DNA of 38,864 nucleotides from a virus. The notes below the pieces were generated by a model. That model did no database searches and was not told the DNA's origin. It saw only the letters and a list, made by a program, of their open reading frames with translations. Position numbers and translations under genes: made by a program. This document shows, piece by piece, positions 1 to 38,864 of this stretch. The DNA lies in IMG/VR virus record IMGVR_UViG_3300044515_000042, positions 1 through 38,864 of that record. One strand, 5' to 3'. How positions within the stretch are numbered: the first letter of the stretch is position 1; each line of letters opens with the position of its first letter.

Positions 1-57
1 ACTTGGGCTGCGCCCAAGTTGTCGAACCCGACTTTTCTTATGTCGGGGGTTCGACCG
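1..57. repeat. two host hairpins beyond the tRNA 3' end
   Basis: Seen: a perfect 8-bp hairpin at 1-8/12-19 with a 3-nt loop, and a second inverted repeat at 21-32/42-55 with two extra G in the right arm. They lie downstream (minus strand) of the host tRNA-Thr 3' half. They could end tRNA transcription, but no clean T-run follows. No gene is visible in 1-104. Confidence 0.5.
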
Positions 58-104
58 ACATGCTGTTAGGCGCTAAATTGCTTTCAAACAAATTTTTTTA
101 AAAA

Positions 105-149
105 TGGTGCCGGCTGAGGGATTCGAACCCCCGACCTACGGTTTACAAA
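105..149 (-). tRNA. 3' half of split host tRNA-Thr(TGT)
   Basis: On the minus strand this is the anticodon loop TTTGTAA, the 3' anticodon stem ACCGT, variable loop AGGTC, T-stem GGGGG/CCCTC with loop TTCGAAT, acceptor strand AGCCGGC, discriminator A and encoded CCA. The 5' half is missing here: upstream sequence (150 onward) does not pair. The complementary 5' half with acceptor GCCGGCT is found at 37610-37646. The gene was therefore cut in its anticodon loop by phage integration. Confidence 0.93.
143..149. other. attL: attL core (TTACAAA)
   Basis: The 7-bp sequence TTACAAA is the only identity shared with the right junction at 37610-37616. It equals the anticodon loop of the host tRNA-Thr. 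In the reconstructed attB it is flanked by the inverted arms CGGT and ACCG, which are the anticodon stem. This is the geometry expected for a tyrosine recombinase with a 7-bp overlap. Confidence 0.88.
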
Positions 150-211
150 GAATTTCGACTATCGAGCAATAATGCAGGATTCATGCACGAAATCGCAACT
201 GATGTTGTTTT

Positions 212-820
212 TTAGTGGACCAATACTTGGTGTGATGACATTAGCTTCAAATTTGTAACCAACATTTCCAACTCTTCAACAGTGGCGTCACACTTAAGTC
301 GATTTGCACGCCACGATATCACCATGACATTGCCAGGGACATAGCCCCTACTGCAATCAATTCTGTCTAACGATGCGGAATCAGGTAAGGCTTTCCCTCT
401 TGGTTGATAGTTGATAGGTATTCCTAAAAGTGGGCATACATCTTGCAGGACAATATCGTCAATTGTTATCGTGAATTCCCAGCCTCGCTTTTTTGCCCTT
501 GTCTTCGCACTCAAGAATAGTTGGTGGCGACGATCTTTAGCATACAATCGAAAGCGTCTTTCCTCTGCAGCACCACTTTCATAATCCTTCTTAGCACGAA
601 GGCGACAAGCTTCACGATTGGCTCGTTGCCACTTCTTTCCATACGCAAGTGAACGATCTCTATTTTCCAAATACCACTTAGCTGCTCGTTTTTGATGCTT
701 TTCCTTGTGTTTAAAGTAAGAAGACAAAGAACGCTGCTTACACAGCTCCTTGTTCCGTTCTCGGTAACGATCACCTGCTGCCTTTCGTTTGGCTTTTTGT
801 TCTTCTGTTAACATTTTCAT
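212..820 (-). CDS. HNH-like homing endonuclease family protein
   Basis: 202 aa. The N-terminal half (1-110) is very basic and helical with repeated Tyr/Asn/Arg motifs. The C-terminal half carries the nuclease-like signature: Cys129-Pro, SLDRID (150-155), GY..GNV (159-164) and RANRLK (171-176). The same signature recurs in the proteins at 2706-3176 and 20472-20990, so this phage has three paralogues. It resembles phage HNH/endonuclease VII-type homing nucleases, but that family link is from memory. It starts with ATG at 820 behind AAAGGGG, 5 nt after the integrase stop, so it is probably co-transcribed with the integrase. It ends about 60 bp from attL. Function in mobility or phage competition is inferred. 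Confidence 0.75.
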   Translation of the reverse strand: MKMLTEEQKAKRKAAGDRYRERNKELCKQRSLSSYFKHKEKHQKRAAKWYLENRDRSLAYGKKWQRANREACRLRAKKDYESGAAEERRFRLYAKDRRHQLFLSAKTRAKKRGWEFTITIDDIVLQDVCPLLGIPINYQPRGKALPDSASLDRIDCSRGYVPGNVMVISWRANRLKCDATVEELEMLVTNLKLMSSHQVLVH

Positions 821-825
821 CCCCT

Positions 826-1962
826 TTATTCTTCTAATAGTTGTGCTGCTCGCTTTGCCGCCTGGTTAGGAACCAAATGTGCATATATTTGACTGGTATT
901 TATGGTCTGGTGACCGAGTAGTTGTTGAATTTCTTGAATTGTTACCCCACGTTGGACCAAACGTGATGCGAATGTATGTCTGGTCGTATGGAAACCAACA
1001 CCAGTGATTCCCGCCCGTTTGCAAGCTGAACGAATTGCACGATTAGAATATTTGCGGGGTCCTCCATCCTTCGCTGTGAAGATATACTTCTCATCGCGAT
1101 CCTCATCGTTAAGACGATGAGTCAAAACTTCAGTAACACGATTCGTTAGATGCAAAATGCTTTGGTTCTTCACCTTGTTGCGGTAGATGTTGACGGTTCT
1201 ATCTTTAAGATTCACATCGTCCCAAGTCAGTGTCGCAATCTCTGTATGCCTTGCACCCAAATCTAAAAGACAGATCACAAAGTCGAGTACATCGCTTCGT
1301 TGTTTCACCATGCTCTCGATGGGAGAGCCACCAATACCGTTCATAGCCTTATCGGGATGTAACTCTGCCAACAGACGAGTCTCTTCTTCCTTGGACAAAT
1401 ATCGTAGCTTGCCTTTTGATGGCTTTAAGGAATACAGCTTCTTGATCTCTTTCAAATCTAAATTAGGAACTGGAACCTTCAATGCCTTGTTGATCTGAAC
1501 CATCTGACTCAACGCTGACAACTCAGCGAGAATCGTTCCACCTTTGTTACCTTCGGCCTTACGAGAAAGAACCAGCTTCGACACTGAAGCGTTATCAATC
1601 TTTTCAAACGGCATTTCGGAATTGAAGCCAAAGATCGTCACTTCTTTATGGTTGCGATTGTCGATCTTCGAACCAGTAAACTTTCGTGTGTATGCCTCTT
1701 TGTTGACGTACTCCGGTGAATCCTTAACGGCAGCCAAATAATTTTTGATAGCAGTTGCAAGAGTGATTGATTCAACGACACCAAGATCCTTGTTAATCAG
1801 TTCTTCGTAGAACTTTCTCTCAACAGCTTCCGCTTGCTTCTTGTTCGCGGTTTTCGTCGATTGAAAGTGTGTTTTTCCGTTGTGTTGAATTCGAAGGTAC
1901 CAATGTTCGGTCTCCTTCTTGGTTCCATCTTTCAATTTGAATACGTGTTTTACAAGGCTCAT
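826..1962 (-). CDS. int: tyrosine-type phage integrase
   Basis: 378 aa from the ATG at 1962. A GTG four codons upstream (1974) is open, but the GGAG ribosome site at 1971-1974 overlaps it, so the ATG is preferred. The N-terminal arm-binding region (about 1-65), a core-binding helical domain (about 66-170) and a C-terminal catalytic domain are visible. Catalytic residues seen: Arg in LGARHTEI (R238), a Lys in the following beta-hairpin, H-x-x-R in HTTRHT (H325, R328), His in LLGHQ (H351) and the nucleophile Tyr in SQIYAHL (Y360). It catalyses integration at attB and, with a directionality factor not identified here, excision. It lies next to attL, the usual place. Confidence 0.96.
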   Translation of the reverse strand: MSLVKHVFKLKDGTKKETEHWYLRIQHNGKTHFQSTKTANKKQAEAVERKFYEELINKDLGVVESITLATAIKNYLAAVKDSPEYVNKEAYTRKFTGSKIDNRNHKEVTIFGFNSEMPFEKIDNASVSKLVLSRKAEGNKGGTILAELSALSQMVQINKALKVPVPNLDLKEIKKLYSLKPSKGKLRYLSKEEETRLLAELHPDKAMNGIGGSPIESMVKQRSDVLDFVICLLDLGARHTEIATLTWDDVNLKDRTVNIYRNKVKNQSILHLTNRVTEVLTHRLNDEDRDEKYIFTAKDGGPRKYSNRAIRSACKRAGITGVGFHTTRHTFASRLVQRGVTIQEIQQLLGHQTINTSQIYAHLVPNQAAKRAAQLLEE

Positions 1963-2107
1963 ATCGGTCTCCACTTTTTGTTGAATTACAGCGAGACCAT
2001 CCCTTTTTCATCCGCAGAAATCCACATCACACCGTGAAATACCCTGTTATTTGTGCAGAATTTACGGTCGCCCAATTGTTTTAAGCAGTAAGGACGATTT
2101 ATAGCTG
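1963..2107. promoter_or_regulatory. divergent region between int and the plus-strand genes
   Basis: About 145 bp without a gene, with int leaving to the left and the 2130 gene leaving to the right. It should hold the int promoter, but no convincing -35/-10 pair could be picked by eye. No repressor gene lies beside it, which is unusual for a temperate phage. Confidence 0.4.
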
Positions 2108-2136
2108 TTGACATTCAGATAAATACTGGATGTCAA
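2108..2136 (+). promoter_or_regulatory. NATAAATA element inside a 7-bp palindrome, start codon in the stem
   Basis: GATAAATA (2118-2125) lies in a 15-nt loop between TTGACAT (2108-2114) and ATGTCAA (2130-2136). The right arm begins with the ATG of the next gene, only 4 nt after the octamer. No ribosome site is present, so a leaderless transcript is likely if the octamer is a T4-late-like -10 box. Confidence 0.55.
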
Positions 2137-2474
2137 AACTAGCCAACCTAATATCAAAAGAAGAAGGATTCGGAATCATTGGTTCCCTACCAACACGAAA
2201 TAACAACCCTGGCGATCTTCGTCATTCACCTCACAGTCAACACAATGCAAACGATCCAAATGGAATCGGCATCATTGATAACGCTACTGATGGATGGGCG
2301 GACTTAGAGCGTCAACTTAAAATCTATGCCGAACGTGGAATGACATTGGCGCAAGCAATTGCCGAATATGCGCCACCTAATGAAAACAACTCTGCTCAAT
2401 ACCTTGCGTTTGTTTGTGCCGGTTTAGGTTGCGACTCTTCAATTTCAATGACGGAAGCATTGGCGATTCCATAA
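2130..2474 (+). CDS. putative phage muralytic enzyme (NPG[ND]LR-type)
   Basis: 114 aa. It begins with LISKEEGFG (a lysozyme-like Glu at 11 or 12) and has the motif RNNNPGDLRHS (23-33), then DGWADLERQL (54-63). The N-N-P-G-N/D-L-R plus G-W-x-x-L-E-R-Q pattern is typical of small phage lysozyme-like or virion-associated peptidoglycan hydrolases. No signal peptide is seen. It sits at the left end of the plus-strand genes, away from the spanins, and is followed by a small membrane protein that could be its partner. It could be the endolysin or a virion muramidase. The start is an ATG 4 nt after GATAAATA with no Shine-Dalgarno. Confidence 0.65.
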   Translation: MSKLANLISKEEGFGIIGSLPTRNNNPGDLRHSPHSQHNANDPNGIGIIDNATDGWADLERQLKIYAERGMTLAQAIAEYAPPNENNSAQYLAFVCAGLGCDSSISMTEALAIP

Positions 2475-2477
2475 ATA
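2470..2477 (+). promoter_or_regulatory. NATAAATA element (CATAAATA)
   Basis: CATAAATA overlaps the stop codon of the muralytic gene and lies 36 nt before the ATG at 2514. No flanking palindrome is evident. Confidence 0.45.
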
Positions 2478-2513
2478 ACTTCATCAAACAATTTTAACAA
2501 AAGGAATTTAGAT

Positions 2514-2669
2514 ATGATCGGAACACTTATTTGTCTTGGAGTAGCAGTAGCAGCGTTGGTAGTTTATTACGCAAAGAAGGAAAAGGTAGCACCAGCAGTT
2601 GTCGTTGAAACAGCAGTTGCAGACGCAACAAAGGCTATTGATTCAGTAGAAGAAAAGATTAAGAGTTAA
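2514..2669 (+). CDS. small single-pass membrane protein (holin candidate)
   Basis: 51 aa, read directly from the sequence. It has an N-terminal hydrophobic segment (about residues 2-20, rich in Ile/Leu/Val/Ala) followed by KKEK and a short charged tail ending in EEKIKS. The start is ATG with AAGGAA about 7 nt upstream. It is the last gene before a strong terminator and follows the muralytic enzyme, so a holin or holin-regulator role is possible. The sequence is too short and generic to assign. Confidence 0.6.
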   Translation: MIGTLICLGVAVAALVVYYAKKEKVAPAVVVETAVADATKAIDSVEEKIKS

Positions 2670-2699
2670 TTGTTTCCCAGTGAGTTTGTCGTAGATTAA

Positions 2700-2727
2700 A
2701 AGGCCTCAAATCGAGGCCTTCTCTTTT
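2700..2727. terminator. convergent intrinsic terminator
   Basis: An 8-bp hairpin AAGGCCTC/GAGGCCTT (2700-2707/2713-2720) with a T-rich tail on the plus strand. It overlaps the stop codon of the minus-strand HNH-like gene, so it may also stop leftward transcription. Confidence 0.8.
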
Positions 2728-3176
2728 TCTAAATTACGGTCCATATAATCAGCAATAATTAAGTGCTCATCACGAGTGCCACAATTCTTAATCTGATTAG
2801 CGTAGAAAGAAATCCACTGAATGTTTCCGCGTTCGTATCCTCGGTCTGGATCAACACGATCAACCGACGCCATTCCTTTATTGTCGGGACGATCTTCTTT
2901 GTTTAATGTGACTGCCAAAACAATATCATTGCCAAACACTGCACATTTACCAGTCCAAATCGCTTCTAAATCCTCAATAGTCATTGTGAAGACAGTTCCA
3001 TCATCTTTCGCACGTTGACGAATACGGCGATGAATCCATTTAAGAGGATCGTGTTTGCATCCGTGTTTACGACGAACGGCTTCGGCAGCCTTATATTCAG
3101 GCGTAGATTGATGTTTACGTCTTGAGGCTAAAGCACCAGCTCTTCTTTCTTCAGGTGTGTCATATCGTTTACCCAT
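2706..3176 (-). CDS. HNH-like homing endonuclease family protein
   Basis: 156 aa from the ATG at 3176 (MGKRYDTPEERR). An upstream extension to 3311 is open but lacks a ribosome site and reads as low-quality sequence. A basic N-terminal region with Arg/Lys clusters precedes the nuclease-like core: TGKCAVFG (76-82), SVDRVD (104-109), RGYERGNI and FYANQIK (124-130). It is the most divergent of the three paralogues, with FYAN replacing WRAN. It is on the opposite strand to all its neighbours, as expected of an inserted mobile gene. The shared stop/terminator with the 2514 gene separates the two units. Confidence 0.7.
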   Translation of the reverse strand: MGKRYDTPEERRAGALASRRKHQSTPEYKAAEAVRRKHGCKHDPLKWIHRRIRQRAKDDGTVFTMTIEDLEAIWTGKCAVFGNDIVLAVTLNKEDRPDNKGMASVDRVDPDRGYERGNIQWISFYANQIKNCGTRDEHLIIADYMDRNLEKEKASI

Positions 3177-3258
3177 GCAGATATTTAGAAGAGTCAACAA
3201 ATATTTCGTGAAGTTTTGGTCGACTCTCATACATACCTCTATCAAAAGGGAGATTGAT

Positions 3259-3594
3259 ATGTTGAAAGAAAGAAAACCAAGACGAGCACGATATGAATTT
3301 GTTGGCCGCACAGAGCAGAGCTACATTGATCAAATGAAGGCGGAATATTTGTTAGCCTCACTTGAACGTGGAAATGTTCGTGGGTTTAACAACTACATCG
3401 GAATCATTCAGGATTACGTTGACTGTTATCCCGATGCAGTAATCAGTAAGGACTGGAAGGAAATCTTGGAGTTGCCGTATACGCTGTTTAATGCAGCAGT
3501 TGGACGGTCAGTGAAAGATACGCCACCAATAGACAACACAGTTATCAAGTCAACAATAAATAGTTTTGACAGGGCTTATAAGAAGGGAGATTGA
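3259..3594 (+). CDS. hypothetical phage protein
   Basis: 112 aa from the ATG at 3259, chosen because AAAAGGGAG lies just upstream; the frame is open further back to 3157 but overlaps the divergent HNH-like gene. Basic N-terminus (MLKERKPRRARYEF), then mostly helical with aromatic residues; no known motif recognised. The leader GGGAGATTGATATG is repeated exactly before the next gene and nearly so before the 5352 gene. The stop overlaps the next gene's ribosome site, so the two are coupled. Confidence 0.7.
   Translation: MLKERKPRRARYEFVGRTEQSYIDQMKAEYLLASLERGNVRGFNNYIGIIQDYVDCYPDAVISKDWKEILELPYTLFNAAVGRSVKDTPPIDNTVIKSTINSFDRAYKKGD
3555..3562 (+). promoter_or_regulatory. NATAAATA element (AATAAATA)
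   Basis: AATAAATAG lies inside the 3' end of the preceding gene, 33 nt before the ATG at 3596. The spacing equals that of the intergenic copies. No palindrome is obvious. Confidence 0.4.
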
Positions 3595-3595
3595 T

Positions 3596-3871
3596 ATGAA
3601 CAAGAGCAAGTACAAGAATGGATATCGTTGGATAGATCCGCAATACAAACCTAACTACGGTTATATGTGCGAGACAAGTGAAAAAGAGTTGGAAACGATC
3701 AACCAGGTATCGTTAGCACAGGTAATGGAGTTGTGGGGAACTGATGACCAATGGTTGGTGTACTCAATTCAGGACTCATTACTTAAGTTAGTACGTGAAG
3801 GTGTTGTGCTTAGACTTGAGCAATTGAAGATTCTGTTATTCCATCACAGTGAGTACCGAAGGAATTACTAA
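3596..3871 (+). CDS. hypothetical phage protein
   Basis: 91 aa from the ATG at 3596 behind AAGGGAGATTGAT. The N-terminus is rich in Lys, Tyr and Trp (MNKSKYKNGYRW), the C-terminal half is a leucine-rich helical segment (LLKLVREGVVLRLEQLKILL). No family recognised. Its stop overlaps an ACTAAATAG copy that heads the structured non-coding stretch downstream. Confidence 0.65.
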   Translation: MNKSKYKNGYRWIDPQYKPNYGYMCETSEKELETINQVSLAQVMELWGTDDQWLVYSIQDSLLKLVREGVVLRLEQLKILLFHHSEYRRNY

Positions 3872-3874
3872 ATA
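3867..3874 (+). promoter_or_regulatory. NATAAATA variant (ACTAAATA)
   Basis: ACTAAATAG overlaps the stop codon of the upstream gene and precedes a structured, apparently non-coding segment that ends in a strong terminator at 3976-4020. This arrangement suggests a promoter for a small RNA. Confidence 0.35.
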
Positions 3875-3875
3875 G

Positions 3876-4020
3876 AATATTGAACCCCTGTCCCACCCGG
3901 GAGTGCTTCGGCATTTCAGTAAACGGTTCAGGGCCTAATTCAAGGAGCCACTATTCCCCTGGTGGTTGGTAACAGAAGGCCGCAAGCGTTTCATATCCGT
4001 TTGTCGGCCTTTTCCTTTTT
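3876..4020 (+). ncRNA. putative structured small RNA
   Basis: No open frame with a ribosome site fits this about 145-nt stretch. Visible structure: a UUCG-capped stem AGTGC/GCATT near 3902-3915, an outer CCCTG/CAGGG pairing, a CCAC/GTGG hairpin near 3947-3965 and a terminal 13-bp hairpin with T-run (3976-4020). It is bounded by an ACTAAATA element and a terminator. It could be a small regulatory RNA or a structured 3' UTR of the upstream gene. Function unknown. Confidence 0.4.
3976..4020 (+). terminator. intrinsic terminator
   Basis: Hairpin AAGGCCGCAAGCG (3976-3988) against CGTTTGTCGGCCTT (3998-4011) with one extra base, followed by TTTCCTTTTT. Confidence 0.85.
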
Positions 4021-4088
4021 GCAGCCATTAAAGGTTTCTATAGCAAAGTATTAATGTCACCAGTTCTCATTAAACGTTTCAGCCCATT

Positions 4089-4100
4089 CGTAAATACCGG
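4089..4100 (+). promoter_or_regulatory. NTAAATA element directly before a start codon
   Basis: CGTAAATA (4089-4096) is followed by CCGG and the ATG at 4101. The same 4-nt gap is seen at 2118-2130 and on the minus strand at 37323-37311. CATTCG and CGGATG flank the TAAATAC core as a 6-bp palindrome with one G-T pair, again placing the ATG in the stem. Confidence 0.4.
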
Positions 4101-4277
4101 ATGCACCACATCACCACTCTCAAAAAAGCAGAATACGAAACGATCAAAACAAGAGTTCACTTTCCACCTTCATTTAATGCTGTCGAACGTGAGTGGATGG
4201 TCGAGCAGTTGGTGGAGATGTTCAAAGAGGATGTAGCAATCGTCTTCAACCTCGTTATCGACAGTAGAGCGCCATAA
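4101..4277 (+). CDS. small hypothetical phage protein
   Basis: 58 aa, read directly: begins MHHITTLKKAEYETIK and ends LVIDSRAP. The codon pattern and mixed charged/hydrophobic sequence look genuinely coding, unlike the overlapping frame at 4054-4236, which is Ser/Trp-rich shadow. A short helical segment EREWMVEQLVEMFKED (29-44) is amphipathic. There is no Shine-Dalgarno; the start lies 4 nt after CGTAAATA. No family recognised. Confidence 0.65.
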   Translation: MHHITTLKKAEYETIKTRVHFPPSFNAVEREWMVEQLVEMFKEDVAIVFNLVIDSRAP

Positions 4278-4347
4278 GACATAATCAGTACTGTATGGAT
4301 ATACATGCTGTGACGAATCGGGGGTATTGATCGTATTTCAAATGTGT

Positions 4348-4392
4348 CCTAAATAGATCTCCGTCAGGAATTTCCCTGATTCTTAACGGAGA
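4348..4392 (+). promoter_or_regulatory. NATAAATA variant plus leader hairpin over the ribosome site
   Basis: CCTAAATAG (4348-4356) is followed by TCTCCGT (4358-4364) pairing with ACGGAGA (4386-4392), with an inner CAGG/CCTG pairing. ACGGAGA contains the ribosome site for the ATG at 4399, so translation may be structure-controlled. Confidence 0.5.
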
Positions 4393-4398
4393 CGATTT

Positions 4399-4683
4399 AT
4401 GAAGACTGATAAAAGACCAGTAGATCTACGCGATAGCAAAACATTGGGTCATTGTTACAAGCACAAACTACCGTTTGTCATCCAAGCGTTGAGCTGTAAG
4501 GAATCGAAGATAAGGCTTGGTTTGATTTTATTGAAAAGAAAGGGTGGTGGCTTACATTGCACAAAGTCAGAACAGGCCAGATTTAAACGGTGGAGCAAGC
4601 ATTTTAGCAGCCCCGATACAGCTCATATCACAATGGAGGAATTTAAGTTCGTAAAGGCCGGAAAGGGTGAGGTGCATTCATGA
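4399..4683 (+). CDS. hypothetical phage protein
   Basis: 94 aa, basic (many Lys/Arg). It has three Cys/His-containing stretches (GHCYKHK, LSCKESK, LHCTKSE) but no clear CxxC pairs. ATG at 4399 follows GGAG at 4388-4391. The stop overlaps the next gene by 4 nt (ATGA), so the two are translationally coupled. No family recognised. Confidence 0.7.
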   Translation: MKTDKRPVDLRDSKTLGHCYKHKLPFVIQALSCKESKIRLGLILLKRKGGGLHCTKSEQARFKRWSKHFSSPDTAHITMEEFKFVKAGKGEVHS

Positions 4684-5162
4684 GCGTCACTGGCGATTAT
4701 TTGCTGATCCTTGGTTGTGATCAGACGCCTCCACATACAGTCGAACGATTAGTACGAAACGCTTGTGCAGAAGCCGATCGACTGTATCTCAATACAGCAA
4801 CAAGAAAGCTAGCGAAGTTGATCGAAAAACAGGACTGGTGGGGTGCGCCACCGTTGAAGGGAAAGATCGATCAAAGTCTTGTCTACTACTGGCGCAGTAC
4901 TGTAGGACCTTATTTCAAGGCTCCTGATGGTTCTCCGCCGTTAGAGGCACTGATTGAGATTGTACGAAAGGACTTTCCCGATCTCGAAAAGCATTATTCA
5001 CTAATTGTGTGGGTTGAGAATCAATTAGAAAGAATTGACGGAACATTCGCTGAACACAATATAGACCTGTACCAGACAGTAGTCTTACCAGGTGGTCAAG
5101 ATGTCAGGCGGTCGTTCGAAAAGGTGAGCAATGAATTATGGCTCTGGGATGGAGGACAGTGA
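4680..5162 (+). CDS. hypothetical phage protein
   Basis: 160 aa, mostly helical and acidic-aromatic, with a Trp-rich middle (DWWGAPPLKG near 52-61). It begins MSVTGDYLLILGCDQTPP and overlaps the preceding gene by 4 nt. It is the last gene before the terminator at 5234. No motif of known function was recognised. Confidence 0.75.
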   Translation: MSVTGDYLLILGCDQTPPHTVERLVRNACAEADRLYLNTATRKLAKLIEKQDWWGAPPLKGKIDQSLVYYWRSTVGPYFKAPDGSPPLEALIEIVRKDFPDLEKHYSLIVWVENQLERIDGTFAEHNIDLYQTVVLPGGQDVRRSFEKVSNELWLWDGGQ

Positions 5163-5233
5163 CCATTGTTCGTAATAGATGGGTGTTGGATATTGAAGGT
5201 TAGAAGTTCTCGGTAAAAGTTGAGTGTCCCTAT

Positions 5234-5278
5234 AGCCCCTAACGAAATTCAGCCGTCGTTAGGGGCTTTCTTATTTTA
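5234..5278 (+). terminator. intrinsic terminator
   Basis: A perfect 12-bp stem AGCCCCTAACGA/TCGTTAGGGGCT (5234-5245/5256-5267) with a 10-nt loop and a T-rich tail. An ACTAAATA element follows 23 bp later, so this marks a boundary between transcription units. Confidence 0.92.
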
Positions 5279-5300
5279 TGGCGAACGTTTGTCAATCTTC

Positions 5301-5330
5301 ACTAAATAGACGTATGGCAAACGGTGCCAT
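5301..5330 (+). promoter_or_regulatory. NATAAATA variant with downstream hairpin
   Basis: ACTAAATAG (5301-5309) comes after the terminator and 43 nt before the ATG at 5352. A hairpin ATGGCA/TGCCAT (5314-5319/5325-5330) follows directly. Confidence 0.5.
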
Positions 5331-5351
5331 CAAATTTAAAGGGAGACTGGT

Positions 5352-5555
5352 ATGACTGAACAACAGAAACAATATATCGAGAGCTTAAATACCGATTGGC
5401 AATCGGAAGTACATTCCCGCAACTTGATTTCATACTCCGAACAACGTGAATACTTAATCAACGATTTGAAGGGAAAGCTTCAACGAGAGGATTGGCACGG
5501 TGTATCCGATGCAGCCAATGACATTCGAGTGTTGGAAGCGAAGTACGGTAACTAA
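5352..5555 (+). CDS. small hypothetical phage protein
   Basis: 67 aa, hydrophilic and helical (NDLKGKLQREDWHGVSDAAND). The leader AAAGGGAGACTGGTATG closely matches the leaders of the genes at 3259 and 3596. First gene of a tightly packed cluster that runs to about 7867. No family recognised. Confidence 0.7.
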   Translation: MTEQQKQYIESLNTDWQSEVHSRNLISYSEQREYLINDLKGKLQREDWHGVSDAANDIRVLEAKYGN

Positions 5556-5556
5556 T

Positions 5557-5751
5557 ATGACTAACTTCACCCATCCAATAAAGTTTAAGTATTGTTTTGA
5601 TTGTACGGGCTGTCTTCCACTGTCTGATTTCAACAGTGACAAATCCAGAAAGGACAAACTAACAATCAGATGCAGGCAGTGTCACGCAAAGTATTTGAAG
5701 AGTTATCGAGTTACGAAAAAGCTCAAACGGGAGTCAATTGGCAACAACTAA
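5557..5751 (+). CDS. Zn-ribbon protein resembling the N-terminus of the phage's HNH-like nucleases
   Basis: 64 aa from the ATG at 5557, one base after the upstream stop; an upstream GTG-type extension would overlap the previous gene. It has CFDC (near 12-15) and CRQC (near 40-43), a zinc ribbon, then a basic tail KYLKSYRVTKK. The layout Cys-x2-Cys ... Cys-x2-Cys plus basic helix matches residues 9-60 of the HNH-like protein at 20472-20990, but the nuclease core is absent. It is either a free-standing DNA-binding domain or a remnant of such a gene. Confidence 0.65.
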   Translation: MTNFTHPIKFKYCFDCTGCLPLSDFNSDKSRKDKLTIRCRQCHAKYLKSYRVTKKLKRESIGNN

Positions 5752-6016
5752 GAAGGTTAAAAAAACTAAAATATTGTATCGAGCAGATGGTGTTAAAACC
5801 TGCAAAATCTGCGAGCGAAAACCACGTTACGGCAAGACCAGTTCGTACTGTGTTCAGTGCAACACTGAATATCAACGTGAACGAAATAGAAAGAATCCAG
5901 GTGCACAGGTAATCTGGTGGAAGGCCTATTACAAAAAGAATAAGGCAACAATCTGCAAGAAGCAGAAGACAAGATATTGGAGGGAAAATGAACAACAACA
6001 AACTAAAAGCAATTGA
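5738..6016 (+). CDS. Zn-ribbon basic protein
   Basis: 92 aa from a TTG start at 5738 behind GGGAG, overlapping the upstream gene by 14 nt. It has CKIC and CVQC pairs within the first 45 residues, then a strongly basic, Tyr/Trp-rich region (WWKAYYKKNK). The architecture is the same as the preceding gene and as the N-terminus of the HNH-like protein at 20472, again without a nuclease core. Nucleic-acid binding is inferred. Confidence 0.6.
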   Translation: MATTKKVKKTKILYRADGVKTCKICERKPRYGKTSSYCVQCNTEYQRERNRKNPGAQVIWWKAYYKKNKATICKKQKTRYWRENEQQQTKSN

Positions 6017-6158
6017 TCACTACAAGATTGGCGTCCTTTACGAAACAGGCGCAATCACATTAAACCAGTTGGCAGCGATATTCGGTGTCTCAGTCGCTCG
6101 TGCGGGTTCCATTGCGTTGTCTTTCAAGACAAAGAAGCAAGTGAAGGAGAAGCAGTAA
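5988..6158 (+). CDS. small helix-turn-helix protein
   Basis: 56 aa, found by reading the sequence. ATG at 5988 behind GGAGGG (5979-5984), overlapping the upstream gene by 29 nt. The segment TLNQLAAIFGVSVARAGSIAL (24-44) fits a helix-turn-helix: LNQLAAIFGVS followed by a recognition-like helix. A basic C-terminus ends KTKKQVKEKQ. It may be a DNA-binding regulator. It is the closest thing to a transcription factor in this part of the phage. Confidence 0.55.
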   Translation: MNNNKLKAIDHYKIGVLYETGAITLNQLAAIFGVSVARAGSIALSFKTKKQVKEKQ

Positions 6159-6316
6159 TGGCAACAAACGTAACAACTGTGACGCTGCCAACGGGAGCTA
6201 CATCCGTAAATGTTGTCTTGTGGGGCAGCAACCAAACACAGCAAAAAACAACGCAACCAACGGATACACCGGAAGCCGCATACGACCGAGCGATGAACAT
6301 CGTTGGGAGAAAGTAA
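6158..6316 (+). CDS. small hypothetical protein
   Basis: 52 aa. ATG overlaps the previous stop (TAATG) with GAAGGAG upstream. It begins MATNVTTVTLPTGATSVNVV (beta-rich) and ends in a helical DTPEAAYDRAMNIVGRK. No family recognised. Chained stop/start overlaps on both sides support expression. Confidence 0.55.
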   Translation: MATNVTTVTLPTGATSVNVVLWGSNQTQQKTTQPTDTPEAAYDRAMNIVGRK

Positions 6317-6481
6317 ATGAAGTACTTAGAGACGTGTCTCACGCTCGGAATGAATTATGTATGTCGTGTGTGTCATCGCCACTTACACAGCAAGCAAGTC
6401 CCAGCCTACACAGAGAGTATCAAGCCAGGTGCGAAATATAGGTGCTGGGATTGCAGTCAGAAAGTATGGGGACTCAAGTGA
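6317..6481 (+). CDS. small Zn-ribbon protein
   Basis: 54 aa. ATG directly follows the upstream TAA. It has CRVC (16-19) and CWDC (43-46) with His residues in between (CHRHLHSK), a typical small zinc ribbon. The 3' end overlaps the i-spanin gene in another frame by 16 nt. Third small zinc-ribbon gene in this cluster. Confidence 0.55.
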   Translation: MKYLETCLTLGMNYVCRVCHRHLHSKQVPAYTESIKPGAKYRCWDCSQKVWGLK

Positions 6482-6990
6482 ATCCTCTTCTAATCAAAAT
6501 CGCAGCCATCGCCGCAATCATTGTCGCTATCGTCGGAACCACTTGGTTTGCTGCGGATGCACATTATTCGAAACAGTATGCAGCGTTGAAGGCGGAAATA
6601 ACTCAAGCAGCGAAAGACGAACAAGTATCAACAGATGCAACGAACATCAAAAATAATTACGTAACAAAGGAAGCATTCAATGAAGCACAAACTCAATTGG
6701 CTAATGCCCAGTCTAATCTTGACGATCTTAATAAGCGGATGTCAAACAGCACCGGCGCCACTATTGTCAGCCGTGTCGTGTCCCAAGGAAAAGATAGCAC
6801 CTGCAAACTTGACACAGTCTCCAACGGACCAGGAGTTGATACAGGCTCGGGATCAGTTGGTAAAGTTGAAGGAACAGTTGCCTCAACAGAAGTAAGCACG
6901 ATTGATACGTTGGTGTTGGCTGATGTTCTACAAACTGGAATTGATGCTTTGAATGCTGAATTGATTTGGAGGGGGTTCTACAAACAATGA
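6466..6990 (+). CDS. Rz: i-spanin (Rz-like)
   Basis: 174 aa from the ATG at 6466; a GTG eight codons upstream (6442) is an alternative. One N-terminal transmembrane segment (about residues 9-30, KIAAIAAIIVAIVGTTWFAA) is followed by a periplasmic helical, coiled-coil-prone region (AALKAEITQAAKDEQ... EAQTQLANAQSNLDDLNKR). The C-terminus is Gly/Ser/Thr-rich and then helical. Together with the embedded lipoprotein gene this is the classic Rz/Rz1 arrangement: the i-spanin spans the periplasm and with Rz1 disrupts the outer membrane at lysis. No clear endolysin or holin is adjacent. Confidence 0.85.
   Translation: MGTQVNPLLIKIAAIAAIIVAIVGTTWFAADAHYSKQYAALKAEITQAAKDEQVSTDATNIKNNYVTKEAFNEAQTQLANAQSNLDDLNKRMSNSTGATIVSRVVSQGKDSTCKLDTVSNGPGVDTGSGSVGKVEGTVASTEVSTIDTLVLADVLQTGIDALNAELIWRGFYKQ
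6680..6895 (+). CDS. Rz1: o-spanin lipoprotein (Rz1-like), embedded in Rz
   Basis: 71 aa in the +1 frame, wholly inside the i-spanin gene. It has a short basic N-terminus, a hydrophobic segment and a lipobox L-I-S-G-C with the lipidated Cys at 21, followed by a Pro/Ala-rich mature start (QTAPAPLL) and a helical C-terminus. This is how Rz1 proteins look: outer-membrane lipoproteins whose periplasmic part binds the i-spanin. The nested arrangement is as in lambda. Confidence 0.88.
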   Translation: MKHKLNWLMPSLILTILISGCQTAPAPLLSAVSCPKEKIAPANLTQSPTDQELIQARDQLVKLKEQLPQQK

Positions 6991-7172
6991 GTAAAGATGC
7001 GTATGTAATTATTCGAGATAGTCAAATAGTGGGACCTGACTTTGATACCTATTGGGAAGCAAAGAAAGCAGCATTTTCACTATACAAAGATGACCAGTTC
7101 TGTATCGGTATTAGAAAGCCATATGGAATCTTTCATTCAGACATAGCAGAACAAAATGACCAACACTCCTAA
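6987..7172 (+). CDS. small hypothetical protein
   Basis: 61 aa from the ATG at 6987, which overlaps the Rz stop (ATGA) and sits behind GGAGGGGG. Sequence begins MSKDAYVIIRDSQIVGPDFDTYWEAKKAA, a beta-beta-alpha-like pattern. No family recognised. It overlaps the next gene by 17 nt. Confidence 0.6.
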   Translation: MSKDAYVIIRDSQIVGPDFDTYWEAKKAAFSLYKDDQFCIGIRKPYGIFHSDIAEQNDQHS

Positions 7173-7446
7173 CACTTCTCCTCTTGACGATGAGTGGGAG
7201 AACAATCCTGAAACTGTTAGGCATTTGTGGTTAGTTCAATCTTCCGCTTGTGATGCGTTTCAACGAGCTTATTATTTTTTAGGAGTGGAGAACCCATCAG
7301 AAGTGTACAGGATGCAGACTGTAGTTCAGTGGCGAGAAATCGGTGGAATGATATCGCCGCTTACGGATGAACAAAACAAATTGTGGGAAGTTGCTTGTGC
7401 GGCTAAAGAGCGATACGAAGCAGCAGGTGGGACATACAGAGAATGA
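7156..7446 (+). CDS. hypothetical phage protein
   Basis: 96 aa, acidic and aromatic (DDEWENNPETVRHLWLVQSS). Overlaps its neighbours at both ends, so it is part of the same translationally coupled cluster. No family recognised. Confidence 0.65.
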   Translation: MTNTPNTSPLDDEWENNPETVRHLWLVQSSACDAFQRAYYFLGVENPSEVYRMQTVVQWREIGGMISPLTDEQNKLWEVACAAKERYEAAGGTYRE

Positions 7447-7619
7447 AGGACATCCACGAACGTCTTCTCAAACATATGAAAGCCTCTCAACAAAGAGACA
7501 AATGGGCTCTACGGGCAATTAAGCTGTTGAATGATGGGAAGCACAAAGAGGGGATGAAAGCAGCAGAGAAGGCAGAAGAGTGGGAATTGAAAGTTAAGTT
7601 GTTGGAGGGGAAATTGTGA
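7443..7619 (+). CDS. small basic helical protein
   Basis: 58 aa, read directly from the sequence; overlaps the previous stop (ATGA) and the next start. It is Lys/Glu-rich and predicted all-helical (MKDIHERLLKHMKASQQRDK at the N-terminus, KAAEKAEEWELKVKLLEGKL at the end). The pattern resembles a TPR-like or coiled-coil helical pair, but it is too short to assign. Confidence 0.6.
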   Translation: MKDIHERLLKHMKASQQRDKWALRAIKLLNDGKHKEGMKAAEKAEEWELKVKLLEGKL

Positions 7620-7867
7620 GTAAACAATTAGACGCTCTCTATCACGAGTTGGAAATCGTGTGTCGCAGTGACAAACAGTTGACCGTTTATTGGAACGGTG
7701 GGGATTTATTTGATGAGGAGGGTTCTCCATTCACGAAGGACGGCATCGTTAGATACATTGCCTTCCTTATAGAAACCGATTCAGCACACATAGACGACCG
7801 CATTGAAAAGAAGTTCCTAAAGGTCTGGAACGAAATTAAAGAGATTGAGGGTGAAGAGAAAAAGTAA
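7616..7867 (+). CDS. hypothetical phage protein
   Basis: 83 aa from a GTG at 7616 behind GGAGGGG, overlapping the upstream gene by 4 nt. Acidic, with a central FDEEGSPFTKDGIVRYIAFL and a charged helical tail (KEIEGEEKK). Last gene of the 5352-7867 cluster. No family recognised. Confidence 0.65.
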   Translation: MSKQLDALYHELEIVCRSDKQLTVYWNGGDLFDEEGSPFTKDGIVRYIAFLIETDSAHIDDRIEKKFLKVWNEIKEIEGEEKK

Positions 7868-7884
7868 TAAATATTTGTCGATTG

Positions 7885-7911
7885 CATAAATAGTCATATC
7901 AAGAAATTGAT
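7885..7911 (+). promoter_or_regulatory. NATAAATA element with GAAA-capped hairpin
   Basis: CATAAATAG (7885-7893) is followed by ATCAA-GAAA-TTGAT (7898-7911). It begins a long structured leader or small RNA before the GNAT-like gene. Confidence 0.5.
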
Positions 7912-8040
7912 CTTCCTTGGCCGGAAGTTAAAGAAAGAGAGTTAACACAACAATAACAACAAATCGATTTCCAAGGTCCTTCACGGACCAGGAACCGACT
8001 ACAGAGAATCGTTAACTCGTGCCACCTCTGTAGTCGGTAT
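7894..8040 (+). ncRNA. putative structured leader or small RNA
   Basis: Visible pairings: ATCAA/TTGAT (7898-7911), CCTTGG with CCAAGG (7915-7920/7971-7976), AGTTAAC with GTTAACT (about 7939-7945/8010-8016), GGTCC/GGACC (7975-7979/7985-7989) and a perfect 12-bp stem (7995-8006/8026-8037). There is no open frame with a start. It could be a small RNA, or a structured 5' UTR controlling the GNAT-like gene. No T-run follows the last stem, so it is not a classic terminator. Confidence 0.35.
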
Positions 8041-8059
8041 TCGTTTGGAGTATTGGATT

Positions 8060-8548
8060 ATGGAGATGAGGCAAATTACAAAGAAGGAAAAGAAAGTAGA
8101 GTACGACCGAACGTGGGCGCGGTTGCATATGGAACAAAATCTCAATATTAAAATTGGACGATTACCAAAAGAGACACGCATCAAGATTGAGAATCAATTG
8201 AACAGTTACGCTCTCTCAACAAATCACAACACAACACTAAACACGTATTACAACATCGTAGTTGATGAAACTATCGTTGGTGGTTGCAAAATCCGTGTGG
8301 ACATCAATGGAGTAAAGTGTTTGGAGACGCTATACATCAAACCCGAACACAGAAGATTGGGATATCAACGACAAGCAATGAATATTCTGGCTCCTTTGAT
8401 TGATGGAGTGAATTTATTCAAGGAAGAAATCTTAAAATATGCGCTGTTTTGTTATGAAAAGGGTTTCACGGAACAAGCAACTGACAAAATGAATCGAACA
8501 GAACACTTCTTTTTCCGCGCGGACGCAATCAAGCAGTTGGCAGCATAA
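8060..8548 (+). CDS. GNAT-like acetyltransferase
   Basis: 162 aa from the ATG at 8060 behind TTTGGAG. The middle reads as a GNAT core: beta strands YNIVVDETIVGG and VKCLETLYIKPEHRRLGYQRQAM, where IKPEHRRLGYQ aligns with the acetyl-CoA loop (R/Q-x-x-G-x-G/A). The last Gly of the loop is Gln here, so cofactor binding may be altered. A following helix and FCYEKGF match the GNAT C-terminal 'YEKxGF' element. Substrate unknown; phage GNATs can modify host proteins or toxins. Confidence 0.6.
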   Translation: MEMRQITKKEKKVEYDRTWARLHMEQNLNIKIGRLPKETRIKIENQLNSYALSTNHNTTLNTYYNIVVDETIVGGCKIRVDINGVKCLETLYIKPEHRRLGYQRQAMNILAPLIDGVNLFKEEILKYALFCYEKGFTEQATDKMNRTEHFFFRADAIKQLAA

Positions 8549-8613
8549 GGAAGTGTGATGTAGGAACCTAAAGAATTTATTTTCTTTAGTGTCAGAGAAA
8601 TGGAGAAAGTGTG

Positions 8614-8829
8614 ATGGATTTACAAATACAACAAATCAAGAACGACTATAAGAAGTATCTGCGTCACATTGCGGAGCAGTACAATTTTGGTGAAGACGGT
8701 AAGTTTCCACCTGATGTGAATTCGGACCGGATGCTCGAGTTTGATGAATACGTGGAATGGTGGAAGGCAAGACAGACTCGCATCCATGATTTGAAGTTGA
8801 TGTTTGAGAGAGTTGGGGCGAAGAAATGA
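8614..8829 (+). CDS. small hypothetical protein
   Basis: 71 aa from ATG at 8614 (a GTG at 8611 is equally possible) behind GGAGAAAG. Helical, charged and aromatic (KNDYKKYLRHIAEQYNFGEDG; EFDEYVEWWKARQ). A small hairpin CTAAAGAA/TTCTTTAG lies at about 8569-8590 upstream. Overlaps the next gene by 4 nt. Confidence 0.6.
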   Translation: MDLQIQQIKNDYKKYLRHIAEQYNFGEDGKFPPDVNSDRMLEFDEYVEWWKARQTRIHDLKLMFERVGAKK

Positions 8830-9152
8830 AGTTAGATGAACAAGAATGGGGAGATAACATCCCTACAAAAATGACGAAGGAACGTAAGCGTCTAAAGAAA
8901 GCAGCTTGGAATCATGAGTTTGATCTTTTGATGTTACGAACGGTTGGTTATGTTCCCAAGGTAGATCGACAGTCATGGATGATTCCGTTTACTTTTATCC
9001 AATCGGAACCAACTGATGGAAACAACGATCATCGTGGTCGGGCTTTAACTATGTTTTCAGCGTTGAATGCAAATTTGAATGATCGGGAACAAAAAAGACT
9101 TCTCGAATTGGCTTCGTGGTTCCGCTGTTACTTCTATTGGGGCAGCGTATGA
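8826..9152 (+). CDS. hypothetical phage protein
   Basis: 108 aa. Basic patch KMTKERKRLKKAAWN near residues 15-30, then aromatic-rich sequence ending in FRCYFYWGSV. Coupled by ATGA overlaps to both neighbours. No family recognised. Confidence 0.65.
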   Translation: MKLDEQEWGDNIPTKMTKERKRLKKAAWNHEFDLLMLRTVGYVPKVDRQSWMIPFTFIQSEPTDGNNDHRGRALTMFSALNANLNDREQKRLLELASWFRCYFYWGSV

Positions 9153-9646
9153 ACGCCATAATAGTCACTCACGCATTCCGACAAAAAATCGAAAACCGTA
9201 AGGCTGTCAAAACTGGTGTTGGTCTTTCTGTCACTGGAACGGAAGGACCGTACATCGCTGTTCGTGAGGATATGACCTATGGTGTGTTGTGGTTAAAAAT
9301 GGTCAATGGTCTTCTTCAGCGATTCGTAGACGATACCCAATTAAACGGAGAGGAAATAAGGTTCATATCTGGCTTCACCGATCTCACCAAGATGGGCAAT
9401 AAGGTTATGCGAACATTGGTCAAGTGCATTGAGAAGAGGGTAACGACGGAAGAAGAAGTTGATAAGGTGCACTACACGCTGAACAACTGGGAAAGACGTA
9501 AGAACCATCAGCTGTATGTGGAACTCGTCTGTAATGCGCTCATATTGAGTTCACGTGGTATTAACGTCTCCTTCCACCCTCACCAATTGAAGACACCTCA
9601 GTGTGGAGCGCTATACGCTCAAATCGAAAAGCTGATTCCGGCTTAA
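9149..9646 (+). CDS. hypothetical phage protein
   Basis: 165 aa from the ATG at 9149, overlapping the previous stop; the longer frame from 9116 only adds shadow sequence. Mixed alpha/beta composition, with VCNALILSSRGINVSFHPHQ near the C-terminus. It is the last gene before the C-rich, gene-free stretch. By position it might belong to a replication module, but no helicase, primase or initiator motif is seen. Confidence 0.7.
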   Translation: MNAIIVTHAFRQKIENRKAVKTGVGLSVTGTEGPYIAVREDMTYGVLWLKMVNGLLQRFVDDTQLNGEEIRFISGFTDLTKMGNKVMRTLVKCIEKRVTTEEEVDKVHYTLNNWERRKNHQLYVELVCNALILSSRGINVSFHPHQLKTPQCGALYAQIEKLIPA

Positions 9647-10277
9647 AGTAAGACCCCCCCTCTAAGGGATTAAGATAAGAGAAGAGTATAAGACTTAGAG
9701 AGGGGGGAAATACCCCCCCCTCTAATGCAGACAGTTTGAATAGATAAAACCCCCCTCTCTAAGGGATGGTGTTCACCGGTGGGAGCTTAAGCTCCGAAAT
9801 GGACTTCCGGTTGGAATTTAGGTGCACATAGAAGCGCTACGCGCAACAAGACGAGCCAGGAAGGACCTGGCATCGCTTGTTCATCCACCTTCGGTAAAGA
9901 CATCAAGTGGGCAGGAGATAGGTTCTTCCTGGCACCAGTAACTTCTATCAATCCCATAAACGAGCACCTACCAACAAATGAAGAACTCACATTTGTCCAT
10001 TCTTCGTCCACACAACAATCTCACATCGTTATCCACAGTGAGCTATGTGACGTTTCCGTTCTATCACCCTATTAGAACAACAATCGCCTAACGATCACAT
10101 ACTTTCTCTATTTCAAAGTACCAAATCGTTTCCATTGCGCATCCAACAATCACCTGACAATCAAAACGGTTTCTCTTCCGACCGTTGAGCATTGTGGAAG
10201 AATTGTTTCGTTACCAGCACCGTTTACCGAGCCGTAACGAAGTGAAGGCGAGGGCACCATACCTCACTCTCCCCTTT
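9647..10277. other. gene-free region with C-rich repeats and a DnaA box (origin candidate)
   Basis: About 630 bp with no convincing gene. The left part holds three or four related C-tract repeats (C6-8 then TCTAA or TCTCTAAGGGA at about 9653, 9713 and 9751) and one complementary G-tract (about 9699). The right part is unusually rich in CAATC/CACC strings and contains a perfect DnaA box TTATCCACA at 10029-10037. The combination of repeats, a DnaA box and loss of coding capacity suggests a replication origin; this is inference. Confidence 0.4.
10029..10037 (+). other. perfect DnaA box
   Basis: TTATCCACA matches the strict bacterial DnaA box consensus. It lies in the gene-free stretch between two transcription units. 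Confidence 0.5.
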
Positions 10278-10317
10278 GTTGAACGTTGTGTCCATAAATA
10301 GCATCACAACGCTTAAC
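10278..10317 (+). promoter_or_regulatory. NATAAATA element in a 14-nt loop between 13-nt arms
   Basis: CATAAATAG is centred in a 14-nt loop (10291-10304). The arms GTTGAACGTTGTG (10278-10290) and CACAACGCTTAAC (10305-10317) pair at 11 of 13 positions. A closely related copy stands before the Dps-like gene (11647-11687), also with a 14-nt loop. Confidence 0.6.
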
Positions 10318-10328
10318 AAGGAATATCA

Positions 10329-11630
10329 ATGGCAGCACCTAATTACTTTCTCACATGGCCTACGCCAGGATCAGTTCCAGAACGAGGCTATACGCAACTA
10401 ACTGCGAATGACCTTCCATTTTCCTTCCAGGCTGCCAAAGGACGTAACAAGGTTGGTGCTCGTATTCCAACACACAGTAGCGCGAACACCTTTGCTACCG
10501 CAGGTAGCAACTTCACGTGGTCGCTTGCACTCGCGCTACCAGCAGATGTACAGGCCGTCCAGCTTGTCACCTACAACGGATCAGCGTCAGCTACGACAGC
10601 TGTTACAGGTATCGCATCGAGTGGTGCAACCAAGACTGAACTATTGAATAACGCGGGGGTGTGGAAGGCAGCTACTTGGGCTGGTGCCTCTAGCCACACG
10701 ATTCCGGCAGGGTCGGCATTCCTACCGAGTGTCGTGCTTTCCGATTGGATTACCCTGATCAAGACAGGCAGCTACACAGCTACCAATGGTTTGCAGATGA
10801 CGATGTTCTACGCGCGGATCATGACTCCACTGGCGAATGCCAACGTAGGCATCGGCGGTTTCTCAACCACGATTCCCGCCTGGGCGACGATCTCTGATGA
10901 TCAAATATTTGCGTGGCGCTTCCAGTCTGGTGACTTCGTGACGACTCCAACCGGAATGACTGGTTCAAGTGATCCGTCAGCGTGCCCGCTCATTGGTCTT
11001 CGATACATGACACAGACGCAAACGGTAGTCGATGTTGCTTTCTTTGGTGATTCAATCACTGAAGGCTTCGGATGCACACCACGTGGCTTTGCATGGCCAC
11101 ACCAGACGTCGGTCGCATCAATGCTAAATGGGCAGTTGATGGGCGCTAATAACTTAGGTCTACCAGGCGCGACTACTACTCAGGTACTTGCCTCAGCGAA
11201 TGCGCTCCTACCAATATACAAGCCACAGATCGCGTTCTTCCCGATGTTTAGCCCAAACGACTCTGCGGCTCCGGCGGAAAATACTTTTGAGACGTGGCTA
11301 AGCAATGCAGGACAGTTCATCTACCTATGTAACCGTAATGGCACGCTACCTGTACTCTGGAACGGCGTTCCTTGGACAACTGATGGAACGAACACCACAG
11401 CACAGTTCAATCTAGCGCAGGACGCCCTACGTCAGCAGGCAACCATAGTTGGTCAGACATTTGGTACGCAGTTCTGTAACTTTGATCCAGCGCTCGGCAA
11501 TGGAGCCCACCCTGAACTATGGAATAGCGCACTACTCACCTCAGATGGTAAGCATCCAAACAACGCCGGTAATGTGCTCATGATTCAGCCTGCACTAGCG
11601 GCTATCCAAACATTATTGCCGGTCCTGTAG
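10329..11630 (+). CDS. SGNH/GDSL-type esterase
   Basis: 433 aa. The N-terminal half (1-230) is beta-rich with Ala/Ser/Thr-rich strands, like a phage structural or carbohydrate-binding domain. The C-terminal half is an SGNH hydrolase: block I FFGDSIT with nucleophile Ser242, an Asn/Gly pair in NNLGLPG (274-280), block III FSPND (Asn310) and block V DGKHP (Asp406, His409). Likely it removes acyl groups from a surface polysaccharide, either as a virion enzyme or for lysogenic conversion. Hand counts give about 52% GC here, against about 40% in the coat gene, and the leader is shared with the next gene, suggesting a separately acquired module. No signal peptide. Confidence 0.85.
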   Translation: MAAPNYFLTWPTPGSVPERGYTQLTANDLPFSFQAAKGRNKVGARIPTHSSANTFATAGSNFTWSLALALPADVQAVQLVTYNGSASATTAVTGIASSGATKTELLNNAGVWKAATWAGASSHTIPAGSAFLPSVVLSDWITLIKTGSYTATNGLQMTMFYARIMTPLANANVGIGGFSTTIPAWATISDDQIFAWRFQSGDFVTTPTGMTGSSDPSACPLIGLRYMTQTQTVVDVAFFGDSITEGFGCTPRGFAWPHQTSVASMLNGQLMGANNLGLPGATTTQVLASANALLPIYKPQIAFFPMFSPNDSAAPAENTFETWLSNAGQFIYLCNRNGTLPVLWNGVPWTTDGTNTTAQFNLAQDALRQQATIVGQTFGTQFCNFDPALGNGAHPELWNSALLTSDGKHPNNAGNVLMIQPALAAIQTLLPVL

Positions 11631-11646
11631 CGCCTTAATGCTCGGT

Positions 11647-11687
11647 GTTGAACGTTGTGGTCATATAAATACATCACCACATTCAAC
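11647..11687 (+). promoter_or_regulatory. exact TATAAATA in a 14-nt loop of a palindrome
   Basis: TATAAATA (11664-11671) lies in a 14-nt loop between GTTGAA-cgt-TGTGGT and ACCACA-TTCAAC. The whole leader, including AACAAGGAATA before the ATG, is a diverged duplicate of the leader at 10278-10328. Confidence 0.6.
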
Positions 11688-11698
11688 AAGGAATAAAA

Positions 11699-12166
11699 AT
11701 GACTCAGGAAAGCAATCCAACATTAGGTGACAAAGACATCGTTAATCTTCTTCAAGTTTTGATGGCATCAATCGATATGATTTGCATTAAGACTCGTGGA
11801 TACACCTATAACGTACTTGGTGAGAGCTTCTACGAATACCATTCCTTCCTAAATCTCACCATTGAGAACCTACACAAACAAAGCTACAACGTTGCAGAAC
11901 GTATCCGTAGTCTTGATGCAACAGCCAATTTCAGTCTCGATAACATCGAAACATTCTCTGTCGTTAAGGATGCCACAGCAGTTGTTTCCGATTTCTCAAA
12001 GATGGTTAAGGTACTTTTATCTGATTATCAAACAATCAGCGATCTTGCTCGTGACACATTCAAAGCAGCTGGTGAAGTGGCAGATGCAGGAACAATCGCT
12101 TGTGTTACTTCCATTGCGTTGAAGTTTGAACACTTCGCGTGGGAATTGAAGGCGATGGCTTCGTAA
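11699..12166 (+). CDS. Dps-like (ferritin superfamily) protein with degenerate ferroxidase site
   Basis: 155 aa, four-helix pattern, the usual Dps length. Residues 31-73 line up with the Dps signature: KTRGYTYNVLGESFYEYH against K-T-H-x-F-H-W-N-V-x-G-x-x-F-x-x-x-H, then NVAERIRSLD against DEIAERIRALG. The C-terminus (DAGTIACVTSIALKFEHFAWEL) matches the last Dps helix. Of the four usual ferroxidase ligands, His48 and Glu67 remain, but the first His is Thr36 and the Asp is Tyr63. DNA protection or a scaffolding role without iron oxidation is therefore possible. Start ATG behind AAGGAA. Head genes follow downstream after a gap. Confidence 0.8.
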   Translation: MTQESNPTLGDKDIVNLLQVLMASIDMICIKTRGYTYNVLGESFYEYHSFLNLTIENLHKQSYNVAERIRSLDATANFSLDNIETFSVVKDATAVVSDFSKMVKVLLSDYQTISDLARDTFKAAGEVADAGTIACVTSIALKFEHFAWELKAMAS

Positions 12167-12639
12167 TTGGTTCGCCTGAAATAGGGACAAAAAAAGCGCT
12201 ATATAGACTCATTTCACGCCAAATTCGCGGCCGAAAGGACGATTTCCGACAGTTTCTTTGTGACCTTATGGACGATTCTGCAGGTTTTATCGTCCAACAC
12301 CCACAATCCTGCACATTTCTGCACCTTTTTAGAAGGTCAACACAATCTCAAACAATAAAAACAGTCAACACCCAACTGCTTACTTTGTGGGGATTGTTCC
12401 AACCATCACGACGCTAACTAACCATCCTCATATTGATTGAACCATTCGACATCGTGGTATCCGTGCAGGAATACCGTGTTTATTGTTGGGTGATACAGTT
12501 TTTGAACCGTTGAGATCGTCGTGTTCCTGCACGATTTCCACGGTCAGGCCACTGCTAACTCCACGATTGTTGTGGAGATTTAGTTCTGCACTTTTTGGTT
12601 CTTTTCGTTGATGGTCTCCCCAGGAATAAGGAGATCGTT
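12167..12639. other. gene-free region with TGCAC repeats and inverted repeats
   Basis: About 470 bp with only implausible frames. It has a 7-bp hairpin GGACGAT/ATCGTCC (12270-12276/12289-12295). A 10-bp inverted repeat CGTGCAGGAA/TTCCTGCACG (12462-12471/12524-12533) sits within a longer imperfect one of about 22 bp. Further CTGCAC copies lie near 12308, 12318 and 12586. It may be a protein-binding control region, an origin or a packaging (cos/pac) site next to the terminase genes. Confidence 0.4.
12462..12533. repeat. 10-bp inverted repeat around TTCCTGCACG
   Basis: Arms at 12462-12471 and 12524-12533, extendable to about 22 bp with a few mismatches, 52 bp apart. Candidate binding sites for terminase small subunit or a regulator. 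Confidence 0.55.
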
Positions 12640-12828
12640 GTGAACGCAGAATTGTTGGAACTGATTGCCCTAGTTAAAACCAGTACAAGCCCAGTCCAAG
12701 AAGTGGTCCAGTCCTACTTCGATTCATTTGAGTTCTCGGTTCTGAAAGCCGAATGGACGGAAATGAACGTGGTTGAACGTCAGATGTTGATTGCCAAATT
12801 GTCACATGAGAGGAAGAAAGCGAAATGA
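12640..12828 (+). CDS. small acidic helical protein
   Basis: 62 aa from the GTG at 12640 behind AAGGAG (12628-12633); the longer frame from 12595 begins in non-coding sequence. All-helical, Glu/Leu-rich, ending LSHERKKAK. Overlaps the next gene by 4 nt (ATGA), so the pair is coupled. No family recognised. Confidence 0.65.
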   Translation: MNAELLELIALVKTSTSPVQEVVQSYFDSFEFSVLKAEWTEMNVVERQMLIAKLSHERKKAK

Positions 12829-13145
12829 GTGCAATAGACCAAATGTCTCGTCAGGAATTACGTGCTGCTGCGAAAGCGGCTGGTATCAAATACGGCAAAT
12901 TGTCCCTTTTCCAAATTAGGGAAGCACTGAAGGATGCAAAGCCGGTTTCGAAGAAGAAGTCCGAACCAAAGGAACGGAAGGTTCGTTCGGGAACCAAAAT
13001 GGAAGCCGCTCTCGCTGTGATGACCAAGTATCCCGATAAAGCTCGCAAAGAAATCATAGCGAAGTTTATTGACGATGTTGGTTTGACCAAGGCCGGTGCT
13101 GCTACGTACTACAGTTTGGTTCAGAAGAAGATGAAGACTAAATAG
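12825..13145 (+). CDS. putative DNA-binding protein (SAP/Rho-N-like N-terminus)
   Basis: 106 aa, basic. The first 35 residues (MSRQELRAAAKAAGIKYGKLSLFQIREALK) have the helix-extended loop-helix pattern of SAP or Rho-N domains. A Lys-rich linker follows (KKKSEPKERK). The C-terminal domain (EAALAVMTKYP, KEIIAKFIDDVGLTKAGAATYYSLVQKK) resembles a winged-helix-like unit seen in tailed-phage hypothetical proteins. It lies just before the terminase genes and ends at a strong terminator, so a role in transcription or packaging is plausible but inferred. Confidence 0.6.
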   Translation: MSAIDQMSRQELRAAAKAAGIKYGKLSLFQIREALKDAKPVSKKKSEPKERKVRSGTKMEAALAVMTKYPDKARKEIIAKFIDDVGLTKAGAATYYSLVQKKMKTK

Positions 13146-13167
13146 AATCGATTCTCCTACGCACACT

Positions 13168-13191
13168 AAGCCACCTTCGGGTGGCTTTTTT
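13168..13191 (+). terminator. intrinsic terminator with UUCG loop
   Basis: AAGCCACC-TTCG-GGTGGCTT (13168-13187) followed by a T-run. An ACTAAATA element starts 20 bp further on. Confidence 0.95.
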
Positions 13192-13211
13192 ATTGTCTCA
13201 AATTCCATCCA

Positions 13212-13249
13212 ACTAAATAGCTCCACACAACAAGCAAGTAGTGATGGAG
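13212..13249 (+). promoter_or_regulatory. NATAAATA variant before terminase genes
   Basis: ACTAAATAG (13212-13220) comes just after a terminator and 37 nt before the ATG at 13257. CTCCA/TGGAG (13221-13225/13245-13249) pair across the leader. Confidence 0.55.
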
Positions 13250-13256
13250 TTCACAA

Positions 13257-13847
13257 ATGGCAATGAAGAGTACAGGCACCGATTCAATAACTGGTGAATC
13301 GAGAAATAAAACAGTCGAAGAGATCAAAGACCTTCGCAACGACACAATCTCACAAGCGATGAACCCTCGACACGTTCTAATCCCCAACAACAGTTGGAAA
13401 GATCAGAAGAAGCTGTGGGCTAAAGCAAACGATAACCAGCGCAAAGATTATCTCTACGGAATGATCCTGCACGATGGCGTCTGTGCAGATACAAAGCGTG
13501 GGCTTGCATTGATTGCAAAGTTCTTCGCGATAAAGGTTAAAGACCTAGATGACTACCAAGAAGTCATTGAGATGGCAGATGCGGCACGTGTCCTAAAGGT
13601 TAACCGTAATCAGTTGCGTACATTCCTTGGAAGAGACGATCAACCAATGGGCAAGTTCTTTGTTGGTAAGCAGTATGCATATCAGGTTGGTGAGCCTAAG
13701 CACGAAGGTGTTGAGAGCATTGATGATGGCAGCGATATAACAATTAAGGTTATGACGCCTGAGAATAGTTCAGTCACACAGGCTGACGATGACAGTCCAG
13801 TGTTGGCAGAGGAATCAACACCGATATTATTCAATCACCTCAACTAA
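13257..13847 (+). CDS. terS: terminase small subunit (putative)
   Basis: 196 aa, directly before and overlapping TerL (TAATG). N-terminal basic and helical; a middle region (about 88-125) includes ALIAKFFAIKVKDLDDYQEV and AARVLKVNRNQLRTFLG, which reads as a helix-turn-helix. The C-terminus is acidic and Ser/Thr-rich. The assignment as DNA-recognition subunit rests on position, size and the HTH-like region; sequence similarity was not recognised directly. Confidence 0.65.
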   Translation: MAMKSTGTDSITGESRNKTVEEIKDLRNDTISQAMNPRHVLIPNNSWKDQKKLWAKANDNQRKDYLYGMILHDGVCADTKRGLALIAKFFAIKVKDLDDYQEVIEMADAARVLKVNRNQLRTFLGRDDQPMGKFFVGKQYAYQVGEPKHEGVESIDDGSDITIKVMTPENSSVTQADDDSPVLAEESTPILFNHLN

Positions 13848-15118
13848 TGGACTTGCACTGGAACCTATTTAAACACCAGGCAGAGTTCGTATTAGACATC
13901 AAGACACGCAACCTTGCACTTATTGGTGGCTACGGAAGTGGTAAGACAGAAGCCCTTGTAGCAAAGCTTATATCCCTTTGTATGTTGAATGCGGGATATG
14001 AAGGCATTGCACTATCCCCAACGTACCGTATGGCTGTGCAGGTGCTTATCCCACGATTGGAAGAGGCATTGCGAGCGAGAGGCATACCATTCACTTGGTT
14101 CAAGGCGGATATGTACTTCGCCATAAAGGTGAAGAACAAGACAACAAAGCTTCACATCCTTGCAGCAGAGACATTCAAACGTGCGGCTGGTATTAACGCT
14201 GCATTCTTTGGTGTGGATGAAGCTGACCTACTTGATACAGACACTTTCCTTGACGCTTGGCGAATGTTGTCCAGCCGTCTTCGTAAAGGCAAAGTCTATC
14301 AAGGCGTCGCAGTATCAACACCAGAAGGCTTTAAGGGCTGTTATAGGTTTTGGTACGAAGAAGTATGCCGTGAACCGAAGCTCAATAAAGACCGTCGGAT
14401 CATCAAGGCCAGCACATACGACAATTTCACACTACCAAAAGAGTACATCGAGGGGTTAGAGGCACAGTATCCCGAACATCTTATCCGTGCTTATCTTCAC
14501 GGTGACTTTGTTAACTTGGCTGGCAAACCAGTCTATTGGAAGTTTGACAAAGAACTAAACAACACCACCTTAACGATTGCCGACTTTCCCAACCACGTCA
14601 TCCACATCGGTCAGGACTTCAACAAGAACATCAATGCTGGTGTTGTCCACGTCGTAAAGAACAATAAGTGCTATGCGATTGACGAGTTCTATGGTGACAA
14701 AGATACCCAACAATTAGCCGACAGTATCAAAGCTCGTTATCCCTGGCACTTCAAGAACAATGCCATACGATTCTATCCCGATGCCTCAGGCTTCGAAGGT
14801 ATTCAGAACCTTAAACGTAACTTTCCAGAGTTCGGTCCTGATGGTAAGTCAAATTTCCGCTATGGGCAGGCGAATCCAAAGGTTGAGAAACGTGTTGCAG
14901 CTGTTAACGAGAAGCTAAAGCCAACGAACGGACAGCCTGAGTCGTTTGTTAACCATCAGAAATGTCCCGAACTATGGAAAGGATTGACACAACAAACCTA
15001 CGATAAGAACGAAGAACCAGACAAGAAAAGTGGTATCGATCACGCTCTCGACGGTCATGGATATTGCATTTTTAAGATTTGGCCATTAACAGGGAATGTC
15101 GTTGCTTCCATTAGTTGA
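13847..15118 (+). CDS. terL: terminase large subunit (ATPase and nuclease)
   Basis: 423 aa. Walker A GGYGSGKT (27-34), Walker B with catalytic Glu in FFGVDEAD (120-127), and the RNase H-like nuclease domain with acidic residues in IGQDFN (Asp257), AIDEFY (about 279-280) and FYPDASG (Asp312). It powers DNA translocation into the procapsid and cuts the concatemer. Length is usual for TerL of siphoviruses. Its ATG overlaps the terS stop. Cos versus headful packaging cannot be decided here. Confidence 0.96.
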   Translation: MDLHWNLFKHQAEFVLDIKTRNLALIGGYGSGKTEALVAKLISLCMLNAGYEGIALSPTYRMAVQVLIPRLEEALRARGIPFTWFKADMYFAIKVKNKTTKLHILAAETFKRAAGINAAFFGVDEADLLDTDTFLDAWRMLSSRLRKGKVYQGVAVSTPEGFKGCYRFWYEEVCREPKLNKDRRIIKASTYDNFTLPKEYIEGLEAQYPEHLIRAYLHGDFVNLAGKPVYWKFDKELNNTTLTIADFPNHVIHIGQDFNKNINAGVVHVVKNNKCYAIDEFYGDKDTQQLADSIKARYPWHFKNNAIRFYPDASGFEGIQNLKRNFPEFGPDGKSNFRYGQANPKVEKRVAAVNEKLKPTNGQPESFVNHQKCPELWKGLTQQTYDKNEEPDKKSGIDHALDGHGYCIFKIWPLTGNVVASIS

Positions 15119-15123
15119 TATAG

Positions 15124-15160
15124 CTCTGACCATAAATAGAAAACAAACCTAAAGTCAGGG
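15124..15160 (+). promoter_or_regulatory. NATAAATA element within a stem
   Basis: CATAAATAG (15131-15139) is in the loop between CTCTGAC (15124-15130) and GTCAGGG (15154-15160). The portal ATG is 29 nt after the octamer. Confidence 0.55.
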
Positions 15161-15167
15161 CAAATTA

Positions 15168-16712
15168 ATGTCACAAGTTCTCAATCACAAAGATTTACGT
15201 TCAACAGATGCGGACGCGGCTCAGAAGCTATTGGACTTCTATGAAGACAACCAGCTGAACTATGTGATCGCAGATATGAATAGGTATCGAGATGATTGGG
15301 GCACACGCAAGTTCATCCCACGTACTCGCAACATTACGAAGTCAATTGTTGATAAGTCCGGACTACTTTTCAATGCACCTCCAACATTAGAGATAGTCAC
15401 AACTTCTACGACACAATCAGCACCAATTATCGATCCCACATTTAATGAATTGATGGAACGATCGGACTGGACTGAATTCTTTCAAAACGTTGATGTGTAC
15501 ACGCGATTGCTTAAAACAGTCGTCATCCTTCAACAAAAGTACATCGCAACGACTTCCAGTACTCAAGATGGTAAGTACGTTCCGAACTTTCTGCAAGGTG
15601 ATGCACTGTTGCTCACTCTTCTTACTCGTGCGAATTGCGCAATCAAGATGGATGTTACGGGCACAGTTATCAATGAACTCGCATTCCTAACGTCTGATGT
15701 TGTTAATGGAAACGAATTTACATACAGAGATATAACACCAGAATTAATCAATGACTGGGAAGTTAAGGACGATGAAGAGAAGCTTATTGAATCGAAACCC
15801 AATCCAGATGGTTTCGTTCCAGCGAATGTCGTCTATGACACTCTGAAGCCGCGTAAAGGTAACTGGTCAAATATCCCTGAAGACATTATTTCTCTTCAAG
15901 AGATGCTTAACATTGCATTGACTGACACAGAACTGGCAATCGCTCACCAGAAGCAGAAGACATTATTCACAAACGCTCGAGTAGAGGGTTCAACTGGTAA
16001 AGGACAGAATCAAACATTGCTTGGTGTTCCTTTCGCTGAAGAAGGGTTCACACCAGGAGGATCTGCATATCCTCAAAACATGGTCAACACAACGAATTCC
16101 AATATGGGTGGACTTGGAAAGGTTGTAACTGTATCTACGGGCGACCCACAGATTCAACCATTCGTTAGGTTTGACGGTCCTACTTCTGAATTGGACAAGC
16201 TAACAGAAGTTATGGAAAGCCTAATCAAGGCGGTTGCATATGACTGGTCTGTCTCATTGCGATCAGAAGGTTCAGGTAAGGCAAGTTCAGGCTTCCAAAT
16301 CATTGTTGAAGAGATGGACAACTTGCAGCTTCGTGATAAACGAGCACATTCAATGCAAGCTGGTATGCGTCGCTTCTATGACATTTGTCAGAGACTTTAT
16401 CCAACGCTAACGCAAGGAATGCTTCGCGTTAAGTTCGCGCCACCATCATTGCCAGTCAATACAGTTGAACAGGAAGCAATTTGGTCGTCTCGTATTGCAG
16501 CTGGACGTGCATCTGTACTTGATTATATGCGTGAAGTTCACGGCTTAGATGATGATGCAGCGTGGGAGAAGATTGAAGAGATCCAGGAAGTAAATGAGAA
16601 GCTTGGGTATGCGGTTTCAATGACTGCAACAGAACAAGCCACATCACCTGCACAACAAGCTAGTGGCTCATCAAATAGCAATGCTGGAAGCAATCCGACC
16701 GGCAATCCTTAA
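15168..16712 (+). CDS. portal protein
   Basis: 514 aa, the normal portal size and position after TerL and before scaffold. Early text TRNITKSIVDKSGLLFNAPPTLEIV resembles the portal wing region that begins with nucleotide- or membrane-free helices. The C-terminus is low-complexity (Ser/Asn/Gly/Ala/Gln). It forms the dodecameric DNA entry ring of the capsid. The call rests on position, size and general pattern of SPP1/HK97-type portals. Confidence 0.85.
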   Translation: MSQVLNHKDLRSTDADAAQKLLDFYEDNQLNYVIADMNRYRDDWGTRKFIPRTRNITKSIVDKSGLLFNAPPTLEIVTTSTTQSAPIIDPTFNELMERSDWTEFFQNVDVYTRLLKTVVILQQKYIATTSSTQDGKYVPNFLQGDALLLTLLTRANCAIKMDVTGTVINELAFLTSDVVNGNEFTYRDITPELINDWEVKDDEEKLIESKPNPDGFVPANVVYDTLKPRKGNWSNIPEDIISLQEMLNIALTDTELAIAHQKQKTLFTNARVEGSTGKGQNQTLLGVPFAEEGFTPGGSAYPQNMVNTTNSNMGGLGKVVTVSTGDPQIQPFVRFDGPTSELDKLTEVMESLIKAVAYDWSVSLRSEGSGKASSGFQIIVEEMDNLQLRDKRAHSMQAGMRRFYDICQRLYPTLTQGMLRVKFAPPSLPVNTVEQEAIWSSRIAAGRASVLDYMREVHGLDDDAAWEKIEEIQEVNEKLGYAVSMTATEQATSPAQQASGSSNSNAGSNPTGNP

Positions 16713-16736
16713 TTTCTGACCGTTAAACGGTCTCCT

Positions 16737-16806
16737 TATAAATACCTCCGTAAAAGCAACGTGCGATGTAGTTCGCACATTTTTCTTAAAGCAATTATGA
16801 CGGAGG
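16737..16806 (+). promoter_or_regulatory. exact TATAAATA plus leader that can sequester the ribosome site
   Basis: TATAAATA (16737-16744) is followed at once by CCTCCGT (16745-16751), which pairs with ACGGAGG (16800-16806), the ribosome site of the scaffold gene. A second hairpin GTGCGA/TCGCAC (about 16761-16778) sits in between. Confidence 0.6.
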
Positions 16807-16810
16807 TCGT

Positions 16811-17410
16811 ATGTCAGATGCAGACACAAAAACACAGCAAGGGTCGGATGTAGATTCGGCAGATACAGTAGAAAGTTTAAAGGCACAACTTACTGAACTA
16901 CAAGGTTCGGTTTCAACTTTAACGGCTGAAGCAACGAAGAATAAAGCACTTCGTAGAGCAGCAGAAAAAGAACGAGATGGTCTTAAGACGAAAGTAAAAA
17001 CTACTGAATCAACAGATGAAGATTACAAAACGTTGTGGGAAGAATCTAACAACAAGTTATCCAAATCGCTTGAAAGAGCGAAGAAGTCGGACATCAACAG
17101 CGCGCTAATCGCACAGTTTGGTAAGACCAAGGTAGCTTCAGACAGGATTGATGCCGCAGCAAAGCTCGTCGATTTCAATTTAATTGAATGGGATGAGGAA
17201 ACTGGAGTTGATTCACGTTCGGTAGTGGCAGCAGTACAGAAATTGAAGTCGGAACATAAGTTCCTATTCGAAGGCACTGTTGAACCAACTGATGTGAAGA
17301 ACGCCGGCGACGGAAAAACAGGTAGCACGATCACCAGATCAATCTTTGACACCCTTTCTCCAAAGGACAAGGCATCAAAGATGAAGTCGGGAATCAAAGT
17401 AATTGATTAA
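16811..17410 (+). CDS. scaffolding protein
   Basis: 199 aa, highly charged, with a coiled-coil region (about 20-100: ESLKAQLTELQ, KALRRAAEKERDGLKTKV) and a basic C-terminal end (PKDKASKMKSGIKVID) as in phage scaffolds that bind coat protein through a positive C-terminus. It lies between portal and coat genes. The ATG follows CGGAGG. It guides capsid assembly and then leaves the procapsid. Confidence 0.85.
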   Translation: MSDADTKTQQGSDVDSADTVESLKAQLTELQGSVSTLTAEATKNKALRRAAEKERDGLKTKVKTTESTDEDYKTLWEESNNKLSKSLERAKKSDINSALIAQFGKTKVASDRIDAAAKLVDFNLIEWDEETGVDSRSVVAAVQKLKSEHKFLFEGTVEPTDVKNAGDGKTGSTITRSIFDTLSPKDKASKMKSGIKVID

Positions 17411-17438
17411 TGCCCCATAAATAAAAACAACAGGGCAT
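17410..17438 (+). promoter_or_regulatory. NATAAATA element within a stem, before the coat gene
   Basis: CATAAATA (17416-17423) lies in a 17-nt loop between ATGCCC (17410-17415) and GGGCAT (17433-17438). The coat ATG is 36 nt after the octamer, behind AAAGGAAAA. Confidence 0.6.
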
Positions 17439-17459
17439 CTTTAAGAAAGGAAAACAAAA

Positions 17460-18623
17460 ATGACAGCAACAGCAGGACAAAATACTTTAACGGGTCTATT
17501 CCCAGTTATGTACGAAGCAATGGACGTAATCCCACGTGAATTGGTAGGAGCAATCCAAGCCGTTCAGATGGATCCAAGCGCACAAATGGCAGGTTTGAAC
17601 CAGACAGTTCGTTCACCAATCGCGCCACCAGCAACAATGGTTGACGTCGTACCAGGCGTTATCAACAGCAACGGAACAGGTTCAGTAATTGGATTTAAGG
17701 ACGTTGTAATTTCAAACTCAAAGAACTCACCAATCCTATGGTCTGGTGAAGAACAGTTGCTTTTGAAGGAAGAGTATCGTGGTATCGTAAAGGACCAGTT
17801 CAGCCAAGCGTTCCGTACTCTTGGTAACGCAATTGAACAGTCAGTTGTAAACGCAGCAGCCCTTAACGGTTCACGTTGCGTAGGTACAGCAGGCACAACA
17901 CCATTTGGTAATATTAACGACCTTAGCGACTTCGCAAACGTAGTTAAGGTACTTGACGACCTTGGTGCACCAGCATCAGATCGTTCACTTATCCTTGGTA
18001 CATCTGCCGCAGCTAACATCCGTGGTAAGCAGGCAAGCTTGTTCCGTGTAAACGAAGCAGGTTCAGCTGAACTTTTGCGTACAGGTGCATTGGGTTCAGT
18101 AGAAGGTCTTGCTGTCCGTACATCAGGTCAGATCCGTAATGGTCTTGGTCAGAACAAGGTAGCAGTAGGTACAGGTTCAGGATATGTTCTTTCAGGTAAC
18201 TTATCAGCTGGTGCAACAACCATCGCTGTAGGAACTGGCACAGGAACAATTCTTGCCGGTGACGTTGTAACAATTGATGGCAATCAATACATCGCACAGA
18301 CAGCACTTGCAGCTGGCTCATTCACAATTGCTTCTCCTGGTTTATTCCAGTCAGGCAGCACTGGTGACACAGTCGTTGTAAATGCATCAAGCGTAAAGAA
18401 CGTCTTCTTGCAGAAGGCAGGTTTCTTGCTTGCAACTCGCGTACCAGCGATGCCAATGGGTGGCGACTCAGCTTCTGACCTAACAGTCATTACTGATCCA
18501 GTCACAGGATTGTCATTCCAAGTAGCGTTGTACAAGCAGTACCGTCAGATCACAATCGATATCGCAATCTCTTGGGGTACATCAGTACTTCGTAGCGATT
18601 ACGTAGGTTGTTTGCTTGGCTAA
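17460..18623 (+). CDS. major capsid protein (P22 coat-like)
   Basis: 387 aa. The start (LFPVMYEAMDVIPRELVGAI, then QTVRSPIAPPATMVDVVPG) matches the P22 gp5-like coat group, with the E/N-arm, FRTLGNAIEQSVVNAAALNGSR helix and a conserved C-terminal LSFQVALYKQYRQITIDIAISWG strand set. A Gly/Ala/Thr-rich insert (about 240-310) may be the accessory I-domain. It forms the icosahedral shell by the HK97 fold. Codons are strongly biased to ACA and GCA. It is followed by a terminator, as expected of a highly expressed single gene. Confidence 0.9.
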   Translation: MTATAGQNTLTGLFPVMYEAMDVIPRELVGAIQAVQMDPSAQMAGLNQTVRSPIAPPATMVDVVPGVINSNGTGSVIGFKDVVISNSKNSPILWSGEEQLLLKEEYRGIVKDQFSQAFRTLGNAIEQSVVNAAALNGSRCVGTAGTTPFGNINDLSDFANVVKVLDDLGAPASDRSLILGTSAAANIRGKQASLFRVNEAGSAELLRTGALGSVEGLAVRTSGQIRNGLGQNKVAVGTGSGYVLSGNLSAGATTIAVGTGTGTILAGDVVTIDGNQYIAQTALAAGSFTIASPGLFQSGSTGDTVVVNASSVKNVFLQKAGFLLATRVPAMPMGGDSASDLTVITDPVTGLSFQVALYKQYRQITIDIAISWGTSVLRSDYVGCLLG

Positions 18624-18655
18624 AACCAACATATAGCAATATATGAAAACGAATT

Positions 18656-18678
18656 AGGAGGCTTCGGCCTCCTTTTTC
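18656..18678 (+). terminator. intrinsic terminator with UUCG loop
   Basis: AGGAGGC-TTCG-GCCTCCT (18656-18673) followed by a T-run. The next TATAAATA begins only 10 bp later. Confidence 0.96.
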
Positions 18679-18681
18679 TTG

Positions 18682-18715
18682 CCTGAGTATAAATACCCAC
18701 ATAACAACATTCAGG
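18682..18715 (+). promoter_or_regulatory. exact TATAAATA within a stem
   Basis: TATAAATA (18688-18695) is in the loop between CCTGA (18682-18686) and TCAGG (18711-18715). The ATG at 18722 is 26 nt after it. It follows directly on the coat-gene terminator. Confidence 0.6.
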
Positions 18716-18721
18716 ACCAAT

Positions 18722-19261
18722 ATGGCACTCACACTTTTAGTTGAAGATGGCACCGGACTTATCGGTAGCAACAGTTATGTTAGTCAGGCCGATGCAATCA
18801 CATATGCAACGAATTGGGGATTGACTCCATTCCTTACAGCAACTTCAACACAGCAGATTCAAGCTCTCTTTACCGCAACGTATTCGCTCGAACGTCTTTA
18901 CGGTCGCAGATACATCTCTGTCGTCCCACCAGTTTCAGAACAAGGTCTTTATTGGCCTCGTTACACAATCATGGGAAATGATTTCATCATTTACGAACAG
19001 GGCTTCATTCCTCAACAGTTGAAAGATGCTCAATGTGAAATGGCAAATATGTTTGTCTCGGGTGTTTCATTATTCCCAAACCAATCAGACAACAAGCTAT
19101 TCAAATCTACCAGCGTCAAAGTGGGTGGCATCAGTCAGACGAACAACTACTGGAAGATTCCAGATGATGTTGAACAATACGACGGATTCCGCAAAGTTGA
19201 CTTGATACTTTGGCCCATCCTTGAAATTGATAACAATGATGGCGCACGAATGGGATTGTAA
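18722..19261 (+). CDS. head-tail connector (DnaT-like family)
   Basis: 179 aa. Opens with VEDGTGLIGSNSYVSQADAITYAT, the G-x-N-S-Y-V-S...A..Y pattern of a phage family often named 'DnaT-like ssDNA-binding' that occupies the connector position after coat genes. The rest is helical with the aromatic segment YGRRYISVVPPVSEQGLYWPR. By position it is the first head-completion protein, docking to the portal. A DNA-replication role is unlikely despite the family name. Confidence 0.75.
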   Translation: MALTLLVEDGTGLIGSNSYVSQADAITYATNWGLTPFLTATSTQQIQALFTATYSLERLYGRRYISVVPPVSEQGLYWPRYTIMGNDFIIYEQGFIPQQLKDAQCEMANMFVSGVSLFPNQSDNKLFKSTSVKVGGISQTNNYWKIPDDVEQYDGFRKVDLILWPILEIDNNDGARMGL

Positions 19262-19626
19262 TGATTAACTATTCCAAGCTTCAAACGACGGCAAAGAACG
19301 CACTAATCAATTTTGGTGCTGTCCCTGTGATCATTCGGCTTGTAGACAACAGTACAATTTCGACAATTGGTGTCTTCGTTGACGGAAAGGCTACGAATCT
19401 CGATCCGAACAATCCAACATCGATAGCCGGTGAAACTACCCGTAAAGTACTTGTACCAGGGATTGACTTCTTTAACGCTGCAACAAACACCACGAAAACA
19501 CCACAAGTAGATGGGACAGTTGAGTGGATGCAGAATCTTGTGAGTTTTAAGAAAGACATAAGTGTTGTGGAGAAGGAAGAGCCACTACCAAACACACCGA
19601 TTCTTTACACACTGAGTATCGAATAA
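19261..19626 (+). CDS. head-closure or neck protein
   Basis: 121 aa, beta-rich, basic. Start overlaps the upstream stop (TAATG) and its end overlaps the next start, so it is part of the connector operon. Size and place between connector and tail-terminator genes suggest a head-closure protein. Sequence similarity was not recognised. Confidence 0.65.
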   Translation: MINYSKLQTTAKNALINFGAVPVIIRLVDNSTISTIGVFVDGKATNLDPNNPTSIAGETTRKVLVPGIDFFNAATNTTKTPQVDGTVEWMQNLVSFKKDISVVEKEEPLPNTPILYTLSIE

Positions 19627-20075
19627 TGGCGCAGTCATTGACACAAATACAGCAAGCGTTTGATGCACGAATGTTGACGATTACAGGCATCAATACGAAT
19701 AATCTCTTCACTGAGAATGGTGGAGGTATTAACTTCGCCTTACAACCGGATATCACATCTAAAGTAGCCGTTAGAACTACTCTTGTGCCATCAAAGACGA
19801 TTGTTGAGACGATGGGCAGTGAAGGATATGTGAGCGTCAATGGGTTGTACGCAGTGGATGTTATCGGTTCTACCAATCAAGGTATTGGAATCGTTGCGCC
19901 GCTTGCTGACTTGGTGCTTGCAGCATTTCCACGAGGCTTGAACTTGACGCTTACGAACGGCGACACAATCACCGTTGCAACATCGTCACCGTCACCGTCC
20001 CATCCCAATTGGTCAATGAATAAACTCTACTGCCGACAGGTAATCGTAGAATATTTCGGTTATGTGCAACCCTAA
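19626..20075 (+). CDS. tail terminator-like protein (DUF4128-type)
   Basis: 149 aa, beginning with a helix QSLTQIQQAFDARMLTI, then beta strands including VRTTLVPSKTIVETMGSEGYVSVNGLYAVDVIG. The helix-then-sheet layout and place before the HK97 gp10-like gene fit a tail-completion/terminator protein. Such a protein caps the tail tube for joining to the head. Confidence 0.65.
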   Translation: MAQSLTQIQQAFDARMLTITGINTNNLFTENGGGINFALQPDITSKVAVRTTLVPSKTIVETMGSEGYVSVNGLYAVDVIGSTNQGIGIVAPLADLVLAAFPRGLNLTLTNGDTITVATSSPSPSHPNWSMNKLYCRQVIVEYFGYVQP

Positions 20076-20080
20076 TTAAT

Positions 20081-20401
20081 ATGCCTATCAAAGGACTTGA
20101 TGAATTCCGAATGAAAATTACGCAACTTAAAAAGTTGCCGCAAGCATTCGCCGATGAATTCGTTAAGCGTGTCGCTAACCGAACACCAGTTCTCACGGGT
20201 CAGTTGAAAGAGTCGTGGGATATGAAAGTGAAGCCAGGTGTATTAGAACTATCAAATACCGCTAAAAATGAAGAGGGAATGCCTTACGCAGCCTATGTTG
20301 AGTTTGGTACGTGGAAGATGGCTCCGGTACTGATGATCTCCACAACACTGCTTGAAAAGAACGACATTTTGAAGGTGGCTAAGAAAAACGCGGGTCTCTA
20401 A
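20081..20401 (+). CDS. HK97 gp10-like head-tail protein
   Basis: 106 aa. It has the gp10 hallmarks: an N-terminal amphipathic helix, then VKRVANRTPVLTGQLKESW (P-V-x-T-G-x-L-x-x-S) and YAAYVEFGT (Y-A-x-x-V-E-x-G-T). A neck/tail-completion role is known for this family. ATG at 20081 lies 5 bp after the upstream stop with no strong ribosome site, so translation is probably coupled. Confidence 0.88.
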   Translation: MPIKGLDEFRMKITQLKKLPQAFADEFVKRVANRTPVLTGQLKESWDMKVKPGVLELSNTAKNEEGMPYAAYVEFGTWKMAPVLMISTTLLEKNDILKVAKKNAGL

Positions 20402-20403
20402 AT

Positions 20404-20444
20404 CATAAATAGAAGAAAGGGGAAGCAGCTTCAACTACTTCCCC
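20404..20444 (+). promoter_or_regulatory. NATAAATA element with leader hairpin
   Basis: CATAAATAG (20404-20412) is followed by GGGGAAG/CTTCCCC (20419-20425/20438-20444). The ATG of the HNH-like gene lies 60 nt downstream behind AAGGAG. Confidence 0.55.
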
Positions 20445-20471
20445 ATAACAAGAACAACGTAAGGAGTTGTC

Positions 20472-20990
20472 ATGTCAGATTCTATTTATATTGGTTGTAA
20501 CAAGTGTAAAGAACAGAAGGCCATAACGGCATTTTGTGTTGATAAAGTCCACGGCAAATTACGAAACCCTGGCCGGCATAATCGTGTTGGTACTTGTAAG
20601 TCCTGTATTGCAGTTAATAGTCGCAAATGGAGAAAGGCAAATCCTAACTACTTACCAAGTTATGGTGAAACATGGCGGTCTGCAAATCCAGAAAAGTTAC
20701 TACTCCAATGTGCGGCACAACGGTCAAGAAAAAACGGCTTAGAGTTCAATATAACCATAGAGAACATTGTTATCCCTGAACGTTGCCCCGTTCTTAATAT
20801 TGCTCTATTCCTTAGTGAAGAAGGCAGATCTGATAATAGTCCGAGCTTAGATCGCATCGATAATACGAAAGGCTATATTAAAGGAAATGTGTTGGTGGTG
20901 TCTTGGAGGGCAAATCGCCTAAAACACGATGCAACCGCCGATGAACTGATACAAATCGGAAACTTTTATAAGAACCTGATAGTTGCATAA
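20472..20990 (+). CDS. HNH-like homing endonuclease with Zn ribbon
   Basis: 172 aa. N-terminal zinc ribbon CNKC (9-12) and CKSC (42-45), a basic linker (NSRKWRKANP), then the nuclease-like core: ERCPVLNI (103-110), SLDRID (125-130), KGYIKGNV (133-140), SWRANRLKHDAT (145-154). The core is closely similar to the protein at 212-820. It interrupts the run from gp10-like gene to tail tube gene and carries its own NATAAATA elements on both sides, which is typical of a mobile free-standing endonuclease gene. Catalytic His and Asn assignments are uncertain because no canonical HNH triad is visible. Confidence 0.78.
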   Translation: MSDSIYIGCNKCKEQKAITAFCVDKVHGKLRNPGRHNRVGTCKSCIAVNSRKWRKANPNYLPSYGETWRSANPEKLLLQCAAQRSRKNGLEFNITIENIVIPERCPVLNIALFLSEEGRSDNSPSLDRIDNTKGYIKGNVLVVSWRANRLKHDATADELIQIGNFYKNLIVA

Positions 20991-21019
20991 ATAACTCCAT
21001 AACCATCCATCATGGAGTT
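20986..21019 (+). promoter_or_regulatory. NATAAATA element with 8-bp hairpin
   Basis: CATAAATA (20986-20993) overlaps the HNH-like stop codon. AACTCCAT/ATGGAGTT (20993-21000/21012-21019) follows, and the tail tube ATG is at 21028. Confidence 0.6.
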
Positions 21020-21027
21020 TAATTTAA

Positions 21028-21936
21028 ATGACAACACCACGTTTTCAAACAGGTTCGGAAACACGAATCGGTCTTTCAGTAGAAACAGTAAATGGCGTAA
21101 CAAACGCTACACCAACAGTATTGGTAATTCCCGTCACAAAGTATGACGTGGAACTTGCACGTGACTTCTACGAAGACACATCGATCTTCGGTGATCGTAT
21201 GGAACGAAACATTATTCCTGGTATGGCGAAAGTCACAGGCAGCATCGATGCAAATCTCTCTCACTTGAACTACGCACCACTTCTTCAGACAGCTTTGTTC
21301 GGAACATTCACATCAAAGGTCCTTAAGACAGGAACAACGTGGCAGACATTGACATTAGAAGAATGGCACGCTGATACAACTACAGGAAAGGTAAGTACTG
21401 GTTGCTTCGTTGATAAGCTTTCAATTAAATGTCCAGTAAAGGGACTTGTAACACTTGCGGCAACAATCAATGGAATGAATCAGACGGCAACATCCGCACC
21501 TCTTTCAGCATCTCCAACAGCCGCAGTTGTTGAAGTACCTTTCACCCACCTTGGTGGAACAATTATGGAAGGTGGTGCAGTCATTGCAACATTCACAGCT
21601 ATCGATCTTTCAATTGATAACGGTTCAGCAGCAGTTGAAGTTCTTGGAACCGCAACACCAGTTGCGTACACACCAGGTATGTCAAAAGTGTCAGGTACAG
21701 TAACGGCCTACATTGCCGACAACGTTCTGTTCAATAAATTCTTGAATGGCACACAGTCTTCAGTAAGTTTCACATTGACTGATGGAACCAACACATTGAA
21801 CTTCAATATTCCTGCCGTAACTTACGTCAGTAACAAAGCTCCAGTGTCTGGACAAGCAGCTATGACTCAAAGCATTAGCTTCAAGACAGTTCGTGATGGT
21901 ACGGCACTAAGCAATATTGTAATCACAGAGTCGTAA
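21028..21936 (+). CDS. major tail (tube) protein
   Basis: 302 aa. Beta-rich, Thr/Val/Ala-rich, starting with RFQTGSETRIGLSVETVNG and containing PGMAKVTGSIDANLSHLNYAPLLQTALFGTF and a repeated later half (PGMSKVSGTVTAYIADNVLFNKFLNGT), the pattern of tail tube proteins with two related halves. It lies directly before the frameshifting chaperone genes and the tape measure, as in lambda (V-G-GT-H). It polymerises into the tail tube. Confidence 0.88.
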   Translation: MTTPRFQTGSETRIGLSVETVNGVTNATPTVLVIPVTKYDVELARDFYEDTSIFGDRMERNIIPGMAKVTGSIDANLSHLNYAPLLQTALFGTFTSKVLKTGTTWQTLTLEEWHADTTTGKVSTGCFVDKLSIKCPVKGLVTLAATINGMNQTATSAPLSASPTAAVVEVPFTHLGGTIMEGGAVIATFTAIDLSIDNGSAAVEVLGTATPVAYTPGMSKVSGTVTAYIADNVLFNKFLNGTQSSVSFTLTDGTNTLNFNIPAVTYVSNKAPVSGQAAMTQSISFKTVRDGTALSNIVITES

Positions 21937-21950
21937 ACAAATCGATAAAC

Positions 21951-22000
21951 GGGAAGCTAGACTTAGCGGTCGAACAGAGATTTCTGCATCTCCTGCTTCC
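21951..22000 (+). promoter_or_regulatory. structured leader of the tail chaperone gene
   Basis: GGAAGC (21952-21957) pairs with GCTTCC (21995-22000) around an inner AGAGAT/ATCTC pairing. No NATAAATA copy is present here. A weak terminator or attenuator between tube and chaperone genes is possible; there is no T-run. Confidence 0.4.
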
Positions 22001-22030
22001 TAGTAATTAGCAGAGCATAGGAGCAGAAAT

Positions 22031-22465
22031 ATGGCACTTAAATTATTCGCTGAAACAATCAAACACGAACTTACACATCCAGTATCTAAGGAATCAACTG
22101 GTCTAACTTTAGAACTAGTCGGGACCGAACATGATGATGTATATGAAGCATCAATCAAAGTTATGAAAGACTTGAGTGCGAAGGGCATTAAGGAATCAAT
22201 CGATTTTCAACTTTCAATTGACCTAAAAATTGCATTGGCAGCAGCTTGTATCGCTGGTTGGGAAATCGTTGGTGAAGAACACATTGCTGAATGGACTGAA
22301 GTGTTCAAGAAGTTAGGGTTTGAAGACGCATCTTTCTCTGTTGAAAAGGCACTTAAGCTTTGTTCGATGAAGACAGCAGGTTGGATACGTACTCAGATTG
22401 ACACGGCTATTGGAGAACGACAGCGTTTTTTCACCAGTGCGTTAACGACCTCCTTGACGCAGTAA
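22031..22465 (+). CDS. tail assembly chaperone, short form (gpG-like)
   Basis: 144 aa, acidic, helical (MALKLFAETIKHELTHPVSKEST...). It lies between tail tube and tape measure genes, the place of lambda gpG. Near its end, at codon 133, it has a -1 slippery sequence (22426-22432), and an open frame continues in -1. The short form is the ordinary product; it binds the tape measure protein during tail assembly. Confidence 0.85.
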   Translation: MALKLFAETIKHELTHPVSKESTGLTLELVGTEHDDVYEASIKVMKDLSAKGIKESIDFQLSIDLKIALAAACIAGWEIVGEEHIAEWTEVFKKLGFEDASFSVEKALKLCSMKTAGWIRTQIDTAIGERQRFFTSALTTSLTQ

Positions 22466-22818
22466 AAAATAAAATATGGCTTGATACTCCTTGTCCTGAT
22501 GGTGCAACTCAACGTGACCATTTTGAAGCGACGTTTAGAAATACGAAGGGAAAGATTCGTCCCCCTGAGCTCGATTTAAGAACAGAGCCACCAGGTCGTT
22601 TTCTTTGGATTTGGAGCGTGTTTCAAACTCTGAATTACAGTCGTCAATACCATCCCAGCGGTCATCCCATCGCGTTCAGCAACCAGGAAGTCCTTGCCTG
22701 GTGCACTTTGAATAATGAAAAGCTAACTAAGCAGCATCTTTCCCTTATTAGGCAAATGGATGCGACTTGGATAAATACCAGGAATGAACTTCAAAGGGAA
22801 ATAAACAACCGTGGCTGA
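22031..22818 (+). CDS. tail assembly chaperone, -1 frameshift fusion (gpGT-like)
   Basis: If ribosomes slip by -1 on T-TTT-TTC, 134 codons of the first frame join 128 codons of the -1 frame, giving about 262 aa. The -1 frame is stop-free from the slip site to TGA at 22816-22818 and reads like protein (HQCVNDLLDAVKNKIWLD..., then RFLWIWSVFQTLNYSRQYHPSG). It has no plausible start of its own and overlaps the tape measure start by 8 nt. This matches the conserved G/GT frameshift of lambda-like phages, where the T domain recruits the tail tube protein. Confidence 0.85.
22426..22432 (+). other. -1 ribosomal frameshift slippery site (T TTT TTC)
   Basis: Zero-frame codons CGT TTT TTC contain the X-XXY-YYZ heptamer T-TTT-TTC. 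The -1 frame is open downstream for 129 codons including the stop. No strong stimulatory hairpin was picked out by eye. Confidence 0.8.
22770..22777 (+). promoter_or_regulatory. NATAAATA element before the tape measure gene
   Basis: GATAAATA lies inside the 3' end of the chaperone fusion frame, 33 nt before the tape measure GTG. The spacing matches the intergenic copies. Confidence 0.4.
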
Positions 22819-25447
22819 TAGCACATTACAATTACTCTTCACTGCTGAGACAGGAGATTTAGACAAAGCATCCGAAAAGCTTGTCCAGTTAGGCAGTCAT
22901 ATGCCTACGGTCGGTGAAGCTATCGAAGGGCTTGCTAAGTCATTCGCAGGTCTTCCAGCCCCAATTGCATTAGCAGCAGCAGCCATCGCAGGTTTCGGAG
23001 TGGCCGCAGCAGAAGGTGCTTCAAAAGCTAAGGAACAAATTGAAGCATTAGAGAAGCTATCAAATCAAAGTGGTGTCTCTGTAGAAAAGCTTCAAGAGAT
23101 GCAAGTCGCAATGGCGATATCTGGACAGTCAACCGACAACCTTGGTCAGATGTTCAATAAGTTGAATAAGGCTATTAACGAAGCACAAGACCCAGCTACA
23201 AAGTCAGCAGTTGCAATGCAAATGCTTGGTGTCAGTGCAGCTGAGTTAGCGACAGGTGACAGTGCTGAAATTATGCAGCACATCGCCGCATCGTTGAATC
23301 AAATGGCTCCAGGGGCAAACAAAGCCGCACTTGAAATGCAAATCTTTGGAAAGAGCGGTGCTGAAGCAGACACAATCCTTCAGAGCCTTACAGAAAATGG
23401 TGAACGTGCAAAGCAGATGCTTGCCGATCACGGTGCAGCAACCGCCGACGATATTGAAGCCCAAAAGAATTTAAACGCTTCTCTTGAAGAAGCAAAGCTT
23501 GCATTCCAGGGAATGGGACTGGCTGTTCTTCGTGAAGTAACACCAGCGATTCAAACCGTTGTTGAATGGTTCGACAACACAACGAAGGTTAGTGGACCGC
23601 TCGTAACGACAGTTAAAGAAGTATGGGAAGAAACAAAAACATTAGCAGTTGAACTATGGAATGTGATTCAGCCGTTTGTAGAGCTTGGTGAAGAGATATT
23701 CAAAACCAGTAAAGGAATGGCAGACGGTGCAGCGCAAGGTTCCTTCTTTAAGGAACTTATAAGTGAGCTTGGTCAAGTATTTTCTTTCGCTGTAAGTTTA
23801 GTGCGACCATTTGTCGTTGTTCTGTTTGACGTCTATGAAATCTTAAAGACTGCTGGCCAGGGAGTTGTTGCATTAGCAAACGCACTTGAAGATGTTCTTG
23901 AAGGTAAGTTAAAAGCCGCTGGACAAGAGTTCGTTAAATTCGGTGAGCAAATACGACAAAATAATGCTGACTTCCTTGCATTCAAACAAGCACAAGAAGA
24001 CGCAGCAGATGGTTTAAACGAAATTGCTATAACAGCGAAGAAAATTAAAGAGCCTGTTGATGAAGTAAAAAACAGTGTGGATTCATTAGCTCAGAAATTC
24101 AAGGAAATGCAAGAAGCCAAAAAAGTGGCCGAGGCAATGGAAAAGCTTAGTGTTGAAATTGAAGGACAGCAGCGAGCAGCAGATGCAGCCGGCCAGTCAC
24201 TTGAAGCCTACCGTAAAGAACAAAATGATGCAGCTATCGGTGCAGAAGCACTTGCCCTTCATCTCAAGGAAGGTTCAAAAGCATTCAACGACTTCGTTGC
24301 AGCTAAACAGAAACTGGCCGCTGTCAAAGATACAACGAAAGATGAAGTAGCCGGTCTTACTTCAATTGCCAAATTGCAAGAAGAGATTAATGCACTTACT
24401 TCTCACGGCACAGCTTTGGAAAAAGCAAAGGCAGAGATTGCGTCAAGCCCTGGAATGAAGCAGGCCCAGCAAGAAGAGTTACTTGCAAAGGCAAAAGAAC
24501 TTGACGCCGACAAACAACAGCTCGAAGTAGACAAGTCAGTTGCAGCTATGAAGGCATCTGTAACAAGGGATATCGATTCACAGAAGGCGGCCTTAACACT
24601 AACAGCGAATGCTCTGAAGCTATACAACCAGGAAGCAAAACTTACAGCACAAGCTGAAAAGGATGCATTCAATAAGACGCCGGAACAAGTTGCAAAGATT
24701 AATGCCCAGCTAAAGCAATCCAAGAAAGATCTTGAAGACAACAACACAGCCACCCAACAGTGGACACAATCTATATCGGGTTTCAACGCTGGTGCGACTC
24801 AAGCATTCGGCAACTTCGCAACAGACGCACTAAATGCTAACAAGCTTGGCAACCAGTTTGTAAGTCAAGGTCTTAATGGAATGACCACTGCACTTACTGA
24901 AGTGGGAACAAAAGGTTCGCAGGCTTTCAAGGACCTTGCAGCATCGATGTTGAAAATGATTGAACAAGCGGCTGCCAAGATTTTGATAGTGGAAGCAATT
25001 GCAACTGCCGTTACCGCCATCTGGGGTACTGGAGCTGGCGACGCAGTATGGAACTTGGCAGGTGGCAAACCAAAAGGATTTGCCAATGGAGGAGCATTTG
25101 AAGGTGGAGTGCAAGCATTCGCAGACGGTGGTGTTGTTGGTGGACCAACATTATTCAATATGGGCTTGATGGGTGAAGCTGGACCTGAAGCAATTATGCC
25201 TCTTCAACGTGGGGCAGATGGAAAGCTTGGTGTCACTATGAATGGTGGCCAGGGTGGAGGCGGTGGAGGCGGTGATGTTCATCATCACAACACGTTCGTC
25301 ATCAACAGTAATCAACCTGCCGTAGATGTAGCAAAGCAAACAAAGAAGGCAACTACAACAGCAGCGAAGTTTACAAAATCAACAATGACTCAGCAGAAGC
25401 GTCCAGGTGGAATCTTGTCAAACCAGCCACACGCATTCGCTCGTTAA
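22811..25447 (+). CDS. tape measure protein
   Basis: 878 aa from the GTG at 22811 behind AAAGGGA. Mostly helical and coiled-coil with Ala/Lys/Glu/Gln-rich repeats. A hydrophobic stretch near 48-70 (LPAPIALAAAAIAGFGVAAAEGA) and others near 265-360 are typical. The C-terminus has the usual Gly-rich tape measure ending: FANGGAFEGGVQAFADGGVVGG and GLMGEAGPEAIMPL, then a short His cluster. It sets tail length and is ejected with the DNA. The length implies a tail of moderate length for a siphovirus. Confidence 0.95.
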   Translation: MADSTLQLLFTAETGDLDKASEKLVQLGSHMPTVGEAIEGLAKSFAGLPAPIALAAAAIAGFGVAAAEGASKAKEQIEALEKLSNQSGVSVEKLQEMQVAMAISGQSTDNLGQMFNKLNKAINEAQDPATKSAVAMQMLGVSAAELATGDSAEIMQHIAASLNQMAPGANKAALEMQIFGKSGAEADTILQSLTENGERAKQMLADHGAATADDIEAQKNLNASLEEAKLAFQGMGLAVLREVTPAIQTVVEWFDNTTKVSGPLVTTVKEVWEETKTLAVELWNVIQPFVELGEEIFKTSKGMADGAAQGSFFKELISELGQVFSFAVSLVRPFVVVLFDVYEILKTAGQGVVALANALEDVLEGKLKAAGQEFVKFGEQIRQNNADFLAFKQAQEDAADGLNEIAITAKKIKEPVDEVKNSVDSLAQKFKEMQEAKKVAEAMEKLSVEIEGQQRAADAAGQSLEAYRKEQNDAAIGAEALALHLKEGSKAFNDFVAAKQKLAAVKDTTKDEVAGLTSIAKLQEEINALTSHGTALEKAKAEIASSPGMKQAQQEELLAKAKELDADKQQLEVDKSVAAMKASVTRDIDSQKAALTLTANALKLYNQEAKLTAQAEKDAFNKTPEQVAKINAQLKQSKKDLEDNNTATQQWTQSISGFNAGATQAFGNFATDALNANKLGNQFVSQGLNGMTTALTEVGTKGSQAFKDLAASMLKMIEQAAAKILIVEAIATAVTAIWGTGAGDAVWNLAGGKPKGFANGGAFEGGVQAFADGGVVGGPTLFNMGLMGEAGPEAIMPLQRGADGKLGVTMNGGQGGGGGGGDVHHHNTFVINSNQPAVDVAKQTKKATTTAAKFTKSTMTQQKRPGGILSNQPHAFAR

Positions 25448-25457
25448 GGAATAGACA

Positions 25458-25808
25458 ATGACAGTATTCAATGGAGTGACACCAAGCTCACAATCACAAC
25501 AAACACAACGAACGGTTAAATATCGCACGTTGGAATACGTCTATGGAACTGGCTATAAGGCAATTCTTCCTGATGGTGCAAATGCATCAATCGACACATG
25601 GACAATCACTTGGGACAACATCGGTCCAGCACAGTCTACATTGCTCGAAAACTGGCTGATCGCAAGTCCACCGTGGGTAACCTGGAATGGTGATGGAGCA
25701 ATTCTTCCAGCTACAAACGTTTACCGAGTAACAGAAGATGGCTATCAGAAACAACCAATGGACGCTGGTGTTAATGCGTTCACCGTAAACGTCGAGCAGG
25801 TGTTCTAA
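25458..25808 (+). CDS. minor tail protein (lambda gpM-like)
   Basis: 116 aa. The pattern TVKYRTLEYVYGTGYKAILPDGANA, a middle WTITWDNI and the final NAFTVNVEQVF match the small tail-tip proteins of the gpM family. It follows the tape measure gene as in lambda (H-M-L-K-I-J). ATG is 10 bp after the upstream stop behind AAGGAA. Confidence 0.8.
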   Translation: MTVFNGVTPSSQSQQTQRTVKYRTLEYVYGTGYKAILPDGANASIDTWTITWDNIGPAQSTLLENWLIASPPWVTWNGDGAILPATNVYRVTEDGYQKQPMDAGVNAFTVNVEQVF

Positions 25809-26387
25809 ATGACAACGCCAACAATCGCATCAAAATTAGAAGTACTTCACTCTGCTGATGGTCTCGTAGACCTTTACACATTGGACGCCTCAATGTTGGG
25901 AGGTTCTGTCTACCATTTCTCTCCACAGTGTTTTAAGGACGGAAGTTTCTTATCGTGGGGCGGCCAGGCTTACACACTGCTTCCTATCGGTATAGATAGT
26001 CTTGAACGAAAGGCTATGTCAACCGACTTACCACAGCCACAGCTAACCGTTTCAAATGTTGGAGGTCCACTATTATCAGCAGTCGTCGCTTTAGGTGATT
26101 TAGTTGGCGCAAAACTAACACACGTCAAAACTTACGTTTCATATCTTGATGGTCAAGCAAATCCATCAACGTCTGAATTCTGGGGACCTGAAGTATGGAC
26201 AATCTTTCAAAAGACAAACCATACAAATCAATCAATCACGTTTACGTTGTCTAGTCCGTTAGACCGTCCAGGATTCCAATTCCCAATCAGGCAATATTTG
26301 AAATATCAGGGCATTAATCCAGGTCCAGTGCCTGTCTTCTTCCCAGGCATAAGTTCTATAAGAACCGACCAGTCAAGTGCAATGTAA
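25809..26387 (+). CDS. minor tail protein (lambda gpL-like), lacking the Cys cluster
   Basis: 192 aa, start adjoining the previous stop. Beta-rich N-terminal part with LEVLHSADGLVDLYTLDAS and a middle region typical of gpL (PQPQLTVSNVGGPLLSAV). Lambda gpL has a C-terminal Fe-S domain with conserved Cys residues. Here the chain ends at about 192 residues with QFPIRQYLKYQGINPGP and only one Cys, so that domain is absent or replaced. Confidence 0.78.
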   Translation: MTTPTIASKLEVLHSADGLVDLYTLDASMLGGSVYHFSPQCFKDGSFLSWGGQAYTLLPIGIDSLERKAMSTDLPQPQLTVSNVGGPLLSAVVALGDLVGAKLTHVKTYVSYLDGQANPSTSEFWGPEVWTIFQKTNHTNQSITFTLSSPLDRPGFQFPIRQYLKYQGINPGPVPVFFPGISSIRTDQSSAM

Positions 26388-26395
26388 AGGAATGA

Positions 26396-27154
26396 ATGCA
26401 ACTTGATTACATCGCACAAAATGCCTTTCAGGCTCACGTATTAGAAGATTATCCAAACGAAGCAGCGGGACTCGTCATTGGTGGCAAGTACTATCGTTGT
26501 AAAAATCTATCAGAGCATCCAACTAAGCGTTTCAAAATATCATTAGAAGAGCGAAACGATTTAGTTAATCAACACGGACCAGTTCAGGCTCTTCTTCACT
26601 CGCATCCATACACTCGAGAAGAATCTAAAGAGTGTTGGAAGATTAAGTACGACCCAGTATGGCCATCAGTGGCCGATCAATCCGCCTATCTTGATGACAA
26701 TTGTCCTTGGGGGATAGTTTCTACTGACGGCTCAGGTCTGTCTCCAATTCTATGGATGTCAGAGGAAATACTTCCTTTGATTGAACGCACATTCGCTGTC
26801 TTCACAGCAGATTGCTATACAGCCGTTCGGGATTGGCACAGAACCAATACGGGAATCGTGCTACCAAATATGCCTCGCGCGTTTAGATGGTGGGAAGGTC
26901 CAAAAGGACTAAATACGCTCGAAGATAACCTAATGAAGGTAGAGCACACGAAAGTGTCTCCCGACAAAGCAGAAATTGGTGATATCGCAGTCTTCGCAGA
27001 GGGTGGCAGTCAGGTGGCAAATCACGTTGGCGTTATCTGCGGCAATAACGAGATGTTTCACCATATGCCATATGTCAGAAGCGCATACGCACGCGTTGAA
27101 AGATGGGATCGATACAGACCGAAGTGCAGGTACTTGGTGAGAATTAAATGTTAA
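26396..27154 (+). CDS. tail tip peptidase (lambda gpK-like; JAMM plus NlpC/P60)
   Basis: 252 aa. The JAMM/MPN domain (1-125) has Glu22, His68 and His70 in HSHP and an S-x-x-D at Ser91/Asp94, with about 12 extra residues between HSHP and the S-x-x-D. The NlpC/P60 domain (126-252) has Cys140 in TADCYTAV and His210 in NHVGVI. It is thought to process tail components and cut peptidoglycan during DNA entry. It overlaps the next gene by 7 nt. Confidence 0.9.
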   Translation: MQLDYIAQNAFQAHVLEDYPNEAAGLVIGGKYYRCKNLSEHPTKRFKISLEERNDLVNQHGPVQALLHSHPYTREESKECWKIKYDPVWPSVADQSAYLDDNCPWGIVSTDGSGLSPILWMSEEILPLIERTFAVFTADCYTAVRDWHRTNTGIVLPNMPRAFRWWEGPKGLNTLEDNLMKVEHTKVSPDKAEIGDIAVFAEGGSQVANHVGVICGNNEMFHHMPYVRSAYARVERWDRYRPKCRYLVRIKC

Positions 27155-27654
27155 GACAATTTCAATTATCTGGATCGTTAGCAAAAGCAGCAGGAACTGA
27201 AACGTTCAACTTCGATGTTGATAATCAGAACCAATTGCTCGCCGCTCTACGCGCCCAGAATCAGAAATTAGATATGGCGATGCGTAATCGTCAAATCGCA
27301 ATCGTTGCAACTGACAAAGAACACGGCAACGCAACGCTTATCAAGGAAGGCTTCACATTCGGTGAAGCAAAGACTTTCATTGTTGGAGTTCCAACTGAAG
27401 GTGCAGCAGATGGTGGTGTCCTTGAAGTGATGGCAGTAGCGGCATTGGTGTTAGGTGTTGCAGCTATCGCAATTCAGATGCTTACAAAAGTCAAAACAAA
27501 CACAAACGGTTCAGGCGGTGCACGTTCAACAATGTTCAACGGTGCAGTTAACACAGTAGACCAAGGTGGAGCAATTCCAATCGTCTATGGAAAGAAGGTT
27601 TTAGTGGGAAGTCAAATCATCGCAGTCGGTGAGAAGTACTTCAATACGGTCTAA
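27148..27654 (+). CDS. tail assembly protein (lambda gpI-like)
   Basis: 168 aa. N-terminal beta-grasp-like domain with FNFDVDNQNQLLAALRAQ, a hydrophobic helix (about 88-112: GGVLEVMAVAALVLGVAAIAIQML) and a C-terminal Gly/Asn-rich tail ending GGAIPIVYGKKVLVGSQIIAVG. This is the usual gpI layout, between K and J. It is needed for tail tip assembly and is not in the finished virion in lambda. Confidence 0.85.
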   Translation: MLRQFQLSGSLAKAAGTETFNFDVDNQNQLLAALRAQNQKLDMAMRNRQIAIVATDKEHGNATLIKEGFTFGEAKTFIVGVPTEGAADGGVLEVMAVAALVLGVAAIAIQMLTKVKTNTNGSGGARSTMFNGAVNTVDQGGAIPIVYGKKVLVGSQIIAVGEKYFNTV

Positions 27655-27656
27655 TT

Positions 27657-30600
27657 ATGATTAAAGAACGACAATGGATTGAAGGCGCAAGTGGCAAGTC
27701 AGGTGGCGGAGGCGGAAGCAATGCGACCGACACATTAGTAACTGATGAAAAGGTACTGATTCTTCACGCACTTGGTGAAGGTGAAATCAATCTTTTTAAC
27801 GACGGTGTAAATTTTCACGGTGGTGGCGATTGCATCGTTTTGAATTCAGTTCCGTTAGTAAATTCGGACGGTTCATTCAACTTCGGAGCATACGACCAAA
27901 CAACTGGCGATACAGGTTTATACACTGGCGGCGGAAGCACGTTCTGGGAGTTCCGTAACGGTTCTCCAAGTCAGACACCAATGACGGTGCCTGCATTCCC
28001 ATCAGCATCAACAGTCGTTCCAGTTAACTCCGAAGCATTCGGTGGTACATCAGTCCCATTGGTTGCACCAGCACCAGTCATCTATTCAGTTAGTGCAGCA
28101 AATGTTGATTACGCACTTGTTGACGTTGAATTCCCTAACGGTCTTCAGAATGTAGATACCAACGGCAACATTGTTGGCGACTCTGTTCAAATCACAATTG
28201 ATGTCAAGCCACGAACATCAGGTACGTGGGTAAACGTTATCGATGTTGAGCTGAACTACAAATCGTCAGCCGCAGCGGATATCCAATATCAGGTCAACAA
28301 TCCAAATCCAGGACTGCTATGGGACATTCGTCTGTCTCGTATTACGCCTGATAACTCAAGTGCAACACGTTCAAATCAAACCTTCCTCAAGGAAGTGGAA
28401 GAAGTTCAGCAAATCACATTGTCGTATGACGGCATTGCATTGGTGGGACTTGCACTTGATGCAGCAACAATTGGTGGAACAAACGCTTCAATTCCAACGA
28501 TGGCATTCCTTGTCAGCAAGGGGCCAATTCAAATCCCATCTAACTACAACCCAGTAACCAATACATTCACTGGTACATGGGATGGCACATTCACGACCGG
28601 TGTAACAGACGATCCAGCTTGGATTCTGTACGACATGTTAACGAATCCGAACTACGGTGCTGCGATATACGGCATTACACCAGCGATGGTTGATAAGTTC
28701 AGCTTCTTTAACGCTTCTGTCTTTAATAACGTGCTGGTTGATGATGGAAAGGGAATGGGAACGTTCGAACCACGATTCACGTTCAATGCTCCAATTCAAA
28801 ACCGCCAAGACATGTATCAGACATTCCAGCAAGTGGCAGGTATGTTTAATGCTTGCCTTGCAATGGTGAATGGTCTTGTAACCTGTTTTCAAGATCGTCC
28901 AACTGATCCTTCGTACCTGATTACAAAGGCAAACGTAATTGGATCGGATGCAACAGCACCAACATATTTCAAGTATTCAGGTTCAGCGGTCACAGATCGC
29001 ATTTCAGTTGTCAATGTCACGTATGTAAATTCATTAGATCCAGCGTGGCTTCCAACAACAACCAGCGTTCAAGACGCAACAGCATTGGCACTTTATGGAT
29101 ATCAGGTTTATGACCTATCCGCGTTCGGTGCAACAACGGAAGGACAGGCAATGCGTGCCGGTCGTTACTACATGTTCACGACTTTGTTCAACACGGAGAC
29201 AGTTGACTATGACACAGGCATTGAAGGTTTCAACTCAAATTTATATGACGTCATTTCCGTATTTGACGACGATTACGCAGGTACAGCAGTTGGTGGAAGA
29301 ATCATCTCTGCAACAGCCAATTCGGTCACACTCGATCAGCCAGTTGTTATTACCGGCACTGGATCAACAGTATCCGTCAAGCTTCAAGATGGTGTTACTT
29401 ACGAAACACACACAATAACGAATGCTCCAGGTACTTACACAACATTAAACATCAGTGGGACATGGAGCGTAACTCCAGTTCAGTATTGTAAGTATGGTGT
29501 TGCTTCAGGCATTCAACCTCGTCAGTTCCGCATTGTTGATCTTCGCTACGACAACGTAACGAAAGTCGTTTCAGTCACAGCTCAACTGTACAACAAGAAT
29601 AACTATGCTTACGCTGAAAGCGGCTTTGCAATTCAACCAGCTGTCTACACGGCATTTACACAGACTGCACCGTTAGCACCAACGAATCTGCTTGTTACAC
29701 CGTCTCAGTACATTGATACGACAACTAACACGGTGGCGTACGAGCAAATCATTTCGTGGGACCGTCCTCCAAGTCAGAATGTCTCCTACCAAATCAGATG
29801 GCGCAAGGATAGTGGTCCTTACACAGCAACACCTCAATTCACTGGAAATAGCTATACGCTGCTTCACACGTTGAATGGTGAATATGACTACCTTGTTTAT
29901 TCATACAACGTAGCAGGTAACGTTTCAGCACCAGCAACGATTTCATTCACACAGGACAATTCAGGTGGTGGAACGTCTGCAACGCTATCAGAAATAACAG
30001 CACTAAGCGTTCAAGGTGGTGGAACTGCTTGGTCAGGATTGGATTTAAATATTGTCTTCACAAACCCAACAGCAAATCAGGGCTTGTTAAAAGACTTCGT
30101 TGTTACATTGAAGACGACCGGCGGCACATTACTTCGTAGCGTAACGGTTCCAGGTGTTGAAGGTGGTGAATCTCAGTCATTCCTTTACACGTACGCGATG
30201 AACAACTCAGATACTGGCAATGCTCCAGTTCGTTCAGTTGTAGTCAAGGTGCAAGGCCAGGACTCAATGAACAACACAACGACTGGTGCAACTGCAACAT
30301 TAACAAACGCAGCACCAGCCGTTCCATCAGGCATTAGTGCAAGTCCGGGTTTGCAGTCAGCAATAATTTCGTGGACACCTGAAACGGATATTGATGTAGC
30401 TGGATATATCGTCTGGTACTCAACAACAACTGGATTCACACCATCAAGTGCAAATGCATTAGATGTTGGTGGTTCTTCAGTCGCATCAATCGTTTCGTTG
30501 GTAAAGAGCACAAGCTACTTCTACCGAGTCGCAGCATATGACGTGTTCGGTAAGTCGTTAACGGGTTCAGGAATGAACTTGAGTTCTGAATTGAGTTTCA

Positions 30601-31940
30601 TGACACCTTCGTCAGTCGGTATCGCATCTGGTTCAACACTTCCAACTTCAGGAATGGTTGATGGTGACAGCTTTTACAACACAACGAACAACACGCTTTA
30701 TCAATTTAATGGTGTCTCATGGGTACCAGTGGGTATCCAAAGCGGCTCAGTATTACCAACGACAAATTTGCATCAAGGGGATGTCTTCTTCCTTACAACT
30801 GATAAGAAGTTGTACCGCTACACAGGTACGGCTTGGACAACTGCCGTAGATGGTGCGGATATCACAGCGGACAGTATTTTTGCCAACAGTATCGTTTCTG
30901 GCTCGATGACAACATTGCAGTTTTCAGCTAATTCAATTTCCGCGTCAATACTTGAAGTAGGTTCGTTTAAGGCAGCAGTAGGCTCATTCGGCACCATCTT
31001 GGCAAACTTGATTGGTGCAACAACGGTCACAGCGACTACATTGAATATTGTCAGCTTGAGCGCACTTACTGGCAATGTTGGAACGCTTACAGCAGGTATT
31101 CTCACAAACAACAGTGGAACTAACATTATCAACTTGAGTGCGACAGGTTCAAGCAACTTTATCGCAACTCCTGGCTTCACAATCACAGCAGCAGGAACAG
31201 CAACATTCTCTGGCACATTGTCCGGCGCGATTGTTGCAGCACCGAACATCCAAGCAGGCGCAATCAACACAACAGCACTTGCAGCCGGTGCTGTTACAGC
31301 AGCCAAGGCAAGCATAACGACTCTTGATTCGCTTACTGCAAACGTTGGTACGTTGACGGCTGGTTCATTAACAAACAACTCTGGTACGAACGTAATCAAC
31401 TTGAGTGCAACTGGTGGTTCGTTGTTTATCAACACACCAGGATTCACAGTTACCGCTTCCGGTTCAATGACAATCAATCAGGTCAATGTTATCGGCACAC
31501 TTCAAATTCAGGCAAATGCTGTATCAACAACACAAATATTCAATCAAGTGACAACGTTTAGTTTCACAGCAGCAGCAAATGCGAATACGAACGTAAATAA
31601 TCCAAACTGCTCAATGACGATTACTTTAACCCAAGCAACACTTGTTCAAATATTTGGTATTCAAACTATGGGTATGAACGATGGAAATGGCGGTGGAATG
31701 GTTGATGCGATGTATCCATACCCAGGAGCGTTCAGTACGCCACTTGGGGATGGTGCAAGTGGATTAATCAAAGTCGACGGTACATTTCATGTGGCGCCTG
31801 GTGGTATGGCACTTGTCTCATTAGCAGCAGGAAGCCACACAATTTCAATGGCTGGAAACTTTGATACAACTGGTTCTACAAGTGCTGATCCTTCGGAAAT
31901 GAAAGGTGGTCAGATAATCGCACAGTGGGCATACCGTTAA
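27657..31940 (+). CDS. tail tip host-specificity protein (lambda gpJ-like)
   Basis: 1427 aa. The N-terminus has the gpJ signature: Gly-rich start, DTLVTDEKVLILHALGEGEI, then conserved tail-hub domains (WILYDMLTNPNYGAAI near 320, NRQDMYQTFQQVAGMFNACLA near 382-402). Two fibronectin III domains start near residues 673 and 886. The C-terminus has two related about 80-residue repeats (near 1140 and 1220: NVGTLTAG.LTNNSGTN.INLSATG). Forms the central tip fibre and contacts the host receptor; the C-terminal part should decide host range. Confidence 0.93.
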   Translation: MIKERQWIEGASGKSGGGGGSNATDTLVTDEKVLILHALGEGEINLFNDGVNFHGGGDCIVLNSVPLVNSDGSFNFGAYDQTTGDTGLYTGGGSTFWEFRNGSPSQTPMTVPAFPSASTVVPVNSEAFGGTSVPLVAPAPVIYSVSAANVDYALVDVEFPNGLQNVDTNGNIVGDSVQITIDVKPRTSGTWVNVIDVELNYKSSAAADIQYQVNNPNPGLLWDIRLSRITPDNSSATRSNQTFLKEVEEVQQITLSYDGIALVGLALDAATIGGTNASIPTMAFLVSKGPIQIPSNYNPVTNTFTGTWDGTFTTGVTDDPAWILYDMLTNPNYGAAIYGITPAMVDKFSFFNASVFNNVLVDDGKGMGTFEPRFTFNAPIQNRQDMYQTFQQVAGMFNACLAMVNGLVTCFQDRPTDPSYLITKANVIGSDATAPTYFKYSGSAVTDRISVVNVTYVNSLDPAWLPTTTSVQDATALALYGYQVYDLSAFGATTEGQAMRAGRYYMFTTLFNTETVDYDTGIEGFNSNLYDVISVFDDDYAGTAVGGRIISATANSVTLDQPVVITGTGSTVSVKLQDGVTYETHTITNAPGTYTTLNISGTWSVTPVQYCKYGVASGIQPRQFRIVDLRYDNVTKVVSVTAQLYNKNNYAYAESGFAIQPAVYTAFTQTAPLAPTNLLVTPSQYIDTTTNTVAYEQIISWDRPPSQNVSYQIRWRKDSGPYTATPQFTGNSYTLLHTLNGEYDYLVYSYNVAGNVSAPATISFTQDNSGGGTSATLSEITALSVQGGGTAWSGLDLNIVFTNPTANQGLLKDFVVTLKTTGGTLLRSVTVPGVEGGESQSFLYTYAMNNSDTGNAPVRSVVVKVQGQDSMNNTTTGATATLTNAAPAVPSGISASPGLQSAIISWTPETDIDVAGYIVWYSTTTGFTPSSANALDVGGSSVASIVSLVKSTSYFYRVAAYDVFGKSLTGSGMNLSSELSFMTPSSVGIASGSTLPTSGMVDGDSFYNTTNNTLYQFNGVSWVPVGIQSGSVLPTTNLHQGDVFFLTTDKKLYRYTGTAWTTAVDGADITADSIFANSIVSGSMTTLQFSANSISASILEVGSFKAAVGSFGTILANLIGATTVTATTLNIVSLSALTGNVGTLTAGILTNNSGTNIINLSATGSSNFIATPGFTITAAGTATFSGTLSGAIVAAPNIQAGAINTTALAAGAVTAAKASITTLDSLTANVGTLTAGSLTNNSGTNVINLSATGGSLFINTPGFTVTASGSMTINQVNVIGTLQIQANAVSTTQIFNQVTTFSFTAAANANTNVNNPNCSMTITLTQATLVQIFGIQTMGMNDGNGGGMVDAMYPYPGAFSTPLGDGASGLIKVDGTFHVAPGGMALVSLAAGSHTISMAGNFDTTGSTSADPSEMKGGQIIAQWAYR

Positions 31941-31956
31941 GAGGAAAACAAAAGCA

Positions 31957-32214
31957 ATGAAAGACTACATTTTGCACGACAAAGACACAGGCGAAATTAT
32001 CGGTTACGGCACTTGCCACGACAATGCGGTAAGTATGCAACCAAGTGCACCAAATCACGGTGTATTAGCGGTCAAGTATCAACCTGGAGTTGTGAAGGAC
32101 GGCGCATTGGTTCCACATAGTGCTGATGTCGTTCAAGCACAATTTGCAAAGGATAGACGTGCTGTTATTGACGCCATAATTGCCAAGAAAAAGGCTGGCA
32201 TCGCTATCCAGTAA
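31957..32214 (+). CDS. small tail-associated hypothetical protein
   Basis: 85 aa, starts 16 bp after J behind AAGAGG. N-terminus MKDYILHDKDTGEIIGYGTC has the look of short phage tail-fibre-adjacent proteins; the C-terminal helix is basic (AKDRRAVIDAIIAKKK). Last gene of the tail tip operon. No firm family. Confidence 0.65.
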   Translation: MKDYILHDKDTGEIIGYGTCHDNAVSMQPSAPNHGVLAVKYQPGVVKDGALVPHSADVVQAQFAKDRRAVIDAIIAKKKAGIAIQ

Positions 32215-32231
32215 GGATTCACTGCATTAGC

Positions 32232-32259
32232 CATAAATACTCCGAATCAAAAACGGAGT
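32232..32259 (+). promoter_or_regulatory. NATAAATA element with leader hairpin
   Basis: CATAAATA (32232-32239) is followed by ACTCCG/CGGAGT (32239-32244/32254-32259). The ATG at 32267 is 27 nt after the octamer. Confidence 0.58.
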
Positions 32260-32266
32260 TTTATTA

Positions 32267-32638
32267 ATGGCAAATGCACTTATTTCCTTTATCCCCCAAG
32301 AACAAGACCTTGCCCTATATCAGGGCGGTCCCGTGAATATGACGTTCACTTGCACGGATGGAACCGGTTCACCAATCAACATGACTGGTGGTTCCATATT
32401 GGCAACCATTCGTGCAGGTCAATCACACAGCGCAACTCTAATCGCAACGTTTACGGTCACTTGGGTTAATCAGGCGGCCGGTATCTTTACTCTTTCACTT
32501 ACTTCAACACAGACAGATGCATTTGCATTTCAAGGAAATGCAAATTGGGATTGTTTCTTCATTGATGTAAGTACACCTGTTAATTACAACCCACTGTTCT
32601 GGGGTGTTGTAACGATGCAAAGTGATATCAGTTTTTAA
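32267..32638 (+). CDS. baseplate/fibre adaptor-like protein (BppU-like N-domain)
   Basis: 123 aa, beta-rich. The pattern DLALYQGGPVNMTFTCTDGTGSPINMTGGSILATIR and WDCFFIDVS resembles small phage domains that bridge tail tip and receptor-binding protein. It immediately precedes the S74 fibre gene, consistent with an adaptor. Assignment by pattern only. Confidence 0.6.
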   Translation: MANALISFIPQEQDLALYQGGPVNMTFTCTDGTGSPINMTGGSILATIRAGQSHSATLIATFTVTWVNQAAGIFTLSLTSTQTDAFAFQGNANWDCFFIDVSTPVNYNPLFWGVVTMQSDISF

Positions 32639-32647
32639 GGCATCCAA

Positions 32648-34813
32648 ATGACAGCACCAGTAGCAGAAGTCGATATCACAGTTAACGCACCAAACATTAG
32701 TACGGTGATTTCAGTTCCAGGTATTCAAGGTGCGCCTGGTGTATTCAGTTCTATTCTTGGAACTGCACATCAAGTCGGTGTGGCAATCTCAGGTTCCGGT
32801 GGAAGCATTGCAACTCTTTCAACACCACAGAACATTGATACTTCAAGTTCTCCAACATTCGCAGCCTTGACAGCAGCTGGAACTATTACAGCGGCATTGT
32901 TTGCGGGCTCAGGTGCAAGTCTAACCTTAATTCCAAATGCCAGTCTTGTTCATAGTGCAGTCACAGTTGGCTCAACATCAATTGCGCTGGGTAGTTCAGC
33001 AACAACCATTGCAGGTTTGACTTCTGTCACATCAACGACCTTCGTTGGTGCACTAACAGGTAATGCGACAACATCCACAACATCAACTTCATCTACCACA
33101 TCAACGAACGTGGGCGGTGGAGCAGCTGGTAGTATTCCTGTTCAGACAGCCGCAAGCGCTACTTCATTCATTGCGGCAGGCACAAACGGAAAAGTTCTTA
33201 CAATGGTCTCTGGCGTTCCAGCTTGGGCCGTACCAGCAACTGGTGTCGCAAGTATCACAGGTACTGCAAATCAGATTGCAGCTTCAGCATCAACTGGTGC
33301 AGTAACGTTGAGTATGCCGCAAAACGTTATCATTCCAACACCATCAAGTGGTATTGCGTTAACAGCCAGCGTTTCAGCTGGAATAGTTGCGAACTTCTCT
33401 AGCACCAGTCCTTCTTCAAATTCCGAGATTGCAGTCACGGCAGCGGGCAATACCGCTGGAACTACCTCACTATCCCTACTCCAAGACGGTAGCAGCCAAG
33501 CCTTTATTTACAATCGTGCCAATGCGGCGCTAAGTATTGGAACAAACAACACTGGGCGAGTTTCTATAACCAATACTGGCAATGTAACAATCAATGCACC
33601 ATCAAGTGGTGTCGCGCTATTTGTAACAGGAACGGCTGGAACTGCCGCAATCATAGATAGTGCCTCTGGTTCTTCTGGCCTTACTTGGCGTAGAGCGGGA
33701 TCGTCTATTGGTGATATTGGATCAGGAGACTTTATTGTATCTGGAGGTTTAGCAGCCGACTTCGGATTGACAGCAAGAGCGGGATCACTTGTTCTTGGAA
33801 CAAATAGCACAACACGATTAACGATCGCTAACGGTGGTGCTGTATCGATTGTTGCACCAGCAAGTGGTAACACATTAACGGTAAATCAAACGACTGCTAA
33901 TAATGGACTTCAAGTAAGTTCTACTGCGGGTGTTCAAGCCTCAATAGGTATCCAACAATCCGGCCAAACATCATGGGCAATATATCAACCAATTTCCAGT
34001 AGCGATTTAAGGTTTTTTAGTGGAGCTGGTGACCATCTTGTACTTAGTTCAGCGGGCAACGTAATAATTAATGCGCCATCATCTGGTACTGCGCTTTCGG
34101 TATTGGGAGTCGGTAGTACAATTACCGCCAATTTACAAACCAACGAAGCTAGGTTACGACTCACATCAACAGCAGCATCTTCTAATGCCTGGGAGGTTAT
34201 GTCCGGCGGTGGAAATGTAATTACTGCTGGAACTTTCGGTATATTTAACGCCAGTGCTGGCACTGTACCATTCTCTGTTACGGGTGGTGGCAACGTATCG
34301 ATTGCAGCACCATCAAGTGGTGTCGCGTTGACAGTTTCTGGTTCTGCTAGCAGTAACATATTTGAAATCACCGATGGAACAAACACAACTTCACTTCAAT
34401 CATCAGGTGGTACACATTTCTTTGGAACGCTAACAAATAGTACGTTCTCGTTGATGACAAACAACTCTGCAAGAATGACGATCTCAGGAGCGGGTGCCAC
34501 TTCATTTGCTGCAGGAGTTTCGGCAACAAGCTTCGTAGTAAGTTCAGATCGCGAACTTAAAGACAATGTTCGCTTAATCGTAAATGCTGAAGAGATTGTA
34601 CAAAGTCTCAATGGCGTACGTTTTGATTGGAAGGCCACCGGCAAGCCAAGTGTAGGTTTGATCGCTCAAGATGTTGAAGTTCTATTGCCCGAACTTGTCG
34701 AAACAAACAAAGAAACTGGATTCAAAGGCGTCAACTACGATGCCATCATCGGCGTCCTTATCGAAGAAGTAAAAGCTTTGCGTAAGGAGGTCAATAATCT
34801 TCGAGGCGGTTAA
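32648..34813 (+). CDS. tail fibre/spike with S74 intramolecular chaperone
   Basis: 721 aa. The body is Ser/Thr/Gly/Ala-rich beta repeats, with a recurring unit of the form V-x-I-x-A-P-S-S-G-x-A-L-x-V at five places (nt about 33334, 33594, 33850, 34070, 34301). The C-terminal 89 residues (633-721) are a Peptidase_S74 chaperone: SSDRELKDNV with the self-cleaving Ser before Asp, GLIAQDVE and a final trimeric coiled-coil (LIEEVKALRKEVNNL). The domain trims itself off after folding a trimeric fibre. Stop overlaps the next start (TAATG). Confidence 0.92.
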   Translation: MTAPVAEVDITVNAPNISTVISVPGIQGAPGVFSSILGTAHQVGVAISGSGGSIATLSTPQNIDTSSSPTFAALTAAGTITAALFAGSGASLTLIPNASLVHSAVTVGSTSIALGSSATTIAGLTSVTSTTFVGALTGNATTSTTSTSSTTSTNVGGGAAGSIPVQTAASATSFIAAGTNGKVLTMVSGVPAWAVPATGVASITGTANQIAASASTGAVTLSMPQNVIIPTPSSGIALTASVSAGIVANFSSTSPSSNSEIAVTAAGNTAGTTSLSLLQDGSSQAFIYNRANAALSIGTNNTGRVSITNTGNVTINAPSSGVALFVTGTAGTAAIIDSASGSSGLTWRRAGSSIGDIGSGDFIVSGGLAADFGLTARAGSLVLGTNSTTRLTIANGGAVSIVAPASGNTLTVNQTTANNGLQVSSTAGVQASIGIQQSGQTSWAIYQPISSSDLRFFSGAGDHLVLSSAGNVIINAPSSGTALSVLGVGSTITANLQTNEARLRLTSTAASSNAWEVMSGGGNVITAGTFGIFNASAGTVPFSVTGGGNVSIAAPSSGVALTVSGSASSNIFEITDGTNTTSLQSSGGTHFFGTLTNSTFSLMTNNSARMTISGAGATSFAAGVSATSFVVSSDRELKDNVRLIVNAEEIVQSLNGVRFDWKATGKPSVGLIAQDVEVLLPELVETNKETGFKGVNYDAIIGVLIEEVKALRKEVNNLRGG

Positions 34814-35907
34814 TGACAACCGGCTTCGTGGCACCAGCTGGTGACCTATCAACGCTCCTTGCACCTCTCCATCCTGGGTGGCCACAAGTAAGTGCTACTG
34901 GATTCATTTCTGGCTCAGACCTAAATGCAATTTTCGCTTCTGCATCTTCAGGAACAGCGGCAGGTAATGTTGGATTCTTTTCTGGTGGTGTTGATATTGG
35001 TCCACGATTCGCAACGCTTGGAAGCACGACAGTGCAAGCGTCTGCATCGTCTTTATCGCTTACTACATCAGGTGCGTTGGGCAATCCAAGTGGATCAAGC
35101 ACAACAAGCTCAACAACGATTACAGCTTCGAAAGGTAAAGGAAGTGGATACACCTTTACTTGGACGTTAAATAATTCAGTTGGTACTGGTTCGTTAAATG
35201 GTGCTGGCACTGCAACAGTCAGCGTCTCTTCAACAGTCAATGCGGGAACAACATCAAGCGGAACTTTATCGTGTCTGGTTGGTGATGGAACTTCCACTAC
35301 TAACGTCACAGGGATTAGTTGGAGCGTTCAAAACACAACTCCAGCATTCGGTGGTTCAACCAGCACTCACAGCACACACGGTTCATTCACAGACACAATT
35401 CCTACTGGTGCAACAACTTGCGTAATTGAAGTGTGGGGTGCAACTGGACCGGGTGGAACAGGACTTGGAGTATTTGGAGGAACAAGCTCAACCGGCAGCG
35501 GTGCAGGTTCAGGTGGATATTGTCGCACGTCAGTTTCTGTCAGCGGACACAGCGGACAAACATTCTCTGTAGTTGTTGGTCTTGGTGGCACCGGATCTAC
35601 TAGTGGAACTGCATCAACAGTTTCAACCGGAACTGGTCCAGCAATCACAACGATGACAGGCAATGGAAGCACTGAGGGCAACAATGCAATATCTACAACA
35701 ACAGGTGGTGCAATTACAGTGGGTGGAACGGCATCAGGTGGAACCGTAGCGAACACAACTGGAAACAGTGGTACGCAATCTGGAGGCGGAACAGCAGTTA
35801 CAGGCATCAATGGAACGGGAACAGCAGGTGGTCAAGGTGGTCAATCCACTTCTAACGTAGGGCGTACAAACGGTGCTGATGGAGTTGTCGTGTTTAGGTA
35901 CACGTAA
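34813..35907 (+). CDS. Gly-rich tail tip/adhesin protein
   Basis: 364 aa. The N-terminal 60 residues (APAGDLSTLLAPLHPGWPQV) look like an attachment part. A middle Ig-like beta domain (about 80-180) follows, with GYTFTWTLNNSVGTG and TATVSVSSTV. The C-terminal half (190-364) is Gly/Thr/Ser-rich with polyglycine-like turns and the typical end NGADGVVVFRYT seen in phage glycine-rich tip proteins. Likely receptor binding or fibre tip. Translationally coupled to the S74 fibre gene. Confidence 0.75.
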   Translation: MTTGFVAPAGDLSTLLAPLHPGWPQVSATGFISGSDLNAIFASASSGTAAGNVGFFSGGVDIGPRFATLGSTTVQASASSLSLTTSGALGNPSGSSTTSSTTITASKGKGSGYTFTWTLNNSVGTGSLNGAGTATVSVSSTVNAGTTSSGTLSCLVGDGTSTTNVTGISWSVQNTTPAFGGSTSTHSTHGSFTDTIPTGATTCVIEVWGATGPGGTGLGVFGGTSSTGSGAGSGGYCRTSVSVSGHSGQTFSVVVGLGGTGSTSGTASTVSTGTGPAITTMTGNGSTEGNNAISTTTGGAITVGGTASGGTVANTTGNSGTQSGGGTAVTGINGTGTAGGQGGQSTSNVGRTNGADGVVVFRYT

Positions 35908-35908
35908 G

Positions 35909-35916
35909 GATAAATA
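35909..35916 (+). promoter_or_regulatory. GATAAATA just before a start codon
   Basis: GATAAATA overlaps AAGGA and ends 2 nt before the ATG at 35919. Either an NATAAATA element giving a near-leaderless transcript, or simply part of the ribosome site; this copy is the least certain. Confidence 0.3.
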
Positions 35917-35918
35917 TA

Positions 35919-36449
35919 ATGGACAACACAACACCTAACAATTGGGACACCAAGACGATGATTGAAATTCTTCTTCAAAATCAAAATACAAATCGTGAAG
36001 AGGCACGGGCTGACACTAAAGAAGCACGTGAGGAAAACCAACGTCTTGCAAAAGAGACCAATGCAAAGATTGATCTTATGGCATCTACACTCAACACACA
36101 GATTGCTAACGTCTTGAGTACGCTTAACATGCACGTGGCGGATGATGCAAAGAACTTCAAAGAGCAGACTAAAAATGCATCTGATAACTTTCAGATGTTG
36201 AGTGATCGAATCACTACTAAGGAATCAGCAGACTCAGCAACTGATAAAGTGAAGGAGAAGGGGTTCGGTCGTGTGGTTGGTCTTGCGGGCGCTGTCTGTG
36301 CAATGTTGACAGTCTTAATTATGGCTTACCACTATTTCATTCAAGTGCCTCAACACGAGGCGGATATGGAATTACAAAAGGCTCAAGCAGCATTGTCAGA
36401 ACGACAGCATCAGGCTCCAGTTCAAGTTCAACCTGTCCCAGCGAGTTAA
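35919..36449 (+). CDS. coiled-coil membrane protein
   Basis: 176 aa. Residues 1-120 are hydrophilic and coiled-coil-prone (NREEARADTKEAREENQRLAKE). One transmembrane segment lies at about 124-146 (VVGLAGAVCAMLTVLIMAYHYF), then a Gln/Pro-rich tail. Placed after the tail genes it may act in lysis, superinfection exclusion or DNA entry. It meets the minus-strand gene tail to tail: the two stop codons overlap within TTAA. Confidence 0.7.
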   Translation: MDNTTPNNWDTKTMIEILLQNQNTNREEARADTKEAREENQRLAKETNAKIDLMASTLNTQIANVLSTLNMHVADDAKNFKEQTKNASDNFQMLSDRITTKESADSATDKVKEKGFGRVVGLAGAVCAMLTVLIMAYHYFIQVPQHEADMELQKAQAALSERQHQAPVQVQPVPAS

Positions 36450-36946
36450 ATAACGCTTCCAGCTGAATACTTGGCGGATGTGAGTGAACCACTTGCAGAG
36501 ATTCGTGCTGACTTGCCAGGAGTGAAACGACGGATGTTATGGCTATCAACAATTCCGATATAGCTGACCAAGTTCAATTCCATTGCGACATTGACATCAT
36601 CGATTGAGAAGAACTCAGCCAATTTCTCAATGCCAGGATGGTCGTGATAGATAGCAACAACCTTCGCATTCTTAGGATATGAGGCACGAACGTTGAAGTG
36701 TCCGTACTCAGATGAACCGACTGGCTCCGTATAGAAGAACTTCGAACCGATTTGAACGATCACGCCTGCCATCTCGTTTGAATTCGTAGTAACAGAATCA
36801 AATATTTCTGTCAGTGCAGCTCGTGCAGCATCGTCGGCAGAGTTGTATTCAACCGTTTCTTTGATTGTTGAAAGTTCGGTTGCATTACAAATTGTTGCAG
36901 TGCAGCAAATTAAGGCGAAAAAAAGGCTGGTTAAAATCTTGGTCAT
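36446..36946 (-). CDS. exported DUF4329-like protein
   Basis: 166 aa from the ATG at 36946 behind GGAGGA; a GTG four codons earlier is less likely. An N-terminal signal peptide (TKILTSLFFALICCTATICNA) is followed by AARAALTEIFDSVTTNSNEMAGVIVQIGSKFFYTEP, then AIYHDHPGIEKLAEFFSIDD. The A-A-x-A-L ... E-x-x-G-x-I ... F-Y-T-x-P and H-D-H-P features fit DUF4329, a JAB/deaminase-like family often found as toxin or host-interaction domains. It is transcribed against the tail genes, as a lysogenic conversion (moron) gene would be. Confidence 0.7.
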   Translation of the reverse strand: MTKILTSLFFALICCTATICNATELSTIKETVEYNSADDAARAALTEIFDSVTTNSNEMAGVIVQIGSKFFYTEPVGSSEYGHFNVRASYPKNAKVVAIYHDHPGIEKLAEFFSIDDVNVAMELNLVSYIGIVDSHNIRRFTPGKSARISASGSLTSAKYSAGSVI

Positions 36947-36961
36947 ATCGTCCTCCACGTT

Positions 36962-36969
36962 TATTTATG
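36962..36969 (-). promoter_or_regulatory. NATAAATA element on the minus strand
   Basis: On the minus strand CATAAATA is 15 nt before the ATG of the DUF4329-like gene, with GTGGAGGA in between. It shows that the motif follows gene direction. Confidence 0.5.
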
Positions 36970-37059
36970 TGAAGGAACGATCCAACCAACTCTGTTTTCA
37001 GACCACGGGGCAGACGACTGAAAGCGGCACTACGGCTGGAAATCGTCTAAAAAGATGTA

Positions 37060-37311
37060 TTAAGGTTTATCGTTTTGGTCCGCTTTTAGGTCCAAGAATT
37101 TGGAAGTCAGGTGCTGACCACTGATGAATGCACAGTAGATAACGAGAAATGATTCGGTCAGCTGTTTGGTCACTATTAGCTTCCAAATAAACGCCGAAAC
37201 AAACAGCCATCCAAAGAACAACATCGACTTGTTCAAGCTATAACGGCCTGAGTCGTCTTTTAAGAGGGTTGAAACGTAATCTGATAGGCGAGCGCGTAAC
37301 TTTGTGAACAT
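37060..37311 (-). CDS. small membrane protein (holin candidate)
   Basis: 83 aa with two hydrophobic segments (about 30-47 SMLFFGWLFVSAFIWKLIV and 53-68 SFLVIYCAFISGQHL) between a basic N-terminus and a charged C-terminus. Two-segment topology and size suit a class II holin or another small phage membrane protein. It has no ribosome site; its ATG is 4 nt after CGTAAATA on the minus strand, inside a palindrome. It lies far from the spanin genes. Confidence 0.6.
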   Translation of the reverse strand: MFTKLRARLSDYVSTLLKDDSGRYSLNKSMLFFGWLFVSAFIWKLIVTKQLTESFLVIYCAFISGQHLTSKFLDLKADQNDKP

Positions 37312-37330
37312 CGCGTATTTACGCGATAAT
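37302..37330 (+). promoter_or_regulatory. sigma70-like promoter of the phage tRNA
   Basis: TTGTGA (37302-37307), 17-bp gap, GATAAT (37325-37330). It would start transcription near 37337, just before the tRNA at 37342. It differs from the NATAAATA elements, so the tRNA is probably made in the lysogen. Confidence 0.5.
37310..37327. promoter_or_regulatory. palindrome overlapping divergent start regions
   Basis: ATCGCGT-ATTT-ACGCGAT, 7-bp arms. It contains the minus-strand CGTAAATA (37323-37316) and the ATG of the 37060-37311 gene, and overlaps the tRNA promoter -10 box. An operator shared by both directions is possible. Confidence 0.45.
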
Positions 37331-37341
37331 GCGGTTTAAAC

Positions 37342-37417
37342 GCCGTCGTAGCTCAATTGGTAGAGCAGAACTTTTGTAAAGTTAAGGTTACGGGTTCGAT
37401 TCCTGTCGACGGCACCA
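37342..37417 (+). tRNA. phage-encoded tRNA-Thr(TGT)
   Basis: 76 nt. Acceptor GCCGTCG/CGACGGC perfect, D-arm GCTC/GAGC, anticodon stem GAACT/AGTTA (one G-A mismatch at 27-43), anticodon loop TTTGTAA with anticodon TGT, T-stem ACGGG/CCTGT, loop TTCGATT, encoded CCA. It reads ACA codons, the same as the host tRNA destroyed by the integration, but its sequence outside the anticodon loop differs. It lies 192 bp from the attR core. It therefore can replace the lost tRNA in the lysogen. Confidence 0.95.
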
Positions 37418-37427
37418 ACTCACTCGC

Positions 37428-37442
37428 TAGTGCAACGGTTTT
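37428..37442 (+). repeat. 15-bp copy of the host tRNA-Thr 5' half
   Basis: TAGTGCAACGGTTTT is identical to the D-arm/anticodon-stem part of the host tRNA-Thr 5' half on the minus strand (complement of 37614-37628). It lies right after the phage tRNA, outside any cloverleaf. It may be a remnant of tRNA capture or an integrase-related site. Confidence 0.5.
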
Positions 37443-37508
37443 TCAATCGTTCGTGTGAGCAGTTTTTGAGTTATCTCAATCTTCCTATTGAACCTGGTTT
37501 TCTGCAGG

Positions 37509-37531
37509 GATTCTAATAGGGTAATAGAATC
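37509..37531. repeat. 7-bp inverted repeat near attR
   Basis: GATTCTA (37509-37515) and TAGAATC (37525-37531), directly next to the longer inverted repeat. Possible arm-type site for integrase or a directionality factor. Confidence 0.5.
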
Positions 37532-37567
37532 AGTAAGTTACGATTTTGGTTTGGTCGTAACTTACTG
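37531..37567. repeat. perfect 13-bp inverted repeat near attR
   Basis: CAGTAAGTTACGA (37531-37543) and TCGTAACTTACTG (37555-37567), 11-nt loop, 43 bp from the attR core. No T-run follows on either strand, so it is probably a protein-binding site in the attP arm rather than a terminator. Confidence 0.7.
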
Positions 37568-37609
37568 AGAAATGTGGCTTGTTTGGTAGCGATTTACCGG
37601 TGTTCTGAA

Positions 37610-37616
37610 TTACAAA
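37610..37616. other. attR: attR core (TTACAAA)
   Basis: Identical to the attL core at 143-149. To its left phage sequence does not continue the tRNA; to its right the host tRNA 5' half begins. Recombination of the two cores restores an intact tRNA-Thr gene. Confidence 0.88.
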
Positions 37617-37646
37617 ACCGTTGCACTACCACTGTGCTAAGCCGGC
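37610..37646 (-). tRNA. 5' half of split host tRNA-Thr(TGT)
   Basis: Minus strand: acceptor GCCGGCT, TA, D-arm GCAC/GTGC with loop AGTGGTA, A, anticodon 5' stem ACGGT and loop TTTGTAA. The next phage bases (TTCAG) cannot pair with ACGGT, so no functional tRNA is made. It pairs perfectly with the 3' half at 105-149 (acceptor 7/7, anticodon stem 5/5). Confidence 0.93.
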
Positions 37647-37662
37647 GCGGAGCCCAGGACCT

Positions 37663-37668
37663 ATTATA
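37663..37668 (-). promoter_or_regulatory. -10 box of the host tRNA-Thr promoter
   Basis: On the minus strand a perfect TATAAT is followed by a GC-rich stretch as in stable-RNA promoters. The -35 is weak. In the lysogen it would transcribe the tRNA 5' half and run into the right end of the prophage. Confidence 0.6.
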
Positions 37669-37697
37669 GCGGACCCCGTTTGCCGGCACTTCAGGTC

Positions 37698-38159
37698 TTA
37701 TGCAGCGGCCGGCCGCCGGGTCATTTTCATTAGAAGATGATCGAGCGAAACGGTGCCCGCGCCGGCGATCGCAAGCCACAGAAACAGCGCAAGATATTCA
37801 AATTCGTCGAACCCCAGCAGGGTCTCGAGCGAATCGACATCTCCCCACTTCGCGGCCTTGATCGCAACGATCATCGTGACGCCCAGGGCTCCCGCCGATA
37901 TCCGGGTGAGCAATCCCAACAGGAGGAGCAGCCCTCCAATGAATTCTATTCCCGACGTCAGGGGTGTGAAAAAGTGCGGGAAGGGGATGCCCCAGCCGAT
38001 GAAATTCTCAGTCACCTGCGGAAGGTTGTTGAGCTTGCCCCAACCGCTCAATAGAAATACCCAGCCCACCGTGATTCGGGCAAATAGCGGCGCCAGCCAC
38101 ATCAAATGCTGAGCGACGCGCTCGGGCCATGCAATCAGCCAATCGATCAATAGCCGCAT
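37698..38159 (-). CDS. DoxX-family membrane protein (host)
   Basis: 153 aa with four hydrophobic helices (about 24-40, 62-82, 88-100, 121-138). ARITVGWVFLLSGWGKLNN and a Phe-rich IGWGIPFPHFFTPLTSGIEFIGGLLLLLGL are typical of DoxX/SURF4-like proteins, small inner-membrane proteins linked to quinone or redox stress functions. GC-rich host codon use, clearly unlike the prophage. ATG at 38159 behind GGGAG. Its exact role is not known. Confidence 0.88.
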   Translation of the reverse strand: MRLLIDWLIAWPERVAQHLMWLAPLFARITVGWVFLLSGWGKLNNLPQVTENFIGWGIPFPHFFTPLTSGIEFIGGLLLLLGLLTRISAGALGVTMIVAIKAAKWGDVDSLETLLGFDEFEYLALFLWLAIAGAGTVSLDHLLMKMTRRPAAA

Positions 38160-38255
38160 TTTTATCTCCCAAGCTAGTTGAGAAGGCAGACCTGGCCGAA
38201 GGGTGATTTATTACAGATCATTCCTTCGCGGCACTCGGATTGTCATCCACGGAAA

Positions 38256-38864
38256 TCACTGGGCGGCCGTCACCGCCGGTTTCGCGCCCAGCAGATCCAC
38301 TGCTGCTTGGTAGAGTTTGGCGCGTACCAAGAATCTCTCATTGGCGCGCGTGATGTAGCGGACGGCGATTTCGACTCCACCGACCACGGGTTTTACATTG
38401 ACGCCGGGCGTGCCGGAAAACACTTTGCCGCGCTGCGCCGGCACTGCGCGCTGCCACTCTTGCTCTGCTTGCTGGGCACTTTCGTGGGTCGCCTCGACCA
38501 CTTGCTTGGTGATGGCATCGACAATGGGATAAGGATCGCGCCCAACGGGCACGACCACTTGCAACTCATCCCACAGCCATTGCCCCGATGTCGAAAAATT
38601 GAAGTAATGGCCTTCGATGGCAAAGCTGTTGGTGAACGTCACGCGCCGGCCCGTCGGGTGCCCGGAATCGCTCCAATTGCCGGTCTCCAGCAGCACCGTG
38701 TGAAACATGCCGAGTTCCGTGACCTCGCCGCTGACGCCGTTGATTTCCACCCAGTCGCCGAGCCGAATGCCATTGCGGCCCATCAGTACCAGCCAGCCGA
38801 AGAACGCGACGATGAAGTCTTTGAGCGCAACGGTGAGCCCCGCGCCGACGATGCCGATGGTGGT
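38256..38864 (-). CDS. MscS-type mechanosensitive channel, N-terminus beyond the window (host)
   Basis: The frame is open to the window edge, upstream of the internal ATG at 38783, adding GLTVALKDFIVAFFGWLVLM before RLGDWVEINGVSGEV. This is the MscS pore-lining TM3 and following beta domain (G-D-W-V-E-I-x-G-x-x-G-x-V). The cytoplasmic domain follows to the stop at 38256. MscS-family channels release solutes on osmotic downshift; members vary in size and gating. Partial here: the N-terminal part lies outside the window. Confidence 0.9.
   Translation of the reverse strand, partial: TTIGIVGAGLTVALKDFIVAFFGWLVLMGRNGIRLGDWVEINGVSGEVTELGMFHTVLLETGNWSDSGHPTGRRVTFTNSFAIEGHYFNFSTSGQWLWDELQVVVPVGRDPYPIVDAITKQVVEATHESAQQAEQEWQRAVPAQRGKVFSGTPGVNVKPVVGGVEIAVRYITRANERFLVRAKLYQAAVDLLGAKPAVTAAQ

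Follow-up and report, generated by a model that had tools for sequence, protein, structure and literature searches.

A phage-encoded Dps homologue in which half of the ferroxidase ligands are replaced

Introduction

What use might a temperate phage have for a Dps protein whose iron site appears to have been taken apart? The question is raised by a gene of IMG/VR record IMGVR_UViG_3300044515_000042, positions 1-38,864 of which are considered here (hereafter, the window). The ferroxidase site of Dps spans the interface of a dimer, with two histidines contributed by one subunit and an aspartate and a glutamate by the other, and E. coli Dps binds DNA through a basic tail. The intersubunit location of the site is described in PMC13319912, according to which all Dps have ferroxidase centres, and in PMC3613396, which reports that Dps without ferroxidase activity exist in bacteria. 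Phage-encoded Dps have also been discussed (PMC8008677, PMC6669764), and an antioxidant and DNA-protecting role in support of the host has been proposed for the Dps of gut phages (PMC8008677). As a family, phage Dps are already known; what would be new, judging by the residues encoded here, is a phage Dps with half of its ferroxidase ligands replaced.

Results

A full-length Dps homologue

The gene that raises the question is the following:

11699-12166, plus strand: dps-like gene, 155 amino acids, ATG start and TAA stop, predicted Dps fold, ligand columns Thr36, His48, Tyr63 and Glu67

Its product matches Pfam Ferritin (PF00210; E = 6e-11, 42.9 bits against a cut-off of 24.5), the profile of PHROG 3636 (E = 4.8e-18, residues 13-154 on profile positions 7-147 of 149) and the sequence of PDB 3iq1 (E = 4.5e-12, residues 11-152); NCBIfam Dps equivalogs also match it, with scores under their cut-offs. 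These matches bear out the earlier note, which had recognised a Dps-like chain here, and on their strength the protein is judged homologous to Dps far beyond chance.

That note had also proposed a check of the predicted fold. An AF2 monomer model based on a 63-sequence alignment (pLDDT 93.9, pTM 0.88; it supersedes a poor model from 4 sequences, pLDDT 64.6) is ferritin-like: helices at residues 9-38, 44-71, 80-86, 99-126 and 130-154 form the four-helix bundle of Dps with its short BC-loop helix, and a non-ferritin fold was not seen. The structural matches listed from the PDB were Dps-family proteins, and a Dps family protein of Vibrio cholerae (3iq1; 26% identity, rmsd 1.2 A) was the best match in both sequence and structure.

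The codon use and GC content of dps resemble those of the phage's own genes. The highest identity of its product to any Dps compared is 31%, scans with peptide patterns across viral and genome collections returned no close homologues, and GenBank phages showed no DNA similarity to the dps region. Because the protein sits on a long branch with weak support in the tree, we name no donor for the gene.

Two of four ferroxidase ligands are changed

In alignments, the ferroxidase columns of the window protein read Thr36-His48-Tyr63-Glu67, as opposed to the usual His-His-Asp-Glu (H-H-D-E), so that the two replacements and two retentions read from the DNA by the earlier note both stand. The codons concerned are:

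11804-11806, plus strand: Thr36 codon ACC, replacing the first ferroxidase histidine
11840-11842, plus strand: His48 codon, retained ferroxidase histidine
11885-11887, plus strand: Tyr63 codon TAC, replacing the ferroxidase aspartate
11897-11899, plus strand: Glu67 codon, retained ferroxidase glutamate

To pass from a histidine codon (CAY) to ACC takes two base changes, and from an aspartate codon (GAY) to TAC takes one; since this makes three changes in two codons, a single sequencing error behind both substitutions was ruled out. The tryptophan adjoining the ligand site is replaced as well (Tyr37).

Thr36, Tyr37 and Tyr63 each occur in none of the 61 other proteins of a 62-sequence viral comparison, where His48 and Glu67 are retained; because most of this set was retrieved by a pattern fixing His36, Trp37 and His48, only its aspartate and glutamate columns are unbiased. 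The window protein is likewise alone with Thr36, Tyr37 and Tyr63 in the 63-row alignment, in which it retains N38, V39, G41, F44, H48, A66, E67, R70 and W148 and deviates at several further conserved columns (e.g., 55, 77, 143 and 145). The substitutions are concentrated at the metal site, although other conserved columns also deviate.

Sequences picked without regard to their ligands give the same picture. The ligand alignment held 16 GenBank phage Dps, 2 viral-contig Dps, 7 plasmid-borne bacterial Dps and five PDB chains: the other phage proteins were H-H-D-E in every case (18/18), and the sole deviation among the cellular references was NpDps4 (H-H-H-E). A pattern scan of viral contigs, informative for aspartate and glutamate only since its pattern forces both histidines, added 80 Dps loci, of which one was cut by a contig end and the rest, all complete, were H-H-D-E (79/79). 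Neither the collections nor the literature searched yielded another viral Dps with replaced ligands. Given that the intersubunit His-His-Asp-Glu set that defines Dps is incomplete in the window protein, we treat it as a Dps homologue and advise against classing it as a functional mini-ferritin. The residues of the three-fold pore had been considered as an additional sign of iron inactivity and were dropped, as other Dps (e.g., 3iq1) also have no acidic residue there.

Four comparisons show how far the protein departs from known systems. With PHROG 3636 (annotated 'DNA binding protein', and including proteins of Salmonella phage SE131, Bacteroides phage BS162P1 and Escherichia phage SU10), it has family, size and Dps fold in common; however, the 18 members examined are all H-H-D-E, whereas the window protein is T-H-Y-E and about 26% identical. 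The V. cholerae protein, unlike that of the window, has a complete HHDE set and the tryptophan. NpDps4 of Nostoc punctiforme (PDB 5hjh, 5i4j), which has a His-type ferroxidase, resembles the window protein in its altered ligand set (PMC6675082), but there the aspartate has become a histidine, still a metal ligand, whereas the window protein has a tyrosine in that place and has lost the first histidine too. With the ferroxidase-less Dps of bacteria it shares a Dps fold and, by prediction, the lack of iron oxidation, the difference being that those proteins are bacterial.

An acidic protein with short tails

The earlier note suggested that a Dps without iron oxidation could still bind DNA, and the properties of the chain make this less likely. 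Its calculated pI is 4.8; the first 14 residues, with the N-tail MTQESNPTLGDKDI, include one lysine and three acidic residues; only some eight residues precede helix A; and the C-terminus is the end of helix D. Upstream of the ATG the frame stays open for just ten codons (165 amino acids in all). A basic DNA-binding tail, which is a non-universal trait of Dps, is missing from the window protein, and the low pI, the short acidic N-tail and the want of upstream room together make DNA binding through such a tail unlikely.

A variable slot upstream of the packaging genes

The genome is temperate and siphophage-like, and its features of use here are:

826-1974: tyrosine integrase
10329-11630, plus strand: GDSL/SGNH esterase, which shares the cargo slot with dps and has a leader like that of dps (ATAAATA at 10294)
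13257-13847, plus strand: gene immediately ahead of the large terminase and conserved in relatives, its position being the sole sign of a small terminase
13847-15118, plus strand: terminase large subunit, the query used to find relatives
17460-18623: major head protein

A tape measure and a J-like tail protein are also encoded in the window. The temperate lifestyle that had been supposed from the DNA is borne out by the integrase and by a chromosome-like right end (DoxX/MscS DNA of higher GC, 37.7-38.8 kb), and the gene upstream of dps that had been called an esterase is indeed a GDSL esterase. At 37342-38864, on DNA of higher GC, come a tRNA-Thr and then DoxX and MscS-like genes, and this segment is probably host chromosome at the prophage end. 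A search with the MscS flank gave no close taxon, a genome collection of 84,980 species contained no relatives of the large terminase (TerL), viral contigs contained none of the esterase, and gene 13257-13847 had no PHROG match.

The terminase search recovered four related contigs (66-91% identity), and by tblastn Dps is absent from all four, which are fragments. DNA similarity to the two closest relatives starts at about 12.46-12.5 kb, past the dps gene. The slot holds other genes in L006, which has a DUF4329/JAB-domain protein homologous to that at 36446-36958 of the window, and in L005, whose genes there have no Pfam matches. The region of the esterase and dps is thus a variable slot, ahead of the packaging genes, into which different cargo is swapped. 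The DUF4329/JAB-domain protein, which has a signal-peptide-like N-terminus, is encoded at the right end of the window (36446-36958, minus strand) and in the terminase-proximal slot of L006 (182-709); its two different sites indicate that cargo genes change places.

Several other features of the window were noted. Endonuclease VII/HNH-type genes (212-820 and 2706-3311, both on the minus strand) flank the integrase and the genes next to it. Repeated C- and G-rich stretches resembling ATCCCTTAGAGAGGGGGGT occur at 9653-9767, where the minus strand has terminator-like stems. A stretch of 473 nt without an assigned gene (12167-12639) separates dps from the small ORFs that precede the terminase; it contains an inverted repeat (12453-12474/12521-12542) and has no Rfam match.

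The dps leader resembles those of the late genes

The start of dps is preceded by a leader with the first three parts below, and the last line gives the TAAATA elements across the window:

11645-11689, plus strand: imperfect inverted repeat surrounding TATAAATA
11664-11671, plus strand: TATAAATA element, T4-late-promoter-like, a putative promoter
11688-11693, plus strand: ribosome site AAGGAA
10294, 11664, 13213, 15132, 16737, 17417, 18688, 20405, 20987, 22771 and 32233: TAAATA elements of the window, ahead of most late genes

The TATAAATA element resembles the late promoter of T4 and, in the manner of T4-type late promoters, lies 20-50 nt before the start of dps and recurs ahead of late genes. 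[AC]TAAATA is present in 9/13 late intergenic gaps, when 0.3 would be expected under a Markov model, and the late region has 14 copies on its coding strand versus one on the opposite strand. The esterase is preceded by CATAAATA, whose left arm is nearly identical to that of the dps leader. Many of the TAAATA elements stand within or immediately before an inverted repeat specific to the gene.

The element is also conserved among related phages, standing ahead of the portal-position gene in each of the five phages, before gene 13257 in 4/4 and before gene 16811 in 3/3; that of the head gene occurs in the window only, among the related phages compared. The element is likewise present at the cargo genes in the corresponding slot of L005 and L006. 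Among ten ORFs scanned in the first 10 kb of the record, which may be incomplete, none was recognised as a gp55-type sigma factor, and so the promoter function of the element is one that we infer. That dps shares this element with the late genes argues that it would be expressed together with them.

Dps domains among head and packaging genes of other phages

The earlier note considered a Dps gene between an esterase and the packaging genes to be unusual, a view that does not hold up: PHROG 3636 is a known family, phage Dps are common (tblastn queries with two Dps proteins from phage contigs hit 47 and 34 GenBank phage records), and in many environmental phages Dps is found next to or within head and packaging genes, so that a terminase-adjacent position is not odd. 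Seven contigs with a T4-like late region (L043, L060, L080, L085, L099, L104 and L121) have dps exactly between the small- and large-terminase positions, the large terminase being confirmed by Pfam in 4/7 and the small one assigned by position and mutual similarity only. In L043 (3015-5486) an intact dps between the terminase positions nearly overlaps the large terminase gene, and the other six contigs are alike in this.

Judging functions by position, dps lies ahead of scaffold- and head-like genes in L012 and L013, and in L012 it follows a portal-like gene. Elsewhere the domains share a single frame: Dps with a prohead protease (Peptidase_S78) in L074 (2828-4891), L095 (717-2024), L105 (306-2651) and L047 (1-1917), and Dps with a portal domain in L054 (6307-8979). 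The Dps fold also turns up in BFVD entries named 'Prohead protease'. All of these head- or packaging-linked Dps retain the iron ligands. In the literature searched we found no paper on Dps domains in phage head or packaging genes. For phage SU10, PMC4281155 reports 35.8% coverage of its Dps-domain protein in a phage preparation made without gradient purification. The idea that some phage Dps act in the head or in packaging deserves to be tested.

Discussion

We consider the window protein to be a Dps variant without a canonical ferroxidase, i.e., a late-made, cage-forming accessory protein that would act through its outer surface or cavity, and we assign this reading a probability of roughly 0.5. 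The protein would keep the four-helix bundle and short BC helix and have lost the canonical ferroxidase centre: at each intersubunit site, His48 and Glu67 would remain, with a threonine and a tyrosine where the other histidine and the aspartate belong. It is probably made late from its own phage-type leader, alongside the head and tail proteins, and probably assembles into a Dps-like cage lacking iron oxidation at the canonical site. Such a cage would serve late infection in an accessory capacity and may touch the head or packaging machinery. Cage assembly and loss of ferroxidase activity are what we infer, the predicted monomer bearing on the fold, and any exact role would be a guess. If the protein has neither iron chemistry nor a DNA-binding tail, the remaining option, favoured with modest confidence, is that it binds proteins or plays a structural part in late infection. 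Against this reading, the long branch and the deviation of conserved columns other than the ligands also fit relaxed constraint, and the head- and packaging-linked Dps of other phages, all of which keep the iron site, are uninformative about a Dps that lacks its ligands. We nevertheless rank it as more likely than an altered tyrosine metal site, decay or a poison subunit.

The strongest of these competitors, though in our judgement an improbable one, is that the metal site is altered and not lost, with His48 and Glu67 joining Tyr63, Tyr37 or Thr36 to bind iron or another metal in a different chemistry. The strict retention of two ligands while their partners changed would fit, as would the variability of Dps ligand sets (e.g., HHHE in NpDps4; PMC6675082); however, threonine makes a poor ligand at position 36, and T-H-Y-E was found in no relative through which conservation of the new set could be shown.

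We regard as somewhat less probable that constraint has been relaxed and that a cargo gene is decaying, its iron site having gone first. The long branch, the several other deviating columns and the variability of the slot, which holds different genes in relatives, are all expected under decay, but the frame is full-length, the ribosome site and leader are intact, the predicted fold is confident, and the structural core is kept while the changes are concentrated at the metal site.

A more doubtful proposal, raised in the earlier note, is that the protein blocks host Dps by mixing with it, every mixed interface site being then short of one ligand. The alignments, combined with the known geometry of the site (PMC3613396, PMC13319912), indicate that one ligand would be lost from each half-site, such that a mixed site of either kind would be defective; but identity to any Dps compared is at most 31%, which makes mixing with host Dps unlikely. 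Least credible is an ordinary antioxidant and DNA-protecting Dps that aids the host during infection and tolerates its substitutions: membership of PHROG 3636 and the role proposed for gut phage Dps (PMC8008677) favour it, but the ligand loss speaks against iron oxidation, and the acidic chain without a basic tail against DNA binding.

Returning to the cage without a canonical ferroxidase, a bolder version is that a mini-ferritin has been recast as a non-enzymatic cage or surface protein of late infection, linked to packaging or to the head, with its iron site dismantled, and is the extreme case of a wider and unreported use of Dps in phage heads; this we put forward as speculation that is unlikely to hold in full. 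The assumption has been that phages borrow Dps as an antioxidant enzyme. A phage Dps in which the iron site appears to be gone, with the fold and a late leader kept, suggests that some phages may have a use for the cage itself, and together with the Dps domains found among head and packaging genes it poses a testable question: Is Dps, in some phages, a component of the virion or of the packaging machinery?
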